From: Ignavibacteria bacterium | GTDB lineage: Bacteria > Bacteroidota > Ignavibacteria > Ignavibacteriales > SURF-24 | Reading direction: 5' to 3' | DNA length: 64,000 nt | Assembly: GCA_025612245.1 (NCBI GenBank) | Contig: JAAXKQ010000008.1 | Location: 62,001 to 126,000, forward strand | In this document: positions 1 to 64,000 of the stretch, one piece after another | Layout: each line of letters opens with the position of its first letter | Position numbering within the stretch: the first letter of the stretch is position 1 | Position numbers and translations under genes: made by a program | Notes under the pieces: model-generated | What the model was told of the DNA's origin: nothing | Databases searched by the model: none | What the model saw: only the letters and a program-made list of their open reading frames with translations

Positions 1-33
1 ACAAATGGAGAGAGAGGAAGGAAGGAAGAAAGC

Positions 34-81
34 CTGCCTTCAAATAGCGGGGTACTCTGGCATTTGAAGGCAGTTTTTTTT
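34..81 (+). terminator. Intrinsic terminator of a gene upstream of the window
   Basis: A perfect 12-bp stem (34-45 pairing with 62-73) encloses a 16-nt loop and is followed at once by eight T residues (74-81). This is a textbook rho-independent terminator for plus-strand transcription. No plus-strand gene ends inside the window before it, so it must serve a gene lying to the left. Confidence 0.85.
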
Positions 82-123
82 AAGAATTGCTTTTTATGTG
101 TAGAGCCGCATGCCCCCCTTGGT

Positions 124-381
124 CTACAGGCTCCTGCGGCCAACAATCATCCTGTAAACTCCAAGCACTATGACGGCCCCCACTACGGCTCCGATAAACC
201 CGGCCGACTGCCCGGGCCCGTATAAGCCCAGCATCCTGCCCAGGAATGTGGCAACTACCGCTCCAATAATTCCCAGAATAATTGTTATTATGCAGCCTCC
301 CGGGTCTTTCCCCGGCATAAGCAGCTTTGCTAATGCGCCCGCAATCCCGCCAATAATTATTGCCCCGATTAAATGAAACAT
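124..381 (-). CDS. GlsB/YeaQ/YmgE family small membrane protein
   Basis: This 85-residue, very hydrophobic protein is rich in Gly, Ile and Val, with three predicted membrane segments (about residues 4-20, 31-48 and 62-79). Gly-rich stretches such as IIGGIAGALAKLLMPGKDPG and GFIGAVVGAVIVL are typical of the transglycosylase-associated/YeaQ family. The family is linked to envelope stress, but no biochemical activity is established. I chose the ATG at 381 over the adjoining TTG at 384 because a GAGGG ribosome-binding site lies at proper distance only from the ATG. It is monocistronic and diverges from the ferredoxin-like gene to its right. Confidence 0.8.
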   Translation of the reverse strand: MFHLIGAIIIGGIAGALAKLLMPGKDPGGCIITIILGIIGAVVATFLGRMLGLYGPGQSAGFIGAVVGAVIVLGVYRMIVGRRSL

Positions 382-568
382 CAAGCCCTCTTGCTTTTTT
401 GTGTTTGCCTTAAATTTATTTTACCCATACTATGACTTACATTCAATTAATTTTAAGGGCACTTCCGGGGTATGCGTAAGGATTATTAATTTTCTTGATT
501 TCATCCCGGGAAAGGAGTATTTTCGGACTATATGATCTGATAACATTTCAAAACAAAACCCCTGGAAT

Positions 569-1414
569 ATGATGAAAAGAAAAGTAGTTAAAATAGACGA
601 GGAACTCTGCGACGGCTGCGGCGCCTGCATCCCCAACTGCGCCGAAGGAGCCCTGCAGTTAATTGACGGCAAGGCACGACTCATAAGCGACCTCTTCTGC
701 GACGGCCTCGGCGCCTGCCTTGGACACTGTCCGCAAGGAGCAATTGAAGTTGAGGAAAGGGAAGCCGAGCCTTACGATGAGAAAAGGGTAATGGAATATA
801 TCGTAAAAGGAGGGAAAAACGTCATCGCGGCACACCTCCTGCACATGAAAGAGCATAACGAGCTCGGATACCTTAAAGAGGCAGTGGAATACCTGAATGA
901 AAATGGAATTGAAATACCTCTGAACCTTCAGGCTCCCGAAAACCATGCCCACCACGCCGGCTGCCCCGGGGCCAGGACGGTTGAGTTTGAAAGGACAACG
1001 GAACCCCAGAGAAAAGACGCCCCCATAAGACAGTCCTTGCTCAGGCAGTGGCCGGTTCAGATGCATTTGCTTAATCCTTCCGCTTCATATTTTAAGAATG
1101 CCGACCTGCTTCTTGCTGCCGACTGTACGGCTTTTGCCGCGCCCGACTTCCAGCAGGATTTTCTTTACGGAAAAACGCTTGCCATTGCTTGCCCGAAACT
1201 CGACCAGGGTAAGGACATTTACCTGGAGAAACTCCGCGTGATGATCGAGGAAACAGGAATTAAATCAATTACGGTTTTAATTATGGAAGTCCCTTGCTGC
1301 CGCGGACTTTTGCAGCTTGCACAGCAGGCAGCTGCACTTTCCGGCAGGGAAGTGCCAATTAACGTTATTGTGCTCAGCATTGAAGGAAAGAAAATTCTGG
1401 AAAGGGAAGTTTAA
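569..1414 (+). CDS. 4Fe-4S ferredoxin-domain protein, conserved anaerobe family
   Basis: The 281-residue protein begins with a two-cluster ferredoxin domain. Cluster 1 has the full C14-x2-C17-x2-C20-x3-C24 set. Cluster 2 has C44, C50 and C54, but Leu47 stands where the second Cys would be (CDGLGACLGHCP). The rest is a cytoplasmic alpha/beta region with further Cys motifs, including LLAADCTAF, IACPKLD and EVPCCRG, which I recognise from a ferredoxin family widespread in methanogens and clostridia. An electron-carrier or redox-sensing role is inferred; the partner is unknown. ATG codons occur at 569 and 572 and cannot be told apart. It stands alone and converges on the debranching enzyme gene across a palindrome. 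Confidence 0.75.
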   Translation: MMKRKVVKIDEELCDGCGACIPNCAEGALQLIDGKARLISDLFCDGLGACLGHCPQGAIEVEEREAEPYDEKRVMEYIVKGGKNVIAAHLLHMKEHNELGYLKEAVEYLNENGIEIPLNLQAPENHAHHAGCPGARTVEFERTTEPQRKDAPIRQSLLRQWPVQMHLLNPSASYFKNADLLLAADCTAFAAPDFQQDFLYGKTLAIACPKLDQGKDIYLEKLRVMIEETGIKSITVLIMEVPCCRGLLQLAQQAAALSGREVPINVIVLSIEGKKILEREV

Positions 1415-1466
1415 TTTTCTCCCGGTATAGGGAATTTCTTGATCGGGACTTTGTGTAACGGTTGCC

Positions 1467-1490
1467 CCGGGCGAGCTATAGCTCGCCCGG
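1467..1490. repeat. Perfect 24-bp palindrome between convergent genes
   Basis: The 24 bases read identically on both strands. As RNA they fold into a GC-rich stem of about 10 bp with a short TATA loop. The element lies between the ends of the ferredoxin-like gene and the debranching-enzyme gene. It probably ends or insulates transcription in both directions, although neither side has a T-run. Confidence 0.7.
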
Positions 1491-1509
1491 ATGTCACGGT
1501 AATGAACTT

Positions 1510-3549
1510 TCAACCCCTTGTCTTTACCAGGCATCTTAAAGCCTCTGCAACACTCCAGGCCTGTGCTATGCATCCCCTTGGGGTAAACGGCGCCTCGGCA
1601 TCAAATATCTCGCTTATGGATCCCACGCAGGCTTCGTTCAAGTGGCTTGAAAAGCCGCTCAGGAACTTGCGCGCTCCTTTTGTATTGTTATCATTTAATT
1701 TAAGCCACGCGTCTATAAAAGGTCCTATCAGCCAGGCCCATACCGTCCCCTGGTGATATGCGGCGTCGCGTGCGCGCAGGTCGCCGAAATATTTTGCCTT
1801 ATAGTCCGTGCTCTCCGGGGACAGTGACCTGAGTCCCATTGGGGTAAGAAGCCTTTCTTCCACCACCTTCATCACGGGCTCCCATTTGTCCCGGTTAAGT
1901 ACCGGGTTTGGAAGTGAAATTGCAAAGACCTGGTTTGGGCGGCATGAGGCGTCGTCTCCTTTTTCGCCGTCAAGTACGTCATAAAGGTATCCGCCCTGCT
2001 CGTACCAGAAGCGCCTGTTAAAAGATTCTCTTGCTCTTTGTGCATACTCGGCAATTTGTCCTGAGGCTCCTTCGCCTTCTTCCTCACGAAGCCATCCTTC
2101 CAGCAGGCAAAGGGCATTATACCAGAGGGCGTTTATCTCAACGGCCTTGCCGCGCCTTGGAGTAACAACCCAGTCTTCCACCTTGGCGTCCATCCAGGTG
2201 AGCTGGTATCCTTCCTGCCCCTGCCTTAAAAGCCCGTCCTTGGGGTCCATGCCAATATTAAAGCGTGTCCCGCGCACGTGGTAATCAATTATGCTCTGCA
2301 GTTTCGGAAGAATGAGCCTCAAGGTCTCCCTGTCGCCTGTAATGGATACGTACCTGTCTAGCGCGTGAAAAAACCACAGCGTGGCGTCAGCCGTATGATA
2401 TAGCCCCTGCTTTTCACCTTCGGGGAAGAGGTTCGGAATAAGTCCGTCTTGTACGTAATGCGCAAAAGTTCTTAATATCCACCCGGCCTCATTATGCCTG
2501 CCTGTAGAAAGCGTAAGGCCTTCAAGGCTAATCATCGTGTCGCGCCCCCAGTCTGTAAACCAGTGGTATCCTGCTATGACTGTCCTTACCTCGTCGCCCG
2601 AGGCGCGCGCGCGCGCGGCATCCTCAACACGCCCAGCCGGAGTAATAATGAACTGGTCGGCTGCAAGTACAAATTCCGATATCTCCTGGTCATTTGTCTC
2701 CGGGCAGGCAGCGGCAACAAGCCTTCTGCGTCTTTCTTTTTCTGCGTCCATGGCTTCCTTAGGCTGAAGGGCAAGTATGGTCTGCCATGCTTCGGTTGAA
2801 GCTACCAGCGTGGCATCGTGGCTATTGTCAAGCTCCGTGGAAAAGTAACCCGGGCTCCAGAGCAGTCCCCGCGAGTCATAGCCCCTCTCGGCCTCAATCC
2901 TGTAGAACAGCTCCCTTACGCTTCCCTTGTCCGATGTCAGCGTTGCCCCTTCACCATAGAAAAGCATTCTTAATGCAGGCAAATTCTGTCCCGCGGAAAC
3001 CTCAAAGTGGTCGTTTGTTACCGTAAGGACATAAGGCTTGTGGAGTTCCTCGCTTACGGCTGCCTCATGGGGCCTGAAGTGCATTGAAGGCCGTACCTGC
3101 AGCCTGAGAGACCCCGTGCCCGAGACAATCCTGTAGTTTACGTGAACTGTGTTCTGCATGTGCGGCATTAAAAGGGTTTTCTCCAGCGTAACGCCGTTTA
3201 TTTCAAACTTCCAGACCGGCAGCCCCTGGTCCAGCCGGAATTCAGACAGGTGCCCGGCCCCGGGAATTTCCAGCACGCTTTCAGCCCTTTCTTCCGATCC
3301 CAACTGAACTTTTGTGCCGTCGGGAAAAAGTATCTGCTCCGAAAGGTGGTTTAGCATTACCATGCGGCCGTGCGGAGCAGGAAGCGCCGAGATCAAAAGT
3401 CCGTGGTAACGCCTTGTAACTACGCCCGATATGCTTCCCGAGGCATAGCCTCCCAGTCCGTTTGTAACCAGCCATTCACGCGTAAGCAGCGGTTCGAGGC
3501 TTTTATCTTTTTCTTTACTCCAGGGCAGTGAGCGTACTAGTCTGTCCAT
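1510..3549 (-). CDS. Glycogen debranching enzyme (amylo-alpha-1,6-glucosidase type)
   Basis: The 679-residue cytoplasmic enzyme matches the archaeal/bacterial GDE family (COG3408). An N-terminal beta-rich GDE_N domain (about 20-270) opens with EWLVTNGLGGYASGSISG, and a C-terminal (alpha/alpha)6-barrel spans about 290-675. The diagnostic HWFTDWGRD lies near residues 327-337, followed by YHTADATLWFF and AYHQGTVWAWLIGP. Members hydrolyse alpha-1,6 branch points of glycogen or limit dextrins. The gene follows treZ by 11 bp on the same strand, with a GAGGG ribosome-binding site in the gap, so the two are surely co-transcribed. Together they point to turnover of glycogen and maltooligosaccharides. 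Length is normal for the family. Confidence 0.9.
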   Translation of the reverse strand: MDRLVRSLPWSKEKDKSLEPLLTREWLVTNGLGGYASGSISGVVTRRYHGLLISALPAPHGRMVMLNHLSEQILFPDGTKVQLGSEERAESVLEIPGAGHLSEFRLDQGLPVWKFEINGVTLEKTLLMPHMQNTVHVNYRIVSGTGSLRLQVRPSMHFRPHEAAVSEELHKPYVLTVTNDHFEVSAGQNLPALRMLFYGEGATLTSDKGSVRELFYRIEAERGYDSRGLLWSPGYFSTELDNSHDATLVASTEAWQTILALQPKEAMDAEKERRRRLVAAACPETNDQEISEFVLAADQFIITPAGRVEDAARARASGDEVRTVIAGYHWFTDWGRDTMISLEGLTLSTGRHNEAGWILRTFAHYVQDGLIPNLFPEGEKQGLYHTADATLWFFHALDRYVSITGDRETLRLILPKLQSIIDYHVRGTRFNIGMDPKDGLLRQGQEGYQLTWMDAKVEDWVVTPRRGKAVEINALWYNALCLLEGWLREEEGEGASGQIAEYAQRARESFNRRFWYEQGGYLYDVLDGEKGDDASCRPNQVFAISLPNPVLNRDKWEPVMKVVEERLLTPMGLRSLSPESTDYKAKYFGDLRARDAAYHQGTVWAWLIGPFIDAWLKLNDNNTKGARKFLSGFSSHLNEACVGSISEIFDAEAPFTPRGCIAQAWSVAEALRCLVKTRG

Positions 3550-3560
3550 TTTTCCCTCTT

Positions 3561-5501
3561 CTACTTTTCAGTTTTGTGTTCTGTTTTTACGGATGCGAGC
3601 AATTCTGCCGCGTAACCCTGAATCTTCCATTGTTTCCTTACCAGGACCTCCGGGCTGCCGCAGCCTCCGTATTCAGGGTCTTCACTTGCCCAGATCATCT
3701 TCCAATCCCGTCCTTCGGGAGGAGCAAGCAGGGGTTCGGGCGCTATGTTAAGCTCCAGGTCGCGCCCCATGTTAACAATTAAAAGCCTGTCGTTTCCCCC
3801 TTTGTCAAAAAACCTCAAAAGAAAGGCTTCCTCAGAGAGTACCGCGCCATGCATATTATCCCTGTCCTGCCTGCTTAAGACCGGATCTTCCCGCCTTAAC
3901 GTTAAAAGATCCCTGTGCATTTTATAGATTGGGGCGTGGCTCTTTCTTTCTGAAAAATCGATCTTTGAACGCTCAAATGTCCTCTGGCTTGCCGGATCGG
4001 GCAGGCAGGACTGCATCTCGGGCGTAGCAAGGCTTGGAAACTGCGAAAGGAATTCCGAGCGCCCCTGAAAGACTTTTTTTGCCAGCTCCTCGCTGTGGTC
4101 CGCAAAGTAGTAAAAAGGACTCGACGAGGCGAATTCCTGCCCCTGGAAGAGCATTGGTGTTCCCGGCGCAAGAAGCATCAGCGCGGTCATTGCCTTGTAT
4201 TTACCCGGTGAGGTCAACTCGTGCACCCTCTGGCCCCGCCCGGAATTTGCAATCTGGTCGTGGTTTTGTATGAATGTGCAGAAATTTTCCGGTTTCAGGC
4301 TGAAGCTCTGTGTTCCGCGGTTATTCTTCTGCCAGGAGTAATACTGCCCCTGGTAGAGGTATCCCCACTTGAATGCCGAAATAAATTCCTGGGGTCTGCC
4401 GTAATAGTCCTTATAATATGCCTCGTTATGCCCCGTCAGCGCCACCATTGCGCTGTGGTGAAGGTCGTCATTCCAGAGGCAGTTCATCCCGTAGCCGTTT
4501 TCCTCCGTGGGCTTTACAAGTTTCGCAAGCTGCGGTTCATTTTCGGCCACGATAAAGGTTTTCCTGTTTTTACCCGCCTTTCTGATTGCTTTTGTTATCT
4601 CGGCAAGTACGTGCGTGCCTGAAGAGTCAAAAACCTGCTGCGTCGCGTCGAGCCTGAGGCCGTCGAAATGAAATTCTTCAATCCAGTACCGGGCATTTGA
4701 TGTGAAAAATTCCCTTACCGGAAGTGAATTCTCCCCGTCGAAATTTATGGCTTCGCCCCATTCGTTCTTGTATTTATCCGTAAAGTAATAAGGCGTAAAT
4801 TCCTTGAGGTAATTCCCGTCGGGACCAAGGTGGTTATAAACCACGTCCAGTATTACGCCCAGCCCCTCCCTGTGCGCCTGGTCAATAAAGATCCTGAGCT
4901 CATCGGGCTTTCCATAAATATGCATCGGGGCATATAAGTCCACTCCGTCGTAGCCCCAGCCGAAACTGCCCGGAAACTCGGCCAGCGGCATCACCTCAAG
5001 TACCGTAATGCCGGTTTCCGAAAGGTGTTTGAATTCCTTTATGGCAGAAAGATAAGTCCCTTCGCGCGTAAACGTGCCAATGTGCATTTCATAGATTACC
5101 TGCCCTTTTGCTTCTACACCTTTCCAGTTGGAGTCGTTCCACTGGAACTTTTCCGGGTCAATAACCTGCGAGGGCCCGTGGGGACCTTCGGGCTGGAAAC
5201 GGGAGGCAGGATCGGGGTGGAGATTTTTACTCTCACCCAGGCGGAAGCGGTAACGAGTGTTCTCCTTTGCCATTTCCACCAGCAGTGAAAAATATCCATT
5301 TCCTTCGGGCTTCATTTCATAAGCACGCCCCTGTTTTGAGGCGCCTTCTTCTGCCTCCAGAACCACTTCCACCTTCTTATGATCCGGAGCCCAGAGGCGG
5401 AAATGCACCCCGCCGTCTTTTTGGACTTCCGCGCCAATGGGCAGCTTTCTCGACTGAATCATGTGCAGCTCTTCAAGCTGCCTGATCTTCTCTTGCGGCA
5501 T
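3561..5501 (-). CDS. treZ: Malto-oligosyltrehalose trehalohydrolase
   Basis: The 646-residue GH13 enzyme releases trehalose from maltooligosyl trehalose. The N-terminal CBM48/E-set domain contains GAEVQKDGGVHFRLWAPDHK, followed by the TIM barrel. The catalytic Asp is in DGLRLDATQQVFD (near residue 284), the acid/base Glu in FIVAENEP (near 318), and the third conserved Asp in FIQNHDQIAN (near 414). A strong GGGAGGGAG ribosome-binding site precedes the ATG at 5501, favouring the longer N-terminus over the internal Met at residue 14. It is the first gene of a two-gene operon with the debranching enzyme. TreY, the synthase that makes its substrate, is not in the window. Assignment to TreZ rather than glycogen branching enzyme rests on the N-terminal pattern. 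Confidence 0.88.
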   Translation of the reverse strand: MPQEKIRQLEELHMIQSRKLPIGAEVQKDGGVHFRLWAPDHKKVEVVLEAEEGASKQGRAYEMKPEGNGYFSLLVEMAKENTRYRFRLGESKNLHPDPASRFQPEGPHGPSQVIDPEKFQWNDSNWKGVEAKGQVIYEMHIGTFTREGTYLSAIKEFKHLSETGITVLEVMPLAEFPGSFGWGYDGVDLYAPMHIYGKPDELRIFIDQAHREGLGVILDVVYNHLGPDGNYLKEFTPYYFTDKYKNEWGEAINFDGENSLPVREFFTSNARYWIEEFHFDGLRLDATQQVFDSSGTHVLAEITKAIRKAGKNRKTFIVAENEPQLAKLVKPTEENGYGMNCLWNDDLHHSAMVALTGHNEAYYKDYYGRPQEFISAFKWGYLYQGQYYSWQKNNRGTQSFSLKPENFCTFIQNHDQIANSGRGQRVHELTSPGKYKAMTALMLLAPGTPMLFQGQEFASSSPFYYFADHSEELAKKVFQGRSEFLSQFPSLATPEMQSCLPDPASQRTFERSKIDFSERKSHAPIYKMHRDLLTLRREDPVLSRQDRDNMHGAVLSEEAFLLRFFDKGGNDRLLIVNMGRDLELNIAPEPLLAPPEGRDWKMIWASEDPEYGGCGSPEVLVRKQWKIQGYAAELLASVKTEHKTEK

Positions 5502-5805
5502 CTCGCTCCCTCCCTTCTTAAAACCGGCAAATTTTTACCTTCAGATGATTTCCCGCTCGCTTTCTCAACAAGCCTGCATAAGACATTTTTGTATCTTTGG
5601 CATGAATTATTTATATGGCTGGCCTCTGCTTCTCAAAAGATTAAATTATAATATTCTTTTTGCCCAACTAAATCAATTCCATTAAATGTGAAAAATCCCG
5701 TGCCTGCTTTCATTTTTTCCCCGGACTCTTTGCATACTTTAATTCACCTTGAATTTAAGGGACACCTTGGGTTTATTTTAGTTATATACCACAAGGAGAC
5801 AGACC
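5502..5805. promoter_or_regulatory. Divergent intergenic region between treZ and ubiB-like gene
   Basis: These 304 bases separate two divergently transcribed genes and must carry both promoters. They are T-rich on the plus strand, and only the two ribosome-binding sites stand out (GGGAGGGAG for treZ on the minus strand, AGGAG just before 5806). I could not pick convincing promoter hexamers or an operator. Confidence 0.45.
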
Positions 5806-7485
5806 ATGGCCATTTCCCTTTCACCGGAAAAGCTGAAAAGATATAAAGACATAGCAATGCTTTTGGTTAAATACGGCAGCAAGAACATTGTAAAAACCTC
5901 GGGCACTGAAGATACCGTGCTCGAAGAGGAAATTGTGTCCGGTGACGTTAAAAAAGGCGACCCGGAACAGCTTGCACGCGACCTGGAAGAACTGGGACCT
6001 ACATTCATAAAGTTGGGACAGCTGCTTTCAACACGCCCCGACTTTTTGCCCCAGCCATACCTGGATGCGCTTTCACGCCTGCAGGATAACGTTAAACCCT
6101 TCTCTTTTGAAGAGGTCGAACAGATTCTCCAGGATGAGCTTGGAGTCAGGATCTCTAAGGGCTTCATGGAATTTAACCCTGAACCTATGGCCGCGGCTTC
6201 ACTGGGACAGGTGCATAAGGCAAAGCTTCGCGACGGACGGAGCGTCGCCGTAAAAATCCAGAGGCCCGGCATCAGGGAAACCATACTAAACGACCTGGGC
6301 GCCTTAAACGACATCGCCGATACACTCGACCGCCATACTGATACCGGAAGGAGGTATTCATTCCAGAATATATTGGGGGAATTCAAGAAAGCCTTACTCC
6401 AGGAACTCGACTACAGGCAGGAATCGCAGAACCTAATTAAGCTGGGCAATAACCTCCAGCGCTACCCCGACATTATTGTCCCCCAGCCAGTGGACGACTA
6501 TTCCACTTCAAAAGTGCTCACGATGGACTACGTCAGGGGCACCAAGGTCACTTCCTTAAGCCCTCTGGCTTATCTCGACCTCGACGGGAAAAAACTTGCA
6601 CGCGAACTCTTTGAGGCTTACCTCGACCAGGTTCTAATTGACGGCTTCTTCCACGCCGACCCCCACCCGGGAAACGTGTTCATTACCGACGACCATAAGG
6701 TCGCCCTTATTGACCTCGGCATGGTAGCCCGCGTTGATCCGGAGGTAAGGGAAAGCCTCCTTAAGCTGCTGCTTTATGTAAGCGACGGAAGGGGAAAAGA
6801 CGCGGCCGAAATCAGTAAGAGCCTCGGAACCCCGCTGCACGATTTTAACGAGGAAAAATTTACACAGGAGGTAACAGAATTTGTTGCCCGTTCGCACGAC
6901 GCAACCCTGGAGCAGATAAAGGTCGGACGCGTCGTCGTTGAACTTACACGCATCGCGGCTAATAACGGCGTGAGGACGCCTTCGGAACTGACAATGCTCG
7001 GCAAGACACTCCTGAACCTGGACCAGATCGGGCGCACGCTGGACCCGGAATTTAACCCCAACGAGGTAATCCGCGAACACGCAGATACTATCTTAAGACG
7101 CCACTTCTTCAGAAAGGCTTCCCCCGGAAACATCTTCAGCTCTCTTCTTGAAGTAAATGAACTGGTGCAGAAGTTCCCATCGCGCCTTAATTCACTCATG
7201 GATGCACTGGCTAACAACCGCTTCCAGCTCAAGATAGATGCAATTGACGACCTGCGCCTTATGGAAAACCTCCAGAAAATTGCTAACAGAATTGCCATGG
7301 GAATTGTACTCGGGGCACTCATTATCGGAGCCGCCCTCATGATGCGCGTCAACAGCTCTTTTACCATACTCGGATACCCGGGCCTGGCTATAGTGATGTT
7401 CCTTGCCGCGGCAGCCTTCGGCTTCTTGCTCGTCATAAATATTTTCATGAGGGATGAATGGGGGAAAAGAAAACCACCCAGATAA
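5806..7485 (+). CDS. ABC1/UbiB/AarF family atypical kinase
   Basis: The 559-residue protein carries the UbiB-family kinase-like fold. It has the family motif FIKLGQLLSTRPDFLP near residue 70, the Ala-rich loop AAASLGQVHKA that replaces a Gly-rich loop, the ATP-binding Lys in VAVKIQRPG (about 150), the catalytic HADPHPGN (about 283) and the metal-binding DLGM (about 303). Two C-terminal membrane helices (about 500-520 and 528-550) anchor it. UbiB proteins are ATPases needed for quinone biosynthesis or lipid handling at the membrane. In an organism of this type menaquinone would be the quinone, but that link is inferred. AGGAG precedes the ATG. It is monocistronic. Confidence 0.88.
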   Translation: MAISLSPEKLKRYKDIAMLLVKYGSKNIVKTSGTEDTVLEEEIVSGDVKKGDPEQLARDLEELGPTFIKLGQLLSTRPDFLPQPYLDALSRLQDNVKPFSFEEVEQILQDELGVRISKGFMEFNPEPMAAASLGQVHKAKLRDGRSVAVKIQRPGIRETILNDLGALNDIADTLDRHTDTGRRYSFQNILGEFKKALLQELDYRQESQNLIKLGNNLQRYPDIIVPQPVDDYSTSKVLTMDYVRGTKVTSLSPLAYLDLDGKKLARELFEAYLDQVLIDGFFHADPHPGNVFITDDHKVALIDLGMVARVDPEVRESLLKLLLYVSDGRGKDAAEISKSLGTPLHDFNEEKFTQEVTEFVARSHDATLEQIKVGRVVVELTRIAANNGVRTPSELTMLGKTLLNLDQIGRTLDPEFNPNEVIREHADTILRRHFFRKASPGNIFSSLLEVNELVQKFPSRLNSLMDALANNRFQLKIDAIDDLRLMENLQKIANRIAMGIVLGALIIGAALMMRVNSSFTILGYPGLAIVMFLAAAAFGFLLVINIFMRDEWGKRKPPR

Positions 7486-7793
7486 TTAGTTCGTAGAAAA
7501 TGTAAGCCCGTAAAGAATAGTCCTTTTATTCCTTCTTTACGGGCTTAAATATTAAAGCCCTGCCTTCAGAGTAAAATTTTTCCATTTGCTTATCACATCC
7601 ACGCCTTATACATTTATTTCATCGTGCACTTATAGCCGACTTGCTGCCTTATTTTACTTTATTATATCTCCAGATGTCATTTAACCCCGATTAGGCCTTT
7701 TGAAGGCCCGGCTCTAATATAAAAGCCCGGCTTTCATGTTCAGCAATTTAATAACTTATTTTTCCCCGGTTTATCCCGGGAAAGGAAGGACTT
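7486..7793. other. Intergenic region with terminator-like inverted repeat
   Basis: This 308-base gap begins with a 14-bp inverted repeat (7504-7517 with 7533-7546) that probably ends ubiB-like transcription, though it lacks a T-run. Further right, the 8-mer GCCCGGCT occurs twice (about 7706 and 7724). A CCCCGG...CCGGG hairpin sits just before the AAAGGAAGGA ribosome-binding site of the next gene. No reading frame of substance is present. Confidence 0.5.
7504..7546 (+). terminator. Inverted repeat, probable terminator of ubiB-like gene
   Basis: A perfect 14-bp stem with a 15-nt loop starts 18 bases after the stop codon at 7485. The following AAATATT is U-poor, so termination may be weak or factor-assisted. 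Confidence 0.5.
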
Positions 7794-8090
7794 ATGATAG
7801 TTGTACGCGACATTTTCCAGTTAAAGTTCGGCAAGGCAAAAGAAGCTCTTGCCATCTGGAGGGAAGGCAGGGAAACTCTCAGCAGCTTAGGGCACCTGCC
7901 GGATAGAATGCTGACCGATCTTACCGGGACATACTACACACTCATACTTGAGACTTCATACAAAAGTATCTCTGAATTCGAGGAATCACTCCCTAAGATT
8001 TTCTCTAACGAGAAGTACCAGCAATGGTACCAGAGGTTTATTCCACTGGCCGAAACAGGTCACCGCGAAATTTTCCGGGTCGTGGAATAG
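7794..8090 (+). CDS. Small dimeric alpha-beta barrel (NIPSNAP-like) protein
   Basis: The 98-residue soluble protein starts with MIVVRDIFQLKFGKAKEALAI, an N-terminal beta strand followed by an amphipathic helix. The layout beta-alpha-beta-beta-alpha-beta suits the dimeric ferredoxin-like alpha-beta barrel superfamily (NIPSNAP or ABM-like). No catalytic residues can be assigned. A strong AAAGGAAGGA ribosome-binding site lies just before the ATG. Alone on its transcript and converging on ybaK across a large hairpin. The fold is inferred from the residue pattern; function is unknown. Confidence 0.65.
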   Translation: MIVVRDIFQLKFGKAKEALAIWREGRETLSSLGHLPDRMLTDLTGTYYTLILETSYKSISEFEESLPKIFSNEKYQQWYQRFIPLAETGHREIFRVVE

Positions 8091-8152
8091 AAAGGAAACC
8101 GGGTAGTACGCTTCTCACATTTCGGGAAGCTGGAGGCTTCGAGATAAAAAGT

Positions 8153-8198
8153 AATATTCCGGGGATGCCCTGTTTAAGGGAACATCCCTGGAATATTC
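8153..8198. terminator. Imperfect hairpin between convergent genes
   Basis: The arms 8153-8170 and 8178-8198 pair over roughly 18-20 bp with one mismatch and a small bulge. The stem begins at AATATTCC and closes with CCC/GGG around a TGTTTAA loop. It separates the ends of the NIPSNAP-like gene and ybaK, overlapping the last bases of the ybaK stop region. Probably a bidirectional terminator, without a clear T-run. Confidence 0.5.
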
Positions 8199-8664
8199 AA
8201 GTAACATCGGCAAAAGCCGCGCCGGTAACTTTCTTCAGATCCCCGGGGTTAATTTTTACCTGCGTTCCCCTTACACCCGCACTTACATAGATCTCTTCAA
8301 AAATCTCTGCCGTTTCATCTATATAGGTCGGGTAACTTTTCTTCATTCCGATCGGGGAGCATCCTCCCCTTATATAACCGGTAAGAGGCAAAAGCTCTTT
8401 TACCTTTATCATTTCAATGCTTTTGTTGCCGCTTGCCAGGGCGGCTTTCTTGAGGTTAAGTTCTGCAACTGCCGGGATGCAGAAGACGTTTATGCCCGTC
8501 TTATCCCCGCGCGTTACGAGCGTCTTAAAAACCGCTTCGTGCTCCGCCCCGATTTTCTCTGCCACTGTTATTGCATCAAGCTCGTCTTCATTATAGTCGT
8601 ACGATACCGTCGAATGCTTTATGCCGTGCGATTCCAGAATTCTTATTGCGTTTGTTTTTGACAT
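8197..8664 (-). CDS. ybaK: Cys-tRNA(Pro)/Cys-tRNA(Cys) deacylase, YbaK/EbsC family
   Basis: The 155-residue protein has the YbaK/prolyl-tRNA editing-domain pattern. It runs from an N-terminal ILESHGIKHSTVSYD, through the family Lys in AVFKTLV (about residue 47) and IRGGCSPIGMKK (about 98-109), to SAGVRGTQVKINPGDL near the end. YbaK removes Cys wrongly attached to tRNA(Pro), so it is a free-standing proofreading factor in the cytoplasm. Length matches the family (about 155-160). It stands alone. Upstream sequence offers only a weak TTTGGA ribosome-binding site. The next gene to the right is divergent. Confidence 0.9.
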   Translation of the reverse strand: MSKTNAIRILESHGIKHSTVSYDYNEDELDAITVAEKIGAEHEAVFKTLVTRGDKTGINVFCIPAVAELNLKKAALASGNKSIEMIKVKELLPLTGYIRGGCSPIGMKKSYPTYIDETAEIFEEIYVSAGVRGTQVKINPGDLKKVTGAAFADVT

Positions 8665-8957
8665 TCCAAATAGATCAAATTATACATTCATAAATTATCT
8701 CAAAAAAGATTGTTTTTCAATTAAAAGACCCCCTTCGGGAGGATTTTCCGGGCGGAATTGAATAAAATAAATACCTGTTGCTAAGTTTTTATAATAAACT
8801 TAAATTTGCAGTTAAGTTTTCCCGTTTTACTGTTTAATTTATTTTGTTTGGTTCGATAATAATATGGGGATCTACCGTCAGAGGCAGGTTTCCATCGTTG
8901 GTTTTATCTGATAAGAATTGATTTTAATTATATATACAAGTCAGGAATTATTTTAGA
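8665..8957. promoter_or_regulatory. AT-rich divergent region between ybaK and response regulator
   Basis: This 293-base, strongly AT-rich spacer between divergent genes must contain both promoters. I see no unambiguous hexamers, operator dyads or terminators in it. Confidence 0.4.
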
Positions 8958-9359
8958 ATGAATGAAAATTCAAAGCCCAGGCTTCTGGTTGTTGAGGATG
9001 ACTTCGAAAATCAAAAATTTTTGCAGATCTTTCTGAAAAGAAAATTCGACGTCGAGATTTGTGATTCAGAAGAAACCTTCTATGAAAAATTAAATAGCAA
9101 TAGATTTGACATAATTCTAATGGACATCTCTCTGCGCGGCAAAAAAGACGGACTGCAGCTGACAAGAGAAATAAGACAGATGCCCGAATACTCTGCACTT
9201 CCTGTAGTCGGCCTCTCGGCTCACGCTTTCCAGAAAGATAAAGACAATGCCTACAGCGCAGGCGTGGACGTATTTCTGACAAAACCTGTCCAGAACGACG
9301 TTCTTATGGATACTCTAGTAAAGACACTTGAAGAAAAGTCGGGTATCCACTTAAGCTAA
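8958..9359 (+). CDS. Single-domain response regulator (CheY-like receiver)
   Basis: The 133-residue protein is only a receiver domain. It has the acidic pair Glu13-Asp14-Asp15 in LLVVEDD, phosphoacceptor Asp56 in ILMDISL, the switch Ser87 in VVGLSAHAF and the conserved Lys109 in FLTKPVQ. There is no DNA-binding or enzymatic output domain, so it must act by protein contact, as CheY, Spo0F or shuttle receivers do. No histidine kinase lies nearby, so the cognate partner is unknown. A structured RNA region follows the stop codon. Confidence 0.9.
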   Translation: MNENSKPRLLVVEDDFENQKFLQIFLKRKFDVEICDSEETFYEKLNSNRFDIILMDISLRGKKDGLQLTREIRQMPEYSALPVVGLSAHAFQKDKDNAYSAGVDVFLTKPVQNDVLMDTLVKTLEEKSGIHLS

Positions 9360-9685
9360 TCTTTGCTTTCTTAAAGTTTGCATTTTGGAAGACAGGATGG
9401 ACTACGCCTTACCCGTGTATTTGGAGGTGCCGTACTGTCTTTTTTATTTTTAAGAAAGTGCCTTCAGCGCTCACTGCCTTGCCTTTATGGCGTACTGATT
9501 TGTGTACACCTCCTGTTTAGTTTTACCTCTTCAGCCGCATTGCTGTATCTTTATGACATGTAACTTTTTGCCGTTTTTGCCGTCTAAACTAATAGTTTGA
9601 AGATATTCCGGGGGCGGATGCCTTCCGGCATTCCGTTTGCTTTCAATTTAAATATTTTAATATAATTTTATACACAGGAGAAGAT
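9360..9685. other. Intergenic region with nested stem-loop after response regulator
   Basis: This 326-base gap opens with a nested fold spanning 9365-9459, described in its own entry. The rest is T-rich with no convincing ORF. A short hairpin (ATGCC/GGCAT, about 9618-9632) and an AGGAG ribosome-binding site for the secreted-protein gene are the only other features seen. Confidence 0.45.
9365..9459 (+). ncRNA. Candidate nested stem-loop RNA or complex terminator
   Basis: Three helices nest within 95 bases. The outer is 9366-9375 with 9449-9458 (10 bp), the middle is 9389-9395 with 9435-9441 (7 bp), and the inner is TACG/CGTA (9403-9406 with 9431-9434) continued by CCT/AGG. The T-rich stretch 9440-9450 follows the middle helix, so the middle and inner helices alone could act as an intrinsic terminator for the response regulator. 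The outer helix would turn this into a closed structured RNA. It matches no named RNA family that I recognise. Confidence 0.35.
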
Positions 9686-10621
9686 ATGCTGAAACGTTTA
9701 CTTTTAACCTCTTTGTTCCTTCTGGCTTTTATTCTGCCGCTAAAAGCCCAGGAGAAGGACTCGACTGATATATGGGATGACTGGGGAAATGAAGATAATA
9801 CGGAATGCAGCCACCACAGCCATGACTTTAATTTTATGGGATTCCATAACTTTAATGGCAAGCCGACAATTGAGGCCACATACGGAAATTCCGACATTGG
9901 AATTAAATCCTTCGGCAAACTCTCAAACAAAGGCTTTCTAAATGCCGGCTCGGCAGAATTAAAGCTTAGCTACAGCAGCCTGAACGACTATGACGAAAAT
10001 ATAGTGGAATACAAAAACCGTTTCTTCTTTGTCAGCAACAATTCAACCGACCTGGTCAAAAAAAAGGATAATTCACAGGATATCAAATCGGACCTCTGGC
10101 GCTTCGGCTTCGGTATCCAAAACGGATACGGCTACAAGATGGGACGCTCGGCCGTAATTCCTTATACTTCAAACTCAATCGTATGGTCAAGAGTTGAATG
10201 GAACACACCCGAAGACGGCCTCATACCGGGCTTATCGGAGGAGGACCTGAACAGGCTCGACCTGTTTAATAACGCCTTCCGCTTCGGCACAATGAGCGAA
10301 GGCGGAGTTAAACTTCAGATTGTCCCCCTTTTTACCATTAACGCCGGATATGAAAGAGCCGCAATTTTCCCGCGCTACCTGGTCTGGAAACAGCTCGGAA
10401 GTTTTGTCATTGAGGCAGCAGCCCTGGGCGCACTCGATACCTTTGTAGACGAAATCATGGACTCGTCTCCTGCGGCGGGCCCGGTGGTCAATTTCCTGCT
10501 TAAGAACGGCCTTTCCTATGCAATTTACGAGCTTAGAAGAGAAAAGATGAGCTGGCCTTTTAAGAGCGCCGAGCCCCTTACGTACGACACCTGGAAAATC
10601 GGCATGACTTTTACTTTCTAG
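9686..10621 (+). CDS. Secreted, probably outer-membrane protein of unknown function
   Basis: The 311-residue protein starts with a Sec signal peptide (MLKRLLLTSLFLLAFILPLKA, cut near residue 21). An acidic, Asp/Asn-rich stretch follows (DIWDDWGNEDNTECSHHSHD), and then a region with alternating hydrophobic residues. It ends in KIGMTFTF; a C-terminal aromatic residue is usual for outer-membrane beta-barrels. The His-rich HHSHD might bind metal. I do not recognise a named domain. AGGAG precedes the ATG and an intrinsic terminator follows the stop, so the gene is a single transcription unit. Confidence 0.7.
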   Translation: MLKRLLLTSLFLLAFILPLKAQEKDSTDIWDDWGNEDNTECSHHSHDFNFMGFHNFNGKPTIEATYGNSDIGIKSFGKLSNKGFLNAGSAELKLSYSSLNDYDENIVEYKNRFFFVSNNSTDLVKKKDNSQDIKSDLWRFGFGIQNGYGYKMGRSAVIPYTSNSIVWSRVEWNTPEDGLIPGLSEEDLNRLDLFNNAFRFGTMSEGGVKLQIVPLFTINAGYERAAIFPRYLVWKQLGSFVIEAAALGALDTFVDEIMDSSPAAGPVVNFLLKNGLSYAIYELRREKMSWPFKSAEPLTYDTWKIGMTFTF

Positions 10622-10664
10622 AATTTGCTTTCGTAACATATATACACACTCTCTCTCCACTTGG

Positions 10665-10696
10665 CAAACCCGGATCAGTTCCGGGTTTGTTTTTTT
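10665..10696 (+). terminator. Intrinsic terminator of secreted-protein gene
   Basis: A perfect 10-bp stem (10665-10674 with 10680-10689) with a 5-nt loop is followed by seven T residues. It lies 44 bases after the stop codon at 10621. Confidence 0.9.
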
Positions 10697-10777
10697 GACG
10701 CAACCGAACATATTTTTCCCCGAATTCAGCTATATTAAGTACTAAGTTTATTTTTTTCTTAAAAAGAACCTTTATAT

Positions 10778-11509
10778 ATGATTGAAATCAGGGACCTGTA
10801 TAAGAATTTCGGCGGCAAGCAGGTTTTGCAGGGAATTGACCTGGATATAATGCCGGGTGAAAGCATTGCCATAATCGGAAGAAGCGGCGGAGGAAAAAGC
10901 GTTCTGCTCAAGCACATCGTGGGACTCCTCTCGCCCGATTCAGGCTATGTTAAGGTGGAAGGACAGAATATAAGCGAGTTGAGCGGAAAGGAATTATATG
11001 AAATCAGGCGCAAGTTCGGTTTCCTCTTCCAGGGAGCCGCCCTTTTTGACTCTATGACGGTGGGAGAAAATGTTGCCCTCCCGATCGTCGAATCCAGCCG
11101 GTCAGTTTCCCCTTCAGACGTCAGAAATCTCGTCGAGTCCAAGCTTGAGCTGGTCGGACTGCCGAACATTCAGCACCTTAAGCCCGCAGAACTTTCAGGA
11201 GGCATGAAAAAAAGGGTGGGACTTGCGCGCGCACTCGTTACAAACCCGGGCTATATTCTCTATGACGAACCTACGACGGGGCTTGACCCGATAATGTCGG
11301 ATTCAATAGACTACCTCATAAAGGAGCTCTCCGACAAGCTTAAGGTTACCTCAATTGTGGTTACACACGACATGGTCAGCGTAAAGAACGTCGCCAGCAA
11401 GGTTGCGCTCATTCACGAGGGGAAAATTTATTTCCACGGCACACCCGAAGAACTGCTTGCCTCCGAGGATCCGGTGATAGTTAATTTCATAAAAAGAACG
11501 GGATTTTAA
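10778..11509 (+). CDS. MlaF/Ttg2A-type ABC transporter ATP-binding protein
   Basis: The 243-residue ATPase has Walker A GRSGGGKS (34-41), the Q-loop in FLFQGAALFDSMTVGENV, signature LSGGMKKRVGLARAL, Walker B YILYDEPTTGLDP and the switch His in VVTHD. The FQGAALFDSMTV segment and GMKKRV signature are characteristic of the Mla/Mce phospholipid-transport ATPase. That system normally moves phospholipids between the two membranes with permease MlaE and MCE protein MlaD. Neither partner lies beside it here, so they must be encoded elsewhere. No good ribosome-binding site precedes the ATG. Confidence 0.85.
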   Translation: MIEIRDLYKNFGGKQVLQGIDLDIMPGESIAIIGRSGGGKSVLLKHIVGLLSPDSGYVKVEGQNISELSGKELYEIRRKFGFLFQGAALFDSMTVGENVALPIVESSRSVSPSDVRNLVESKLELVGLPNIQHLKPAELSGGMKKRVGLARALVTNPGYILYDEPTTGLDPIMSDSIDYLIKELSDKLKVTSIVVTHDMVSVKNVASKVALIHEGKIYFHGTPEELLASEDPVIVNFIKRTGF

Positions 11510-11619
11510 GGAATTTATTCTCCTTTGCGGGTGTTTTATTTCCGTGTATAAGTCCTTCTTGTAAGCTTGTTTTTGAATCTTAAGAACACTGAGTTTTTAG
11601 AAAGATAAAGAAGAAAATT

Positions 11620-12975
11620 ATGTCAAAAGTAAAGACCAAATTCATCTGCTCTAACTGCGGCTTTGAATCCATTAAATGGCAGGGCCGCTGCCCTGAATGC
11701 GAATCGTGGAATACTTTTTCCGAAGAAATTGTTGAGTCGGAAAAGGAAAAGAACAGGTCGGCTATACGCCGCTCCAACTATACCGTCTCTAAGCTCAAGG
11801 AGATCAACTCGGTTGAATCCGACAGGATAAAAACAAACATCACTGAATTCGACAGGGTGCTCGGAGGCGGACTCATGCCGGGCTCAATCGTGCTCATCGG
11901 TGGCGACCCTGGAATTGGAAAATCAACGCTCGTCATGCAGGCGGCTTCACTGATCCGGGAAAAAGTGCTCTACGTAACGGGCGAGGAATCCGGCAGACAG
12001 ATCAAACTCAGGGCTTCCAGGCTTAACGTCGACTCCGAGAACTTTTACGTCCTTGCCGAAACCGAAATGGAAAACATCGTCTGTGCGATGGAGGATATTC
12101 AGCCCGGAGTCATTATTATAGACTCCATACAGACCATGCATAAAGGCGACCTCGACAATGCCCCCGGCACGGTTACGCAGATCAGGGAGTGCACTTCGCA
12201 GCTGATGAAAATTGCAAAAACTACGCAGCAGGTCGTAATCCTTATCGGCCACGTTACAAAAGAAGGAATGATCGCGGGCCCGAAAATCCTGGAGCACGTT
12301 GTCGATACGGTCCTTCAGTTCGAAGGAGAGCGCCACCACAGCTATAGAATTCTGAGGGCACAGAAGAACCGCTTCGGAAGCACAAATGAAATCGGAATTT
12401 TTGACATGCACGACACAGGGCTTTCCGAGGTTAAAAACCCGAGCGAGATTTTCCTGAGCGAACGCGAGAAAAGAACAACAGGCTCTGCCGTAACCTCCAG
12501 CATGGAAGGCACAAGACCCATACTCCTTGAAGTACAGGCTCTCGTTACCCCGTCAAACTACGGCAACCCGCAGAGGGTGGCTACGGGCTTCGACTTCAGG
12601 AGGCTTTCAATTCTCCTTGCCGTGCTCGAGAAAAGGGCGGGACTCAGGCTCTCTGCTGCAAACGTTTTTCTCAACATGGCAGGTGGTGTAAAGATAGACG
12701 AGCCCGCCGTTGACCTCGCCGTCTGCTGCAGCATTGCTTCAAGCCTTCTTGAACGCAACGTCGACAGCAGCTATGTTATGGTAGGTGAAGTCGGCCTTGG
12801 AGGCGAGATCAGAAGCATCAGCAATATAGAAAAAAGAATACAGGAAGCCGAGAAGCTTGGTTTCAGCAACATCATTATTCCTCGCAACAACATGAGGTCC
12901 GTCGGCTCCAGAACGGATATAAAGGTAATTCCCGTGGACAATCTGACCAACGCAATTAACGCCGTTTTGCTGTAA
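11620..12975 (+). CDS. radA: DNA repair protein RadA/Sms
   Basis: The 451-residue protein has the full RadA layout. A C4 zinc finger uses Cys10, Cys13, Cys24 and Cys27, and a RecA-like ATPase carries Walker A GGDPGIGKST (94-103). The RadA-specific KNRFG motif starts at 249, and a Lon-protease-like C-terminal domain (about 310-451) contains VFLNMAGGVKIDEPAVDLAV. RadA is a hexameric helicase that extends single-strand invasion during recombinational repair. Length is normal. It follows the MlaF-like gene by 110 bases on the same strand; I see no terminator between them, so read-through is possible. Confidence 0.95.
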   Translation: MSKVKTKFICSNCGFESIKWQGRCPECESWNTFSEEIVESEKEKNRSAIRRSNYTVSKLKEINSVESDRIKTNITEFDRVLGGGLMPGSIVLIGGDPGIGKSTLVMQAASLIREKVLYVTGEESGRQIKLRASRLNVDSENFYVLAETEMENIVCAMEDIQPGVIIIDSIQTMHKGDLDNAPGTVTQIRECTSQLMKIAKTTQQVVILIGHVTKEGMIAGPKILEHVVDTVLQFEGERHHSYRILRAQKNRFGSTNEIGIFDMHDTGLSEVKNPSEIFLSEREKRTTGSAVTSSMEGTRPILLEVQALVTPSNYGNPQRVATGFDFRRLSILLAVLEKRAGLRLSAANVFLNMAGGVKIDEPAVDLAVCCSIASSLLERNVDSSYVMVGEVGLGGEIRSISNIEKRIQEAEKLGFSNIIIPRNNMRSVGSRTDIKVIPVDNLTNAINAVLL

Positions 12976-13133
12976 AACCCGTCCCGTTGTGAGGCAGGAC
13001 ACAGGCCGGCAAAAATAATCCGGCAAAGTATTTTTTTCTACAATTTGATTTGCTTTTAAACAAATTCCGATTATATTTAAAGGTGCCAAAAGCACAAAAC
13101 TAGTTTCATTAATTTTTTTTTAGAGGTATTTTC

Positions 13134-13385
13134 GTGAGTACTAAACTTTTTGTGGGAAGTCTCCCCTGGGCTGTTACCGACGCCACCTTAAAATCAACTT
13201 TCGAATCTTACGGTACTGTCGTGTCAGCAAAAGTAATTACCGATCGCCAGACCGGTAAATCTAGAGGATTCGGCTTTGTTGAAATGGAGAACGAATCTGA
13301 TGCAAATGCTGCAATTAAAGCACTTAATGGTAGCCAGTTGAACGGTCGTAGTATCATTGTCAACGAAGCAAAACCCCAAAAGTAA
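13134..13385 (+). CDS. RNA-recognition-motif protein (RbpA-like)
   Basis: The 83-residue protein is a single RRM fold. RNP2 is LFVGSL (5-10) and RNP1 is KSRGFGFV (42-49), with the aromatic residues that stack on RNA bases. Such stand-alone bacterial RRM proteins (cyanobacterial Rbp type, also common in Bacteroidota) bind single-stranded RNA and are often induced by cold. The start is GTG at 13134, supported by AGAGG upstream and by the usual N-terminus just ahead of RNP2. A strong terminator follows, so it is expressed alone. A cold-shock role is inferred from relatives. Confidence 0.9.
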   Translation: MSTKLFVGSLPWAVTDATLKSTFESYGTVVSAKVITDRQTGKSRGFGFVEMENESDANAAIKALNGSQLNGRSIIVNEAKPQK

Positions 13386-13408
13386 AGGTTTTTAATTGTT
13401 CGCATTGT

Positions 13409-13445
13409 AAAGCACTCTATACCATATGAGTGCTTTTCTTTTTTT
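13409..13445 (+). terminator. Intrinsic terminator of RRM gene
   Basis: A perfect 9-bp stem (13409-13417 with 13428-13436) has a 10-nt loop and a T-rich tail (TCTTTTTTT). It ends the RRM transcript 24 bases after the stop and lies just before the tail of the convergent DUF5686 gene. Confidence 0.88.
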
Positions 13446-13451
13446 AAAGAC

Positions 13452-15878
13452 CTACAAACCTAAAACATTAACGCCAATTACGAAGCCGTTTTTTTCGCGG
13501 TGATTCAGGCGCCAGGTGAATTCTACGCTCAAAGGGAGCAGAGCGTGCCCGATGCTGAAGCCTGCCTCATAGAGCCGGCTTAAATTACCTGAGGCATCAA
13601 AAGGCAGCATTCTTTCTGACGCAGAAGAGATGCCCGTCCAGGCCGCGCTGAAAAATGTCTTCATCTCTAGCTCCATGTCCCTCAGTCCGGGTATCCTCGA
13701 AATGCGGAATAGCTCATCCCTGAAGTTGTGTTCCAGGTTGAGGCTTAGTACCCTGTCGCCGAAGGTTTCTCCGATTCTGAGAGTCCTGAACGTATAGTTT
13801 TTCCCTGCTAAGTTGATATTGCCGGGGAGGGCGTAAAGCCACTGGTATGGAACGCCTCCATTCGACCAGGTGCCGTAGAGCCTGTAGCCCAGGCTGGCCG
13901 ACCTGAAAGTATTGAGGGTTCCTGAGGTATAAAGATTGTATTTTGTAAACGCATTCAGACTTTTTAACACCCTGGAATCGCTAAGCTCAATACTTCCTCC
14001 AAACAGCACGTAGGAATTGCCTTCGGAGGTCCTTCTCCTGAAGTACCCGTCCTCAATATAATTCCTGAAGTCCATGTCGAGAGAAAATTCAACCGCATTT
14101 ATTTTTGTTTCATAGACAGGAGGGTTGCTGCTGAACTGTTTTCTGCGCGCGAAGAAAGAATAATCGGTGTTGGTATAGGCCGAGTTGTCAGTCCTGTTTG
14201 TAAACTTTAATCCCATCCTGACTACAGGAAAGACCTCTCCTTCAAGCTTCACGCTAGCGCCCCTGCTGTAGTAGTAGTTTCTGAACTCGTACTTTGTAAA
14301 CAGTGCAAGCACCGTTGAAGTAAGCTCGTCATAGTAGTCGGATTCTTCAAAGAGCCTTGATAGTTTATCATAAGCGTTAAAGGAAATCTTCCAGGTTCTG
14401 TAGTCGCCCCCGAGGTAGGAGGCCGAAAAGTTTTGCTTAAATTTTTTATCTGAAAAGCCGTAGCCCAGGCTTAAGGAAGAATTAACCCTTCTGTTAAACG
14501 CGTTGGCGAGAAAAATGCCGGGCTCAAGGACGTGCCCCTCCACCCGGTTAAAGTGATAAAGCCCCAGGGGCCCGCTTACTGAAAAGTTTTCGCCAAAAGC
14601 GATGCTGCCCGAAAGAATATTTTTCACCGGGTTATCCCAGTAAGTTTTCTTTATCATTTTTATGCTGTCAATTTTCCTGTATGCCGCAACTTCCTCCAGA
14701 GTATTCGGAATCGACTGTGCGTTCGTCCAGTAGAGCGAATCCCTGGCATCTGCCTGAGGCATAACGGTAAGTATGGCCTTGTTGAAGAAATCGTCGCTGA
14801 TGGAATTATTGATGCTGTAGTTATACATCACGGAATTTATTTCAATCCCGAGCCTCGCGAGTCCCATCAGGTTAGCTCTTACAAAAAGCCTGTAATCGAC
14901 GGGCATGTAGAGGTCATCTCCAAAAGGAAGGAACTGCTGGAATATCCTCACCTTCTCCATCAGTCCTCCGACGTTTGCCGCTCGGTTGAGCTCAACGTCA
15001 ACCTTAATCATCTTGAATGTGCTGTCGGTTATATAGATAAGTCCCTTGAAGCCGGGGTCGCTTGGCCGGTCCGGTTCAAAATATATTTCATAGACCTTCT
15101 CATTGTCAAGTGCAAGCGTGTCTTTAATATAGTAGTAGTAATAGTCGAGTGCGTTTTTGGAAACCGGTCCGGGCAAGGGGCGGTCGAAAAACCTGATCGT
15201 CTCGCTGTAGAAGCTCTGAATTATCCTGCCGCCTGTAAGTAGGTTAAACGAGGCGGACAGGTTAGCGCTTTGCTTTCGTGCGAGTATCTGTTCTTTATAC
15301 ATCCCGGGTTTCTTAAAAAAGCCCATGCTCTGATTTTCAAGTATAGCCTGAATTTTCAGCTGTGATGTGTCAATTGCCTTACCTCCGGCAGAAAGGCTCA
15401 GGTAATTTGATCCGCCTTTAACCTTCTCTCCTGATCTTATTACTCCCTTTGTGTAGGCTTCAAACTGGTAGCTTTCCAGTTTTGCCATCATTATCTCCTT
15501 GCTTAGAATTGCGCGCCTGATAATTTCAAGTGCCGGGTTTTTGCCCGGAAGTATGGTTACTTCAGGAAGATGGATGGATACGGGGGCAAGTGAAAAATTA
15601 ACGCCGCTTCTGTTAGTGCTCAGCTCCACCGTTAAAGTATCGGATATAAAACCTATGTACGAAGCTATGATTTTATAGCTGCCCTTTGGAAGGAGAATCT
15701 GGTAGACACCTTCGGCATTTGAAGAAGTGCCCTTTAATGTGTTTATTACTCTAAGGCTTGCATAGCTCAACTCTTTTCCCGTCTGGGCACTCAGCACACG
15801 CCCCTCAAGCTTGAACTGCTGGGCTGGGGCCTCGCCGAAAAGGAGTAAAATTAAAAGTAAAGGCAGTATAAATCTCAT
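13452..15878 (-). CDS. DUF5686-type outer-membrane protein with CarboxypepD_reg domain
   Basis: The 808-residue protein has a signal peptide (MRFILPLLLILLLFGEAPAQ). A CarboxypepD_reg-like beta-sandwich follows (about 22-105, containing GRVLSAQTGKELSYASLRV), then a long region rich in Tyr, Asn and amphipathic strands typical of Bacteroidota DUF5686 barrel proteins. The N-terminal domain is like that of TonB-dependent receptors, but no plug domain is visible. The role is not established; relatives are predicted outer-membrane beta-barrels. A GAAGGTG ribosome-binding site supports the ATG at 15878. It converges on the RRM gene. Confidence 0.8.
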   Translation of the reverse strand: MRFILPLLLILLLFGEAPAQQFKLEGRVLSAQTGKELSYASLRVINTLKGTSSNAEGVYQILLPKGSYKIIASYIGFISDTLTVELSTNRSGVNFSLAPVSIHLPEVTILPGKNPALEIIRRAILSKEIMMAKLESYQFEAYTKGVIRSGEKVKGGSNYLSLSAGGKAIDTSQLKIQAILENQSMGFFKKPGMYKEQILARKQSANLSASFNLLTGGRIIQSFYSETIRFFDRPLPGPVSKNALDYYYYYIKDTLALDNEKVYEIYFEPDRPSDPGFKGLIYITDSTFKMIKVDVELNRAANVGGLMEKVRIFQQFLPFGDDLYMPVDYRLFVRANLMGLARLGIEINSVMYNYSINNSISDDFFNKAILTVMPQADARDSLYWTNAQSIPNTLEEVAAYRKIDSIKMIKKTYWDNPVKNILSGSIAFGENFSVSGPLGLYHFNRVEGHVLEPGIFLANAFNRRVNSSLSLGYGFSDKKFKQNFSASYLGGDYRTWKISFNAYDKLSRLFEESDYYDELTSTVLALFTKYEFRNYYYSRGASVKLEGEVFPVVRMGLKFTNRTDNSAYTNTDYSFFARRKQFSSNPPVYETKINAVEFSLDMDFRNYIEDGYFRRRTSEGNSYVLFGGSIELSDSRVLKSLNAFTKYNLYTSGTLNTFRSASLGYRLYGTWSNGGVPYQWLYALPGNINLAGKNYTFRTLRIGETFGDRVLSLNLEHNFRDELFRISRIPGLRDMELEMKTFFSAAWTGISSASERMLPFDASGNLSRLYEAGFSIGHALLPLSVEFTWRLNHREKNGFVIGVNVLGL

Positions 15879-16014
15879 TACACCTTCTTTTTTATATTGT
15901 ATATTTTACAGGAAGGAACAAAGAAAGTTCCGCCATCATTACCTTAATAAATTATATTGTCCTTTGGGCAGAGGACGTACTGATTGAAAACAAAATAATT
16001 CGGGACTAATATCT

Positions 16015-16941
16015 ATGTCAAAGAAAGTCGCACTAACAGGGGCAACGGGCCTTATAGGCCGCCATTTGTTCAAGGCGCTTGTTGAAAGGGGAGATGAGGT
16101 TACGGTTTTATCGCGCTCGCCTTCGCACGCAGAAAAAAGCCTTCCGGGAGCCATGGCATACATAAAATGGGATTCCCAAATGGGCTCACAGGCAACCGGC
16201 TATGCAAGCGGGTTGGATGCTGTTATCCATCTTGCAGCCACACCCGTCATGGATAAAAGATGGAACGGGGAATATAAAAACGAGATACTTAAAAGCCGTC
16301 AGGACGGCACGCGCATTCTTGTAAGTGAACTCGGTAAAAGCTCACCCAAACCCAAAGCCCTCGTCACTGCCTCCGCCGTAGGTTACTATGGTGTCTCCCG
16401 GGTTGGACCGTTAAGTGAAAAGGATCACCCGGGCATGGACTTTCTTGCCGAGGTCTGCAAGCTCTGGGAAGGGGAGGCCGCCAGGGCCGAAGAATTCGGG
16501 ATCAGAAGGGTTAGCATCCGCCTCGGCATCGTGCTTGAGAGCAGCGGGGGTGCCCTGAAGAAAATGATGGCTCCCTTCAAATATTTTATCGGCGGCCCGC
16601 TTGGTAATGGAAGGCAGGGCTTTCCATGGATACACATTGACGACGTGGTAAATATTTTTCTTCTTGCCGTCGATACACCATCGATGCAGGGAGCTTATAA
16701 CGCAACGGCTCCAAATCCCGTGAGCATGGAAAAGTTTTCGGAACTCATGGGTAAGGCCATGCACAGACCCTCATGGCTCAGGGTGCCTGAATTTATGCTG
16801 AATCTTGCGGTAGGGGAGGGAGCCTACACAATTACCGGTGCCCCTCTGGTTCTTCCTGAAAGGCTGACCGCAATGGGCTATAAGTTTAAGTATCCGGAGG
16901 CCGGGGAAGCCCTGAGGGCAATTATAAAAAAAAGAGAGTAG
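16015..16941 (+). CDS. TIGR01777 family epimerase-like SDR (YfcH/SDR39U1-like)
   Basis: The 308-residue protein has an extended-SDR Rossmann fold with GATGLIGRHLFKAL at the N-terminus. It has SAVGYYG, the Tyr-containing equivalent of the YxxxK region, PWIHIDDVV near residue 205, and a C-terminal DUF1731 region with RVPEFMLNLAVGEGA and LPERLTAMGYKFKYP. This is the TIGR01777/YfcH family, a predicted NAD(P)-dependent epimerase whose substrate is not known. Length is typical. It diverges from the DUF5686 gene, and its stop codon lies inside a bidirectional terminator. Confidence 0.88.
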   Translation: MSKKVALTGATGLIGRHLFKALVERGDEVTVLSRSPSHAEKSLPGAMAYIKWDSQMGSQATGYASGLDAVIHLAATPVMDKRWNGEYKNEILKSRQDGTRILVSELGKSSPKPKALVTASAVGYYGVSRVGPLSEKDHPGMDFLAEVCKLWEGEAARAEEFGIRRVSIRLGIVLESSGGALKKMMAPFKYFIGGPLGNGRQGFPWIHIDDVVNIFLLAVDTPSMQGAYNATAPNPVSMEKFSELMGKAMHRPSWLRVPEFMLNLAVGEGAYTITGAPLVLPERLTAMGYKFKYPEAGEALRAIIKKRE

Positions 16942-16969
16942 CAAAAATTTCACTTCCTCTCTTTTAATT
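16930..16969. terminator. Bidirectional terminator between convergent genes
   Basis: AAAAGAGAG (16930-16938) pairs with CTCTCTTTT (16957-16965). On the plus strand the right arm supplies a T-run, and on the minus strand the A-rich left flank does. The left arm overlaps the last codons of the epimerase gene, and the hairpin lies just past the end of the pilin-like operon. Confidence 0.7.
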
Positions 16970-16973
16970 AAAA

Positions 16974-18209
16974 CTATTCAAGCCACGAGACCACCTCGTA
17001 CTTGTCTGTTGCGGGGAAGTAGGGAGGCGAATTCAGCATCAGCCTTTCGTCGAATATGATTCTTTCGCGGTAGCCGTTTGTAAGAAAATTCCCCGCGTAT
17101 GTGCCCGTGATCCTGGCCTGGTATTCAACCACGCCGCCGAAAACCCTAAGGGTTCCGCTGTATGGCATGTTCTCATTTACCAGTCCCAGGCCGCCTTTGT
17201 ACGCAAACATCGTTGCATCAATGTTAACGTTGGATCTGTTTGCAAGGTTATCGCTTATGAGAACGTTATTTGAAGAAATGATTCCGAGCATATCCTTACT
17301 GGAAGGATTGGTAAGAGGGTTGTTTTTATAGCGTATGTCATCTTCTATATAAACATTACCCGTGCCGTTGCCCGAGGACTGGTCTGCAATTACAGAGTAG
17401 CTGCCGTTTACGGTGCCCTTCATGTAGACATTTCCTTTCTCGACATAAATAATGCCGTTAGGGGCAAAGGCACTTAAAGATACCGTCGAATCGGGGCTCC
17501 AGCTCCCGGCGTCAAATCTCTTGCTGTATGTAATAGTTGCGTTGCCGTTAAAGGTGAGCCTAACGTCAACTTTACCGGCGCCCCCGGCATTAAAAACATG
17601 ACCGCCTGCCTGTGCAGCCGCTTTAATGCCGGAGGTCGACCAGTTGAGGGGAACATCTACTCCGCTTTCAAACCCGCCGTAGAACTTGGGTGAGGAATTC
17701 TTGTCCAAGAGTTTAAGACCATTCTTGGCCGAGGCTTTGCCCTGGAAGACGGGGCTGCCCTGGACATTTAATCTGCCCTGGGTATGAAAAGGCCCGGTAA
17801 TCGTGTCACCCGTGGACAAAAACGTATTGCCGGGAAAAATATTCATATAATAGGCATATTTCGAAAACCCGCTCGGCTGCAGAAGTATTACAACTTTTTT
17901 TGTCACGCCCTGAAACTCGCCCGTCGAGGTTATTCTTTTCTTCTGCTGGCCGGCGTCTTCTACTTTTACATTTATTATGCCTGAGGAAAAGGGAAGATCC
18001 TTATAACCCGCGGTCCATGTCTTATCAATAAAGATCTGATTAGCCGCCATGTTTGCACCGCTTACGGCAATGTTATGCGCCACCGTGCTCTTGTAATACT
18101 CCACGTTGTTGTCCACGGCGCTTCCCGTAAGACGGCCGTAGTTCATGCTTGCCACCAGAAATATCAGGCTGAAGCCTAAAACCATGTATATGCTTGCCTT
18201 GCCGCCCAT
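16974..18209 (-). CDS. PilX-like membrane-anchored protein, third gene of pilin-like triad
   Basis: About 411 residues begin with a single hydrophobic N-terminal helix, starting MGGKASIYMVLGFSLIFLVA. A long beta-rich exterior domain follows, with repeated polar motifs resembling DUF4900/PilX-type proteins. An upstream in-frame ATG exists, but the ATG at 18209 follows a GGGAGAG ribosome-binding site and places the helix at the very N-terminus. The gene begins 10 bases after the PilW-like gene ends. No cleavable prepilin leader (basic stretch, Gly, Phe, Glu at +5) is present. Role as a pseudopilus or surface fibre subunit is inferred from helix placement and operon order. Confidence 0.6.
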   Translation of the reverse strand: MGGKASIYMVLGFSLIFLVASMNYGRLTGSAVDNNVEYYKSTVAHNIAVSGANMAANQIFIDKTWTAGYKDLPFSSGIINVKVEDAGQQKKRITSTGEFQGVTKKVVILLQPSGFSKYAYYMNIFPGNTFLSTGDTITGPFHTQGRLNVQGSPVFQGKASAKNGLKLLDKNSSPKFYGGFESGVDVPLNWSTSGIKAAAQAGGHVFNAGGAGKVDVRLTFNGNATITYSKRFDAGSWSPDSTVSLSAFAPNGIIYVEKGNVYMKGTVNGSYSVIADQSSGNGTGNVYIEDDIRYKNNPLTNPSSKDMLGIISSNNVLISDNLANRSNVNIDATMFAYKGGLGLVNENMPYSGTLRVFGGVVEYQARITGTYAGNFLTNGYRERIIFDERLMLNSPPYFPATDKYEVVSWLE

Positions 18210-18219
18210 ATCTCTCCCT

Positions 18220-18822
18220 TTACCTGTTCCGGATATTTCTTGCCGCCAGGCGGATCTGCCGCCAGAAGGCATTTGAATACTGCCGATCGTAGGCTGAAGT
18301 GTTTTCAACTTTTATATCTATCTGCATCGTATAAATTTCACCCGGAACCAGAATGGGGAAATCTATCGTGTCGCCAAGTGAATTAAAATACGTCAGCCTG
18401 AACTCCACTACTCCAAGGTTTGAGCCTTTGGGTGCAGCGTTATTAATTACACGGTATAGCATCCTGTCCCTGGGGTTCGGCGTCATTGAAAGCTCACTTG
18501 TGGTGCCAAGATAATACTTGACCGTGTCGACCTTGCCGTCCTCGGGAGCCACATCGCTTAAAAACTTAATGCTGGTTGAATCAGCGGCAATTATGGCCTT
18601 TGAGGGAACCGGAATTTTTGTGTAATCGCTGCAGTAGCCGATTTTCCTGAAGTCGTATTCCAGCAGTTCCACAGTCGCTACCAGGTTCTGCTGCACCTCA
18701 AGCTCACCGCTGAACGTATATGTGTTCTGTGTTGCAGAATCATTCAGCCTCAGGAGCGTCAGAAAAAGAAGCCCGCCGATGATCGTCGACCCGAATATGT
18801 CAATGAGTGTGCTGAAGCCCAT
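18220..18822 (-). CDS. PilW-like membrane-anchored protein, second gene of pilin-like triad
   Basis: The 200-residue protein starts MGFSTLIDIFGSTIIGGLLF. This resembles a trimmed prepilin motif: Gly2-Phe3 followed by STLID, with an acidic residue at mature position 6 rather than 5 and no basic leader. The helix leads into a globular domain with LEYDFRKIGYC, which recalls the PilW family (hydrophobic helix, then a region around an early Cys). It starts 3 bases after the first gene stops, implying translational coupling, and the third gene follows by 10 bases. Function in a type IV pilus or secretion pseudopilus is inferred. Confidence 0.6.
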   Translation of the reverse strand: MGFSTLIDIFGSTIIGGLLFLTLLRLNDSATQNTYTFSGELEVQQNLVATVELLEYDFRKIGYCSDYTKIPVPSKAIIAADSTSIKFLSDVAPEDGKVDTVKYYLGTTSELSMTPNPRDRMLYRVINNAAPKGSNLGVVEFRLTYFNSLGDTIDFPILVPGEIYTMQIDIKVENTSAYDRQYSNAFWRQIRLAARNIRNR

Positions 18823-18825
18823 AGG

Positions 18826-19320
18826 TCACCTGAAAAACCAATAACTGAATACCGAGGAGAGCCTTACCGTGTCCTGCATGGAGGAGCTCGTTACCGTAAC
18901 CAGTATCTTCTTATGCCACGTCTTCTGACTTACAAACACATCCGGATTAGAGGGATTAATATATCCTACCTTGCACCTTATCTTAAAAACAGCGCTGGGC
19001 ATCGTAGAGTCAACTTTTTCATAATTATTAAAATCGTCAAAATCATTGAAAGTAATGAAGTTTTCACCCGGCTCCGGCCCCAGGCTTACAGGGTCCGTAA
19101 TTGCAGCCAGTGTGTAAACCGAGTTGGTATCCGTATTGCAGTCAAATGACTTCGAGTTTGCTTCCTCTATCATTGAAGTACCCAGTGAAACCGCAAGCAC
19201 GCCGTACTTCGTATTGTACATTACGTCCCCCGTACTCAGAAATGTGGTGTTCATCCTGAGGACCAATAGGGAAAGTAAAAACATTCCTCCGATTGTTAAA
19301 AATAATTGACCCGAATTCAT
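18826..19320 (-). CDS. PilV-like membrane-anchored protein, first gene of pilin-like triad
   Basis: The 164-residue protein has one N-terminal hydrophobic helix (MNSGQLFLTIGGMFLLSLLVL) and a small exterior domain with a single Cys (SFDCNTDTN). Its size, position before a PilW-like and a PilX-like gene, and N-terminal helix match the V-W-X order of minor-pilin operons. However, neither a prepilin peptidase site nor a basic leader is present. No ribosome-binding site is evident at 19320. No pilus ATPase, platform protein or prepilin peptidase gene lies in the window. Confidence 0.55.
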   Translation of the reverse strand: MNSGQLFLTIGGMFLLSLLVLRMNTTFLSTGDVMYNTKYGVLAVSLGTSMIEEANSKSFDCNTDTNSVYTLAAITDPVSLGPEPGENFITFNDFDDFNNYEKVDSTMPSAVFKIRCKVGYINPSNPDVFVSQKTWHKKILVTVTSSSMQDTVRLSSVFSYWFFR

Positions 19321-19685
19321 ATATATTGCGTCTCTTTTTTTCTTATTGTTTTGCTAATGCTTAACAACTGTTCTTATCTGAAACAGGGTAATTACAGGAA
19401 CCTGGGTCATTGAGTTAATCCCTTCTAATCTTATTTCGAATAGTTGGAGCTTCAAGAAAGGTGCCAAACAGCTTTATCCCCGGTTTAGGCGTCGATTTTA
19501 GGGTATTGAAGTCCAAAAGTGCGGGCAATCGGTAATTTTTACAGGTAAATTATACCGGAATTACTTAAGTTCACTAACTTAATTCGGGGATGTAACCAAA
19601 TTCCCCGGAGACCGTCTAAATATTAAAAAGGCGGTGATAAATTCAATCGGCAGCCCGAAACTTTCATTTAACCGGTATTTTATTT
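19321..19685. promoter_or_regulatory. Divergent region with competing hairpins upstream of DUF5916 gene
   Basis: These 365 bases separate the pilin-like operon (minus) from the DUF5916 gene (plus) and must hold both promoters. Toward the right, one imperfect hairpin (about 19555-19588) overlaps a second (19585-19590 pairing with 19602-19607, CGGGGA/TCCCCG). The shared bases mean only one can form at a time. No known riboswitch signature was recognised. The gene start has no ribosome-binding site. Confidence 0.4.
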
Positions 19686-21869
19686 ATGAGAAGCTTTCTA
19701 CTTTTAACTTTAATTTTCCTGGTAACGGCTTGTAATGCGGGATTCTGCCAGGGCAACAGGATCGCCCTGAAAAAATCCCCTATTGAAATAAATGTCGATG
19801 GCGTAATTGATCCGGTCTGGAATATGGCTGACTCGGTTGAAATCCGCTTCGAGAAGGAACCTTTCTATGAGGCAAAACCCTCGCAGAGAACCGTTGCCAG
19901 GGTGCTCTCCACCGAAGAGGCGATCTACTGCCTTATTGTGGCCTACGATACTACGGGTAAAATTCAGCTTAACTCGGGCACGCTCGACCAATACGAAGGG
20001 GACCTGGTTTCAATCATGCTCGACACCTATAACGACAGGCGCACGGCTTACAGATTCTGCGTTACGGCTGCCGGCGTAAAAAGCGACTGCCGTATGATTG
20101 ACGACGGCAGGGACAGGGATTATAACTGGGACGGCGTCTGGTTCTCGGATACCAGGGTCTATAACTGGGGCTACGTTGTAGAAATGAAAATCCCCTACAG
20201 GTCAATTTCCTACAATAAAGCGATGAATGAATGGGGCGTCGACTTCGACAGGTGGATCCCGCATTCAAACGAGGACCTCTACTGGAGCCACTACGAAAGA
20301 AGCGAGGGACTCAGAATCTCCAGGTTCGGCAGGCTCATTTTTGACGAGATTAAGCCGCAGAATAGCGCAATGAACCTGGAAGTCTACCCCGTAGGACTTA
20401 CCAACATGATACTGGCGGATAACGGTAAATATAAGGTTAAACCCGATGCAGGACTGGACGTCTTCTATAACCCTTCTCCCAGCCTTACATTCCAGCTTAC
20501 AGCAAATCCCGACTTTGCACAGATCGAGGCCGATCCTTATTCATTTAACATATCCAGGTACGAAACGCACTTCGATGAGAAAAGACCGTTCTTTACGCAG
20601 GGCAATGAAATCTTTATGGCCTCGGGCAAACAGTCCAGCTCAGGATTCTACTCACCCCTCGAACTCTTTTATTCCAGAAGAATCGGCAAGGTGCTCCCCG
20701 ACGGCAGCGAGGTGCCCCTGCTTGCAGGCGCAAAGGCCTTCGGAAGAATAGGCACCTGGGAATATGGCAGCTTTCTTGCTCTTTCGGGAGATAAAGACTA
20801 CCGCTACAACGACCGGATGCAAAAAGAGGAGGAAGGCTACTTCGGAGCCGCACGCATAAAAAAACAGATAATGGGCAACTCCACCCTTGGAATGCTCCTC
20901 GTAAATAAAAGCACAAAAGACGGCTCCTCGGGCGTAATTGACCTTGACGGCGCATTCAGACAGTCCGACTGGCAGCTTTCTTACCAGTTTGCCAGGTCCT
21001 TTAAGAACTCTTCAGGCGATTATGCCATGTCTTCCGGCTTTATGCTGCAAAAGGAAACCTGGCTCCTCTTTACGCGCGGAAGATATATTGGCGAAGACTT
21101 TGACATAAGCGACGTCGGCTACGTGCCCTGGAAGGGAACCGCACAGCTTACTACTATTTCGGGACCCATGTTTTATTTCGACAAGGGTTTTGCCAAATCC
21201 ACACTTTTATATTTCGGCGGGTCACTCGATTATGAAAAAGCTGACGAGTATACCGACAGGACTCTCATTGTAGGCTGGAACATGCAGATGCGCAGCAACT
21301 GGGGATTTGAACTTACATACAACTACGGAAAGGCAAGAGACCTTGGCGTTAACTATAACTCCAGCGAACTGGACCTGAGCTCCTGGCTCGACATTTCACC
21401 CGACTGGTCCTCAAGCCTGCAGGCGGGAATTTCAAGGACTTATAATTTCAGCAGGAATTATCTTGCCTCTTATATGTGGCTCAACGATACCTTTGAATGG
21501 AAGACCACAAAAACCCTCAACCTGGGTTTCGACTACAATATGTGGATTGAAAAAAAGCCTTCGGGCTCTCTGGAGGACATTACTTATAACAGCCGCCCGT
21601 ATATTTCACTCATTCCTGTAAACAACCTTACGCTCAGGTTGTACGTGGATAACGTTTACCTTAAATCCTCCGACCGCCTTGAAAGCCTGATTGTGGGATT
21701 TTTATTCTCATATAATTTCCTGCCCAAGAGCTGGATATATTTTGCATACAATGAATCTCAGAGCAGGCTGCCCCTGCTGGATGGGGAAGGGAAAGAACTT
21801 CCGGTCTACAAAATGAAAGTAACCGACAGGGCATCGGTCTTCAAGATCAAATACCTTTATTACTTCTAA
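19686..21869 (+). CDS. DUF5916 family secreted protein with CBM9-like domain
   Basis: The 727-residue protein has a signal peptide (MRSFLLLTLIFLVTACNAGF; its Cys could also serve as a lipobox). A CBM9/DOMON-like beta-sandwich follows (about 30-220, with INVDGVIDPVWNMADSVEI and VDFDRWIP). The C-terminal region of about 490 residues has amphipathic strands and ends in KYLYYF, as outer-membrane barrels do. HFDEKRPFFTQGNEIF near residue 295 is the family hallmark. DUF5916 proteins are common in Bacteroidota, and a carbohydrate-related surface role is suspected but not shown. A degenerate copy of its last 19 codons lies at 23415-23471. Confidence 0.85.
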   Translation: MRSFLLLTLIFLVTACNAGFCQGNRIALKKSPIEINVDGVIDPVWNMADSVEIRFEKEPFYEAKPSQRTVARVLSTEEAIYCLIVAYDTTGKIQLNSGTLDQYEGDLVSIMLDTYNDRRTAYRFCVTAAGVKSDCRMIDDGRDRDYNWDGVWFSDTRVYNWGYVVEMKIPYRSISYNKAMNEWGVDFDRWIPHSNEDLYWSHYERSEGLRISRFGRLIFDEIKPQNSAMNLEVYPVGLTNMILADNGKYKVKPDAGLDVFYNPSPSLTFQLTANPDFAQIEADPYSFNISRYETHFDEKRPFFTQGNEIFMASGKQSSSGFYSPLELFYSRRIGKVLPDGSEVPLLAGAKAFGRIGTWEYGSFLALSGDKDYRYNDRMQKEEEGYFGAARIKKQIMGNSTLGMLLVNKSTKDGSSGVIDLDGAFRQSDWQLSYQFARSFKNSSGDYAMSSGFMLQKETWLLFTRGRYIGEDFDISDVGYVPWKGTAQLTTISGPMFYFDKGFAKSTLLYFGGSLDYEKADEYTDRTLIVGWNMQMRSNWGFELTYNYGKARDLGVNYNSSELDLSSWLDISPDWSSSLQAGISRTYNFSRNYLASYMWLNDTFEWKTTKTLNLGFDYNMWIEKKPSGSLEDITYNSRPYISLIPVNNLTLRLYVDNVYLKSSDRLESLIVGFLFSYNFLPKSWIYFAYNESQSRLPLLDGEGKELPVYKMKVTDRASVFKIKYLYYF

Positions 21870-21899
21870 AAGATATTCCGCAAGAAATTTGTTACAACG

Positions 21900-21930
21900 G
21901 GAGCGGCCTCCAAAATCCGCTCCTTCTTTC
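21900..21930 (+). terminator. Terminator of DUF5916 gene
   Basis: GGAGCGG (21900-21906) pairs with CCGCTCC (21917-21923), and TTCTTTC follows. The hairpin lies 30 bases after the stop codon and separates this gene from the convergent serine hydrolase. Confidence 0.65.
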
Positions 21931-22004
21931 GTTACGTCATGGCTGTAATTCTCCTTGCCGGATACAGTTAAACAACATTTGTAAAAATCTAAACTTCGGG
22001 ATGT

Positions 22005-23207
22005 TTATTTATACCGATTCAAATCGGCAATGATTCCCTGCAATATACGGGGCCACCAGTCGCTAACATTCCACTTGTTGCCAAGCCTTATAGCAACCAT
22101 ATTGCTTGAAGGCGAGATATATAATACCTGTCCTAACACGCCAAGGGCGTAGTAGTCATAATCTGTCTTAGAAGTTTTTTTACCCCACCAGTGATACTTG
22201 TAGTAATTTTCAGGCCGGCTGAATACCAGTTTTCCCCAGGGATGGTCCTTATAATAGCTATAACGCCCGGAATTATTGTCGCTCAACGGTGAAGTGGATT
22301 CAGCTATCCAATCAGAAGGGATGATCTGCTTTCCGTTAAACCTGCCTTCGCCCAAAAGCAGTTTTCCAAACCTGAGCAGGTCAACTGCACGAATATTAAG
22401 CCCGCTTTCTGCCTTTTCAAACATGCTATCCGTGGAGTCGCAACTAAAGAAGGCTTCATATTCTGCACCCATGGGCGACCATAAGGCATTGTACAGATAA
22501 TCAGTTACAGACTGTCCTGCTACCCTTTCAAGAATAAGTCCAAGCAGGAGCGGGTGATAATCGTTGTAATGAAATTCAGTACCGGGGCGGTCAATCCTGC
22601 AGTTTAAGGCAAAACTGCGGCAGTCAGGTGAAAGATATGCCTTAGCTTCACCATGCCATGGTGCATAGCCATCTTTCATCCTTATACCCATATTCATCAG
22701 CAGCACGTCTTTGATGGTCAATTCCCCGGCAAACCGGTTTTTCTTTAGCTCCGGCAGGTAAAGCGTAATTTTATCCTCAACACCCTTTATAAGTTTTTCT
22801 TCAATGGCAATACCCAGAAGAACTGAGATAAAGGATTTGGTAATTGAATAGATCCTGAAAATGGAATCACGCTTAAAACCGTTATAATATTTCTCACATA
22901 TAACTTTGCCGTCTTTCATCAACAGGAAAGCAGTTGAATCAGTACGTGTAAAAAAGCTATCGGTCTCTTCTTCTGTTATTATTCCCCTGGAATAGTATTT
23001 CACTGACCTTAAATAGCCTTCCTTACAATTCTCAGGCAGTTCGGCTTTCAGCGGAGGAATTGCGGTTTTCTTAGATGGGAAAAGCCGGTATTCATCCGGT
23101 GAATGCTCAATCCCGTTTTTTATTACATATGATAAATATCTGGAAAGAAAACTTCTTCCTGAAAGAAGATCCGAGCCCGGAGGCATTAAATTATTGTTCC
23201 TCTTCAA
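22005..23207 (-). CDS. Serine hydrolase, class C beta-lactamase/esterase fold
   Basis: The 400-residue protein has the class C (AmpC/EstB-like) motifs. The nucleophile is in YSITKSF (S-x-x-K near residue 121) and the catalytic Tyr in FHYNDYHPLL (Y-x-N). The KTG equivalent is poorly conserved; HWWGKK may stand in. The N-terminus (MKRNNNLMPPGSDLL) is not a clear signal peptide, so location is uncertain. The family includes esterases, D-amino peptidases and penicillin-binding relatives, and the substrate cannot be told from sequence. Its surroundings are rearranged (see scar at 23286-23499). Confidence 0.8.
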   Translation of the reverse strand: MKRNNNLMPPGSDLLSGRSFLSRYLSYVIKNGIEHSPDEYRLFPSKKTAIPPLKAELPENCKEGYLRSVKYYSRGIITEEETDSFFTRTDSTAFLLMKDGKVICEKYYNGFKRDSIFRIYSITKSFISVLLGIAIEEKLIKGVEDKITLYLPELKKNRFAGELTIKDVLLMNMGIRMKDGYAPWHGEAKAYLSPDCRSFALNCRIDRPGTEFHYNDYHPLLLGLILERVAGQSVTDYLYNALWSPMGAEYEAFFSCDSTDSMFEKAESGLNIRAVDLLRFGKLLLGEGRFNGKQIIPSDWIAESTSPLSDNNSGRYSYYKDHPWGKLVFSRPENYYKYHWWGKKTSKTDYDYYALGVLGQVLYISPSSNMVAIRLGNKWNVSDWWPRILQGIIADLNRYK

Positions 23208-23331
23208 CCCTAATCCTTTTGCTCTAATTGTTTGCTGGTGAATTAAATTATTTTGCCAGGTAATTTTAAGCTATTAGACATTGAGAATCAAGAAAGTGAA
23301 GCCCGTGGAACCGCACTGCGCGGATTTATGA

Positions 23332-23414
23332 ATTGAACTGAATAAAATTTCGGATGAGCTCCGGGAAATCTCCCACGATATGATTGAATCCGGACTTCAG
23401 AACGATGAGGCAAT
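23332..23414 (+). pseudogene. rtcB 5' fragment with internal deletion
   Basis: Bases 23332-23370 match 25623-25661, and 23371-23414 match 25704-25747 (rtcB codons 6-18 and 33-46). Only about three substitutions occur. The 42 bases between (14 codons) are missing, and the cut falls at a short shared ATC. The rtcB frame stays open to the end of the fragment and then meets TGA at the junction with the next fragment. No start codon lies in this frame, so it is a dead remnant. Confidence 0.85.
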
Positions 23415-23499
23415 ATGAAAGTAACCGACAGGCCATCGGTCTTCAAGATCAAATACCTCTTTTACTTCTAAAAGGACATTCCGCAAGAAATTTGTTACA
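23415..23499 (+). pseudogene. DUF5916 gene 3'-end fragment
   Basis: These 85 bases match 21813-21896, which covers the last 18 codons, the TAA stop and 27 bases of 3' flank of the DUF5916 gene. There are about four substitutions and one inserted base after the stop. The match ends abruptly at TTGTTACA, before the DUF5916 terminator. It follows the rtcB fragment without a gap. Confidence 0.85.
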
Positions 23500-23568
23500 C
23501 CGACCATGGCACTGCAAAATTGGGCTTTCGTTTTGAAATAAGAAAGACATAATAACTTTTTACCCATG

Positions 23569-24189
23569 TTACTTAATTCCTTTAATAAGTTTTAAATAAT
23601 TTTGCTGGTTCAATTCCATCCATCCGAGGTCTGCTTTTGAGCTGTTATCTACCCTTATTAGTGATGGTGTTTTATCATCAGGCGACATCGAATCATAAAG
23701 CAGTGAGTTCCCGGGAATTTCATCCGGTTTCAGAAAGTATGAAATCATATTCTCTTTTATAGTAACTAATGCTCCGTAACTATCTATATTTTGTGTTACT
23801 GTATGAAAAGCCAAAGTTCCGCTTAAATCGCCCGGACTCTTTTCTTCTTTTAATCGTAGTATCATAACGTAATCTCCGGGTGCAATATTGGTTATCATTA
23901 ATGTCGAATCCTGATTGATTACAGAGCCATATTTCAAATTCATAAGTTCTGCGGTCCATTTGTAAATTACGCCTGTCCTTTTGTATATTGAGTCCGGCAC
24001 TAAATAAAGGAACAATTTCTCAGTTGCGCTTGGCTGGCGTATACCAAACTTTCCATACAGTATTCCTGTACCCGGTAACAGGTTGTATTTTTCTTTCCAG
24101 GCATTAGCATTTGTGCTTCTGGTGCCTGCACAATTGAAGCTAAGGAATACTTCTACTACTATTAAGATAAATATTAGCTTATTTTTCAT
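23569..24189 (-). CDS. Putative lipoprotein of unknown function
   Basis: The 206-residue protein begins with a hydrophobic signal and a lipobox (VEVFLSFNC, acylated Cys near residue 20). The mature part is probably periplasm- or surface-exposed. The region around DSTLMITNIAPGDYVMILRL has the look of an immunoglobulin-like or PEGA-type beta-sandwich, but I recognise no named family. Its ATG overlaps the TGA of the small upstream gene by four bases (ATGA), so translation of the two is likely coupled. The surrounding DNA is more AT-rich than neighbouring genes, which may indicate a different origin. Confidence 0.65.
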   Translation of the reverse strand: MKNKLIFILIVVEVFLSFNCAGTRSTNANAWKEKYNLLPGTGILYGKFGIRQPSATEKLFLYLVPDSIYKRTGVIYKWTAELMNLKYGSVINQDSTLMITNIAPGDYVMILRLKEEKSPGDLSGTLAFHTVTQNIDSYGALVTIKENMISYFLKPDEIPGNSLLYDSMSPDDKTPSLIRVDNSSKADLGWMELNQQNYLKLIKGIK

Positions 24190-24413
24190 TTTATTCTTCG
24201 ATATTTAATTTTTAATCTATCTTCCTGCTGTTCATTCGATTTATAAGAGCCATCATAATTATCTCCTTGACCTGAGGACTCAATAATTATCAGACAATAA
24301 TCTGATTCCTGATTTACTATGGATTTATTGTCCCAACCATTTCTTTGCAGGTTTTGTAGAAATGTCAATACAATATTACTTGCAACTGATAATTTATTTA
24401 TCATACTTCTCAT
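24186..24413 (-). CDS. Small hypothetical protein coupled to the lipoprotein gene
   Basis: The 75-residue polar protein (MRSMINKLSVASNIVLTFL at the N-terminus, Gln/Asn/Lys-rich C-terminus) has no recognisable domain. The N-terminal 20 residues could form an amphipathic or weak membrane helix. It is supported by an AAAGGAACC ribosome-binding site and a four-base ATGA overlap with the lipoprotein gene. It could be a remnant rather than a functional gene. Confidence 0.4.
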   Translation of the reverse strand: MRSMINKLSVASNIVLTFLQNLQRNGWDNKSIVNQESDYCLIIIESSGQGDNYDGSYKSNEQQEDRLKIKYRRIK

Positions 24414-25140
24414 ATTGGTTCCTTTTGCAGTACTAACTACAAATTAGTCATACTAGTATAACTCACCAACAGGAATTCCTGGAACTAAATAAGCCTTCCA
24501 CTCCTATTACCTTTAATAAGTTTCGTCTTTTGATAGAAGTGTATTTCCCAAGAGAAATATCTCCCAAAGGAGAAATTGATAATTTATTACATATATATAT
24601 ATGGTGACGAGGAGCGTTTTCGGAAAATTTTTTGAAAAAATTAAATATTTTTATGGAAGTATGAATTTAGCTTATAGAAATAAGTCTTCATCAAGTAATA
24701 GCTTCAAAAATGGGCAATTTCTAATCTTTTACACAAAAAATTTACATGATCATTGAAATGCAGGACTCCGGAAGTATTCATTGCATTTGAGAAATTCTTA
24801 ACTTCCCCAAAGTAAATCGATTTAATCCCATCATCATCTGTCCAATATCTTATAAAGTATGGAACAATAATTTCCAATAAGTATGGCATTTTTCGGTATG
24901 GTTATTACTACCTTAGTATTTAAAGAACGTTCTGCCTTTTGTCCGGATTATTTCTTTAAATCACGCTGATAGCTAAATAGTAGATGAGTATCTTAAAATT
25001 TGCTATAACGGCTCGATTTGCTGCAGGACCTGAATTTATTTTGTCTGAAGGAGGTAACTTTGTGAAAAATAAATTTAATGTCAAGAGAAAGCCGGATTTA
25101 TGAATTGAATTATTCTCCAATTTAAGCCATTTATAACATT
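24414..25140. other. AT-rich gene-poor stretch upstream of archease
   Basis: These 727 bases are strongly AT-rich, including an (AT)n run near 24590-24600. Two short overlapping frames exist: 51 codons on plus at 24601-24756, and 61 codons on minus at 24704-24889 (reading MPYLLEIIVPYFIRYW). Neither has a ribosome-binding site or a recognisable product; the minus frame could be a decayed gene. The sequence CGGATTTATGAATTGAA (25093-25109) recurs at the left edge of the duplication scar (23321-23337). Archease itself has no clear ribosome-binding site. Confidence 0.5.
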
Positions 25141-25581
25141 ATGGATAACTATCTGAAATACCGTTTCCTGGAACACACGGCTGATATTGCAGTTGAGGTC
25201 AGGGGTGAAACACTCGAGGAGCTCTTCGGTAATTCCGCTCAGGCCTGGCTCGAAACTGTGCTGGGCGGGGACTTCATACCTTATATTAATGACGTAAAAG
25301 ACGTCACCTTAAGGGAGCTTTCTTCAGAAGAGCTCCTGGTGGGCTTCCTAAGCGAACTCAATTACCTGCTTTTTGTCCACAGGTGGATCCCGGCACGCAT
25401 TAGCGGACTTACAATAGAAAAGGATAATGATGAGCTCTTTCTTATAGCCCGCCTGGAAGGAGAGGAGTTCTCAGTCGAAAGGCACTCCCTTAAAGAGGAA
25501 ATTAAGGCCGTAACCTTCCACAACATGAATATTGTTCAAAAAGGCAATGAGTTCGTAACAAGAATCGTCTTTGACATATAA
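25141..25581 (+). CDS. Archease, RtcB cofactor
   Basis: The 146-residue acidic protein fits the archease family. It has the N-terminal EHTADIAVEVRGETLEELF, with the conserved His and metal-binding Asp, and a C-terminal AVTFHNMNIV with conserved His ahead of a final Asp (VFDI). Archease helps RtcB take up GMP and turn over, and broadens its NTP use. The rtcB gene starts 26 bases downstream on the same strand, so the pair forms an operon for RNA ligation. Length is normal (about 140). Confidence 0.92.
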   Translation: MDNYLKYRFLEHTADIAVEVRGETLEELFGNSAQAWLETVLGGDFIPYINDVKDVTLRELSSEELLVGFLSELNYLLFVHRWIPARISGLTIEKDNDELFLIARLEGEEFSVERHSLKEEIKAVTFHNMNIVQKGNEFVTRIVFDI

Positions 25582-25607
25582 TAACTTAGTCTTTACAGGA
25601 TGAATTT

Positions 25608-27062
25608 ATGCTCGTAAACGGCATTGAACTGAATAAAATTTCGGATGAGCTCTGGGAAATCCCCCGCCACAAGGAAATGAGGGTCCCGGGCAGAATCTAC
25701 ATCTCCCGCGATATGATTGAATCCGGACTTCAGAACGACGAGGCAATTAACCAGGTGGTAAACGTTGCCCATCTGCCCGGCATACAGAAGTACAGCCTTG
25801 CCATGCCGGACATTCACTGGGGATACGGCTTCCCCATTGGAGGCGTTGCCGCAACCGACCTGAACGAGGGCGTCGTTTCACCCGGTGGCGTAGGCTACGA
25901 CATCAACTGCGGCGTAAGGCTTGCAGCAACTTCACTTGAATTTAAGCCCCTGGAGAAAAGAATTCCCAAACTTGTTGAAAATATGTTCAAAAATGTCCCA
26001 ACAGGCGTTGGCGCCAGCGGAGCAATAAAAAAAGTTTCCCCTCAGGAAATGAAACGCATCCTCCGCCAGGGCTCGCACTGGGCAATCGGTAACGGATTCG
26101 GAAGTGATGCCGACGCAGACTTTACCGAGGAATCGGGAATGCTTAAAAATGCCGACCCTGAAGGCGTTTTTGAAAGGGCAATTGAAAGAGGCTTGGACCA
26201 GGTGGGCACACTTGGCTCGGGAAACCACTTTATGGAAGTGGACGTGGTGGAGGAAATCTTTGAGGAGACTGTGGCCCGTGTGTTCGGGCTTTTTAAAGGA
26301 CAGCTGGTCGTCCTGATTCATACCGGCTCGCGCGGACTCGGCTACCAGGTCTGCGACGACTACCTGAAGGTGCTCCTTAAGGCCGAAAGTAAATACGGCT
26401 TCAGGCTGCCCGACCGCCAGCTTGCCTGCGCACCGGTAAGATCGGATGAGGGGCAGAGATACCTTGGCGCCATGCAGGCGGCGGCCAACTTTGCATGGAA
26501 CAACAGGCAGGTAATTATGCACCTGGCAAAGAAAAGTCTCATGGAAACCTTTAACATGCAGGAGTCGGAACTCGGCTTCCACCTTATCTATGACGTCTGC
26601 CATAATATTGCAAAAATCGAAGAGCACGATATCGACGGCAAAAAGAAAAAAGTATGCGTGCACCGTAAGGGAGCTACCAGGGCATTTGCACCCGGAAGCA
26701 GTAATATTCCCTTAAAATACAAGGACACCGGACAGCCCGTTATAATTCCCGGGGACATGGGGCGCTATTCTTACGTTATGGCGGGGACACAGAAAGCCAT
26801 GATGGAAACCTTCGGAAGCTCCTGCCACGGGGCAGGCAGAATGCAAAGCCGCCATCAGGCTCTTAAGCATGCAAAGGGACGCGATCTGGTTGCCGAATTA
26901 AACAAAAAGGGGATATCCATTCAGGCACACGGGCATAAAACAATTGCCGAGGAAATGCCGGAAGCCTATAAGGATGTAGCCGACGTGGTAAACGTAATGC
27001 ATAATGCCGGCATTACGCTCAAGGTGGCAAAGCTGAGGCCCGTGGGAGTGATAAAAGGTTAA
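25608..27062 (+). CDS. rtcB: RNA-splicing ligase RtcB (3'-phosphate/5'-OH ligase)
   Basis: The 484-residue protein is a full-length RtcB. Metal ligands include Cys101 in DINCGVRLAA and His residues in GSGNHFMEV and LIHTGSRGLG. The His that takes GMP is His407 in SCHGAGRMQSR, and the C-terminal GVIKG supplies the conserved Lys. RtcB joins RNA ends bearing 2',3'-cyclic phosphate or 3'-phosphate to 5'-OH, with Mn and GTP. In bacteria it is thought to repair cleaved tRNA or rRNA. It is the second gene of the archease operon. A degenerate copy of codons 6-46 lies at 23332-23414. Confidence 0.95.
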   Translation: MLVNGIELNKISDELWEIPRHKEMRVPGRIYISRDMIESGLQNDEAINQVVNVAHLPGIQKYSLAMPDIHWGYGFPIGGVAATDLNEGVVSPGGVGYDINCGVRLAATSLEFKPLEKRIPKLVENMFKNVPTGVGASGAIKKVSPQEMKRILRQGSHWAIGNGFGSDADADFTEESGMLKNADPEGVFERAIERGLDQVGTLGSGNHFMEVDVVEEIFEETVARVFGLFKGQLVVLIHTGSRGLGYQVCDDYLKVLLKAESKYGFRLPDRQLACAPVRSDEGQRYLGAMQAAANFAWNNRQVIMHLAKKSLMETFNMQESELGFHLIYDVCHNIAKIEEHDIDGKKKKVCVHRKGATRAFAPGSSNIPLKYKDTGQPVIIPGDMGRYSYVMAGTQKAMMETFGSSCHGAGRMQSRHQALKHAKGRDLVAELNKKGISIQAHGHKTIAEEMPEAYKDVADVVNVMHNAGITLKVAKLRPVGVIKG

Positions 27063-27067
27063 ATATC

Positions 27068-27093
27068 TGGGCCCGGTTTTCCATCCGGGCCCA
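27068..27093. terminator. GC-rich hairpin between rtcB and cysK
   Basis: TGGGCCCGG (27068-27076) pairs with CCGGGCCCA (27085-27093) across an 8-base loop. It lies 6 bases after the rtcB stop and 28 bases beyond the end of convergent cysK. There is no T-run, so it may act as a barrier to both polymerases rather than as a classic terminator. Confidence 0.55.
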
Positions 27094-27120
27094 TCCTTCA
27101 AAATAGACTGCCGCAATTCG

Positions 27121-28062
27121 TCAGGCTTTTTCAGCCTTTGCTTCGGCCTGGTCGAACAGCCCCTCAATTGAAAGGTATCTTTCTCCTGTATCATAACAGA
27201 AGGTTAATATGCGCTTGCCGTCCGGAATTTCAGGCAGCTTTTTTGCCACTGCGGCAAGTGCGGCTCCGGAAGAAATGCCAATAAAGAGCCCTTCTTCCCT
27301 TGCAGCCTTCAGTGCATACTCAAAAGCCTCGTCTTTTGTAACTTCAATTGTTCCGTCAAGCAGGTCTGTTTTCAGTATGCTCGGTATGAACCCGGCTCCA
27401 AGCCCCTGCAGCGGATGCGGCCCCGGCTTTCCTCCTCCTATTACGGGAGACAGGGAGGGCTCAACGGCAAAAACCTTCGTCGAAGGGAATCTTTCCTTCA
27501 GGACCTCGGCAACTCCCGTAATGTGCCCGCCGGTCCCGACGCCTGTAATGAAATAGTCAAAGCCGTCCGGGAAGTCCTTTACAATTTCCTGGGCTGTGGC
27601 GTCCCTGTGGATTTTAGTATTGGCCTCGTTGTCGAACTGCATCGGCATCCAGGCATTTTTGTTTTCCTTTACGAGCTCATTTGCCTTTTCAATTGCGCCT
27701 TTCATCCCTTTTTCTCTCGGCGTAAGCTCCAGTCTGGCGCCATATGCCGCCATAATTTTCCTGCGCTCCAAAGACATGCTTTCGGGCATTACAAGTATAA
27801 TTTCATACTTTTTGACGGCTGCAACCATTGCAAGGCCGATTCCCGTGTTGCCCGAGGTCGGTTCCACAATAACGCTGCCTTTATGGAGAATGCCTCTTCT
27901 TTCCGCGTCCTCAATCATCGATAAAGCAATCCTGTCCTTTATGCTGCCGCCCGGGTTAGCCTTTTCAAGTTTCATCCATACCTCAACCCTGCTGCTGAAA
28001 AGATTGTTAATTCTTACAGCAGGCGTGTTGCCTATGGTCTCCAGAACATTATTTGCCCTCAT
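27121..28062 (-). CDS. cysK: Cysteine synthase A (O-acetylserine sulfhydrylase)
   Basis: The 313-residue enzyme makes L-cysteine from O-acetylserine and sulfide. The PLP Lys is in [13 protein letters not shown] (near residue 42), the substrate loop is [12 protein letters not shown] (about 66-77), and the phosphate-binding Gly loop is [12 protein letters not shown] (about 172-183). It shows the usual CysK rather than CysM features and length. It follows the serine acetyltransferase gene by 25 bases in a cysE-cysK operon. A GGAAGAGGG ribosome-binding site lies in the gap. Confidence 0.94.
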
Positions 28063-28087
28063 TTTGCGCCCTCTTCCTTTCTTTAGG

Positions 28088-28951
28088 TTAAATTGAATAA
28101 TTAATTGGCTCTTCTTCAGACTGTTTTATGCTTCTTACCTTAATTTCACTTTTGTGGTATACTATTGAATACGGCGGTACGCTCTGCGTAAGCCATACAT
28201 TACCGCCTATTACACTGTGATGCCCGATTACGGTTTCTCCGCCCAGAATGGTGGCGCCCGAATAAATTACCGAGTCACTTTCAATTGTAGGATGCCTTTT
28301 CGACTTTGCCATCTTTTTGCTTACGCTCAGGGCGCCAAGTGTCACACCCTGGTAGAGTTTTACATTATCCCCAATCATGCTCGTTTCGCCTATTACTATT
28401 CCGGTGCCGTGGTCAATAAAAAATGAATGACCGATCTCGGCTCCCGGGTGTATGTCAATTCCCGTCATCTGGTGCGCATATTCGGTAAGTATGCGCGGGA
28501 AAAACGGCACGTGCATCGCATAAAACTCGTGTGCAATCCTGTAGATCGCAATGGCAAAAAAACCCGGGTAGCTCATAATTACCTCGTCAATGCTCTCTGC
28601 TGCCGGGTCGCCCTTTAAGATAGCTTCTGCATCCAGCATGAGCTTTTCATGTATCACAGAGCTCCTGACGCAGAAACTCTCCGATATGTCATCCACCTGC
28701 ACGAGGATTGAGCTCTGCAGGGGCCTTAAGATATGGAGCAGCTTCTTCTTTATTAACAGTAGTTCAACTTCTATATCCTTCGGTGAATAAAATATTTTTT
28801 TCCCGAAATGCGGAAACAGTACCTGCAGGAATTCTTCGGCAAAATTCTGCACCTCGCTTTTTTCCGGCAGAATAACGTTTGGAGGCTGCCTTAGCCTGAA
28901 AAGTTTTGCCGAAAAAGATTCCGCCTGCATGCATTTTGTATTTGGATCCAT
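28088..28951 (-). CDS. cysE: Serine O-acetyltransferase (EpsC/CysE type)
   Basis: The 287-residue enzyme acetylates serine from acetyl-CoA, the first step to cysteine. An N-terminal helical region (about 1-150) is followed by the left-handed beta-helix of hexapeptide repeats, with [20 protein letters not shown] and [20 protein letters not shown]. Both the catalytic His-containing segment and the CoA loop are present. The long N-terminal extension matches the EpsC-like group of Bacteroidota. AGAAGG precedes the ATG at 28951. It is the first gene of the operon with cysK. Confidence 0.93.
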
Positions 28952-29142
28952 CTCAACCTTCTTCTAAGCTTATTTCTAACGGCAAAGGGCATAAATTGCC
29001 CGCATTCCCTGAACGGAATTTATATTTATAGTCACAAAAATTACTTTAAAAATCAACAGAACGGCAAAATAATATGCCTTATCCCGGTTTAGACGTGACA
29101 CCGGACAGAGGGTAGACGGCTGGTTTACATTTTCAGCACCTG

Positions 29143-29391
29143 GGTTTGACAAACTTCCTAAAAATCCGGAAGTTTGTCTTTCCTTTGAAACCTTTTCTTT
29201 ACAATCGGGAGGTCCGGAATGACGCGTCATTTCTTTTTTTTCGTACTTTCAGCATTTCTTTTGTTCTCTTTCTCTGATTCTTCTGCACAGGAGCCTCCTG
29301 TTAAGTGGGGAGAAATACCAATGGCCGACCTTCAGATGAAATCTTTCCCCCAGGATACCAATGCTACGGCACTCATTCTCTGCGATTACGG
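29143..29391 (+). repeat. 249-bp identical tract, copy 1 (leader plus 5' end of DUF3857 paralogue 1)
   Basis: These bases are identical to 31322-31570 at every position. They cover 76 bases of leader, including the hairpin and the GGGAGG ribosome-binding site, and the first 57 codons. The bases just outside both ends differ at once (G/C on the left, A/G on the right). The rest of the two genes is much more diverged. Confidence 0.95.
29148..29178 (+). promoter_or_regulatory. Leader hairpin of DUF3857 paralogue 1
   Basis: GACAAACTTCC (29148-29158) pairs perfectly with GGAAGTTTGTC (29168-29178) over a 9-base loop, and TTTCCTTT follows. It lies 40 bases ahead of the start codon, with no gene ending just upstream in this direction. 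It is therefore a leader element or attenuator rather than a terminator of a previous gene. The left arm overlaps a TTGACA hexamer (29146-29151), so a role as a -35 box or operator is equally possible. Confidence 0.5.
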
Positions 29392-31270
29392 AGAATCTTA
29401 CTTCGACAACAACCTTGATATAATATATAAAAGACACCTCAGGGTTAAGATACTTACTTCCAAGGGGTACAAATGGGCTTCCCACTCGGTGTCACTGTTT
29501 AAGGAAAACAACACAGAATCAATAAGAGACATAGAAGGCATGACTTACCGCCTGGATGAAAATGGTAATGTCATAAAGAATGAGCTGAACGAAAACGACA
29601 TATTCGAGGAAAAAATCAACGACAAATGGACTCGCTGCCGCTTCACGCTTCCGGCACTCCAGCCGGGCTGCGTAATTGAAATGCGCTATACCATAAGAAC
29701 CAGCAACCCCATAATGATGAGAGAATGGGCATTTCAGCATGATGAACCCGTACGCTGGAGCGAATACCGCGTTCGATTTCCTAAAAGGATTTCCTATTCG
29801 GGCATTCTGCAGGGCTATGAACAATTTGCAGTAAAAGAAAATGAAGAGGTTACACAGGTATTCTCCAGTACAGCACAATCCTTCCTGGGCACCTCCATCG
29901 CAAAATGCTGTCAGTGGCGCTGGGCTGTTAAGGATGCACCTGCCATCAGGGAGGAGCCTTTCATTACTACAACGGAAGATTATGTCAATAAGGTGAAAAT
30001 GCAGCTCGCCGGCTATGCCCGCCCGGAAGGAATGATAGAAAAAGTACTCAACGACTGGCCCGCACTTGTAAAGGAACTACTGGAACGCAGGGATTACTTC
30101 GGAAGAGTGGACGATACGAGAAAAGTCGGAAAGCTGGCCGAGAAAATTACCGGGGAAATTGAATCTCCCGAGGATAAGCTGAAAGCCATATACGACTGGC
30201 TCCGATATTCCGTCATCTGGTCCGGTGAGGAACGCCTCTTTCCCGAGCAGGACCCGGACGACCTTCTGGAATCTAAAAAAGGCAGTAATGCCGATATTAC
30301 AGTCCTGCTCCTGTCTTTACTGAAAAGCGTTGGCATAAAAGGAGAGCCGGTCATTCTAAGCACTCGCGAAAACGGCAGGGCCCTCGACCTTTACCCCATA
30401 ATTTCGCAGTTCAACTATGTTATTGCCCGGGTAACTCTGGACTCAAAGTCCTTCCTTCTGGATGCCACCGACCCGTACAGGCCGATGAGCCTGCTGCCTG
30501 AAAAGGTGCTTGATACAAAGGGATTGGTTCTGGACAATGAGGGTCACAAATGGATAGATGTTAAAGCCGACAGGACCAGCATGGATAATTCACTTGCCGT
30601 GCTCTCCGTCCTGGAGGATGGCTCCGTCTCCGGAAGCCTTCAGAAGGTGCTAACAGATTACAATTTGCTGAATCTCCGTCAGAAACTGGGCGGGAAAAAA
30701 GAAATTGAAATTGCACGCAGTAAATTTGATACCGATCGCTCGGGAATATCTATCGATTCAGCTGCTTTCAGCTATAAGGAAGATCCAAGTTTGTCCGTGA
30801 CAATAAAATCATCTTTCTCATCAAATTCATATGCACAGAAAAACGGTGAAACTATTTACATAAACCCCCAGGTAATTGACCGCATCTGGCAGAACCCTTT
30901 TAAGTCAGAGATAAGAAAGTTCCCCGTTGACTACGGCTATAAAAGAAAGATTTCAACTACTATAATTATTAACCTCCCCAACGGCTTTGAGCTCAAGGAA
31001 AAGCCAAAAGACATCTCAGTATACGGAGGAAAGAAGGACTTTTTATTTACTCGCCTTTCTGAGCTTCAGGGAAATACGCTTACCCTGAAAAGCAGCATTG
31101 AAATTAAATCGACACAGATGGATCCCGGACTCTACGAACCGCTGAAAGATTTCTATGCAAAAATAGTCTCGGCAGAATCCGAACAGGTAGTCTTATCCCG
31201 CATCAAGACTCCAGCCTTGTCCGGCGGCAGTCAAACGCCTCCAAAAACCGAGCCCACAGAAAAAAGGTAA
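29219..31270 (+). CDS. Secreted DUF3857/transglutaminase-like protein, catalytic residues lost (paralogue 1)
   Basis: The 683-residue protein has a signal peptide (MTRHFFFFVLSAFLLFSFSD, cut near residue 24). A DUF3857 beta-domain follows (about 40-250), then a transglutaminase-core-like domain (about 280-430) and a C-terminal beta-domain. At the site where active members have GDC, it reads GSN with Asn357 replacing the nucleophile. The catalytic His is Tyr400 (QFNYVI), while the Asp is kept (Asp415 in LLDATDP). It should thus be inactive as a protease or crosslinker and may bind ligand or structure a complex. GGGAGG precedes the ATG. It ends with its own terminator, before a paralogue with an identical leader. 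Confidence 0.88.
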   Translation: MTRHFFFFVLSAFLLFSFSDSSAQEPPVKWGEIPMADLQMKSFPQDTNATALILCDYGESYFDNNLDIIYKRHLRVKILTSKGYKWASHSVSLFKENNTESIRDIEGMTYRLDENGNVIKNELNENDIFEEKINDKWTRCRFTLPALQPGCVIEMRYTIRTSNPIMMREWAFQHDEPVRWSEYRVRFPKRISYSGILQGYEQFAVKENEEVTQVFSSTAQSFLGTSIAKCCQWRWAVKDAPAIREEPFITTTEDYVNKVKMQLAGYARPEGMIEKVLNDWPALVKELLERRDYFGRVDDTRKVGKLAEKITGEIESPEDKLKAIYDWLRYSVIWSGEERLFPEQDPDDLLESKKGSNADITVLLLSLLKSVGIKGEPVILSTRENGRALDLYPIISQFNYVIARVTLDSKSFLLDATDPYRPMSLLPEKVLDTKGLVLDNEGHKWIDVKADRTSMDNSLAVLSVLEDGSVSGSLQKVLTDYNLLNLRQKLGGKKEIEIARSKFDTDRSGISIDSAAFSYKEDPSLSVTIKSSFSSNSYAQKNGETIYINPQVIDRIWQNPFKSEIRKFPVDYGYKRKISTTIIINLPNGFELKEKPKDISVYGGKKDFLFTRLSELQGNTLTLKSSIEIKSTQMDPGLYEPLKDFYAKIVSAESEQVVLSRIKTPALSGGSQTPPKTEPTEKR

Positions 31271-31275
31271 AGTCC

Positions 31276-31301
31276 GGAAGATTTAATAAATCTTCCTTTT
31301 T
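31276..31301 (+). terminator. Intrinsic terminator of DUF3857 paralogue 1
   Basis: GGAAGATTTA (31276-31285) and TAAATCTTCC (31287-31296) form a stem of about 8 paired bases with a small loop, followed by five T residues. It lies 5 bases after the stop codon. Paralogue 2 therefore needs its own promoter, which must lie in or just before the duplicated leader. Confidence 0.8.
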
Positions 31302-31321
31302 GCCCGGATTTATCGTCTTCC

Positions 31322-31570
31322 GGTTTGACAAACTTCCTAAAAATCCGGAAGTTTGTCTTTCCTTTGAAACCTTTTCTTTACAATCGGGAGGTCCGGAATG
31401 ACGCGTCATTTCTTTTTTTTCGTACTTTCAGCATTTCTTTTGTTCTCTTTCTCTGATTCTTCTGCACAGGAGCCTCCTGTTAAGTGGGGAGAAATACCAA
31501 TGGCCGACCTTCAGATGAAATCTTTCCCCCAGGATACCAATGCTACGGCACTCATTCTCTGCGATTACGG
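31322..31570 (+). repeat. 249-bp identical tract, copy 2 (leader plus 5' end of DUF3857 paralogue 2)
   Basis: Base-for-base identical to 29143-29391, lying 2,179 bases downstream. It includes the leader hairpin (31327-31357), the GGGAGG ribosome-binding site and the first 57 codons of paralogue 2. Confidence 0.95.
31327..31357 (+). promoter_or_regulatory. Leader hairpin of DUF3857 paralogue 2
   Basis: Second copy of the 11-bp stem seen at 29148-29178. Since the preceding gene already has its own terminator at 31276-31301, this hairpin is better read as part of the leader of paralogue 2. Confidence 0.5.
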
Positions 31571-33500
31571 GGAATCTACTTTCGACGATGATTTTAACAT
31601 AATTTTTAAGAGACACCTCAGGGTTAAGATTCTTACGGCTAAGGGATACGACTGGGGTACACATTCAGTAACAATTCTGACTAAGGAAGGAACTGAGTCC
31701 ATAGACGATATAGAAGGCGTAACTTACCGCCTGGACGACAAGGGCAATATCGTTAAAAACGAGATGGAAAGCGATGATATTTTTAAGGAAAAATTAAGCG
31801 ATGGCTGGACACGCTACCGCTTCACGCTCCCGGCACTCCAGCCCGGCTGCGTAATCGAAATGCGCTACAAAATCATAAGCAACAGCATCGGAAGAATGAG
31901 AGACTGGGTTTTCCAGTACAGCGAACCCGTACGCTGGAGCGAATACCGCATGCGCAGCCCAAAAGTAATTGCTTATTCAGACATAACCCTGGGCTATGAA
32001 CCGCTTACTATAGACGACAGGGAAGACGTAACACAGTATTTCTCAGGCTCTGCCGCGGCATATATTGGACAGTCAATGGTGGACTGCACACAAAGGCGCT
32101 GGGTCCTCAAAGACGCACCTGCAATCCGCGAAGAACCCTTTATTACAACAACCGATGATTATAAGACCCGGCTCGACGTTCAGCTTGCAGGATACGCTTT
32201 CTCCGGCGGAGGCTCTAAGAAAGTGCTCAACGACTGGCCAACCGTGGTAAAAGATCTCATGAATGATAATGAATTCTATAAGATAATAGACGATACAAGG
32301 CAGGTCAGAAAACTGGCTGAAAAACTGACCGCAGGACTTCAGTCGCCGGAGGCTAAAATGAGAGCCATCTACGACTGGGTCCGCACCTCAATCGTCTGGT
32401 CGGGCGAACAGAGAATTTTTGCCCACCAGGAGGTGGACGACCTTCTGGACTCTAAAAAGGGCAATAATGCCGAGATCTCTTTTTTACTCATTTCTCTTCT
32501 TAAATGCGCCGGCATTGAGGCCGACCCGGTTATACTGAGCACCCGCTCAAACGGTGCGGTCCAGGATGTTTACCCAATCGTTTCACAGTTTAATTACCTG
32601 ATAGTTAGAGCATCTGTTGGCTCCAGGTATTACCTGCTCGATGCAACGGACCCTTACCGCCCCATGGACCTGCTGCCCGTAAAGGTGCTCAATACAAGAG
32701 GGCTGGTTATAAGAGAAAAGAACTTCGGCTGGGTGGCTGTAAATGCCGATAGGGTAAACCTTGGTAATTCATTCGCCTCACTTTCTCTTTCCTCCGACGG
32801 CTCTCTTAAGGGCAGGCTTGAAGAAAACATTTCTCCATACGGCAGCCTGAAGCTGCGCCAGAAGCCTAATGATAAAAAAGATATTGACATAGCCAGGGAT
32901 GAATTTGAAACCGACAGGTCGGGTATTACCCTGGATTCAGTTTTAATTACAAATAAAGACAGCCTTGAGCTTCCTTTGAATATTAAGGCCTCTTTCTCGT
33001 CTTCTTCCTATGCACAAAAAAACGGAGACATGATATATCTGAACCCGCAGATATTAGACCGCCTTTGGGAAAACCCTCTTAAGACCCCGGTAAGAAAGTT
33101 CCCGGTAGATTACGCATATAAAAGCAAACACACCACTGTAATTGAAATTAATATCCCTGAAGGCTTTGAAGTAAAGGAAAAGTTAAAGGACGTTTCTGTC
33201 TTCGGCGGCGCAAGGGCGCTTTCTTTTACACGCCAGACTAAAGTGGAAGGCAATAAGCTCAGCCTTTGCTGCACCATGGAAATTAAGGAATCCCAGATTA
33301 AACCAAAATTCTACGACCAGCTCAGGGATTTTTACGCCGCTGTCGTTTCGGCCACTTCAGAACAGATTGTCTTATCCCGCATCCCGGTTCAAACCGTTGA
33401 ACTCACTGCACCGGCTTCCGGCAAAGATTCACCCCAAAAGACGGATCTTCCGGGTAATACGGTAAAGAAAACTTCTAAAACAAAAAAGGGGAAAGGCTGA
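31398..33500 (+). CDS. Secreted DUF3857/transglutaminase-like protein, catalytic residues lost (paralogue 2)
   Basis: The 700-residue protein shares its signal peptide and first 60 residues exactly with paralogue 1. It then diverges but keeps the same domain order and the same numbering of the dead active site: Asn357 for Cys (KGNNAE), Tyr400 for His (FNYLIV), Asp415 retained (LLDATDP). A Lys-rich tail (TVKKTSKTKKGKG) extends the C-terminus. The next paralogue begins 2 bases after its stop, so they are translated from one message. Duplication, with later homogenisation of the 5' end, explains the pattern. Confidence 0.88.
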   Translation: MTRHFFFFVLSAFLLFSFSDSSAQEPPVKWGEIPMADLQMKSFPQDTNATALILCDYGESTFDDDFNIIFKRHLRVKILTAKGYDWGTHSVTILTKEGTESIDDIEGVTYRLDDKGNIVKNEMESDDIFKEKLSDGWTRYRFTLPALQPGCVIEMRYKIISNSIGRMRDWVFQYSEPVRWSEYRMRSPKVIAYSDITLGYEPLTIDDREDVTQYFSGSAAAYIGQSMVDCTQRRWVLKDAPAIREEPFITTTDDYKTRLDVQLAGYAFSGGGSKKVLNDWPTVVKDLMNDNEFYKIIDDTRQVRKLAEKLTAGLQSPEAKMRAIYDWVRTSIVWSGEQRIFAHQEVDDLLDSKKGNNAEISFLLISLLKCAGIEADPVILSTRSNGAVQDVYPIVSQFNYLIVRASVGSRYYLLDATDPYRPMDLLPVKVLNTRGLVIREKNFGWVAVNADRVNLGNSFASLSLSSDGSLKGRLEENISPYGSLKLRQKPNDKKDIDIARDEFETDRSGITLDSVLITNKDSLELPLNIKASFSSSSYAQKNGDMIYLNPQILDRLWENPLKTPVRKFPVDYAYKSKHTTVIEINIPEGFEVKEKLKDVSVFGGARALSFTRQTKVEGNKLSLCCTMEIKESQIKPKFYDQLRDFYAAVVSATSEQIVLSRIPVQTVELTAPASGKDSPQKTDLPGNTVKKTSKTKKGKG

Positions 33501-33502
33501 AA

Positions 33503-35431
33503 ATGAAATTCACGGCCCGTTTTTTTCTCTGCACTGTTCTTCTTTTAACTGCCTCCGTTTTTTCTCCTCTAAATGGAGAGGATAATGAATATAATTGCAA
33601 TAAAATACCCGCATTCCTTAAGAAAGAAGCCGGTGCAGTCATAAGGGAATATTTACTCAGATTTGAAGTTAAAAACGAAAAACGGGCCGTGCTTAAGGTA
33701 AAGCGTGCCGTAACCATTTTCAATAAGGAAGAGCAGCAGGAATACGGCAGGCTTGTTCTCGAATACGATAAATTCAGCGAAGTTGAAAGCCTTGAGGGAA
33801 GAATTCTTGAGTCTAATGGCCAGGAGGTCAGGGAGCTCGAAGACTCGGACGTAAAGGACGTGAGTGCTTTCAGCGATTATTCCCTCTATGAAGATAACCG
33901 CGTAAAGATTGCCGAGCTTTATTACAACAGGTTTCCTTACACCGTCGAATTTACGTATGAGATTTCCTTTAAGGGCTATCTCAACTGGCCAGTGTGGCTT
34001 TCACAGGAGTCACTCCAGCCCGTTGAAAAAAGCCGCTTTGAGGTGCTCTTACCCGAAGACCAGACTTTGAGGTACTGGACAAACTCAGATTCATTAAAAC
34101 CCGCTGTAAGCTCCGAAGACGGGAAAAAGCTCTACAGCTGGGAGGCTAAAAACCTGCCTTTGCTTTCAAAGGACATAATTGGAGACGACATTGAGGATAT
34201 TGCGGCAATCGTACGCACTGCACCCGGAAACTTTGAACTGGACGGATTCCGGGGAAACATGGAAACCTGGAAAGACTTTGGCCTCTGGATAAACAGGCTT
34301 TATAAGGATAGAAGCAGCCTTCCCGATGATGCAATAAAAGACGTTAATGCAATTGCCGCCGCCTCTGGCAGCAGCAAACCTGAACTCATACGTAAGCTCT
34401 ACCGCTATATGCAGAAGCGTACAAGGTATGTGAGCGTCCAGCTCGGAATCGGCGGCTACCAGCCGTTTGATGCAAAATATGTCCACGAAAAAGGCTACGG
34501 CGACTGCAAGGCGCTTAGTAACTACATGGTCTCCCTGCTCAAACAGGCAGGCGTTAAGGCCTTCCCGGTTCTGATCAGAAACGGGCACTTCCGCAGACCC
34601 ATGATTAAAGAGTTCCCTTCAAACCAGTTCAACCACGTCATTGTCTGCGTACCCCTGGAGGAGCAGGATACCCTCTGGCTTGAATGCACCAGCCAGACAA
34701 CCCCGCCGGGCTTTCTTGGCAGCAGCTGCGAAAACAGGCAGGCCCTTATGATTACTGACGAAGGGGGCATAGTGGTACAGACTCCCGGAACTTCTTCGTC
34801 ATATAACCTGCAGCAGAGAAACCTCAGCGTGGACATCTCTTCCCTTGGTAGCCTTAAGCTCGATGCTGAAATTAAATGGACGGGCAATCAGCAGGATGAT
34901 CCGCGCAGCATAATTAAGGAAAGCACTCCCGAGGACAGGGAAAAATGGATCTTATACTCCCTGGAAACCCCGATGGCAAAACTTGAGAAGGTTAAATCAA
35001 TCCGGGTCGAAGATGAAAAGCCGGAAGTTCAGATGAATCTGAGCTTATCCCTTCCTAACTATGCCTCGGCCTCCGGCAACAGGCTTTTCTTTCAGCCTAA
35101 CATCATGGAAAGGCGCACTGATGTGCCCGGGAACGTGGCAGTAAGGCTCTCGCCCTTAAGGTTCGGCTATCCTTACCTGGATGTTGATTCGGTCTGCTAT
35201 AAAATCCCCGGGGGATACCGTGTGGAAGCCATGCCCGAAGTAACCGAGCTTAAAACCCCTTTTGGAAGTTTCAGCTCAAAGACTGTACAGACCGATCCTT
35301 CCACGCTTATCTATACAAGAAGGCTTGAGATAAAAAGCTACGCTGTTGACGCCAAAGATTACGCGGAATACAGGAAATTTATCTCCTCCGTCGTAAAATC
35401 CGACAGGGCGCAGGTGGTGCTCGTAAAATAA
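33503..35431 (+). CDS. Secreted DUF3857/transglutaminase protein with intact Cys and His (paralogue 3)
   Basis: The 642-residue protein has a signal peptide (MKFTARFFLCTVLLLTAS), DUF3857 (about 35-240), a transglutaminase core (about 290-420) and a C-terminal beta-domain. The core keeps nucleophile Cys335 in GYGDCKALS and His378 in QFNHVIV. The third position is Glu394 in WLECTSQ, as I recall from Bacteroidota relatives, so activity is plausible. It is probably a periplasmic or surface cysteine peptidase or amide-cleaving enzyme; the substrate is unknown. It starts 2 bases after paralogue 2, implying that the inactive and the possibly active members are made together. Confidence 0.88.
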   Translation: MKFTARFFLCTVLLLTASVFSPLNGEDNEYNCNKIPAFLKKEAGAVIREYLLRFEVKNEKRAVLKVKRAVTIFNKEEQQEYGRLVLEYDKFSEVESLEGRILESNGQEVRELEDSDVKDVSAFSDYSLYEDNRVKIAELYYNRFPYTVEFTYEISFKGYLNWPVWLSQESLQPVEKSRFEVLLPEDQTLRYWTNSDSLKPAVSSEDGKKLYSWEAKNLPLLSKDIIGDDIEDIAAIVRTAPGNFELDGFRGNMETWKDFGLWINRLYKDRSSLPDDAIKDVNAIAAASGSSKPELIRKLYRYMQKRTRYVSVQLGIGGYQPFDAKYVHEKGYGDCKALSNYMVSLLKQAGVKAFPVLIRNGHFRRPMIKEFPSNQFNHVIVCVPLEEQDTLWLECTSQTTPPGFLGSSCENRQALMITDEGGIVVQTPGTSSSYNLQQRNLSVDISSLGSLKLDAEIKWTGNQQDDPRSIIKESTPEDREKWILYSLETPMAKLEKVKSIRVEDEKPEVQMNLSLSLPNYASASGNRLFFQPNIMERRTDVPGNVAVRLSPLRFGYPYLDVDSVCYKIPGGYRVEAMPEVTELKTPFGSFSSKTVQTDPSTLIYTRRLEIKSYAVDAKDYAEYRKFISSVVKSDRAQVVLVK

Positions 35432-35557
35432 GACCCGGCACATTCAGCCCCAAATTATGCAGTTGAATTAAAGGGCAATATTGTATTCCTTATTTTGTAT
35501 ACTGCTTAAAGACCGGTAAAACCTTTAGCAGAAATTACATAGAACAAGGAGACAATA

Positions 35558-36055
35558 ATGAAAAGCTTATTATTCTTTTTCATTGTGCTTTCTATTACCT
35601 GCTTTGCACAGCTGGATACACTGGACAGGGTGGAGCTAAAGGACAGCAAAGTCTTTACCGGGAAGGTAATTAAAGTTACCTCCGGTACCGTTCAGTTCAG
35701 GGAATCTCTTACTAACCTCCTGCACGAATTCAATAAAGGCGAAATTAAGGACATTAAGCTCTCAAACGGTGTAACTGTTACATTTGACGAGAAAAACCCC
35801 GCTTCGGGCACTACCCAGAACCTGAGCGGCAGCCAAAAAACCGACACTCAAACTCAAAATCAGGTGGTCGGAAGCTCAAGGAATCAAACAGAAAACAAGG
35901 GGCAAACAGATGCCTCGGGGCAGAAAACACAGACAAACACAACTACTCCCGCCCCGGCTGACGACAGCAGTTCAAAAATGGATACTTCAATGATAATTGT
36001 GCTGGCGGCAGGAGGCCTGGTAGCCCTGCTTTTGCTAGGCGCACTGATATTTTAA
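35558..36055 (+). CDS. Secreted protein with C-terminal membrane anchor
   Basis: The 165-residue protein has an N-terminal signal (MKSLLFFFIVLSITCFAQ). A small beta-domain follows (VELKDSKVFTGKVIKVTSGT, about 25-85), resembling the SH3/Sm-like domains seen in many secreted Bacteroidota proteins. A disordered Gln/Thr/Asn-rich linker (about 88-140) leads to one C-terminal membrane helix (MIIVLAAGGLVALLLLGALI). So the globular part faces the periplasm on a stalk. It lies 127 bases after the DUF3857 operon and before a terminator, and could be read through from it. No function can be given. Confidence 0.7.
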   Translation: MKSLLFFFIVLSITCFAQLDTLDRVELKDSKVFTGKVIKVTSGTVQFRESLTNLLHEFNKGEIKDIKLSNGVTVTFDEKNPASGTTQNLSGSQKTDTQTQNQVVGSSRNQTENKGQTDASGQKTQTNTTTPAPADDSSSKMDTSMIIVLAAGGLVALLLLGALIF

Positions 36056-36083
36056 GATAAAGCCCTCTTCTAGTTTATTCAAG

Positions 36084-36138
36084 GTGCCAGAAGCTAAGAA
36101 TAATTTCCCGATTCTTAACTTCTGACACACATTTTTTT
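36084..36138 (+). terminator. Long-stem intrinsic terminator
   Basis: An 18-base arm (36084-36101) pairs with 36110-36127 at 16 of 18 positions, and a T-run (36132-36138) follows. It ends plus-strand transcription after the tail-anchored protein gene. On the minus strand the two mismatches become G-U pairs, so it could also stop transcription of the C1 peptidase gene. Confidence 0.8.
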
Positions 36139-36198
36139 CACCGCCTGCCGAGTCTTACTTTATACCTGAATTTTACTCCAGATGCCCTGTGCTTATTC

Positions 36199-37380
36199 CT
36201 ACAAACCCAGCTTTTTTGCTATTTCTCCCGGAATTGCGTCTTTATGCACCATAATGGCAACCGTCTTCAGGCGCACATAAGGCTCGGATATGTATATGTA
36301 ACCACCGTTGGTCTGCTCGGTGCCCCAGGAGTTCTTTGTTAAATAGTACTTTGATCCTTTCTGGTCGTGTGCCAGCCCTACAAAGTGCATCAGGTGGTCG
36401 TCGGTTGTGGTATAATTGTCAAATGCCTCCTGCCTGTCCTGCTGCGTAACGGTCTTTTCAACTTCAGGTGAAGTTACAACTTCGTCTTTTTCAGACGAAG
36501 TCTTGTCGTTCCAGTCCTTAAGCGGCAAAATGGCGTAACCCTTTTTCTGTGAGAATTCATGCTCGCTGATGTCTCCGTCCCAGGCAACCGAATACCCGTT
36601 TTTGAGCGCATTGTCAACTACCATTTCAAGCTCATCCATCGGGAGGTTATAATACTCGCCGCGGCTCCAGTTATCGGGAATCTCAAGGGCAAATTTGCTG
36701 TAGAAAGGGTGATGCGAATAAGAGGTCAGTTCCACGTAGTCATCCAGGTTCAGTTTCAGCTCGTCTTTGGCAAAGGTAAGGGGAGTATAGGTCCTGCCCT
36801 TATATGTAAATTCCTTCGGGAGCTTACCCATATAAACGTCCAGCACAGCCTCATAGGCTTCTTTCCAGCGGCGGCTCAGCTTTCCGCTTTTATTCTCAGC
36901 CATGGTCTTCAGCATGCTTTCTGTAACGGCTTTCATTTCCGCGTGGTTATGCTTTTCCTCGCCGTTATTTCTTCCCGTATATGCCTCCTCGGGCACTATT
37001 CCAAAGCTGCGTATCTGGTTAATGACGTCGTGAGCCTGTCCGCCCTCACCATAGTTGGCCATTCCCTGGTATCTTATATAGCTTTCGGCCTTCAGGGGGT
37101 AGCTGTTGCGGACGATAAACATCTCCGAAAGGTCATATTCGCCTTTACCCTGCCTTAAAAGCTCGGTTTCAAGGAACGATACCGTTGCAAAACACCAGCA
37201 GGTCCCCGTCCTGGCCTGGTTTTTTACGGGCGTAGTCTTAATTTCAAAGTCTTTTACAAACGAATAGATTGCCTTTGGCTCATCTTTACCCTTAGCCTCT
37301 TTCTCCTCCTGTGCGAAGCTTCCGGAAGAAAAACTCAGGAATAATATCAGTAAAGCGATCAGAGTTCTAAGTTTCAGCAT
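36199..37380 (-). CDS. Secreted C1 family (bleomycin hydrolase/PepC-like) cysteine peptidase
   Basis: The 393-residue protein has a signal peptide (MLKLRTLIALLILFLSFSSG, cut after SFA). The papain-type catalytic set is complete: Cys61 in RTGTCWCFA, His in DHLMHFVGLA (about 333) and Asn in TKNSWGTE (about 355). Gln in VKNQARTG forms the oxyanion hole. The insertions and overall length place it in the PepC/bleomycin hydrolase group, but export is unusual for the cytoplasmic PepC. Periplasmic or secreted peptide breakdown is likely. A GGAG ribosome-binding site precedes the ATG. It is monocistronic. Confidence 0.88.
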   Translation of the reverse strand: MLKLRTLIALLILFLSFSSGSFAQEEKEAKGKDEPKAIYSFVKDFEIKTTPVKNQARTGTCWCFATVSFLETELLRQGKGEYDLSEMFIVRNSYPLKAESYIRYQGMANYGEGGQAHDVINQIRSFGIVPEEAYTGRNNGEEKHNHAEMKAVTESMLKTMAENKSGKLSRRWKEAYEAVLDVYMGKLPKEFTYKGRTYTPLTFAKDELKLNLDDYVELTSYSHHPFYSKFALEIPDNWSRGEYYNLPMDELEMVVDNALKNGYSVAWDGDISEHEFSQKKGYAILPLKDWNDKTSSEKDEVVTSPEVEKTVTQQDRQEAFDNYTTTDDHLMHFVGLAHDQKGSKYYLTKNSWGTEQTNGGYIYISEPYVRLKTVAIMVHKDAIPGEIAKKLGL

Positions 37381-37757
37381 TTTCGGGACTCCTTATTTAT
37401 GTGTGTAAGTGTGTAAAAAAGTGTTTAGCGCCAAAAAAGTGAGTCTAAATTACGAATTCCCCGTGTTTTAACATAAATTTAATTTACTTTGCGTAGCTTC
37501 GGCCCGGGTTTCAGGTAAGTTATCCCCTGGCAGAGGCCAAAATTATGGGCTGTTTCTTCGGCAGGGGTGTATTTATTTTTGTGCCTGTAAATTCAATTGA
37601 AAATGGGGTTTAAGTGCCGTAAATTATAAAGATTGTGAATGAAATTTCCCTAAGACGTTAAATTACGCCGTTTTTGAGACGCGGCACTCTTTTTAAATCT
37701 TGTATTTTTTGATGCGATTCCTTAACTTAGAATTCTTTATTTTCAAGGAGTATAATT
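37381..37757. promoter_or_regulatory. Divergent region upstream of rpmH and the C1 peptidase gene
   Basis: These 377 bases must hold the promoters for rpmH (plus) and the peptidase (minus). I see a CCCCTG/CAGGGG dyad (37524-37529 with 37562-37567) that folds over a nested region, and a GCCG...CGGC pair near 37673-37690. An AAGGAG ribosome-binding site ends 9 bases before rpmH. There is no cluster of DnaA boxes, although rpmH is often near oriC. Confidence 0.45.
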
Positions 37758-37904
37758 ATGAAAAGAACATTTCAGCCAAGCAAAAGAAAAAGAGTTAATA
37801 AACACGGATTCCGTGAACGCATGAGTACGAAAAACGGCCGCAAGGTTTTATCACGCAGGCGTGCAAAGGGAAGAAAAAGATTAACCGTTAGCGACGAGAG
37901 ATAA
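37758..37904 (+). CDS. rpmH: 50S ribosomal protein L34
   Basis: A 48-residue, very basic protein beginning [18 protein letters not shown] and ending in KRLTVSDER. It contains the universal L34 motif (TxQPSxRKR, then GFRxRM and GRxVLxRRRAKGR). It is part of the large ribosomal subunit, near the exit-tunnel region of 23S rRNA. AAGGAG precedes the ATG at 37758. It is the first gene of the classic rpmH-rnpA-yidD-yidC cluster; rnpA starts 5 bases after its stop. Confidence 0.97.
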
Positions 37905-37909
37905 AAGTC

Positions 37910-38308
37910 TTGGCAAAGTTTGGCCTTTCTAAAGATGAGAGGATCAAAAACAAAAGAGACTTTAGACAAGTATATTCGGTTGGTAAAATTATTTACTCAG
38001 ACGATCAGAAGCTGAAGGTTAGTTATTTTCCCGAAAAGAATTCTGAGCAGGCTGGTATTAAGATAGCTGCCGCTGTTTCCAAAAAAGCGGGTAATGCGGT
38101 TTGGAGGAACAGGGTTAAACGTTTGTTAAGAGAATCCTTCCGCTTAAAAAAAGAAATATTGCTGGCAAATTGCATTGCAAAATCAATTTGCCTTAAAATT
38201 ATTTTTTCTCCAAACAATTTGAATCAGAAGAAACAGAAGAAACTTAAGCTGGATGATATTATGCCTGCTGTTATTGATTTGATGAATAAGTTAAACAGCC
38301 GATTGTAA
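37910..38308 (+). CDS. rnpA: Ribonuclease P protein component
   Basis: The 132-residue basic protein has the RnpA RNA-binding signature [17 protein letters not shown] (about 62-78) and the N-terminal [20 protein letters not shown]. It binds RNase P RNA and helps recognise the 5' leader of pre-tRNA. The start is TTG at 37910: no ATG or GTG lies in frame before the conserved region. Its spacing of 5 bases from rpmH suggests coupling. Its TAA shares its last base with the ATG of yidD (TAATG). The C-terminus is longer and more Lys-rich than average. Confidence 0.94.
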
Positions 38309-38517
38309 TGAGGCACGTATTTGTATTTTTAATCAGGATTTACCAAAAACTGATATCTCCGCTTTTTCCACCTTCATGCAGATTTTATCCCTCCTGTTCC
38401 GAGTATAGCCGCCAAGCTTTTCTGAAGTATGGAGTGATTAAGGGAGGTATAAAATCTGTATGGCGGATCTTAAGATGTAATCCCTTCAACAAAGGGGGAT
38501 ATGACCCATTAGACTAA
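38308..38517 (+). CDS. yidD: Membrane protein insertion efficiency factor YidD
   Basis: A 69-residue protein with the complete YidD pattern: [20 protein letters not shown], then [17 protein letters not shown], and [16 protein letters not shown]. It has three conserved Cys and an amphipathic N-terminal helix that associates with the membrane. YidD aids the YidC-dependent insertion of membrane proteins. Its ATG overlaps the rnpA stop by one base, and yidC starts 19 bases after its stop. Confidence 0.96.
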
Positions 38518-38536
38518 TTTCTGGAATATAAAACAG

Positions 38537-40417
38537 ATGGATAAACAAACAACAATTGCCTTCGTAATAATCGGAGCAATACTTATAGTATGGCTTTACC
38601 TGAGTTCTCCTACACCACAAAATCCACCGGCAAAAAAACCCGGCGATTCAACTCTGGTTAATAAGACCGCACCTACAAACCAAAATCAAAACCAGCAGGA
38701 TCAGCAAAACCAGCAGCCCCAGCAGCAGACTTCCGCCGCTACAGCCGATACTTCCGTACTCGGCAAAGCATTCGCTTCTGCAAAAACTCCTGAAGAGGTC
38801 GTCACTATAGAAAACGACCTGGTTAAGCTCGAACTTACCAGTAAAGGCGGCAGAATCAGAAGATATTTCCTCAAGAAATATAACACCTGGTATGCCGACA
38901 AGCCGCAGTATGTCAATGACTTTTATGAAAGGCACGTACAGCTCATTAACAACGACGGCGACTTCAACTTAATCTTTGTTTCAAAGGACGGAAAGCTTGT
39001 CAATACCTCAGAGGCTTCTTTCCAGTCAAATGCCCAGAAAGGCCATTACGTCCTGCAGAATAACGACTCACTGCTGATTAGCTACACTCTTCCTGTAGGC
39101 AACGGCTACATCAGGAAAACCTACGTTTTCCACTCCGGTAATTATGCAGCCAGGTGCGACATTGAAATGAAGAACATGGCCAACGTCATCAGCAACTACA
39201 GGTACGACGTTGCCTGGGAGAACGGCATTAACTTTGTCGAAAAAAATTCCGTCGACGAGGCCAACTATTCAAACGCCAGCGCTTATGCCGGTGATGAACA
39301 GGTAATCGTTAACGCCAAGGTAGGCGAGAACTCTTATAAGGAATTTAACGGCAAAGTCGACTGGATTACCGTAAGAAATAAATATTTTACCGTGGCTATT
39401 GCTCCTCTTAAAGCAAACCCGGACGGGGGAGCACTGATTAAGGGAACAGAAAAAGCCGTGGGCGATAACTCCGGAGTAAGAAAATATTTCAACACAAGCC
39501 TGAAAGTTCCTTTTAATAACTCTAATTATCAGAAGAATTCTTTCCTTATCTATATAGGACCCGTAGATTATTCAATCCTCAAGTCTTACGGAAAGAATTT
39601 TGAAAGAATAGTGGACTTCGGAAGCTTATTCGGACTTAAGTTCATTATCAGGCCGATTTCAGAATACCTGCTCCTTCCTTTATTTGTCTTCCTGCACAAT
39701 TTTATTCCGAACTATGGCTTTGTCATCATAGTTTTCTCGCTCATCATCAAAATTGCGCTGCATCCCCTTACAAGGAGCAGCATGAAATCGATGAAAAAAA
39801 TGCAGCTCCTGCAGCCCAAGATTGCAGAGATCAAGGAAAAATTCAAGGACGACCCGCAGAAGGTAAACAAAGAAACAATGAGGCTTTATTCAACCTACGG
39901 AATCAATCCCGCCGGGGGATGCCTGCCGATGCTTCTGCAGATGCCTATTCTGGTTGCACTCTGGGGATTGTTTAACGTGGCAATTGAGCTCAGGCAGCAG
40001 CCTTTCGCTCTCTGGATACACAACCTCTCGGTTCCCGACGTCATATTCGACCTTGGCTTTAAGATCCCTCTCTTTGGGATCAACCAGATCAGCGGACTGG
40101 CCCTTTTATTGGGAATTACAATGTTCATTCAGCAGAAAATGAGCGTTAAGGACCCGAGCCAGCAGGCCCTCGTCTATATGATGCCTATTCTCTTTACTGT
40201 CATGTTCATGGGATTCCCTGCAGGCTTGAACCTGTATTATTTCATGTTCAACCTGTTCTCAATTGCACAGCAGTATTACATCAACCACAGCCACAGCAAC
40301 GTTGAACTGGTTCCTGTAAAAACACAGAAAAAGTCGGGCGGAATGATGGCTCGCCTCATGGAGGCGGCTGAAAAAAGCGCTCAGCAGCAGCAGGCAGCTA
40401 AAAAGAAGAAAAAATAG
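38537..40417 (+). CDS. yidC: Membrane protein insertase YidC
   Basis: The 626-residue protein has the Gram-negative YidC layout. One N-terminal helix (about 7-24) is followed by a Gln-rich linker (QNQQDQQNQQPQQQ region, about 45-70) and the periplasmic beta-supersandwich (about 85-350). The conserved five-helix core then spans about 360-590, including KMQLLQPKIAEIKEKFKDDP and GGCLPMLLQMPILVALW. A Lys-rich C-terminal tail (AAKKKKK) suits ribosome contact. It inserts membrane proteins alone or with SecYEG. The terminator at 40430 closes the rpmH-yidC operon. Confidence 0.97.
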   Translation: MDKQTTIAFVIIGAILIVWLYLSSPTPQNPPAKKPGDSTLVNKTAPTNQNQNQQDQQNQQPQQQTSAATADTSVLGKAFASAKTPEEVVTIENDLVKLELTSKGGRIRRYFLKKYNTWYADKPQYVNDFYERHVQLINNDGDFNLIFVSKDGKLVNTSEASFQSNAQKGHYVLQNNDSLLISYTLPVGNGYIRKTYVFHSGNYAARCDIEMKNMANVISNYRYDVAWENGINFVEKNSVDEANYSNASAYAGDEQVIVNAKVGENSYKEFNGKVDWITVRNKYFTVAIAPLKANPDGGALIKGTEKAVGDNSGVRKYFNTSLKVPFNNSNYQKNSFLIYIGPVDYSILKSYGKNFERIVDFGSLFGLKFIIRPISEYLLLPLFVFLHNFIPNYGFVIIVFSLIIKIALHPLTRSSMKSMKKMQLLQPKIAEIKEKFKDDPQKVNKETMRLYSTYGINPAGGCLPMLLQMPILVALWGLFNVAIELRQQPFALWIHNLSVPDVIFDLGFKIPLFGINQISGLALLLGITMFIQQKMSVKDPSQQALVYMMPILFTVMFMGFPAGLNLYYFMFNLFSIAQQYYINHSHSNVELVPVKTQKKSGGMMARLMEAAEKSAQQQQAAKKKKK

Positions 40418-40429
40418 TTTTCATATTTG

Positions 40430-40503
40430 CCGGTTTTCAGAATTATGCAGTTTTTGCTATATTAGGCTTTAACTTTATAGGACTGAAAACCGGTTTTTTT
40501 TTG
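40430..40503 (+). terminator. Intrinsic terminator of the rpmH-yidC operon
   Basis: CCGGTTTTCAG (40430-40440) pairs perfectly with CTGAAAACCGG (40483-40493), and a nine-T run follows. The 42-base loop is unusually long for a terminator, so the loop may itself fold. Confidence 0.8.
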
Positions 40504-40533
40504 CAGGCTTAATTAAAATGGGTAAAAGCTTAC

Positions 40534-43266
40534 ATGAATAAGCTACTAAAAGACACACTTCTCCGCGGCATACTTTCGGTTATACTGCCCGTCTTAATTG
40601 CCGGTTCATCATCCGCACAGCAAAAAAACATAATTGCCCTCGAATACAAAGAAGCACGGCTCCCTTTCGGACTTAAAGAAAAAGTAGTTGCACAGCAGCC
40701 TTCGGTTGCGCTCGTCTTAAGCGGCGGGGGCGCCCGCGGCCTTGCACAGATCGGAGTTCTTCGCGCTCTCTCAGAACACGAAATCCCCTTTAAGCTCATC
40801 GTCGGAACCAGCATGGGAAGTATCGTCGGGGGACTATTTTCGGCAGGGTATTCGGTTCACGACCTCGACTCCATCGTACACTCTCTTCCATGGAACGAAC
40901 TTATGACTTCCACAGAAGAATCAAACCGCAGGGACCTCTTTGTCGACCAGAAAATTACAGAGGATAAGGCCCTGGTCGCCTTCAGACTCGAAGGACTGCA
41001 CCTGGTTCTGCCCACATCAATTTCAACAGGGCAGCGCCTTTCAAATTACCTGAACCTCCTGGCCTTGAATGCACCAATCCATGTAAACTCGGATTTTGAC
41101 GAGCTTAAGTATAACTTCAGGGCTGTCTGCACGGACCTCGTTACGGGAAACCTCGTTGAACTGAAAAACGGCTCTTTAAGCCAGGCCATGCGCGCAAGCT
41201 CAAGCGTTTCATTCCTGGTTTCACCCGTAAAAATGGATTCGCTGCTCTTAGTCGACGGCGGCCTAGTGGCAAACGTACCCGTACAACTGGCAAAAAACTA
41301 CGGAAGCGACCTTACAATTGCATTTAATACCACCAGCCCCTTAAACTCGGCAAAGGATCTGGACTATCCCTGGAATATCGCCGACCAGATCGTAAGCATC
41401 CCGATGCGCCTGCTTACACAGCAGCAGCTCAAAGCTGCCGACGTGGTTATTTCACCGCAGATCGGAAACAAAAAAAATACCGATTTCACCGGCCTCGATT
41501 CAATCATTTACAAGGGCTACGCTTCAACACTACCTCTGATCGGGACAATAGAGCAGAAGATCAGGGAGCTTTATAAAACAAAGCTTAAAGAAAAGGAATT
41601 TTACGTCAAGAACGTCGAGTACGATGAAACCGACGGACAGATCCAAAGGGCATTGCTTTATAAGTATTCAAGAAAAGACTCCGTCAGCAGCTACGAGATC
41701 TTGAGCGACCTGGCTTCTTTGTACACTTCCGGCGATTATGACAGCCTTTATGTAAAGCTTTCACGCCACGAGGAAAGTTCGCACATTGACTTCGTTTTCA
41801 AGAAAAACCCCCTTATCAACGACGTTAAAATTGAAGGGGTAACGCTGTTCAGGACCTCCATGGTAGACAGCCTGCTACTAGGCCTGCAGGGAAGGCCTTA
41901 CAATTCACGCAGGGTGCTGGATGCCTTGCTTAGCGTAATGAGCCTCTATAGAAGCTATGGCTACTCGCTTGCAGAAATTGAACACGTTTCCTTCGAACCC
42001 GCAAGCGGAAGCCTCACGGTAAAAATATCCGAAGGCATTATATCCAGGATCGTTATTGAGGGAAATACAAAAACACAAAATGATATTATAAGAAGGGAAT
42101 TCCCGGTGGAGGAGGGGGATTACTTCCTTTCCAGCAAAATTGAGCAGGGCCTGGCCAATTTGCGCGGAACAAACCTCTTTAGCGACGTTACACTCGTTAC
42201 GGCTAAAAACACGAAGGAAAATGTCCTTTACCTGAAGGTCCACGAAAAACCTTCCAGCCTTTTACGCCTCGGACTTAGAATTGACAACGAGAACCAGACG
42301 CAGCTGAGCCTCGATATACGCGATGAAAATATCGCCGGCTCAGGAACAGAACTGGGACTCATACTCTCGGGCGGCATTAGAAACAGGTCTTATATACTGG
42401 AACATAAGGCAAACAGGATTTTCAATACCTATCTTACCTATAAGGTCCGTGCTTTCTATGAGTTTAATGACGTCTTTACATATAAGACAGACCCCATGAA
42501 TTCCGAGAGGTATTTCTCCCGCTCGGTTGACGGCGAATACAGGCAGATTAACCAGGGACTCTCACTCGGACTTGGAATGCAGGTAAGAAAGTTCGGAAAC
42601 CTGCTTATTCAGGGAAAATACCAGAACGACGAAATTAAAAATAAGAAGGACTACAAGGGCAGCACGTACAAGATCAACCTTTCTTCTGTCGAAGTCTCCT
42701 CTACAATTGATTCGCAGGACAAGTATCCTTTCCCGAACTACGGCTTTCTTGTAAAGGCATCCTATGAAACCGCACAGAAGTTCTTTTTAAGCGATTTCGG
42801 CTATACCAAGTTTTACTTCGATTATACGAGCTACTTTTCCACCTTTAACCAGGTGCATACCATTATCCCGCATTTTGCAATCGGCTTTGCCGACGAGACG
42901 CTCCCTTTAAGCCAGCAGTTTTCACTCGGGGGGCAGAATTCATTCTTCGGCCTTAGGGATAACGAGTTCCGAGGAAGGCAGATCTTCCTGGCCTCATTGG
43001 AATACAGGGCGCTTCTTCCTGTTAAGCTTTTCTTTGATACATACGTGAAGCTCAGGTACGATATGGGAGGCATCTGGCAGCACAGGGAGCAGATCAGGTT
43101 CGTGGATTTTATGCACGGGGCAGGCACTTCACTCTCCTTTGATACGCCTCTTGGACCGGCCGATTTTTCCGTGGGAAGGAGTTTCCTCTTTGAAAGAAAT
43201 CTGCCCAAAAATCCTTTGAGACTGGGACCTGTATATTTTTACTTTACCATAGGCTATTACTACTAG
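40534..43266 (+). CDS. Patatin-like phospholipase fused to POTRA and Omp85 barrel
   Basis: The 910-residue protein has a signal peptide (about 1-28), then a patatin domain (about 55-330). It carries the oxyanion loop GGGARG (64-69), nucleophile Ser93 in GTSMGS and Asp241 in LLVDGGL, so the Ser-Asp dyad is intact. Two POTRA-like units follow (about 425-575; VKIEGVTLFRTSMV and IVIEGNTKTQNDIIRREF), then a BamA/TamA-like 16-strand barrel to the C-terminal GYYY. This is the order of PlpD/FplA type Vd autotransporters, but with more than one POTRA. The enzyme may be shown at the surface or kept in the periplasm; lipid substrate is unknown. It is monocistronic. Confidence 0.9.
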   Translation: MNKLLKDTLLRGILSVILPVLIAGSSSAQQKNIIALEYKEARLPFGLKEKVVAQQPSVALVLSGGGARGLAQIGVLRALSEHEIPFKLIVGTSMGSIVGGLFSAGYSVHDLDSIVHSLPWNELMTSTEESNRRDLFVDQKITEDKALVAFRLEGLHLVLPTSISTGQRLSNYLNLLALNAPIHVNSDFDELKYNFRAVCTDLVTGNLVELKNGSLSQAMRASSSVSFLVSPVKMDSLLLVDGGLVANVPVQLAKNYGSDLTIAFNTTSPLNSAKDLDYPWNIADQIVSIPMRLLTQQQLKAADVVISPQIGNKKNTDFTGLDSIIYKGYASTLPLIGTIEQKIRELYKTKLKEKEFYVKNVEYDETDGQIQRALLYKYSRKDSVSSYEILSDLASLYTSGDYDSLYVKLSRHEESSHIDFVFKKNPLINDVKIEGVTLFRTSMVDSLLLGLQGRPYNSRRVLDALLSVMSLYRSYGYSLAEIEHVSFEPASGSLTVKISEGIISRIVIEGNTKTQNDIIRREFPVEEGDYFLSSKIEQGLANLRGTNLFSDVTLVTAKNTKENVLYLKVHEKPSSLLRLGLRIDNENQTQLSLDIRDENIAGSGTELGLILSGGIRNRSYILEHKANRIFNTYLTYKVRAFYEFNDVFTYKTDPMNSERYFSRSVDGEYRQINQGLSLGLGMQVRKFGNLLIQGKYQNDEIKNKKDYKGSTYKINLSSVEVSSTIDSQDKYPFPNYGFLVKASYETAQKFFLSDFGYTKFYFDYTSYFSTFNQVHTIIPHFAIGFADETLPLSQQFSLGGQNSFFGLRDNEFRGRQIFLASLEYRALLPVKLFFDTYVKLRYDMGGIWQHREQIRFVDFMHGAGTSLSFDTPLGPADFSVGRSFLFERNLPKNPLRLGPVYFYFTIGYYY

Positions 43267-43270
43267 GCTT

Positions 43271-43807
43271 TTACATCCCGCTGCGCGCAAACTTTGCAGC
43301 CATAGCAAGATATTTCTGCCTCATCAGCTTATCCTGCAGAAGCTCGTAGAATTCGGCAATAGTCCTGCATAGCCTGCTTTTATGCTGAACCTCATCTATT
43401 CCACGCTTTAAGAGCTCCAGCAGGACTTTTTTTGGCGGCATATCGAGATCCGTGTTATACATTTTTACCATTGAAATGTATGGCTGGCAATCCTTGCGGT
43501 TTGCTTCTATGGCTTTCCTGTAGTATTCAAAAGCCGTTTCCAGGTGTTCTTCGGCGTGCATGCTTTCCAGTATATTTGCCGCCCACATGTAGATTTCGTA
43601 GCAGATGTCCCTGTATTCCGTACAGAGCTTCTCAGTATACATTTTAATTTCGTCGGGGCTCAGCATAATATTGCTAAGGAGTATCTTGTAAAGCTCCGCG
43701 TCTTTGAGTTTGTGCCTAATGGCCTTTTGAAAAGAATCGAACAATTCACCCGATGAGGAGGCCTCCCTGAAAATCCTCTCCAGCTCCTTCTTTAACTTTG
43801 AATCCAT
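43271..43807 (-). CDS. Helical-repeat (TPR-like) protein of unknown function
   Basis: The 178-residue soluble protein is almost wholly helical. Repeats of roughly 34 residues, such as HLETAFEYYRKAIEANRKDC, suggest two or three tetratricopeptide-like units, ending in a basic MRQKYLAMAAKFARSG. No signal peptide is present. Such proteins usually act as protein-binding scaffolds. It ends 4 bases from the stop of the convergent patatin gene. No clear ribosome-binding site precedes the ATG. A small GGCTTAA/TTAAGCC hairpin (43861-43875) lies upstream. Confidence 0.6.
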   Translation of the reverse strand: MDSKLKKELERIFREASSSGELFDSFQKAIRHKLKDAELYKILLSNIMLSPDEIKMYTEKLCTEYRDICYEIYMWAANILESMHAEEHLETAFEYYRKAIEANRKDCQPYISMVKMYNTDLDMPPKKVLLELLKRGIDEVQHKSRLCRTIAEFYELLQDKLMRQKYLAMAAKFARSGM

Positions 43808-43959
43808 AGATTACCCGGATACTAATTAATTGTTTTAAGGTCCTTAAAAGCGCAAAACCGGGCTTAAATTAAGCCGCCCCCGGCAACTGAATCGGCCCAG
43901 GTTTCTAATATAAAAAATCCGGCAGATTAAGAAAATTAATTTTTCAAGAGAACAAATCC

Positions 43960-44502
43960 CTAAGTGTTCTTATTCTGCGTATTATAAACAAAGTCCCAGT
44001 CGGCCCCGGGCTTTTCAAGCCATAGCCATCCAATGTAATCAATAAGCGGAGGTTCCCCTCCAAGCTCGCGCACGCGAGTATTTATCTGTCCGCGGTGATG
44101 CGAGCTGTGAAGAGCCACCTGTATCATGCTTCCTTCCAGGGTTACCGCACCGGCAGGCTTGCCCAGTTTTTCTTCTATGAGGTAAGTCCACGGCAGGTTA
44201 AGCTTCTGCTCCAGGGCACTTTCGCTGGCTTCGGCAAAAAATCTCATTGCTTCTTTATGAAAGCCGTGGCCCCAGCCGGCAATTGAAATAAGATCGGTAA
44301 AGGAAGTGGGCTCCGGAATCTCCAGGGGCCTATCCTCCCAGACCGAAAGAAATGCGTGCTGAGTGGCGTGCATGTGGTAGAACAGGCGCTGAATATTTTC
44401 ATCCTCCTCCGCCTGGGGAATCTTCAGCACCGACTGCCAGACCATTGAGTCGGCCCAGCTCATCTGATGGAAAATGTCGAAAAGATAGTTCTTTGTGTCC
44501 AT
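43960..44502 (-). CDS. DinB family protein
   Basis: The 180-residue protein fits the DinB/YfiT four-helix-bundle family. The first metal-ligand region is FYHMHATQHAFLSVWE (about 40-55) and the second is ALHSSHHRGQINTRVRELGG (about 130-150), which together give the three-His metal site. Members include thiol-dependent transferases (bacillithiol or mycothiol S-transferases) and proteins of unknown role, so a specific reaction cannot be assigned. GGAGGAAG precedes the ATG. It stands alone. Confidence 0.85.
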   Translation of the reverse strand: MDTKNYLFDIFHQMSWADSMVWQSVLKIPQAEEDENIQRLFYHMHATQHAFLSVWEDRPLEIPEPTSFTDLISIAGWGHGFHKEAMRFFAEASESALEQKLNLPWTYLIEEKLGKPAGAVTLEGSMIQVALHSSHHRGQINTRVRELGGEPPLIDYIGWLWLEKPGADWDFVYNTQNKNT

Positions 44503-44761
44503 GCTTCCTCCAGTAATGTAAAAGTAAACTCTGCCGGATTTTTTTGCGCACTTAAGACTAACCTATAAAATATAAGACAATTTTTCTCCTGATGCTTAAG
44601 AATTAATTTAACATGAAAGATGTAATTGTTATTTTTACTCGTGTAAAATTGTAAGTTTTCCCGAAATAAATTTCATCTGGAAATTCCACGCTTATCATCT
44701 TCAGAAATACAGGGAAAAAGCAATCTAAAAAATTTCACTACCTTTACAGAGAGGAATATTA

Positions 44762-47206
44762 ATGAAAAGTCTTTTACTCCTAATTGCAGCTTGTATGGTT
44801 TTCACGCTCAAGGCCCATGCACAAAATGAAGATCTTTCAGTTGTGCCTTACCCAAGGATAGTCAACAAGCAGACCGGAGAATTTAAGTTACCCCCCAAGA
44901 TAAAAATTATCTTATCCGGGCAGAACACTTCAAAGAACAGGTTTGCGGCAGAGCTCCTGAAAGAAGCCCTTGCTTCAAATAAAGTGGAGGCTTCGGTCTC
45001 AGAAGGGCAGCCGGAGAAAGGGAGCATCGTGCTCCTGGAATATGCTCCCGGCAGCAAGCTCGTCTCCAAGTCACCTGCCGCTCTTAATGAGGAAGGCTAT
45101 ACGCTTCAGGTTACCAAAGACGGCATTTCAATAAACAGCACTACCGAAAAGGGTATTTTCTACGGCGTAATGACGCTAAACCAGCTCCTGGAATCCTCAA
45201 AGAATAACTCTATGCAGGGAATCGAAATAATCGACTGGCCCGACATGAAAATGCGCGGAATCTCAGACGACATCAGCCGGGGACAGGTGCCGACACTGGA
45301 GAACTTCAAGAAGACCATAAGGTTCCTGGCTCGCTATAAAATGAACATTTATATGCCCTACCTTGAGGACATGCTCCGCTTCGATGCTTACCCTGCAATC
45401 GGACTGAACAGGGGAGCACTGACAAAAGAAGAGGTCAAAGAATTGGTGGCATACGCAAGGAACTACTTCATAGACGTGATCCCGGCTTTCCAGACGCTGG
45501 GGCACTACGAAAACCTCCTTTCACAGGATGAATTCCTGAAATATGCAGAGTTCCCGGGAGCAGCATCACTGGATGTATCCAGCGATTCAACTTACGTCTT
45601 CCTGGATAACCTCCTTAAGGAAGTAACTTCTCTATTCCCGTCCGAATACTTTAATATGGGAGCAGATGAAACCTATGACGTGGGACTTGGAAACAGCCGC
45701 CGACTGGTTGAAGAATCCTCACTCGCACAGGTCCACCTCAAACATTACCTGAAAGTCTACGACATGCTGAAAAAATACGGCAAAAAGGTGATGATGTATG
45801 GCGACATAATCTTAAGCCACCCGGAAATCCTGAAGGACCTCCCGAAGGACATAACAATTGTCGACTGGCACTACAGGGCCGATGAAAGCTACCCGTCTAC
45901 CGAAGTCTTTGCAAAAGCAGGACACCCGTACCTCGTTTCACCTTCGGTCTGGAACTATCCATCGAACTTCCCCGTAAATGAAAACGCCATACCCAATATC
46001 AGATACATTACTGAGTCGGGACTTAAAAACGGCGCAATCGGAATGATTAACTCCAACTGGGGCGACTACGGTGCGGAAACCTACAAGGAACTGAACGACT
46101 ACGGCTACGCCTGGTCGGCACAGTGCGCCTGGAACTTTAAGGCCAGTAATGAGGCAAAATTCGCGCACGACTTTCTGAGCGGGTTTTATGGACTGAATGA
46201 CTCGCGCCTGGAAAACCTGTACCAGACACTTAATTCTCCTCTTAACCAGCTGGTCTGGCATGAACTCTGGCGCCACCCGCTCCTTCCTTTCAGGGATCCT
46301 TCCTGGTGGGAGCCGAAGGTTTCCCCGGTTGTTAAAATCAATTGGATGGAATCCACGCTTCCCATGGCCAAAAACTCAATCGGGGAGCTTAAGGCCGCGG
46401 CTTCCAGGAATCAGGATCAGCTCGACCTGCTTGAATTTATAATTAAGATGGACCAATGGTACCAGGGAAAAATTAAAACCCAGTTCAGGCTGCAGGATAA
46501 GCTGGCAGGAAAGAACGTTGACCTTAACAGCCTTATGGGCATGATAGATGATAATATAAACGGCCTTAACAGCCTTAAAGCCGAATTCAGCAGCCTGTGG
46601 CTAAGATACTACAAAAAAGACAACCTTAACATGATTCAGGACAAATTCGACCGCCTTATCAGCTACTTCCAGGAAACAAAACAGGGACTTTCAAAAGGCT
46701 CGCTTCCACAGGTACAGATTCCAAGCGACTGGATTTACTGCAGGATAAACGACACTACAATTGCAAAGAATGCCAGGTTCAGCAAAACCTTTACACTTAA
46801 TCACAAGCCTTCTTCGGCAATGCTCCAGCTTTTAGGCGACACTTATGCCAGGCTTTTCATAAACGGACAGTACGTAGACCAGGTTTTTGCAAAACGCTCG
46901 CTTTCACTCCTGGTAGACTACAGGAGAATTAAATTCCTTGACGTTGCACGTTTCCTGAAGGAAGGGGAGAACACAATTACAGTTGAGACCGTTAATTTTA
47001 ATCCGAAAGGATTTGCAGGCTTTAATCTGATGGCCGATATTAAGGATGGGGATAATTCCTCCCAGATTCTCTCGGATGCATCCTGGTCGTCACAGTCAAC
47101 TGATAAAGGCCTTCAGGCCCAGGGAGTAACAATTAAAAGGGATTATCCTTACATTTTTACCGCACCCAACTTTGAGACAAAAAGGACGAGCTGGATGGAA
47201 AGGTAA
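44762..47206 (+). CDS. Glycoside hydrolase family 20 beta-N-acetylhexosaminidase-like enzyme
   Basis: The 814-residue secreted protein has a signal peptide (MKSLLLLIAACMVFTLKAHA). An N-terminal GH20b domain (about 25-155, with VVPYPRIV and ISINSTTEKGIFYGVMTLNQ) is followed by the GH20 barrel (about 160-500) and a C-terminal beta-rich region that may be a galactose-binding-like domain. The catalytic Asp302-Glu303 pair lies in FNMGADETYD, and the Asp assists the substrate's acetamido group. It likely removes terminal GlcNAc or GalNAc in the periplasm or outside. No PUL neighbours (SusC/D) are present. A 9-bp inverted repeat follows the stop codon. Confidence 0.86.
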   Translation: MKSLLLLIAACMVFTLKAHAQNEDLSVVPYPRIVNKQTGEFKLPPKIKIILSGQNTSKNRFAAELLKEALASNKVEASVSEGQPEKGSIVLLEYAPGSKLVSKSPAALNEEGYTLQVTKDGISINSTTEKGIFYGVMTLNQLLESSKNNSMQGIEIIDWPDMKMRGISDDISRGQVPTLENFKKTIRFLARYKMNIYMPYLEDMLRFDAYPAIGLNRGALTKEEVKELVAYARNYFIDVIPAFQTLGHYENLLSQDEFLKYAEFPGAASLDVSSDSTYVFLDNLLKEVTSLFPSEYFNMGADETYDVGLGNSRRLVEESSLAQVHLKHYLKVYDMLKKYGKKVMMYGDIILSHPEILKDLPKDITIVDWHYRADESYPSTEVFAKAGHPYLVSPSVWNYPSNFPVNENAIPNIRYITESGLKNGAIGMINSNWGDYGAETYKELNDYGYAWSAQCAWNFKASNEAKFAHDFLSGFYGLNDSRLENLYQTLNSPLNQLVWHELWRHPLLPFRDPSWWEPKVSPVVKINWMESTLPMAKNSIGELKAAASRNQDQLDLLEFIIKMDQWYQGKIKTQFRLQDKLAGKNVDLNSLMGMIDDNINGLNSLKAEFSSLWLRYYKKDNLNMIQDKFDRLISYFQETKQGLSKGSLPQVQIPSDWIYCRINDTTIAKNARFSKTFTLNHKPSSAMLQLLGDTYARLFINGQYVDQVFAKRSLSLLVDYRRIKFLDVARFLKEGENTITVETVNFNPKGFAGFNLMADIKDGDNSSQILSDASWSSQSTDKGLQAQGVTIKRDYPYIFTAPNFETKRTSWMER

Positions 47207-47207
47207 A

Positions 47208-47234
47208 CTTCCTCTTCAGGGCTGAAGAGGGAAG
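47208..47234 (+). terminator. Inverted repeat after the GH20 gene
   Basis: CCTCTTCAG pairs with CTGAAGAGG with a minimal loop, and outer CTT/AAG pairs continue after a bulge. There is no T-run, so it is a weak terminator or a stabilising 3' hairpin before the SDR gene. Confidence 0.45.
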
Positions 47235-47274
47235 GCAAAGGCATTTATTCTTATAACTTTTATACAGGTACAAA

Positions 47275-48048
47275 ATGGAATCATTAAAAAACAAGATCGT
47301 ATTTATTACGGGTGCTACTTCGGGTATTGGCAAGGCATGCGCAGAGGAGTTTGCACGCGCCGGATCGAACCTGATACTTTGCGCCAGGAGACCTGACCTT
47401 CTTAACTCAATTTCCGAAGGCCTCAGAACAGAGTTCGGCGTTAAGGTTTTCAGCTTTGAGCTGGACGTAAGGGACAGAAAAGCCGTTGAATCTGCCGTGG
47501 CTTCTTTTCCCGAAGAATGGAAAGCTATAGACATCCTGGTCAATAATGCAGGGCTCGCAAAGGGTATGAGCAAGTTCTACGAGGATGACCCGGATAACTG
47601 GGAGGAAATGATTGACACGAACGTCAAGGGATTGCTTTATGTTTCACACGCGGTTGTGCCGTTAATGGTAAAAAGAAACAGCGGACACATCATCAACCTT
47701 GGCTCCATTGCCGGTCATGAGCCTTACCCGAAAGGAAGCGTTTACTGCGCTTCAAAACATGCCGTTGATGCAATTACAAAATCGCTCAGGATGGATCTTG
47801 TTGAGACGAACATACGCGTAAGCTCAATTGACCCGGGGATGGTGGAAACCAACTTCAGCGTCATCCGCTTTGGTGGCGACGAAGAAAAGGCTAAAAACGT
47901 CTACAGGGGTCTGGAGCCGCTTACAGGAAAAGACATAGCCGAGACAATCCTCTTTATGGCCTCACGCCCGGCTCACGTAGTAATAGCCGACGTGGTAATT
48001 TTCCCGACACATCAGGCATCGGCCACAATTTCCTACAAAAAAGTATAA
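47275..48048 (+). CDS. SDR family NADP-dependent dehydrogenase (YdfG-like)
   Basis: The 257-residue classical SDR has the cofactor loop TGATSGIGKA (12-21), Arg residues in CARRPDLL that favour NADP, the NNAG motif in LVNNAGLAKG (about 90), catalytic Ser in NLGSIAGHEPY and YCASK (Tyr and Lys near 157 and 161). The sequence from NNAGLAKG to the C-terminal PAHVVIADVVIFPTHQA matches the YdfG group, which oxidises 3-hydroxy acids such as L-allo-threonine or reduces malonic semialdehyde. The GH20 gene ends 68 bases upstream on the same strand; co-transcription is possible. Confidence 0.88.
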   Translation: MESLKNKIVFITGATSGIGKACAEEFARAGSNLILCARRPDLLNSISEGLRTEFGVKVFSFELDVRDRKAVESAVASFPEEWKAIDILVNNAGLAKGMSKFYEDDPDNWEEMIDTNVKGLLYVSHAVVPLMVKRNSGHIINLGSIAGHEPYPKGSVYCASKHAVDAITKSLRMDLVETNIRVSSIDPGMVETNFSVIRFGGDEEKAKNVYRGLEPLTGKDIAETILFMASRPAHVVIADVVIFPTHQASATISYKKV

Positions 48049-48067
48049 TCATTTCTTAAAGGCAGCA

Positions 48068-48090
48068 GGGGAGGGCTTTTAGCCCTCCCC
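48068..48090 (+). terminator. GC-rich hairpin after SDR gene
   Basis: GGGGAGGGCT (48068-48077) pairs perfectly with AGCCCTCCCC (48081-48090) over a 3-base loop, 19 bases after the SDR stop. No T-run follows. Confidence 0.5.
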
Positions 48091-48840
48091 CCGGCCACAA
48101 TTTATCTATCCTTTCACAAGCCCATAGCTTCAGCTCTACGGTGCATACACAATATGGCACTGCTTCATCACCTGTAGCCGTAAATTCATGAAAGAAGATA
48201 AATACAGAACACCTTACATAACACACTTACCAAGCCTCTTTTGAAAGGCACTCTGTCTATAGCCCGGGGTAACCAAATCCCCACGCTCATAAAATCTAAA
48301 CCGACAGAACAACGCCTCCCCCAAGCTCCGGTGGGCGAATAATCCCACAACCCTCTCTACGATATCTGCACCAATATACTCATGCCTCTCCCAAGCTCCG
48401 GATGAGCGTTTTGTTTGTAGCAGACACCGGCATCCCCCTAAATTCCAGAGCTCCGGAAGGAGCGACTTGTTTCTTACTTACTATTAGATAAACATATCAT
48501 TGAAACATGACCCCACACACATAAAAACCATCCCATCAAAACAACTAAAGCGGTAGAAATCCCAACACATTAACACCCGCCCACATTGCTTTCATTCATA
48601 ATTCCTCTGTGCCGCTCCTGACCGGAGCTTTGGGAATTGTGGTGGGATAATCCTTTTCCCCCGGGGTTCAGTCGCCCCCATCCGGGGGCTTACTCACCCC
48701 GGGCTACAAATATCTCGCCCGCGCTGCGGGCTTAGTCATTGCACAATTCCAAACCCCCAGCCTTCATGGATATTTCTTTCTTAACCTCAACCTTTCTCTC
48801 TCTTCCTTTGCCTTTTCCTAAACCTTGAACCTAGAACTTT

Positions 48841-48942
48841 GAACCTCTTTCCCAACTCAAAACTTAAAACTTCTCCTCCCGAACCTCTTTCCCCAACTTA
48901 AAACTCAAAACTTAAAACTGAAAACTTAAAATCCCTCCTCCC
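48841..48942. repeat. C/A-rich tandem repeat with nested AACTTAAAACT units
   Basis: Two adjacent blocks (48841-48880 and 48881-48942) both begin GAACCTCTTTCCC and end CTCCTCCC. In between they carry one and three to four copies of an AACTTAAAACT-like unit. The plus strand is nearly free of G. The second block appears to have grown by slippage of the inner unit. Confidence 0.75.
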
Positions 48943-49016
48943 CTTTGGCCTTCCGACGTGGCAATTAGGGGTGTGGCGCGTCTTCTTTTGCAGCCAATAC
49001 AATGAGCTCTTCATAA

Positions 49017-49056
49017 AAAAACCCGGCTCCTTTAACTGAAACCGGGTTTTTCTTTT
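49017..49056. terminator. Bidirectional intrinsic terminator
   Basis: A 10-bp stem (49017-49026 with 49042-49051) has A-rich sequence on its left and TTTTTCTTTT on its right, so each strand ends with a U-run. It closes the Sua5/YciO gene on the minus strand and shields it from the repeat cluster. Confidence 0.85.
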
Positions 49057-49081
49057 AATTCTGACTTTATGCTCCGCTTCC

Positions 49082-49696
49082 TCAGCTCCTGAAATAGCTT
49101 ACGTCTCCTGCACCTTCCCTTATTACCTCTGGAACATCGTCGCTTAAATCCACAATGCTCGACAGCCCGCCCTGCAGGCTGCCGCTTGCAAGCATAAGAT
49201 CCACCTGTGTATTAAAAATATTCTTTATTTCTTCGGGATCGTAGATTATCTCGTTTTTGCGGTTCGTAACGCTTGTGCTTACTATCGGGTTGCCAAGCTC
49301 TCTTACCAGCGTAAGTGCAACGTTATGCTGAGGGACTCTTATGCCTACGGTCTGTCTTTTGGACCATAATTTCTTTGGCACCTCCTTTGCCGCGGGCAGA
49401 ATGAACGTATATGGCCCCGGCAAGAGATGCTTCATTGTCCTGTATGCATAGTCGGAAACCTTTGCATACTTAGCAATATCCTTTAAGTCGGCACATACAA
49501 AGCTTAAAAGCTTTGTGCCCGAATCCTGTTTAATTGCAAAAACCCTGTCGAGGGCCTCTTTGTTGAATATATCGCAGCCGATACCATAAACCGTATCTGT
49601 AGGATAGATTATAACGCCGCCATTCTTTAATACCTCAACCGCTTTGTTGATATAGCGCAGCTGGGGAGTTAAAGGATGGAGTTCATAATATTCCAT
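49082..49696 (-). CDS. Sua5/YciO/YrdC family protein (L-threonylcarbamoyladenylate synthase-like)
   Basis: The 204-residue protein has the YrdC fold: KNGGVIIYPTDTVYGIGCD (about 24-42), LLPGPYTFILPA (about 90-101) and VGIRVPQHN (about 117-125), ending VIREGAGDVSYF. The usual KxRPxxxPL motif is replaced by KQDSGTKLLSFV, which is nearer to the YciO branch. Members make threonylcarbamoyl-AMP for tRNA t6A37, but YciO branch activity is less certain. AAAGGAG precedes the ATG. It is monocistronic, with a strong terminator. Confidence 0.88.
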   Translation of the reverse strand: MEYYELHPLTPQLRYINKAVEVLKNGGVIIYPTDTVYGIGCDIFNKEALDRVFAIKQDSGTKLLSFVCADLKDIAKYAKVSDYAYRTMKHLLPGPYTFILPAAKEVPKKLWSKRQTVGIRVPQHNVALTLVRELGNPIVSTSVTNRKNEIIYDPEEIKNIFNTQVDLMLASGSLQGGLSSIVDLSDDVPEVIREGAGDVSYFRS

Positions 49697-49968
49697 ATAA
49701 GCTCCTTTACTTTAATAATTAGATTTTCTTCGCTGTAAACTAAGGGTGAGCAGAAGAACCGTCCTCCTGTATAGAGACTGGAAATCATGATTTAAATAAT
49801 ACTCTAATTCTTATACATTAAGATATAATACCTTCTGAATTTGTCAACTATATTATTCCTCACCCCACGGCCCCCTCCTGCAGGGCAAAGGGCACCTTCA
49901 ATATTCTTTTATTATCGGGAAAAAATTCCTAAGTTTGTACAACCAAAACTAACAACAATCTACATCAC

Positions 49969-50580
49969 ATGTTTAAAGCATTATTACCCAAAGAAGAAAA
50001 GTATTTCGAATATTTTAATAGTCTGATTATCGCCATTAGCGAAATGGCAACACTGGCCAAGGATTTCTTCGGAAACGCTAAGTACGACGAGGAAACCTCA
50101 CTAAAATTAAAATCCCTTGAAAAAAGGTGCGATGAAATTTCCCACAAAGTCTTTAACAAACTCAATAAGAGCTTTCTTACCCCGTTCGACCGCGAGGATA
50201 TATACGCCCTGGTTAAAACACTTGAAAAAGTAAGCGACGCCATTAACGCCGCGGTTACACGTGCAAGGATCTACAACCTGACCGAACCCCTGGTAGTTGC
50301 CGAAAAGCTGCTCCAGATTGCAGGCATGCAGATCAATGAACTCCATACCACAATTGTCGACAGAAAAGTAAAATCGAACGGAAACCTGACTATTGTAAAG
50401 GACCTGGAGCAGGAAGCCGACTTAATATACAGGGACGCAATCACAAGACTCTTTAAGGAAGAGACCAACGCAATTGAGCTCATAAAGAGAAAAGAAGTGC
50501 TCGACGTGCTTGAAGACATTACGGATAAATGCCAGGCGGTTGCTTCCGTAATTTTTACAATTTCACTTAAAAACGGCTGA
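49969..50580 (+). CDS. DUF47/PhoU-like regulator of phosphate transport
   Basis: The 203-residue, all-helical soluble protein has the DUF47 pattern (LKLKSLEKRCDEISHKVFNK, then NKSFLTPFDREDIYALVKTL, about 45-85). Two PhoU-like three-helix bundles with metal-binding acidic residues are expected. DUF47 proteins pair with PiT transporters and are thought to control them. The pit gene starts 38 bases downstream, confirming the pair. No ribosome-binding site is seen before the ATG, as in several other genes here. Confidence 0.92.
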   Translation: MFKALLPKEEKYFEYFNSLIIAISEMATLAKDFFGNAKYDEETSLKLKSLEKRCDEISHKVFNKLNKSFLTPFDREDIYALVKTLEKVSDAINAAVTRARIYNLTEPLVVAEKLLQIAGMQINELHTTIVDRKVKSNGNLTIVKDLEQEADLIYRDAITRLFKEETNAIELIKRKEVLDVLEDITDKCQAVASVIFTISLKNG

Positions 50581-50618
50581 TTAACTAAAAATAAGCTGAA
50601 TATTCAATTTTATAATAT

Positions 50619-51653
50619 ATGAATTTATCATTAACGATCCCCCTGATTGGAATAACACTGCCCGTAATTGCAGTTTTAATTATTACACTTGCCTTTCTTT
50701 TTGACTTCTATAACGGAATGCACGACGCCGCAAACTCAATTGCTACCGTCGTTGCAACAAAGGTTCTCTCGCCGTTTCAGGCCGTGGCCTGGGCTGCTTT
50801 CTTTAATTTTGCCGCAATATTCGTCTTCGGACTAGGCGTGGCGGCTACAATCGGAAAGGGCCTGGTTGTATTTTCAGTACTCGATAACCTCGTAATCCTC
50901 TCGGCCTTGGTCGGGGCAATCATTATGGCTGCCGGAGCAACACACCTTGGAGTTCCGCTCAGCATCTCCCACTGCCTTATCGGCGGCTTGGGTGGCGTTG
51001 CGGTCTTAAAAGCCGGGTTCGGCGCCCTTGTTGCCAGCGGATTCCTGAAAATCATAGCCTTTATTTTCATTTCACCCGTGCTCGGATATTTCTTTGCCGG
51101 TATGTTTTCCGTTATTACAACCTGGATTGTCAAGGATTCCTCGCCAAGGAAAGTGGATAAGTATTTCAGAAAACTCCAGATTGCTTCGGCTGCCGCTTAC
51201 AGCCTTAGCCACGGCGGCAACGACGCGCAGAAAACCATGGGACTCATTACAATGGTCCTCATTGCAAACAAGGCCCTCAGCCCTGCTTCGCATACCCCTT
51301 ACTGGGTAGTTTTCTCCTGTAATTCGGTCATTGCTCTTGGAACACTCTTCGGCGGCTGGAAAGTAATAAAAACACTGGGAATGAAGATGACAAAGCTGAC
51401 ACCGTTTAGCGGCTTCAGCGCCGAGACTTCTGCCAGTATTACAATATTTATTGCTTCTGCCTTCGGTGTGCCTGTAAGTACAACACACACCATCTCGGGC
51501 GCAATTGCAGGTGTCGGGGCCGCAAAAAGCACCAAAGCCGTACGCTGGAAGGTCGCCCGCAATATTATATGGGCCTGGATACTGACGATCCCTCTTTCGG
51601 CTGCCTTCGGAATGCTGACCTATAAGGCGCTTCTTTTGCTCAGCCTTTTATAA
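50619..51653 (+). CDS. pit: Low-affinity inorganic phosphate transporter, PiT family
   Basis: The 344-residue inner-membrane protein has about ten membrane helices. The two PiT signature repeats are DFYNGMHDAANSIATVVATK (about 29-48) and SHGGNDAQKTMGL (about 199-211), with the matching VPLSISHC and GVPVSTTHTISG loops. It imports phosphate, usually as a metal-phosphate complex, driven by H+ or Na+. It is the second gene of the DUF47-pit operon and ends before a hairpin terminator. Length is typical of the short bacterial PiT form. Confidence 0.93.
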   Translation: MNLSLTIPLIGITLPVIAVLIITLAFLFDFYNGMHDAANSIATVVATKVLSPFQAVAWAAFFNFAAIFVFGLGVAATIGKGLVVFSVLDNLVILSALVGAIIMAAGATHLGVPLSISHCLIGGLGGVAVLKAGFGALVASGFLKIIAFIFISPVLGYFFAGMFSVITTWIVKDSSPRKVDKYFRKLQIASAAAYSLSHGGNDAQKTMGLITMVLIANKALSPASHTPYWVVFSCNSVIALGTLFGGWKVIKTLGMKMTKLTPFSGFSAETSASITIFIASAFGVPVSTTHTISGAIAGVGAAKSTKAVRWKVARNIIWAWILTIPLSAAFGMLTYKALLLLSLL

Positions 51654-51702
51654 TTAGAGAGTTCCGGTCACTGGAATTTTTAAGCTATTATAATTTGTGC
51701 AC

Positions 51703-51735
51703 TTCCCCGGAATCCTTTTCCGGGGAAACTTTTCC
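51703..51735 (+). terminator. Terminator of the DUF47-pit operon
   Basis: TTCCCCGGAA (51703-51712) pairs perfectly with TTCCGGGGAA (51718-51727), followed by the T-rich ACTTTTCC. It lies 50 bases past the pit stop. It also falls inside the upstream extension of the MFS frame, which helps fix the MFS start at 51764. Confidence 0.65.
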
Positions 51736-51763
51736 TTCGGCAAAAACATTATTTCAAAATAAA

Positions 51764-52936
51764 ATGCTTATAAAAAGATTACCCCCTCAGGTTATCATAC
51801 TGGGCATGATAAGCCTTTTTACCGACGTTGCCAGCGAGATGCTCTACCCCGTAACGCCGATCTTCCTGACTTCACTCGGTGCCACCATGGCTGCAATCGG
51901 CCTTATCGAAGGAATTGCAGAAATTACGGCTGGACTCCTCAAAGGCTATTTTGGCGCTTTATCCGACAAATTAGGCAGGCGCTCGGTTTTTGTCTTAATC
52001 GGCTACGGGCTTTCGGGTCTCGTAAAACCACTGCCCGGTTTCATTCAGAATTTCGGGGCAATCTTATTCTCAAGGGTTACCGACCGCGTAGGAAAGGGTA
52101 TTCGCACGGCACCCAGGGATGCACTCCTTGCAGGCTATTCCAACGGCAATACCGGCGCTGTCTTCGGGTTTCACCGCGCCATGGATACACTCGGCGCTGC
52201 AATCGGACCCCTGGGAGCGCTTCTATTGCTTTATTTCTTCCCCGGCAACTACCCGCTCATTTTCCTTGTTGCCTTTATCCCCTCCGTAATTGCAATGTCT
52301 TTTACGCTTAAGGTTAAAGACAAACCCTCAGGCGCAATTATCAGGCAGAAGGGACATTACCTGGAATTCTGGAGCAAGTCTCCGGCCGAATACAAAAACC
52401 TTATCGTTCTTTTTACGCTTTTTTCGCTCGTAAACAGCAGCGATGTCTTCTTAATCCTGAAATCACGCTCAATTGCAAAAAGCGACTCACTGGCAATTTT
52501 CGGCTACGTGTTCTATAACCTCGTCTATGCTGCTTTTTCTTACCCGGCAGGAATACTTTCGGACAGGGTAGGGAAGAAGAACGTGCTTGCCTCGGGACTT
52601 GTTATCTTCTCAGCCGTTTATTTCGGATTTGCCATCTCGGGAAGCTTTGTCATAATGTGGGGACTCTTTGCCCTTTACGGCATTTATGCCGCGGCAACCG
52701 AAGGAATCAGCAAGGCCTGGATATCGGACCTGATAAAGGATGAAAACAGGGGATCTGCAATTGGGCTCCTTACTATGCTCTCAAGCCTGGCCGTCATGGC
52801 CGGATCGGTTTTAACGGGAATTCTCTGGGACACCTTCGGCTCCCGGGTGCCTTTCCTGATTTCTTCTGCCGTGAGCCTCATTATTGCAGTAATCCTGTTT
52901 TTCTTCAGAAGTTCTGCCCGTAATAACAAATCCTGA
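51764..52936 (+). CDS. MFS transporter
   Basis: About 390 residues form twelve predicted membrane helices in two halves. The loop between helices 2 and 3 carries GALSDKLGRRSVFVLIGYG, and its pseudo-repeat in the second half is GILSDRVGKKNVLASGL; both are the MFS signature. The early FTDVASEMLYPVTPIFLTSL, with RVTDRVGKGIRTAPRDALLA, marks the subgroup often annotated near YajR/NreB-like exporters, but substrate cannot be assigned. I chose the ATG at 51764 because the frame upstream of it contains the pit terminator. A 17-bp terminator overlaps the stop codon. Confidence 0.85.
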   Translation: MLIKRLPPQVIILGMISLFTDVASEMLYPVTPIFLTSLGATMAAIGLIEGIAEITAGLLKGYFGALSDKLGRRSVFVLIGYGLSGLVKPLPGFIQNFGAILFSRVTDRVGKGIRTAPRDALLAGYSNGNTGAVFGFHRAMDTLGAAIGPLGALLLLYFFPGNYPLIFLVAFIPSVIAMSFTLKVKDKPSGAIIRQKGHYLEFWSKSPAEYKNLIVLFTLFSLVNSSDVFLILKSRSIAKSDSLAIFGYVFYNLVYAAFSYPAGILSDRVGKKNVLASGLVIFSAVYFGFAISGSFVIMWGLFALYGIYAAATEGISKAWISDLIKDENRGSAIGLLTMLSSLAVMAGSVLTGILWDTFGSRVPFLISSAVSLIIAVILFFFRSSARNNKS

Positions 52937-52990
52937 ATCCCGCATCAGTTTTTGATAATTGCGGAATTCAGGATTTTATATACTTCTCTT
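52928..52990 (+). terminator. Terminator overlapping the MFS stop codon
   Basis: Bases 52928-52944 pair with 52960-52976 over 17 bp with one mismatch, followed by TTTTATATACTTCTCTTTTTT. The left arm includes the TGA stop at 52934-52936, so the terminator is built partly from coding sequence. Confidence 0.8.
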
Positions 52991-53026
52991 TTTTATCTGA
53001 ATTCAACCTGCTTAAAAACGTACTTT

Positions 53027-53239
53027 TTAGTTGTACTGCGCTCTCAAGCTGCTTAGTTTTTCAAGAGCATCATCGGAAAGTACGTGGGCTAATTTTCCAT
53101 AACTATTTACTACGCTTACTATCCCATTACCGATTTCAAACTTGCATATCATGAACTCATAAACGGTCAACTCTACGTCACTTACTCTGAAATTGCCGCT
53201 TTCCTCGTCAAAACTGTAGCCTTCAAACTTAAAGACCAT
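53027..53239 (-). CDS. Small conserved-looking hypothetical protein
   Basis: The 70-residue acidic protein (MVFKFEGYSFDEESGNFRVS at the N-terminus) has alternating beta-prone residues and a C-terminal helix (SDDALEKLSSLRAQYN). A perfect AAAGGAGG ribosome-binding site lies 7 bases before the ATG, one of the best in the window, so it is probably translated well. The overall look is a small soluble beta-alpha protein; I know no family for it. It has its own upstream region and lies downstream of a bidirectional hairpin. Confidence 0.65.
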   Translation of the reverse strand: MVFKFEGYSFDEESGNFRVSDVELTVYEFMICKFEIGNGIVSVVNSYGKLAHVLSDDALEKLSSLRAQYN

Positions 53240-53457
53240 ATCTGACCTCCTTTCATGAGTTAATGTGAAATCTGTATATACCTCCTTGTTTTTAATGCCT
53301 GTCTTAAATTTAAGGTAGACATATTACCCCTTAGAGTCTACCCCACAATTTATGACCGGAGACTCAATTATAAAATTATCTCCCTTTTAGGTTTAACCCC
53401 GGCTTGGGAAGTCCGGTTCCCGGCCGCGTGACATACGTCACACCAAAAGGGTGAAAA

Positions 53458-55125
53458 CTATAAATTCAGTTTCGGGTGCTTCAGGTGGTATCCGGTCTTA
53501 TCCTGGTAAGCTTTTGCAACGGCTACAATTCTGCCTTCATCAAAGAGCTTACCTACAAAGGTAATGCTTGTCGGCAGGCCTTCTTTTGTAAATCCGTTTG
53601 GAACCACTACAAGCGGGTGCCCGGTTAAATTTGTAGCAAGTGAGTTATCCCCCTCGTCGGAGGGAGCAACGTAAAGGTCAATTCCTTTTAGCATTTTATC
53701 CATCTGCTGAATTAGTTTATATCGTATGCGGTTGGCATTTATGTATTCAACAGCCGGGATAAACCTGGACTGGCGGAATACGTTCGGCCAGGCATCCTTG
53801 ATCTGGCGCACCATGAGGCCGTCGCGCTTTGAGCGCGTAAGGTCGTCAAAGACTGCTGCAGCCTCGGCATCCAGTATGAATGAAATTGCATTTATCGGAA
53901 GCCCCGGGAGTTCCACCGGAACAAGCTCCGCCCCCATGCTCTTTAAGACTTCAAGCGTCCGGGCGTCATTTTCCTTAAATGCATAGTTGTGAGAAAAGTC
54001 GTTCTTCAGGTATCCTATCTTAAGCCCCTTGAGGCTTATCCTGTAATCGTAGTTAAATGGAACCTCATAAAGCGTCTGGTCAATGCCGTCTGGTCCGTAA
54101 ATATAACGCAGCACAATGGCACAGTCCTCTACGTTGCGGCATATGGGCCCGATCTTATCCATGGACCAGCTGAGTGCCATTGCGCCCATGCGGCTTACAC
54201 GCCCGTATGTGGGCCTGAGTCCTGAAACGCCGCAGACAGTGCAAGGGGAGACTATGGAACCCCAGGTTTCGGTACCGATTGCAAAGGGCAGGAGCCCTGC
54301 CGATACGGCCGAGGCCGAGCCGGCCGAAGAACCGCTGGAGCCTTTGGTTACGTCCCACGGGTTTCTTGTCATGCCCCCAAACCATACGTCCCCCCAGGCA
54401 AGGGCACCCATGGAAAGCTTGGCTGCAAGAACGGCACCCGCCTGGTGAAGCTTTTTAATTACGGTTGCATCCACGTCAATTACCTGGTCTTTGTACGGCA
54501 TTGCGCCCCAGGTGGTTTTATATCCCGACTTGGCAAGAAGATCCTTTGCGCCGTAGGGAATCCCGTGAAGCATGCCCCTGTATTTGCCCTGTGCAATTTC
54601 CTTGTCTGCCTGCCTTGCCTCTTCGATCGCCAGATCTTCGGTCAGTGTAATTACGCATTCGAGCCTGGGCCCGTACTTTTTCAGGCGCCCGATGTACATT
54701 TTTGTAAGCGCCTCCGAGCTGACTTTCCTGTTTTTAATCAGGTAGGCCAGCTCCCCAATGGAGTAATACGCAAGGTCTTCTATGTTCTCCGGCATCCTGA
54801 TGCTGCTGGAGCTGCTCGTTACAAATGGTTTTTGTTTTGTTTCAAACTTCATTCCGACTGGAATCGGGTTAAATAAGATTGCCGGGGGAACGCTGTTATC
54901 CAGCTCCACTTTTCTCATCTCTTCGTAGCTCTTGAGGCGGTCGTTTAGGCCACTGAGCATGGAATCGCGTTCGGCGTCCGTAAAATCGAGACCTATTATC
55001 TTCCCGGCGCTTTCAACCATGGGCTTTGTTATAACACCCTCAAACTTTACTACTGCGGCACCAAGCAAAAACGAGAATAATGAGGCAGGGACTATATATA
55101 AGTACTTTTTGTAACGTGGCTTCAC
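53458..55125 (-). CDS. Amidase signature family enzyme with N-terminal membrane anchor
   Basis: The 555-residue protein begins with a signal anchor (KYLYIVPASLFSFLLGAAVV), which suggests export. The amidase signature domain (about 115-545) carries the Ser-Ser-Lys triad: Lys194 in YGAKDLL, the cis-Ser in KGSSGSSAGSASA, and nucleophile Ser290 in TETWGSIVSP. It cleaves amide bonds of an unknown substrate, and export plus the long N-terminal region argues against GatA. The start is GTG at 55125, supported by AAGGAGG. A GTGAC/GTCAC dyad (53428-53441) lies past its end. Confidence 0.88.
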   Translation of the reverse strand: MKPRYKKYLYIVPASLFSFLLGAAVVKFEGVITKPMVESAGKIIGLDFTDAERDSMLSGLNDRLKSYEEMRKVELDNSVPPAILFNPIPVGMKFETKQKPFVTSSSSSIRMPENIEDLAYYSIGELAYLIKNRKVSSEALTKMYIGRLKKYGPRLECVITLTEDLAIEEARQADKEIAQGKYRGMLHGIPYGAKDLLAKSGYKTTWGAMPYKDQVIDVDATVIKKLHQAGAVLAAKLSMGALAWGDVWFGGMTRNPWDVTKGSSGSSAGSASAVSAGLLPFAIGTETWGSIVSPCTVCGVSGLRPTYGRVSRMGAMALSWSMDKIGPICRNVEDCAIVLRYIYGPDGIDQTLYEVPFNYDYRISLKGLKIGYLKNDFSHNYAFKENDARTLEVLKSMGAELVPVELPGLPINAISFILDAEAAAVFDDLTRSKRDGLMVRQIKDAWPNVFRQSRFIPAVEYINANRIRYKLIQQMDKMLKGIDLYVAPSDEGDNSLATNLTGHPLVVVPNGFTKEGLPTSITFVGKLFDEGRIVAVAKAYQDKTGYHLKHPKLNL

Positions 55126-55179
55126 GGGAGAATCCTCCTTGTTAAGTTGATTTGAAAGATCTTCTATATGAGTCTAAGG

Positions 55180-56223
55180 CTACCTGCCGGGTGAATAATT
55201 GTACGGAAGGGCAGAAGACATTCTCTGCTCTGCCCAGTATCCGGCAACCTTCATGTTGTTTTTATCCGCCCTGTTTCCCGATTTGTCCAGAAGAATAAAT
55301 GGTGCTACCGGAATGACATAGGAAACCGTCAGGTTTCTTTCCAGAAATTCCACCTTAAGGCCCGTCTCAAGCGGCAGCATGAATACCCCGTCACCGTAAT
55401 CCTCAACCCGTAGGTCCTTTTCGGAAACATAATTTCCGCCTCCCTTAATCAGCGAGTACATTGGCCCCATTTTTACGCGGAATCCTTCCTCGTAAAGCCT
55501 GTTACTGATAAGTGACCTGAAAAAGTGTTTCTGTGAGCCAAGATAGCAGTAAAGTCTTTTCTCCTTCCAGTCCTCCTTTTCATCACTGTCCGGGCTTGTA
55601 AGTTCCAGGAATCTCACGTGCGCAAGGTAGTCAATCTCGCCATTGGTATCGTATGAAAAGTATTCCAGCAGAATGAAGAGTTTATAGCCCATGGCCCTGT
55701 TTTCCACGACGATCGTGCTGTCTGAAAATGCCGTAAGCTGTTTTGTATCCTTGTCTTTCCTGAAATTTATCACCTCAGGATTAAGTATCTTTGTTGAGCC
55801 AGAGTATTTGCTCGTGCCAAGGAACTCCCTTTCAAAAATTTCGAGATACCCTTGCCAGTCGTCAGAAACTTTTCCAATAACGTTAACCTGGCCCAGGACC
55901 ACGGGCTTTTGCCTTAATACGGCGTTCACCTCCAGAACTCTGCCTGCGGTAATTTGTACAGGAATTTTCTTTATCTCATAGCCCACCATGCTCGCAATAA
56001 GAGTGTACGTGCCAGGTTCGGCATCAGCTATTTCATAGCTGCCTTTCAGGTCCGTAACCGTTCCGAAGGTCGTGTTCTCAAGGAACACGGTGGCGTTCGT
56101 TAAAGCTTCTTTTGTCTCAAAGTCAGTTACTTTGCCTTTTACTGTTCCGATTGTCTTTTCCTGTGCAAAAAAGCAAACAGGCAAAATCGAAACAAGACAG
56201 GCAATAAGGAGCACATTTTTCAT
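55180..56223 (-). CDS. Secreted CarboxypepD_reg-like domain protein
   Basis: The 347-residue protein has a signal peptide (MKNVLLIACLVSILPVCFFA). A CarboxypepD_reg-like beta-sandwich follows (about 24-110, with GKVTDFETKEALTNATVFLE and YTLIASMVGYEIKK), then about 235 residues of beta-rich sequence with the conserved-looking DDWQGYLEIFEREFLGTSK. This second region is shared by many Bacteroidota proteins of unknown role. The two downstream genes on the same strand are the amidase (55 bases away) and, upstream, slipin (28 bases away), so slipin, this gene and the amidase may form one operon. Confidence 0.72.
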   Translation of the reverse strand: MKNVLLIACLVSILPVCFFAQEKTIGTVKGKVTDFETKEALTNATVFLENTTFGTVTDLKGSYEIADAEPGTYTLIASMVGYEIKKIPVQITAGRVLEVNAVLRQKPVVLGQVNVIGKVSDDWQGYLEIFEREFLGTSKYSGSTKILNPEVINFRKDKDTKQLTAFSDSTIVVENRAMGYKLFILLEYFSYDTNGEIDYLAHVRFLELTSPDSDEKEDWKEKRLYCYLGSQKHFFRSLISNRLYEEGFRVKMGPMYSLIKGGGNYVSEKDLRVEDYGDGVFMLPLETGLKVEFLERNLTVSYVIPVAPFILLDKSGNRADKNNMKVAGYWAEQRMSSALPYNYSPGR

Positions 56224-56251
56224 CTTTTTGTCCGGTAAAAGTCGCGGTCTG

Positions 56252-57181
56252 TTATTTTTTCACAATGCTGTCCACAAATCCCCTTAATGCATCACTAAGT
56301 TCAGCAGGAAACAAAATTACAGTATTTGAAGGCGTGGGTCCCAGGCCGTCCACAGTCTGTAGTGTCCTCAGCTGAATTGCACCCGGGCTTTCGAGCATAA
56401 TCCTTGCAGCCTCAGCCAGGTTAGCCGCAGCCAGCTTATCGCCTTCTGCCTTCGTGATGTTGGCTCTTTTTTCCCTTTCGGCCGAAGCCTGACGCGACAT
56501 CATGCGCTTCAGGTCCTCCGGCATTTCAACGTCAAGCAGCCTTACGGAATCCAGGTGAATACCCCATTCCCTGATTCTCTCTTCCACAACCTTTCCGATC
56601 TGCTCCTGAATCTGCTCTCTTTCTGTCAGCAGCTCATCGAGCGTCAGGCCGCCAACGACGTCGCGAAGCGAGGCCTGCGCAAACTGCGAGATTGCAAACT
56701 GAAAGTCCTGTATCCTTATTACCGCCTTTTCGGCGTCTTCAACCCTGAAGAAAAGGGCGCCGTCAATCTGTGCCGGAACGTTATCACGGGTGATGACTTT
56801 CTGGCTCGGAATATTAATGGCAAGAACGCGCACGTCAATGAACCTTATGTATTCAATAAAAGGCAGTATATACATCACGCCGGGCCCTTTTAAGCCCTGG
56901 AATTTCCCAAGCCTCAGTACCACTCCGCGCTCCCACTCGGCGGCAACCCTGATACCGGAGACCACAACAATAATCAGTATTGTCCCCAGAATCTGCACCG
57001 GGACCGATACCTCCGGCGGCAGCCTTAAAATTAGAAATAAGACGAGTGCAAGCAGTACTGCCGGAATTAAAAACAGTATAAAACGCAGTGACGTGCCAAG
57101 AGAAACGTGGCCTGTTGCAGGTTCGGCATACTTTTTTGTCTGCCGTGAAGCGGCTAAATTGAGAATATCAGTTCCATCCAT
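56252..57181 (-). CDS. Slipin (stomatin-like SPFH-domain) membrane protein
   Basis: The 309-residue protein has two hydrophobic segments near the N-terminus (about 30-50 and 58-78), then an SPFH/Band 7 domain (about 80-240). RVAAEWERGVVLRLGKFQGL and PFIEYIRFIDVRV are typical of slipins. A helical region follows with RQASAEREKRANITKAEGDK, the oligomerising coiled coil. Slipins form membrane microdomain scaffolds. The usual partner NfeD protease is not adjacent. It is probably the first gene of a unit with the CarboxypepD_reg protein and the amidase. Confidence 0.9.
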   Translation of the reverse strand: MDGTDILNLAASRQTKKYAEPATGHVSLGTSLRFILFLIPAVLLALVLFLILRLPPEVSVPVQILGTILIIVVVSGIRVAAEWERGVVLRLGKFQGLKGPGVMYILPFIEYIRFIDVRVLAINIPSQKVITRDNVPAQIDGALFFRVEDAEKAVIRIQDFQFAISQFAQASLRDVVGGLTLDELLTEREQIQEQIGKVVEERIREWGIHLDSVRLLDVEMPEDLKRMMSRQASAEREKRANITKAEGDKLAAANLAEAARIMLESPGAIQLRTLQTVDGLGPTPSNTVILFPAELSDALRGFVDSIVKK

Positions 57182-57423
57182 TTTCCTAACCCCTCTTTCT
57201 TGTTTTATGGATACTATTCAGTAAAACCATTAAAGCACCAGTTAAGAATACTGACCGGGAACATAAAATCAGTTCCTTCTCTTACTTTGAAACTTATATC
57301 TTTTTAATTAAAGTGTAAAGTGGTATTTCACTTCAAATCCCCCGGACTTTGCCTGAACTATTTACAAACTCAGGCCAGGCCCGGAAGCTGAAGCATTAAA
57401 AGGGCGGGGTATTAAATCAGGGG

Positions 57424-58257
57424 TTAAAAATCAACCGGAAGAGCTTCCAGCTCACGCGCCGTAAAGACGGGCCCGTCTATGCAGACGTAAGTTTTCCCTA
57501 CGTTGCAGCGCCCGCACTTTCCAAGGCCGCACTTCATGCGGTTCTCAAGCGTGGTTACAACCTGCGTGGAATCAAAACCCAGCTCTGAAAGGTTCTGCAG
57601 CACAAATTTTATCATAATCGGAGGCCCGCAGGTAATGGCAACCGCACCTTCGGGACTTGGAGCAAGCTCCTTTAAGACCGTTGGCACAAAGCCAACTTTC
57701 CCGTCCCAGTCGCTTGTTTCTCCTCCCGGGTCCACGGTCTTTACAAAATTAACGTCGGGTCTTTCTGCCCATTCCGTCAGCTCAGGCTTGTAGCAAAGAT
57801 CCTGGACGCTCCTTGCCCCATAGAGGATTGTAATTTCACCAAACTTTTCCCTCAGGTCCAGACAGTTCCAGATCAGTGAGCGCAAGGGTGCAAGGCCTAT
57901 TCCGCCTCCAATAAAAAGGAGGTTTTTTCCGTACATCTCTTCAATAGGAAAGCTGTTGCCGTAAGGACCGCGGAAGCCGATAATGTCGCCCACATCCTTA
58001 TCCTTCAGCGCGTTTGTAACCTTGCCTACAGCCTTAAAGCTGCATTCGATGTAGCCTTTTCTTGTTGGAGAGGAGGCAATGCAGAAGGTAGATTCACCGT
58101 CGCCGAAAGAAGAGTACTCGCCAAACTGCCCGGCCTTGAAAGTAAAACTTTCAGCCGTTTCAGGGTCCATAAAAGAGAGCCTGAAGGTTTTGGTATCCGG
58201 CGTCTCCTGCCTTACCATGTCTATTTTTGCCAGGTACGGTTTATAAATGTTGTTCAT
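57424..58257 (-). CDS. flxA: FlxA-like FAD/NAD(P)H-binding subunit of the Flx-Hdr complex
   Basis: The 277-residue protein is a ferredoxin-NADP reductase-type flavoprotein. It has an FAD domain (about 5-105, with RLSFMDPETAESFTFKAGQF), an NAD domain (about 110-230, with LLFIGGGIGLAPLRSLIWN and AITCGPPIM) and a C-terminal [2Fe-2S] motif, CGLGKCGRCNVGKTYVC. It resembles the gamma subunit of sulfhydrogenases and dihydroorotate dehydrogenase. In the FlxABCD-HdrABC system it takes electrons from NADH. Its start overlaps the end of flxB by 17 bases, with GAGGAG inside flxB. Last gene of the operon. Confidence 0.85.
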   Translation of the reverse strand: MNNIYKPYLAKIDMVRQETPDTKTFRLSFMDPETAESFTFKAGQFGEYSSFGDGESTFCIASSPTRKGYIECSFKAVGKVTNALKDKDVGDIIGFRGPYGNSFPIEEMYGKNLLFIGGGIGLAPLRSLIWNCLDLREKFGEITILYGARSVQDLCYKPELTEWAERPDVNFVKTVDPGGETSDWDGKVGFVPTVLKELAPSPEGAVAITCGPPIMIKFVLQNLSELGFDSTQVVTTLENRMKCGLGKCGRCNVGKTYVCIDGPVFTARELEALPVDF

Positions 58258-59302
58258 TTAACGTCTCCTCAAGCGAATTCTCTTTTGTAATTTCAGAAAC
58301 AACCTGGTAGATATCCAGGTTCACCGGGCAGGCCCTTACACATCTGCCGCATCCGGTGCAGAGTGTCTTGTTAAACCGGTCGTTGTAATACTTGAACTTG
58401 TGCATTACCCTCTGGCGGTAGCGTTTCGACTGCAAAGGGCGCGGGTTATGGCCCGAGGCGTGAAGCGTAAAAAGAGGGAACTGGCATGCATCCCAGTTCT
58501 TGCGCCTTAGGCCGCTGGAATACTTTGTCTCATCCACTATGTCGAAACAGTGGCAGGTTGGACACAGGAAAGCACAGCTTCCGCATCCAAGGCAGCGCGA
58601 AGCAAATTCATCCCAGAGCGGGTTTTCAAAATTTTTATCCAGCCACTCTTTTATCCTTACGGTGTCAAGCGGCGGCCTCATGTGCCCTAGGACCTCCTCA
58701 TAACAAGGGCTTTCTGTAAAGTCTTCGGTGGTTTCCTCAAAAATCTCTTTTAAGAGTGCAACCAGTTTTTCCCCTTTTTCAGAACATGAATAAGCAAAGT
58801 AATTTCCATGCACGTCTTTCTTAAACAGGAGGTCACTTCCCTGTGGGCTGTCGGGCCTGAGCCCTACAGAGCTGCAGAAGCAGGCTTCGTCAGAATGTTC
58901 GCATGAAAAGCTCACAAGCGTGGTGTTTTTCCGCTTTTCTGCATAAAACTCGTCTTTATATTCATAGTTAAAAACGTCGTCAATGATTGTAAAAGCCGCC
59001 GCGTCGCAGGGGCGAAGGCCAAGTATGATCTTTTCATCCGACTGCACAAGGGAGTCGAAAACCTTCACGTCCTTATTCTTATAGGAGAATTCCACTACCG
59101 GCTCTGTAGCGGGAAAGATAAATTCCTTTGCCGAACGGACCGTATTTACGTAGCGCTCCGGCTCTACGGCGTCTTCGGCTTTCTCTATTTTCCCGAACAG
59201 CAGCGTCCTGCCCGAAAATTTGGGAGCAATGACGTTTTGCCCCTTTTTAAGCAGAGCAGCGGCTAGTTCCGTATAGCCTGTTTTAAGCTTATATATTTTC
59301 AT
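58241..59302 (-). CDS. flxB: FlxB-like iron-sulfur subunit (sulfhydrogenase beta/AsrA-like)
   Basis: The 353-residue protein has two C-terminal 4Fe-4S motifs, CLGCGSCAFLCPTCHC (about 237-252) and CTGCGRCVRACPVNLD (about 319-334). They follow an N-terminal region (LLFGKIEKAEDAV, LGLRPCDAAAF and FSCEHSDEACFC) seen in anaerobic sulfite reductase subunit A and the beta subunit of sulfhydrogenase. It should relay electrons from FlxA to FlxC and FlxD. AAGGAG precedes the ATG. It overlaps flxA by 17 bases, so the two are coupled, and lies 82 bases past flxC. Confidence 0.8.
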   Translation of the reverse strand: MKIYKLKTGYTELAAALLKKGQNVIAPKFSGRTLLFGKIEKAEDAVEPERYVNTVRSAKEFIFPATEPVVEFSYKNKDVKVFDSLVQSDEKIILGLRPCDAAAFTIIDDVFNYEYKDEFYAEKRKNTTLVSFSCEHSDEACFCSSVGLRPDSPQGSDLLFKKDVHGNYFAYSCSEKGEKLVALLKEIFEETTEDFTESPCYEEVLGHMRPPLDTVRIKEWLDKNFENPLWDEFASRCLGCGSCAFLCPTCHCFDIVDETKYSSGLRRKNWDACQFPLFTLHASGHNPRPLQSKRYRQRVMHKFKYYNDRFNKTLCTGCGRCVRACPVNLDIYQVVSEITKENSLEETLNEQHL

Positions 59303-59384
59303 TACTGGCTTCTCCTTGTCTTAAAAACCAAGCCCCGTTTTAGCAAACTTTGTTTTAGTAAACTTTGCAGAGTTGACTGAAAGC

Positions 59385-60257
59385 TCATCTGATAAATTCC
59401 TCGTTATCTTCCATTTTGAATTCCGTAAGAGGCGGCTTTGCCCCCTCATCCATCCCTGCCGTGTATCCGTAGAGGTCAAAGATTTCCTTGCTCATTTTCA
59501 TGTTAAGAAGGCTTAAGGGAATGTTCTGGTGGCATACCCTCTCACACTCGCCGCAGCCTATGCAGCGCCCGGCAAGGTGAAATGCGCGTATAAGGTGCCA
59601 GCCCAGGTTTCCTATCGGGTGTGCGCTCGACTCGATCCAGCGCGGACGGGTCTTGTCTACTATGCACTGCTCGCAGTAGCAAAGAGGACAGGCCTGCCTG
59701 CAGGCGTAGCATCTCACGCATTTATCGAATTCCTTCATCCAGAACTCCCAGCATTCGGATGTTGTCATGCTTTCAATTTCTTTTACCCTTGCAAATGGGT
59801 CCGTAACTTCGGGCTCTTTTTCTTCAACAACACCGCCAATCAGGGCGTCGTAGTACTGCGGGTTATGCATACTGCAGGCGCGGCATTTTCCGGCCGGGCC
59901 GCTGTCGTTTAATACTCCCTGGCAACTTAACCCTATTATAAAAATATCCTCGCGCTTTAACTGGTGCTCCTGTATGAGTGCCGTAACACTCTTAATGTCG
60001 CACGGCTTGAGGAACACGGCAACGGGCTTGCCCGCAGAAATAATGTTATAGGACTTTGTCAGGTACACGGCCAGGTTGTTTGCACAATTCTGGTTGAAAA
60101 TAAACTTTTCAGTTTCAGAAGCCTTCCGTGCAATAAAAGTCTGAACCCTGCCTTTTAATGTACCTTCGGCATAGCCCACTACAGCCGAAACCTTTCCACT
60201 TTCTAAAAGCTCACCGGCAAGCTTCTTTACTTCAGCTGATATTTTATCATTTGACAT
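59385..60257 (-). CDS. flxC: FlxC-like iron-sulfur subunit
   Basis: The 290-residue protein joins an FrhB-like region (KPCDIKSVTALIQEHQLKRE, then GLSCQGV and KCRACSMHNPQ) to two 4Fe-4S motifs, CVRCYACRQACPLCYCEQC (about 176-194) and CIGCGECERVCHQNIP (about 227-242). It resembles the FlxC/coenzyme F420 hydrogenase beta-like subunits that lie between FlxB and FlxD in known flx operons. Its ATG lies inside the end of flxD (11-base overlap), again indicating coupling. The symbol is given by position and domains; similarity to named FlxC was not computed. Confidence 0.75.
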   Translation of the reverse strand: MSNDKISAEVKKLAGELLESGKVSAVVGYAEGTLKGRVQTFIARKASETEKFIFNQNCANNLAVYLTKSYNIISAGKPVAVFLKPCDIKSVTALIQEHQLKREDIFIIGLSCQGVLNDSGPAGKCRACSMHNPQYYDALIGGVVEEKEPEVTDPFARVKEIESMTTSECWEFWMKEFDKCVRCYACRQACPLCYCEQCIVDKTRPRWIESSAHPIGNLGWHLIRAFHLAGRCIGCGECERVCHQNIPLSLLNMKMSKEIFDLYGYTAGMDEGAKPPLTEFKMEDNEEFIR

Positions 60258-60747
60258 TTTCTACCTGTTCCTTTTCAGAATTCTGTTCTGTTTCAGAGGC
60301 CTCGTGCTGGAAGGGGAATGAATCCCCGATCAGCTTCTGATACTCGGTAAAAGGGCCCAGCTTTCGGATTTCATCTGTAACCGCGTTTACCACGTCGCGC
60401 CACTTTGCGCCCTCGGCGGCAGAGACCCAGCTGAACTGAACCCTGTTGGGGTCTATGCCCGTAAACTCCAGGAGCTTGCGGAATACCGCAAAACGCCTGC
60501 GGGCATGAAAGTTACCCGCGTTATAGTGGCAGTCGTTCGGATGGCAGCCGCTGATGAGCACCCCGTCGGCACCGTTTTCAAAAGCCTTAATTACGAGCGA
60601 AAAATCTATCCTTCCCGTACATGGCAGCCTGAGGACCCTTACGTTAGGTTCATACTTTAGGCGGCTCGTACCGGCCAGGTCGGCTCCCGTATAAGTGCAC
60701 CAGGTGCAAACAAAAGCCGCTATTTTGGGTTCAAAATTTTCGTCCAT
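60247..60747 (-). CDS. flxD: FlxD/MvhD-like [2Fe-2S] subunit
   Basis: The protein of about 166 residues has the MvhD pattern. CTWCTYTGADLAG and RVLRLPCTGRID are followed by SGCHPNDCHYNAGN, which together give the cysteines for one [2Fe-2S] cluster. MvhD/FlxD passes electrons to HdrA. An ATG at 60777 in the same frame lacks a ribosome-binding site, while the ATG at 60747 follows AGAAGG at good spacing, so I prefer the latter. hdrA ends 42 bases upstream of this start and the next gene overlaps, so it is inside the operon. Confidence 0.88.
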   Translation of the reverse strand: MDENFEPKIAAFVCTWCTYTGADLAGTSRLKYEPNVRVLRLPCTGRIDFSLVIKAFENGADGVLISGCHPNDCHYNAGNFHARRRFAVFRKLLEFTGIDPNRVQFSWVSAAEGAKWRDVVNAVTDEIRKLGPFTEYQKLIGDSFPFQHEASETEQNSEKEQVENVK

Positions 60748-60789
60748 TTTACCTTCTCTTCCAAGCATCAAATTCATTTCTGTTTTGTG

Positions 60790-62790
60790 TTAAACGAACA
60801 GTGCGTTTATCTGCGAATATACCTGTTCGTCCGTAAAGCCCGCAAGGTCAATTGACTTTGAACGGCAGATCGAGACGCACGTTCCGCATCCCTGGCATTT
60901 GCCTTCATTTACGTGCGAAACAACTTTAATTACCTCACCCTTGCGGTTTTTAATTTCCTTTCTTTCAATTGCATTGTATGGGCATGCCGTGAGGCAGAAC
61001 TCACAGTCGACGCATGTACTCTCATTTACCTTTGCCACGTAAGGCTCACGTTCCAATTCAAGCGAGCTGAAAAGGCCCAGTACCTTTGAAGCAGCTGCCG
61101 AGGCCTGTGCCACGGCTTCCGGTATATCCTTCGGGGCCTGGCAGGCTCCGGCTAAAAATATTCCGGCGCTGTTGGTCTCTACCGGACGAAGCTTCGGATG
61201 TGCTTCGGAAAGGAAGTGATACTGGTCATAGCCAACGCCAAGCTTCTGTGCCAGGGGAACGATGTCCGGCTGTGCCGAGATGGCTGTTGCCAGCACCACC
61301 ATGTCGGCCGAAATTTCCACCTGTGCGCCGCTTAGCGTATCGGCACCCTTGACTATCAGTTTCCCGTTTTCCTCTGAAATCTTTGAAACCCTGCCCCGCA
61401 GGTAGACCGCTCCATCCTCCTCAATTGCACGGCGGACAAATTCATCGTAGTTCTTTCCGCCTGCCCTTATATCCATATAGAATACAAAAGCCTGCCCGTT
61501 ATGCACCTTGTGCTTGTAGAGCATTGTGTGCTTTGCCGTATACATGCAGCAGATCTTTGAGCAGTAGCTCACTCCCTTGGCTTCATCCCTGGAACCAACG
61601 CACTGTATGAATACAATTGTCTCCGGGACCTTGCCGTCCGAGGGGCGTTTTAATTCACCGTATGTGGGACCCGAGGCGCTTACCAGGCGCTCGAACTGGA
61701 GGCCGGAAACAACATCCGGGTATTTCCCGTAGCCGTATTCGCCATAGCCTTTTAAGGTCTCATCGGTTTTCTTATCTATTGTATATAGGTCATATCCCGT
61801 AGCAACTACAATTGCGCCAACTTCCTCGTTAACGAATGAATCCGTCTGGTCGAACCTGACGGCCTTGCGTCCGCAGATTTTCTCGCACAGGCCGCACTTC
61901 CCGTTGATAAATTTCGTGCAGTGTTCGCGGTCTATTACCGGTTTATTCGGAACGGCCTGCGGGAAAGGCACATAAATGGCCTTGCGCATTCCCAGGCCCT
62001 CGTTAAACTCGCTCGGGATTTTTTTCTGCGGGCACTTCTCCTGGCAGATGCCGCAGCCGGTGCAGAGGGTTTCATCTATGTAGCGTGCTTTTTTGCGTAT
62101 GGTTACGTTAAAGTTTCCTATGTAGCCGGATACCTTTTCAATTTCAGAGTATGTGTAAAGCTTTATGTTCTTGTGCGTGTTTGCGCTTACCATCTTGGGT
62201 GTAAGTATGCACTGCGAGCAGTCCAGCGTGGGAAAGGTTTCTGAAAGCTGCGCCATGTGGCCGCCGATGGAAGGAGATTTTTCAACCAGTATTACTTCCT
62301 TTCCACCTTCTGCAATGTCCAGTGCCGCCTGTATGCCCGCAATTCCGCCTCCAATTACGAGCGCTTTTTTCGTTACCGGTATCCTGATCGGGTCAAGCGG
62401 AATGTCACGCTTTACCTTCTCTACCATAACGCGTATCAGGTCCAGCGCCTTTTCCGTTGCAACCGGCTTATCTTCGTGCACCCAGGAGCAGTGCTCCCTT
62501 ATGTTTGCAATTTCGCACAGGAAAGGGTTCATTCCGGCTTCGGTAACGGTTCGCCTGAATGTCTTCTCGTGCATCAGCGGGCTGCAGCTTGCAACAACAA
62601 CGCCCGAAAGGTTGTGCTCCTTAATGGCATCTTTAATCATGTTCTGCCCCGGGTCGGAACACATGTACTTATAATCCACCGCGTAGACTACATCCCTCAG
62701 GAGTGCGGCTCTTTTTGCTACAGCTGCACAGTCTACTGTCCGGCCTATATTCTCGCCGCAGTGGCAAACAAAAACACCTATGCGGGCCAT
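60790..62790 (-). CDS. hdrA: CoB-CoM heterodisulfide reductase-like subunit A
   Basis: The 666-residue flavoprotein has the full HdrA layout. An N-terminal domain with CHCGENIG is followed by the FAD-binding GGGIAGIQAALDIA (about 147-160) and the conserved GGHMAQLSETFPTLDCSQC. 4Fe-4S motifs include CTGCGICQEKCP (about 246), CGLCEKICG (about 303), CVDCEFCLTACP and CQGCGTCVSICR near the C-terminus. The flavin of HdrA is the bifurcation site in HdrABC complexes. AAAGGAG precedes the ATG. It is flanked by hdrB and flxD, at 24 and 42 bases. Confidence 0.94.
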   Translation of the reverse strand: MARIGVFVCHCGENIGRTVDCAAVAKRAALLRDVVYAVDYKYMCSDPGQNMIKDAIKEHNLSGVVVASCSPLMHEKTFRRTVTEAGMNPFLCEIANIREHCSWVHEDKPVATEKALDLIRVMVEKVKRDIPLDPIRIPVTKKALVIGGGIAGIQAALDIAEGGKEVILVEKSPSIGGHMAQLSETFPTLDCSQCILTPKMVSANTHKNIKLYTYSEIEKVSGYIGNFNVTIRKKARYIDETLCTGCGICQEKCPQKKIPSEFNEGLGMRKAIYVPFPQAVPNKPVIDREHCTKFINGKCGLCEKICGRKAVRFDQTDSFVNEEVGAIVVATGYDLYTIDKKTDETLKGYGEYGYGKYPDVVSGLQFERLVSASGPTYGELKRPSDGKVPETIVFIQCVGSRDEAKGVSYCSKICCMYTAKHTMLYKHKVHNGQAFVFYMDIRAGGKNYDEFVRRAIEEDGAVYLRGRVSKISEENGKLIVKGADTLSGAQVEISADMVVLATAISAQPDIVPLAQKLGVGYDQYHFLSEAHPKLRPVETNSAGIFLAGACQAPKDIPEAVAQASAAASKVLGLFSSLELEREPYVAKVNESTCVDCEFCLTACPYNAIERKEIKNRKGEVIKVVSHVNEGKCQGCGTCVSICRSKSIDLAGFTDEQVYSQINALFV

Positions 62791-62814
62791 ATTGGAATAC
62801 TCCTTTGTTAAATC

Positions 62815-63675
62815 CTACTTCTTCAGCAGTTCCGCGGCACTTACAAAATGGGAATTAAACCCGAGCTCTTCTTTAGAAAGGCCCAGGGCAAGACCTATTA
62901 GCTGCGTAACGTAGACTACCGGCATTCTGAAATCTGTATTAAATTTTTTATTTATCTGCGACTGCCTCATATCCAGGTTAGCCTGGCAAAGCGGGCATGC
63001 AACTGCAATCATTTCCGCACCACCGGCCTGTGCAGAAGTAAAAATCCTGCGCCCGAGCTCCAGCACTATGTCCGTCTCGGGAATGGCGTGGCTTCCGCCG
63101 CAGCATTCTGTCTTGCAGGACCATCTAACCGGGTTTCCTCCAATGAGTCTTACCAGGTCATCCATCGACACCGGATCCTCAGCGTCGTCGAAATTTAAGA
63201 CCTTTGAGGGACGAACCAGGAGACAGCCATAATAACATGCGACGTTAAGACCCTCCAGGGGTTTTTCAATGGCTGCCTTCAGGTTGTCCTGACCATAGAT
63301 ATCCCGGAAAAATTCCAGGATATTGTAAACTTTCATGTCGCGCTCCATTACGCCGCCTGTAAGCTCATTCATCCTTTTATTTACCTCGGGTGAATGCTTT
63401 ACAGCGTAAGAAGCGTTCTTTAGCCTGTTATAGCAGGCTGCACAGGGGGCAAGTATATCCTCCAGGCCCTGTCTTGAAGCATTTAACAGGTTGTTGTATG
63501 CAAGAGCAACTCCCAGTTCCTCTTTTGTTGTGTGCGCCGGCGTGGCACCGCAGCAGTTCCAGTCCTCTACTTCACTTAATTCTATGCCCAGCTTTCCGCA
63601 TACCGCTTTAAGTGAAATGTTGTATTCCTTTGCAGTCGAGTGCAGCGAACATCCCGGATAATAACCGTAAGCCAT
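62815..63675 (-). CDS. hdrB: CoB-CoM heterodisulfide reductase-like subunit B
   Basis: The 286-residue protein has two CCG domains. The first reads GYYPGCSL ... WNCCGATPAH ... CAACYNRL, and the second ACYYGCLL ... KTECCGGSHA ... CPLCQANL. Both keep the Cx(n)CCGx(n)CxxC pattern that holds the two non-cubane [4Fe-4S] clusters which reduce the disulfide in HdrB. The real substrate in a bacterium is not CoM-S-S-CoB; DsrC trisulfide/disulfide or another thiol is likely. AGGAGAAG precedes the ATG. hdrC ends 12 bases upstream. Confidence 0.94.
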   Translation of the reverse strand: MAYGYYPGCSLHSTAKEYNISLKAVCGKLGIELSEVEDWNCCGATPAHTTKEELGVALAYNNLLNASRQGLEDILAPCAACYNRLKNASYAVKHSPEVNKRMNELTGGVMERDMKVYNILEFFRDIYGQDNLKAAIEKPLEGLNVACYYGCLLVRPSKVLNFDDAEDPVSMDDLVRLIGGNPVRWSCKTECCGGSHAIPETDIVLELGRRIFTSAQAGGAEMIAVACPLCQANLDMRQSQINKKFNTDFRMPVVYVTQLIGLALGLSKEELGFNSHFVSAAELLKK

Positions 63676-63687
63676 TTATTTCTTCTC

Positions 63688-64000
63688 CTAATGCTCTTTT
63701 TTTTCTTCCCTGTCTTCAAAGTAAGAGGAATTTGCAAATATATTCTTAAGCCTTTCCTTGTTTTTAATGCTCTGAGGCAGGAAAGAAAGCTTTCCTTTCA
63801 AAAGCATTGCAGGGGCAATCGTGGCATTCTTGAACGGCGTGCCGTTCTTCAGGTTAAAGGTAACTGTCATGCCGAACTCAAAGAGCCGGCCGTTTGATTT
63901 TACAGAATCCAGAAATGCCCCGGAAAAATTGCTGACTGCCTTGACCGCGGGCCTGAGCCCCTCTTTGCAGGCAAGTATTCGGATGGTCTCCATTACTTTT
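63688..64000 (-). CDS. hdrC: CoB-CoM heterodisulfide reductase-like subunit C, partial
   Basis: The frame is open to the right edge of the window, so only about the last 104 codons are seen; the true start lies outside. The visible part, with LKNGTPFKNATIAPAMLLKG and LPQSIKNKERLKNIF, matches the helical C-terminus of HdrC, which follows its two 4Fe-4S motifs. Met at 63993 is internal. HdrC passes electrons from HdrA to HdrB. It ends 12 bases before hdrB, and is the most upstream visible gene of the operon. Confidence 0.85.
   Translation of the reverse strand, partial: KVMETIRILACKEGLRPAVKAVSNFSGAFLDSVKSNGRLFEFGMTVTFNLKNGTPFKNATIAPAMLLKGKLSFLPQSIKNKERLKNIFANSSYFEDREEKKEH

Follow-up and report, generated by a model that had tools for sequence, protein, structure and literature searches.

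The window is a 64,000-nucleotide stretch of a contig from an Ignavibacteria bacterium, and near its middle three genes for DUF3857 proteins, which we call A, B and C, follow one another on the forward strand. A 249-bp tract is found twice, once at the 5' end of A and once at the 5' end of B. The genes and the tract copies are as follows:

29143 to 29391, forward strand: tract copy A, identical to copy B at 249 of 249 positions
29219 to 31270, forward strand: gene A, an exported 683-aa protein with DUF3857 and transglutaminase-like domains, triad Cys changed to N and His to Y
31322 to 31570, forward strand: tract copy B, upstream of and into gene B, identical to copy A at 249 of 249 positions
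31398 to 33500, forward strand: gene B, a 700-aa paralogue of A with the same domains, Cys and His likewise lost
33503 to 35431, forward strand: gene C, a 642-aa DUF3857 protein that keeps Cys and His and has no tract

In Pfam searches, A and B score above the cut-offs for DUF3857 (PF12969) and Transglut_core (PF01841), and both have a signal peptide; C has DUF3857 (PF12969), with DUF3858 (PF12970) found only below the cut-off. A and B share DUF3857 and Transglut_core with the known DUF3857/Transglut_core/DUF3858 proteins, yet they lack two residues of the catalytic Cys-His-Asp triad, the Cys being replaced by Asn and the His by Tyr when they are aligned to C. The A/B-type homologues that we examined in other genera likewise lack the triad Cys and His. 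Judging from these alignments, A and B seem to be partners of C without catalytic activity. Among solved structures, we found no relative of the A/B-type proteins by sequence. The gap between B and C is 2 nt, and these two genes are probably co-transcribed.

Elsewhere in the window, positions 23332-23500 hold a non-coding patchwork of pieces of two neighbouring genes, 94-96% identical to their sources: the 5' part of an rtcB-like gene (25623-25747) and the 3' end (21809-21872) of the gene at 19686-21869. This patchwork has the appearance of remnants left by a duplication and deletion at this place.

An earlier note, made from the sequence alone, had described the two tracts as matching at 249 positions, synonymous sites and 57 codons included, with flanks that differ at once, remaining proteins that are far less alike, and a third paralogue, our gene C, without the tract. 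Our re-comparison bears this description out: the match is exactly 249 of 249, and the adjacent base differs between the copies at both ends. The tract consists of 76 nt before the ATG, 57 codons, and two bases of codon 58 (29219-29391 in A for the coding part). Outside the tract, A and B are 56% identical in amino acids and 64% in nucleotides, synonymous sites are near saturation (pS 0.654, dS 1.5), and different codons are used at 162 of the 340 residues common to A and B (Met and Trp excluded). Inside, synonymous divergence is practically absent: there is no synonymous change over ~37.5 synonymous sites, for which the probability at the outside rate is ~5e-18, and a comparison over 58 codons gives a single synonymous difference. 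When a 343-base query around the tract was searched against the 4.84-Mb genome, it matched these two places only.

Several elements lie upstream of the two coding sequences:

29145 to 29176, forward strand: possible Bacteroidota-type promoter, TTTG-N20-GAnnTTTG, copy A, weak
29148 to 29178, forward strand: inverted repeat GACAAACTTCC-N9-GGAAGTTTGTC, copy A, 11-bp arms
31276 to 31296, forward strand: terminator-like hairpin followed by a T run, between A and B, -12.4 kcal/mol, z -3.1
31324 to 31355, forward strand: possible promoter boxes TTTG-N20-GAnnTTTG, copy B, same boxes at the same spacing
31327 to 31357, forward strand: inverted repeat GACAAACTTCC-N9-GGAAGTTTGTC, copy B, same as copy A

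The inverted repeat is unique in the genome to the two tract copies, neither copy in the related species G001 (described below) has an equivalent hairpin, and an Rfam search of the tract gave no match. Given its absence from G001 and its restriction to the two copies, we ruled it out as a conserved regulatory RNA or a dispersed element; what the earlier note called a leader hairpin is a real 11-bp inverted repeat, but not a conserved leader element. Bacteroidota-type promoters have TTTG at -33 and TAnnTTTG at -7, a pattern that we take the boxes at the left edge of the tract to fit. The boxes are present in 4/4 copies, including both from G001, and have no clear enrichment upstream of genes in the window; a scan for sigma-70-type promoters gave matches at chance level. 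The inverted repeat may overlap the core promoter, and if the boxes are indeed a promoter, the repeat sits within it and outside the leader RNA. The hairpin and T run between A and B make the intrinsic terminator proposed in the note plausible, although terminator-like matches occur in the region at chance level.

G001 is the sole other congeneric species that we compared, and it carries A, B and C in the same order on one contig (C35). In a tree of the gene-body proteins, A joins A and B joins B across the two species, with other families outside. Trees of the whole body with outgroups give the B-B grouping across species 97-100% support, with the A pair separate; the DNA body tree misplaces G265, an outgroup with a very long branch. 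Since A groups with A and B with B in the body trees, the duplication predates the separation of the two species.

The four sequences (A and B of the window genome, and A and B of G001) group differently at the 5' end. Across codons 1-60 of the alignment, 28 site patterns favour grouping within genomes and 0 favour grouping by orthologue, as against 41 and 180 from codon 61 to the end (Fisher p 2e-18 for the contrast). AU tests reject the orthologue topology for codons 1-58 (p 5.5e-4) and for the leader plus signal peptide (p ~1e-46; sites 38 vs 0), and reject within-genome grouping for the rest of the gene (p 3e-50); for codons 25-58 alone, neither grouping is rejected (p 0.14). With a GENECONV-like permutation (5000 shuffles; 99% null run, 10), the window A-B pair has a run of 48 consecutive four-way polymorphic sites at codons 2-57, which was matched by 0/5000 shuffles, and the G001 pair has a significant segment at codons 2-23 (0/5000). 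Each pair has this one 5' segment, and no further significant segment was found elsewhere in the genes of either pair. When silent sites alone are counted, the shortness of the G001 segment keeps it from reaching significance by itself.

Over a 59-nt leader the two G001 copies match at 80% of positions, and in codons 1-24 they differ by dS 0.14 and dN 0.04, compared with dS 2.2 outside and with dS 0.8-0.95 and dN 0.37-0.43 between orthologues of the two species in the same codons. Because dS in codons 1-24 is low relative to the orthologues, the common ancestor of the G001 copies in this part must be younger than the species split. Codons 25-58 of the G001 pair have dS 1.5 with dN 0.03, so that the likeness of the paralogues there reflects protein conservation only; the motif WGEIP..DL.M...P.D.NA in these codons is kept in homologues from other families. 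The homogenised part in G001 is older and shorter, and consists of the leader and codons 1-24. Between the species, the leader is 61% identical and the signal peptide has dN ~0.4. At the tract sites where the G001 copies differ, the sequence of the window tract equals that of G001 A at 5 and that of G001 B at 10, a split that points to neither gene as the donor. In leader and signal peptide, then, the copies of each genome are closer to each other than to their orthologues, which the earlier note had named as the mark of recurrent conversion. Its conversion over the whole tract applies to the 249 bp of the window genome, while in G001 only the leader and signal peptide are converted.

The left edge of the tract is the same GTTTGACAAA in 4/4 copies. 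In the 120 nt upstream of it, A is 73% identical to the A orthologue and 38% identical to B. The flanks of A and B differ because the flank of B is the end of gene A. A/B homology thus ends at the left edge, which is probably also the original duplication junction. An AlphaFold model (mean pLDDT 70.7), which served only to place the tract on the protein, predicts for this part a signal helix at residues 2-21, a linker, and the beginning of the first strand (51-62). The right edge falls within this first predicted DUF3857 strand, where the paralogues begin to differ, and may have been set by recombination halting at diverged sequence or by selection against conversion of domains that had diverged.

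Searches of the order (164 genomes) and of the class (391 genomes) gave no further close A/B pair. A first conserved-peptide scan of the GTDB contig collection returned nothing; a second found relatives, among which a third species with an A/B pair was not recognised. The named ones among these relatives agree with the placement of the organism in the Ignavibacteria. The relatives found are MAGs or other assemblies, and the A-B pair is known from two species. We considered the tandem A/B-type pair of another genome, G056, as a third conversion case and rejected it, as its N-terminal likeness is protein conservation and its signal peptide has dS 1.39. Since this independent pair lacks signal-peptide homogenisation, conversion is not a family-wide feature. 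Two contigs of G056, C49 and C56 (L007 and L043), end inside the N-terminal region of the pair with a 25-nt overlap, which suggests that the conserved 5' region breaks assemblies. At a further locus (L061, on contig C421 of G421) there are three tandem A/B-type genes, two of which have a deleted or disrupted start region (~50 codons missing; N-terminus missing) near the WGEIP..DL.M...P.D.NA motif. These disruptions are perhaps recombination scars or assembly errors.

Taken together, the sequences form a mosaic of an orthologous flank, a leader and signal peptide homogenised between paralogues, and an orthologous body. At least one conversion event took place in each lineage, each at the 5' end, very recently in the window genome and longer ago and over a shorter stretch in G001. 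Three signs of concerted evolution by gene conversion are seen: within-genome grouping is confined to the tract, silent sites are homogenised, and the duplication is older than the conversion. On the sequence comparisons given here, recent gene conversion, as the earlier note had proposed, is very probably the best explanation of the identical tract, with the copies clustering by genome at leader and signal peptide and by orthologue in the bodies. A and B would be tandem duplicates that predate the split of the two species and whose bodies have diverged since, and homologous recombination between their 5' ends would have overwritten one copy with the other, presumably by template switching or RecA-dependent repair, the direct repeats lying 2,179 bp apart. 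As the leader and signal peptide serve A and B alike, conversion there may be tolerated, and the matched promoter and export signal would be a by-product.

The alternative raised in the earlier note, that strong selection for identical expression and export signals produced the tract without recombination, can point to codons 25-58, on which purifying selection is strong in all homologues (as in the G001 pair, above). However, selection cannot equalise silent sites, and these agree between the two tract copies; leader and signal peptide also differ between the species and agree within each genome, and selection acting independently on each copy would not yield one new sequence twice in the same genome. 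Synonymous identity and species-specific clustering thus contradict this alternative, which we consider hardly credible. We also regard it as very improbable that the assembler put the sequence of one copy at both places, even though a 249-bp repeat is of a size that short-read assemblers may merge and the two G056 contigs end inside the equivalent region. An unbroken 178.6-kb contig runs through both copies with distinct flanks, such a collapse requires near-identical copies beforehand, and G001 has the same 5' homogenisation although its copies are not identical. Consensus collapse could have sharpened the identity of the last few bases in the window genome without creating the pattern.

If A or B had recently acquired a new promoter-signal-peptide cassette by unequal crossover or partial duplication, the same identical tract with sharp edges would result, and from one genome this is hard to separate from conversion. 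Nevertheless, the reading frame and the distance to the gene body are kept, and so is the orthologous flank before A, all of which indicates replacement and not insertion, and the same left edge was used in both lineages; we therefore think that a new cassette is improbable. A different possibility accepts that conversion is real and holds that the 5' homogenisation is itself selected, keeping a single promoter and export signal for two paralogues that have diverged. Both detected events are indeed confined to the signal peptide and the promoter-proximal leader, but there are only two events, the extent of homology explains the edges, the inverted repeat lacks conservation, and as a promoter motif the boxes are weak. 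That selection favours conversions re-matching the promoter, ribosome-binding site and export signal of two diverged, catalytically dead paralogues is thus unlikely in our view, although if true it would amount to cis-regulatory concerted evolution that runs independently of the protein bodies. Recombination of the ordinary kind, limited by homology, together with purifying selection acting on the mature N-terminus, suffices to account for the observations.

Conversion limited to one segment of bacterial paralogues is already known, and A and B add no new mechanism. In Helicobacter pylori, homA/homB and babA/babB have a 3' segment that is homogenised within the strain, which is attributed to intragenomic conversion, while the 5' part diverges (PMC2795765, PMC3960876). 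Like A and B, these are exported paralogues with concerted evolution in one segment and orthology in the rest; unlike them, A and B are homogenised at the 5' end, are adjacent tandem genes, and have far more diverged bodies. For tufA/tufB and other prokaryotic genes, long-lasting concerted evolution by recurrent conversion has been described (PMC6053082, PMC5485169), recognised, as here, by within-genome clustering and synonymous identity, but the tuf paralogues are highly similar overall, whereas in A and B only ~110-250 bp of a 2.1-kb gene is involved. PE_PGRS17 and PE_PGRS18 of Mycobacterium tuberculosis, neighbouring genes with repeated short conversions (PMC1762029), resemble A and B in being neighbouring duplicates with a short converted patch and events in separate lineages. 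Theirs is a polymorphism in one species complex, between similar genes (up to 12% divergence), and the converted patch, a 12/40 polymorphism, is not a leader and signal peptide. What is distinctive of A and B is a conversion limited to the 5' end, including leader and signal peptide, between tandem genes whose bodies are far diverged.

The locus is a clean, dated case from an uncultured lineage in which the control and export region of two genes evolves as one unit and the bodies as two. It also calls for caution, as trees or regulatory inferences made from the 5' ends of tandem paralogues can mislead. The 249-bp direct repeats that remain predict loss or amplification of gene A by recombination.

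Follow-up and report, generated by a model that had tools for sequence, protein, structure and literature searches.

An Old, Selected Gene Pair of a Live Transglutaminase-Like Enzyme and Its Dead Sister, Recurring across a Bacterial Phylum

Three DUF3857-Transglutaminase-Like Genes in the Window

The window, a stretch of 64,000 nucleotides from an Ignavibacteria bacterium (Bacteroidota), carries three paralogous genes for proteins with a DUF3857 domain and a transglutaminase-like core (table 1). We re-read the active-site residues and found them as the sequence-only reading had given them: in paralogues 1 and 2, which are 60% identical, Asn, Tyr, and Asp stand at identical numbering, and paralogue 3 has Cys335 and His378. 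In addition, Glu394 rather than an Asp completes the catalytic triad of paralogue 3; the Cys-His-Asp/Glu triad is absent from paralogues 1 and 2. In Pfam searches, all three proteins passed the DUF3857 (PF12969) cut-off of 24.6 bits, with 42.9, 27.2, and 102.4 bits, respectively. For Transglut_core (PF01841), the dead paralogues scored 38.5 and 42.8 bits and the live paralogue 3 scored 18.5 bits against a cut-off of 23; despite this sub-threshold score, the transglutaminase-like fold of paralogue 3 was clear from its predicted model. NCBIfam gave no match for the six proteins searched. A papain-like C1 peptidase with a signal and with CWCF, HFVG, and NSWG motifs is encoded 0.8 kb from the cluster (window 36199-37380, minus strand), a neighbor common only to G001, a genome with the same triplet.

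Table 1. Positions (in the window), strand, and characteristics of the three genes and associated features.
Feature	Position	Strand	Characteristics
Identical tract, copy 1	29144..29391	+	about 75 bases upstream plus first 173 bases of paralogue 1
Paralogue 1, dead DUF3857-transglutaminase-like	29219..31270	+	N357/Y400/D415; 683 aa; signal-peptide-like start; duplicate of dead member
Terminator-like hairpin	31276..31296	+	9 pairs then T5; directly past stop of paralogue 1
Identical tract, copy 2	31323..31570	+	same DNA as 29144-29391; 249-column alignment run
Paralogue 2, dead DUF3857-transglutaminase-like	31398..33500	+	N357/Y400/D415; 700 aa; the dead copy adjoining the live gene
Paralogue 3, live DUF3857-transglutaminase-like enzyme (predicted)	33503..35431	+	C335/H378/E394; 642 aa; signal-peptide-like start

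The gap between paralogues 2 and 3 measured 2 bases, as previously noted, and the 127 bases between paralogues 1 and 2 contain the terminator-like hairpin. As 10 terminator-like sites were found in the window versus 9.0 expected in shuffles, the argument from this hairpin is one of placement, not of number. The proposal that dead and live members are made from one message is therefore plausible for paralogues 2 and 3, but less so for paralogue 1.

Beyond base 173, the DNA identity of paralogues 1 and 2 falls to about 80% and then lies mostly between 50% and 80%. The identical tract is, as read from the alignment, a recent gene conversion of the leader, the signal region, and the first 57 codons. 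The dead genes of G001 showed a weaker rise in identity at the same 5' place; thus, the 5' end of the dead genes seems to have been homogenized repeatedly. An 11-pair hairpin was observed in the identical leader of both dead genes (about 29147-29177 and 31326-31356) and was not seen in the folded G001 leaders; Rfam gave no match within the window, so this leader hairpin is not a described element.

Predicted Structures Place the Lost Residues at the Active Site

AlphaFold2 models, computed from alignments of the window and locus proteins, reached a mean pLDDT of 89.9 for paralogue 2 and 91.0 for paralogue 3. In the models, N357 and C335 each open the same core helix (357-370 and 335-348), Y400 and H378 each open the same following strand (400-407 and 378-384), and D415 and E394 both lie just past the next strand. 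These matching positions indicated that the active-site columns of the alignment are correct. Both models consist of three domains with one N-terminal helix and without a helical membrane bundle; Pfam likewise gave no helical-membrane-bundle domain in paralogues 1-3 or in the next two genes. In the live protein, the transglutaminase-like fold is predicted to sit between two beta domains.

The Dead State Is Conserved, the Replacing Residues Are Not

We counted the residues at the three catalytic columns in 130 dead and 75 live proteins of the phylum. The Cys column of the dead proteins was occupied by Ser (41), Val (26), Gln (14), Ala (12), Ile (11), Gly (10), Thr (5), Asn (4), Pro (3), and one each of Trp, Leu, Asp, and His, and Cys was found in none of the 130. 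The His column held Tyr in 58 and His in 24, followed by many other residues (106 of 130 without His), and the Asp column held Asp in 127. Cys and His were both present in all 75 live proteins; the third residue was Glu in 72 and Asp in 3. Among 90 dead proteins at named loci with a residue at the Cys column, a single one (L225) had Cys, together with Tyr at the His column. In the strongly supported group of 13 sequences that includes the window proteins, the Cys column held Ser (6), Asn (5), Gly, and Val (1 each) and the His column Tyr (11), Cys, and Trp (1 each); in these sequences, Asn is common rather than fixed, and Tyr is the usual residue.

Conservation of Asn and Tyr among orthologues, which had been suggested as a check, was thus not borne out, since the letters vary (Asn in 4 and Tyr in 58 of the 130). 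The sequence-only reading had taken free variation at these two positions as an argument against a pseudoenzyme; this variation applies to the letters, but not to the dead state, because Cys never recurs in the census. That paralogues 1 and 2 are without the catalytic Cys and His holds, and no other Cys/His pair takes their place: in the 130 dead proteins, the best alternative Cys column reached 12% and the best His column 55%, the latter being H73, inside DUF3857 and not in the core. A switch to a serine nucleophile was also rejected, as Ser/Thr-His-Asp stood at the three columns in just 13 of the 130. With 130 dead versus 75 live proteins, annotating all copies as transglutaminases would mislabel over half of them.

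Dead and Live Genes Are Linked across the Phylum

The phylum sample comprised 296 genomes, searched with a live profile of 35 rows and a dead profile of 39 rows. Live copies scored at least 483 bits, and a gap in the score list separated them from the next match at 290 bits; the lowest dead entries taken on score alone had 324 bits, and single active relatives had at most 276 bits. Two broken or contig-end dead fragments were counted besides the entries taken on score, namely, the second dead copy of G014, whose two frame-broken fragments made one entry, and a contig-end fragment of G591; hence, the co-occurrence analysis held 131 dead entries and the census 130 dead proteins (plus two fragments without the Cys column). 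Because the best four candidates per genome were scored, copy numbers are lower bounds: the live family had at least 75 copies in 72 genomes, and the dead family at least 131 entries in 88 genomes. Both families were present in 72 genomes and the dead family alone in 16, and there was no genome with the live family alone. The Fisher test applied to this co-occurrence takes no account of relatedness among the genomes.

A same-strand dead gene lay within 400 bases (measured between profile ends) of all 75 live copies, and within 60 bases of 57 of them. The dead gene came first at 47 copies, the live gene came first at 26, and dead genes stood on both sides at 2; since either order was found, the linkage has been kept or re-formed through rearrangement. 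Within 5 kb of the live gene, we found one dead copy in 47 cases, two in 27, and three in 1. In a count based on open reading frames, 60 dead-live neighbors remained after duplicate removal (one of them a distant extra dead copy), among which 39 were at most 20 bases apart, in either order, and 13 overlapped by 1 or 4 bases. The live gene of G252 (L111), which is split in two frames, was left as is and was excluded from the trees by length, and in the context set L094 stands in for L123 (an antisense frame).

The same linkage was observed at named loci found with live-family patterns, where a dead gene was present at 78 of 80, at 77 of these within 400 bases; the two live loci without a dead gene in the flank examined belong to Cytophagales MAGs (L217 and L256). 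The named matches include Pontibacter, Rufibacter, Chitinophaga, Pedobacter, Hymenobacter, Spirosoma, Dyadobacter, Runella, Ancylomarina, Balneola, Longimonas, Rhodothermales, and one Gemmatimonadota MAG, and they partly overlap the phylum sample, so that the two sets are not independent. Among 59 close relatives, the dead-pair profile matched 16 genomes (the matches include single active relatives), and dead members adjoined the live member in most contexts inspected, with exceptions. Thus, the dead-live pairing is kept far beyond the genus of the window, and this conservation is what a functional partnership, as suspected from the window alone, predicts.

The 16 dead-only genomes belong mostly to family f43. 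At L115 (G072), a dead gene stands without a live neighbor, and the dead-only genes of L144 and L146 (G453 and G474) have Gln at the Cys column; in both of the latter, the dead gene sits between a pyrC-like and a tsaB-like gene, as named by eye.

Clustering of the neighboring genes showed no other gene as widely shared as the pair; the other groups reached 18 of 60 contexts (one broad cluster) or at most 7. Outside close relatives, no further gene recurs next to the pair, which makes the pair itself the unit. A small control was available in single DUF3857-transglutaminase-like proteins (e.g., L045, L046, L047, and G000:C21), which have the same DUF3857 domain and core and a full triad and fall on the live side of the trees, but differ from the live family in having Asp instead of Glu (Cys-His-Asp). 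All seven contexts inspected for these single active proteins held one family member only, with no dead neighbor.

Evolution and Selection of the Pair

In a tree of 118 members (only those of at least 450 aa), the dead and the live proteins each fell on one side of a branch (support 92 and 99). The dead genes were duplicated separately in many lineages (e.g., L129, L134, L137, L139, L145, and the genus of the window), and the live copies showed no such tandem pairs in this tree. The triplet of the window is therefore the pair plus one dead duplicate; the duplication predates the split from G001, in which the same triplet was found at 71-74% identity. The pseudoenzyme pair of the sequence-only reading is one dead gene and its duplicate; 47 of the 75 live genes have a single dead copy within 5 kb. 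The second dead copy of G014, which lies beyond the pair (L042 8866-10954, minus strand), is broken into two frames and is apparently a decaying duplicate.

Two further pair types, both with the live gene first, were found, with the dead partner carrying Ala/Arg/Asp (L052, L290, L291, and L297) or Met/Tyr/Phe or Asp/Asn/Phe (L050 and L292) at the three columns. To the Ala/Arg/Asp type belongs G188:C2, where one live and three dead genes stand in a row. These pair types share the domain architecture (loci L289, L290, L291, L295, L297, and L052; L050 and L292). When the three catalytic columns were removed, a 53-row tree placed all 24 dead rows, from three pair types, on one side with an SH-aLRT of 89, which is not firm, and joined the two extra live types (support 97); one early loss of catalysis is possible.

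Comparison with the G001 orthologues gave dN/dS values of 0.136, 0.081, and 0.103 for paralogues 1, 2, and 3, respectively, at dS of 1.1 to 2.3, which is near saturation; in other genera, only three comparisons had dS below 1.8. Purifying selection acts on the dead genes as it does on the live one. About 60 columns of the dead family were kept at 75% or more, including Asp415 (98%) and position 361, which is Asn in 90% but Thr or Ser in the proteins of the window. A loop with the pattern S-T-R-x-x-G was also maintained in the dead proteins (S381 92%, T382 82%, R383 77%, and G386 98%). This loop connects the strand that follows the Cys helix with the one beginning at residue 400 and, by topology, should start near the former His. 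As T382 was also present in 7 of 7 single active relatives, the loop may reflect upkeep of the ancestral fold rather than a binding site. The distances among dead proteins mirrored those among live proteins (Mantel r 0.881 for 42 pairs; same nearest neighbor in 23 of 42), although linked genes give such a high r through shared inheritance alone.

An open frame, a conserved fold, purifying selection, and a loss common to orthologues, which distinguish a pseudoenzyme from a pseudogene, were all found for the dead family. Because the absence of Cys is conserved, the pairing is near-absolute, and dead and live members fall on separate sides of a branch, we concluded that the dead and live proteins are an old, selected enzyme-pseudoenzyme pair that is not local to the window. 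Neither the dead state nor the pairing is due to chance, as both recur across the phylum.

A Proposed Two-Part Exported Enzyme and Its Alternatives

The near-constant adjacency of a long-dead look-alike suggests that the enzyme depends on this dead partner for its function. We proposed, with somewhat better than even confidence, that the pair makes up a two-part exported enzyme, in which the live thiol enzyme acts only with a dead sister that binds it or its substrate. The live protein, with its Cys-His-Glu triad, would catalyze a thiol-dependent reaction, the likeliest being amide-bond hydrolysis or transfer; its Glu does not speak against activity, since the superfamily triad is described, in a passage of PMC4866520, as usually Cys-His-Asp/Glu. 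The dead protein would have kept the whole three-domain fold and the Asp while giving up the nucleophile, and it might bind the live protein or its substrate as an adaptor, an activator, or a folding partner. The two would be exported, to judge from N-terminal sequences inspected by eye, and would form a heteromer with the dead protein as its obligate substrate-binding or activating subunit, and extra dead copies, as in the window, could provide more than one adaptor for one enzyme. This proposal is supported by the near-absolute linkage in either gene order, the lack of any other widely shared neighbor, the dead state, the constraint, the mirrored dead and live distances, the kept Asp and loop, the repeated duplication of the dead gene, and the two further pair types. 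Counted against it are the 2 of 80 named loci without a dead gene, the 1 of 90 dead proteins with Cys, and the 16 of 88 dead-bearing genomes without the live gene, which indicate that the dead protein also functions in some way apart from this enzyme. A bolder and distinctly more tentative version is that an obligate complex arose once, before the three subtypes split, and persisted as a two-gene unit phylum-wide; one sister would have lost catalysis early, and its copies would now act as interchangeable substrate adaptors for one exported thiol enzyme.

Several other explanations account for part of these observations. The live protein could act on the dead one as its substrate or structural target, cross-linking, cleaving, or tethering a sister that forms a surface or periplasmic layer. 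The same linkage (75 of 75 and 78 of 80) would result, and some non-enzyme relatives of transglutaminases are structural, among them protein 4.2, which matched paralogue 2 (7uzs, Z 9.8, rmsd 4.2, 147 aligned); however, a mere target would not be expected to keep the loop and the Asp of the former active site so strongly, and both proteins share a three-domain fold rather than a simple repeat, which leaves this explanation unlikely. We also hold it improbable that the dead protein serves solely in the folding or export of the live one, as some pro-domains do. Dead genes do come first at 47 of the 75 loci, and 39 of the 60 countable neighbors are within 20 bases, in either order, but a folding helper fits poorly with the live gene coming first at 26 of 75, with the 16 dead-only genomes, with a dead protein equal in size to the enzyme, and with its repeated duplication. 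If the two genes had separate functions and simply shared an operon, the dead-only genomes (16 of 88) would be explained, and genes of one pathway can stay linked; this too has a low probability in our estimate, given that no other neighbor is as widely shared, that the linkage is all but absolute, and that the pairing occurs in three pair types.

Two further explanations deny the premise of a dead protein under selection. If the dead family were an enzyme with other catalytic residues, the Ser/Thr-His-Asp combination in 13 of 130 could mark such a site, and Cys-His-Ser/Thr triads are proposed in a passage of PMC4866520 to be active elsewhere in the superfamily; against the highly varied Cys column, the 106 of 130 proteins without His, and the lack of any other Cys or His column above 12% or 55%, we consider this very improbable. 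Least credible are decaying pseudogenes or an assembly artefact. The identical 249-column tract could suggest a recent or misassembled repeat, but it is confined to the 5' end, the frames are open, and the G001 triplet stands at 71-74% identity; for the family, this reading is refuted by phylum-wide occurrence and purifying selection.

Relation to Known Systems

Pseudoenzymes beside live sisters are known singly; here, the pairing holds almost without exception throughout a phylum, and it offers many natural variants of the lost site together with repeated duplication of the dead half only. What the dead sister does for the live one is thereby made answerable in strains that carry the pair. 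Searches of open-licence papers returned none on the dead-live pair, which does not imply absence from print; DUF3857 is named in one of these papers. RloB of Pseudomonas is alike in that an inactive, periplasm-facing transglutaminase-like domain is encoded with a working enzyme; according to PMC12239564, this domain is carried on seven transmembrane helices, its gene shares an operon with a protease gene, and mutations in rloB compensate for the loss of the proteases. RloB differs in its architecture and in its partner, which is an aspartic protease rather than a live paralogue with the same fold. Human protein 4.2 (EPB42) has a transglutaminase fold without catalysis, and FBXO21 also has an inactive transglutaminase domain, according to a passage of PMC10318531. 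The structural match of protein 4.2 came from erythrocyte ankyrin complex structures, and only the core aligned. Protein 4.2 differs in belonging to the animal transglutaminase family and is not known to be encoded next to a live sister.

Foldseek matches to aminopeptidases and oligosaccharyltransferase subunits were put aside because they reflect the beta domains. The next best core match of the live model was to the LapG-type transglutaminase-like cysteine proteases (4FGQ and 4U65; Z 11.1, rmsd 3.4, 135 aligned). These are single-domain proteins, and the regulator of LapG is LapD; LapG is not known to be controlled by a dead sister. The top structural match of both models was PDB 3KD4, BDI_1141 of Parabacteroides distasonis (DUF3857-transglutaminase-like-DUF3858), titled "putative protease" and mentioned in a passage of a paper on vasohibins. 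It aligned over nearly the whole chain with the live model (Z 26.1, rmsd 3.9, 492 aligned) and with the dead model of paralogue 2 (Z 18.7, rmsd 6.2, 480 aligned), but at 13-15% identity to the window models, and it was the sole relevant match, at weak E-values, when solved structures were searched by sequence. In profile alignments, the Cys column of 3KD4 is Pro; since Pro stands where the catalytic Cys would be expected, this suggests that 3KD4, filed as a putative protease, is itself a dead member.
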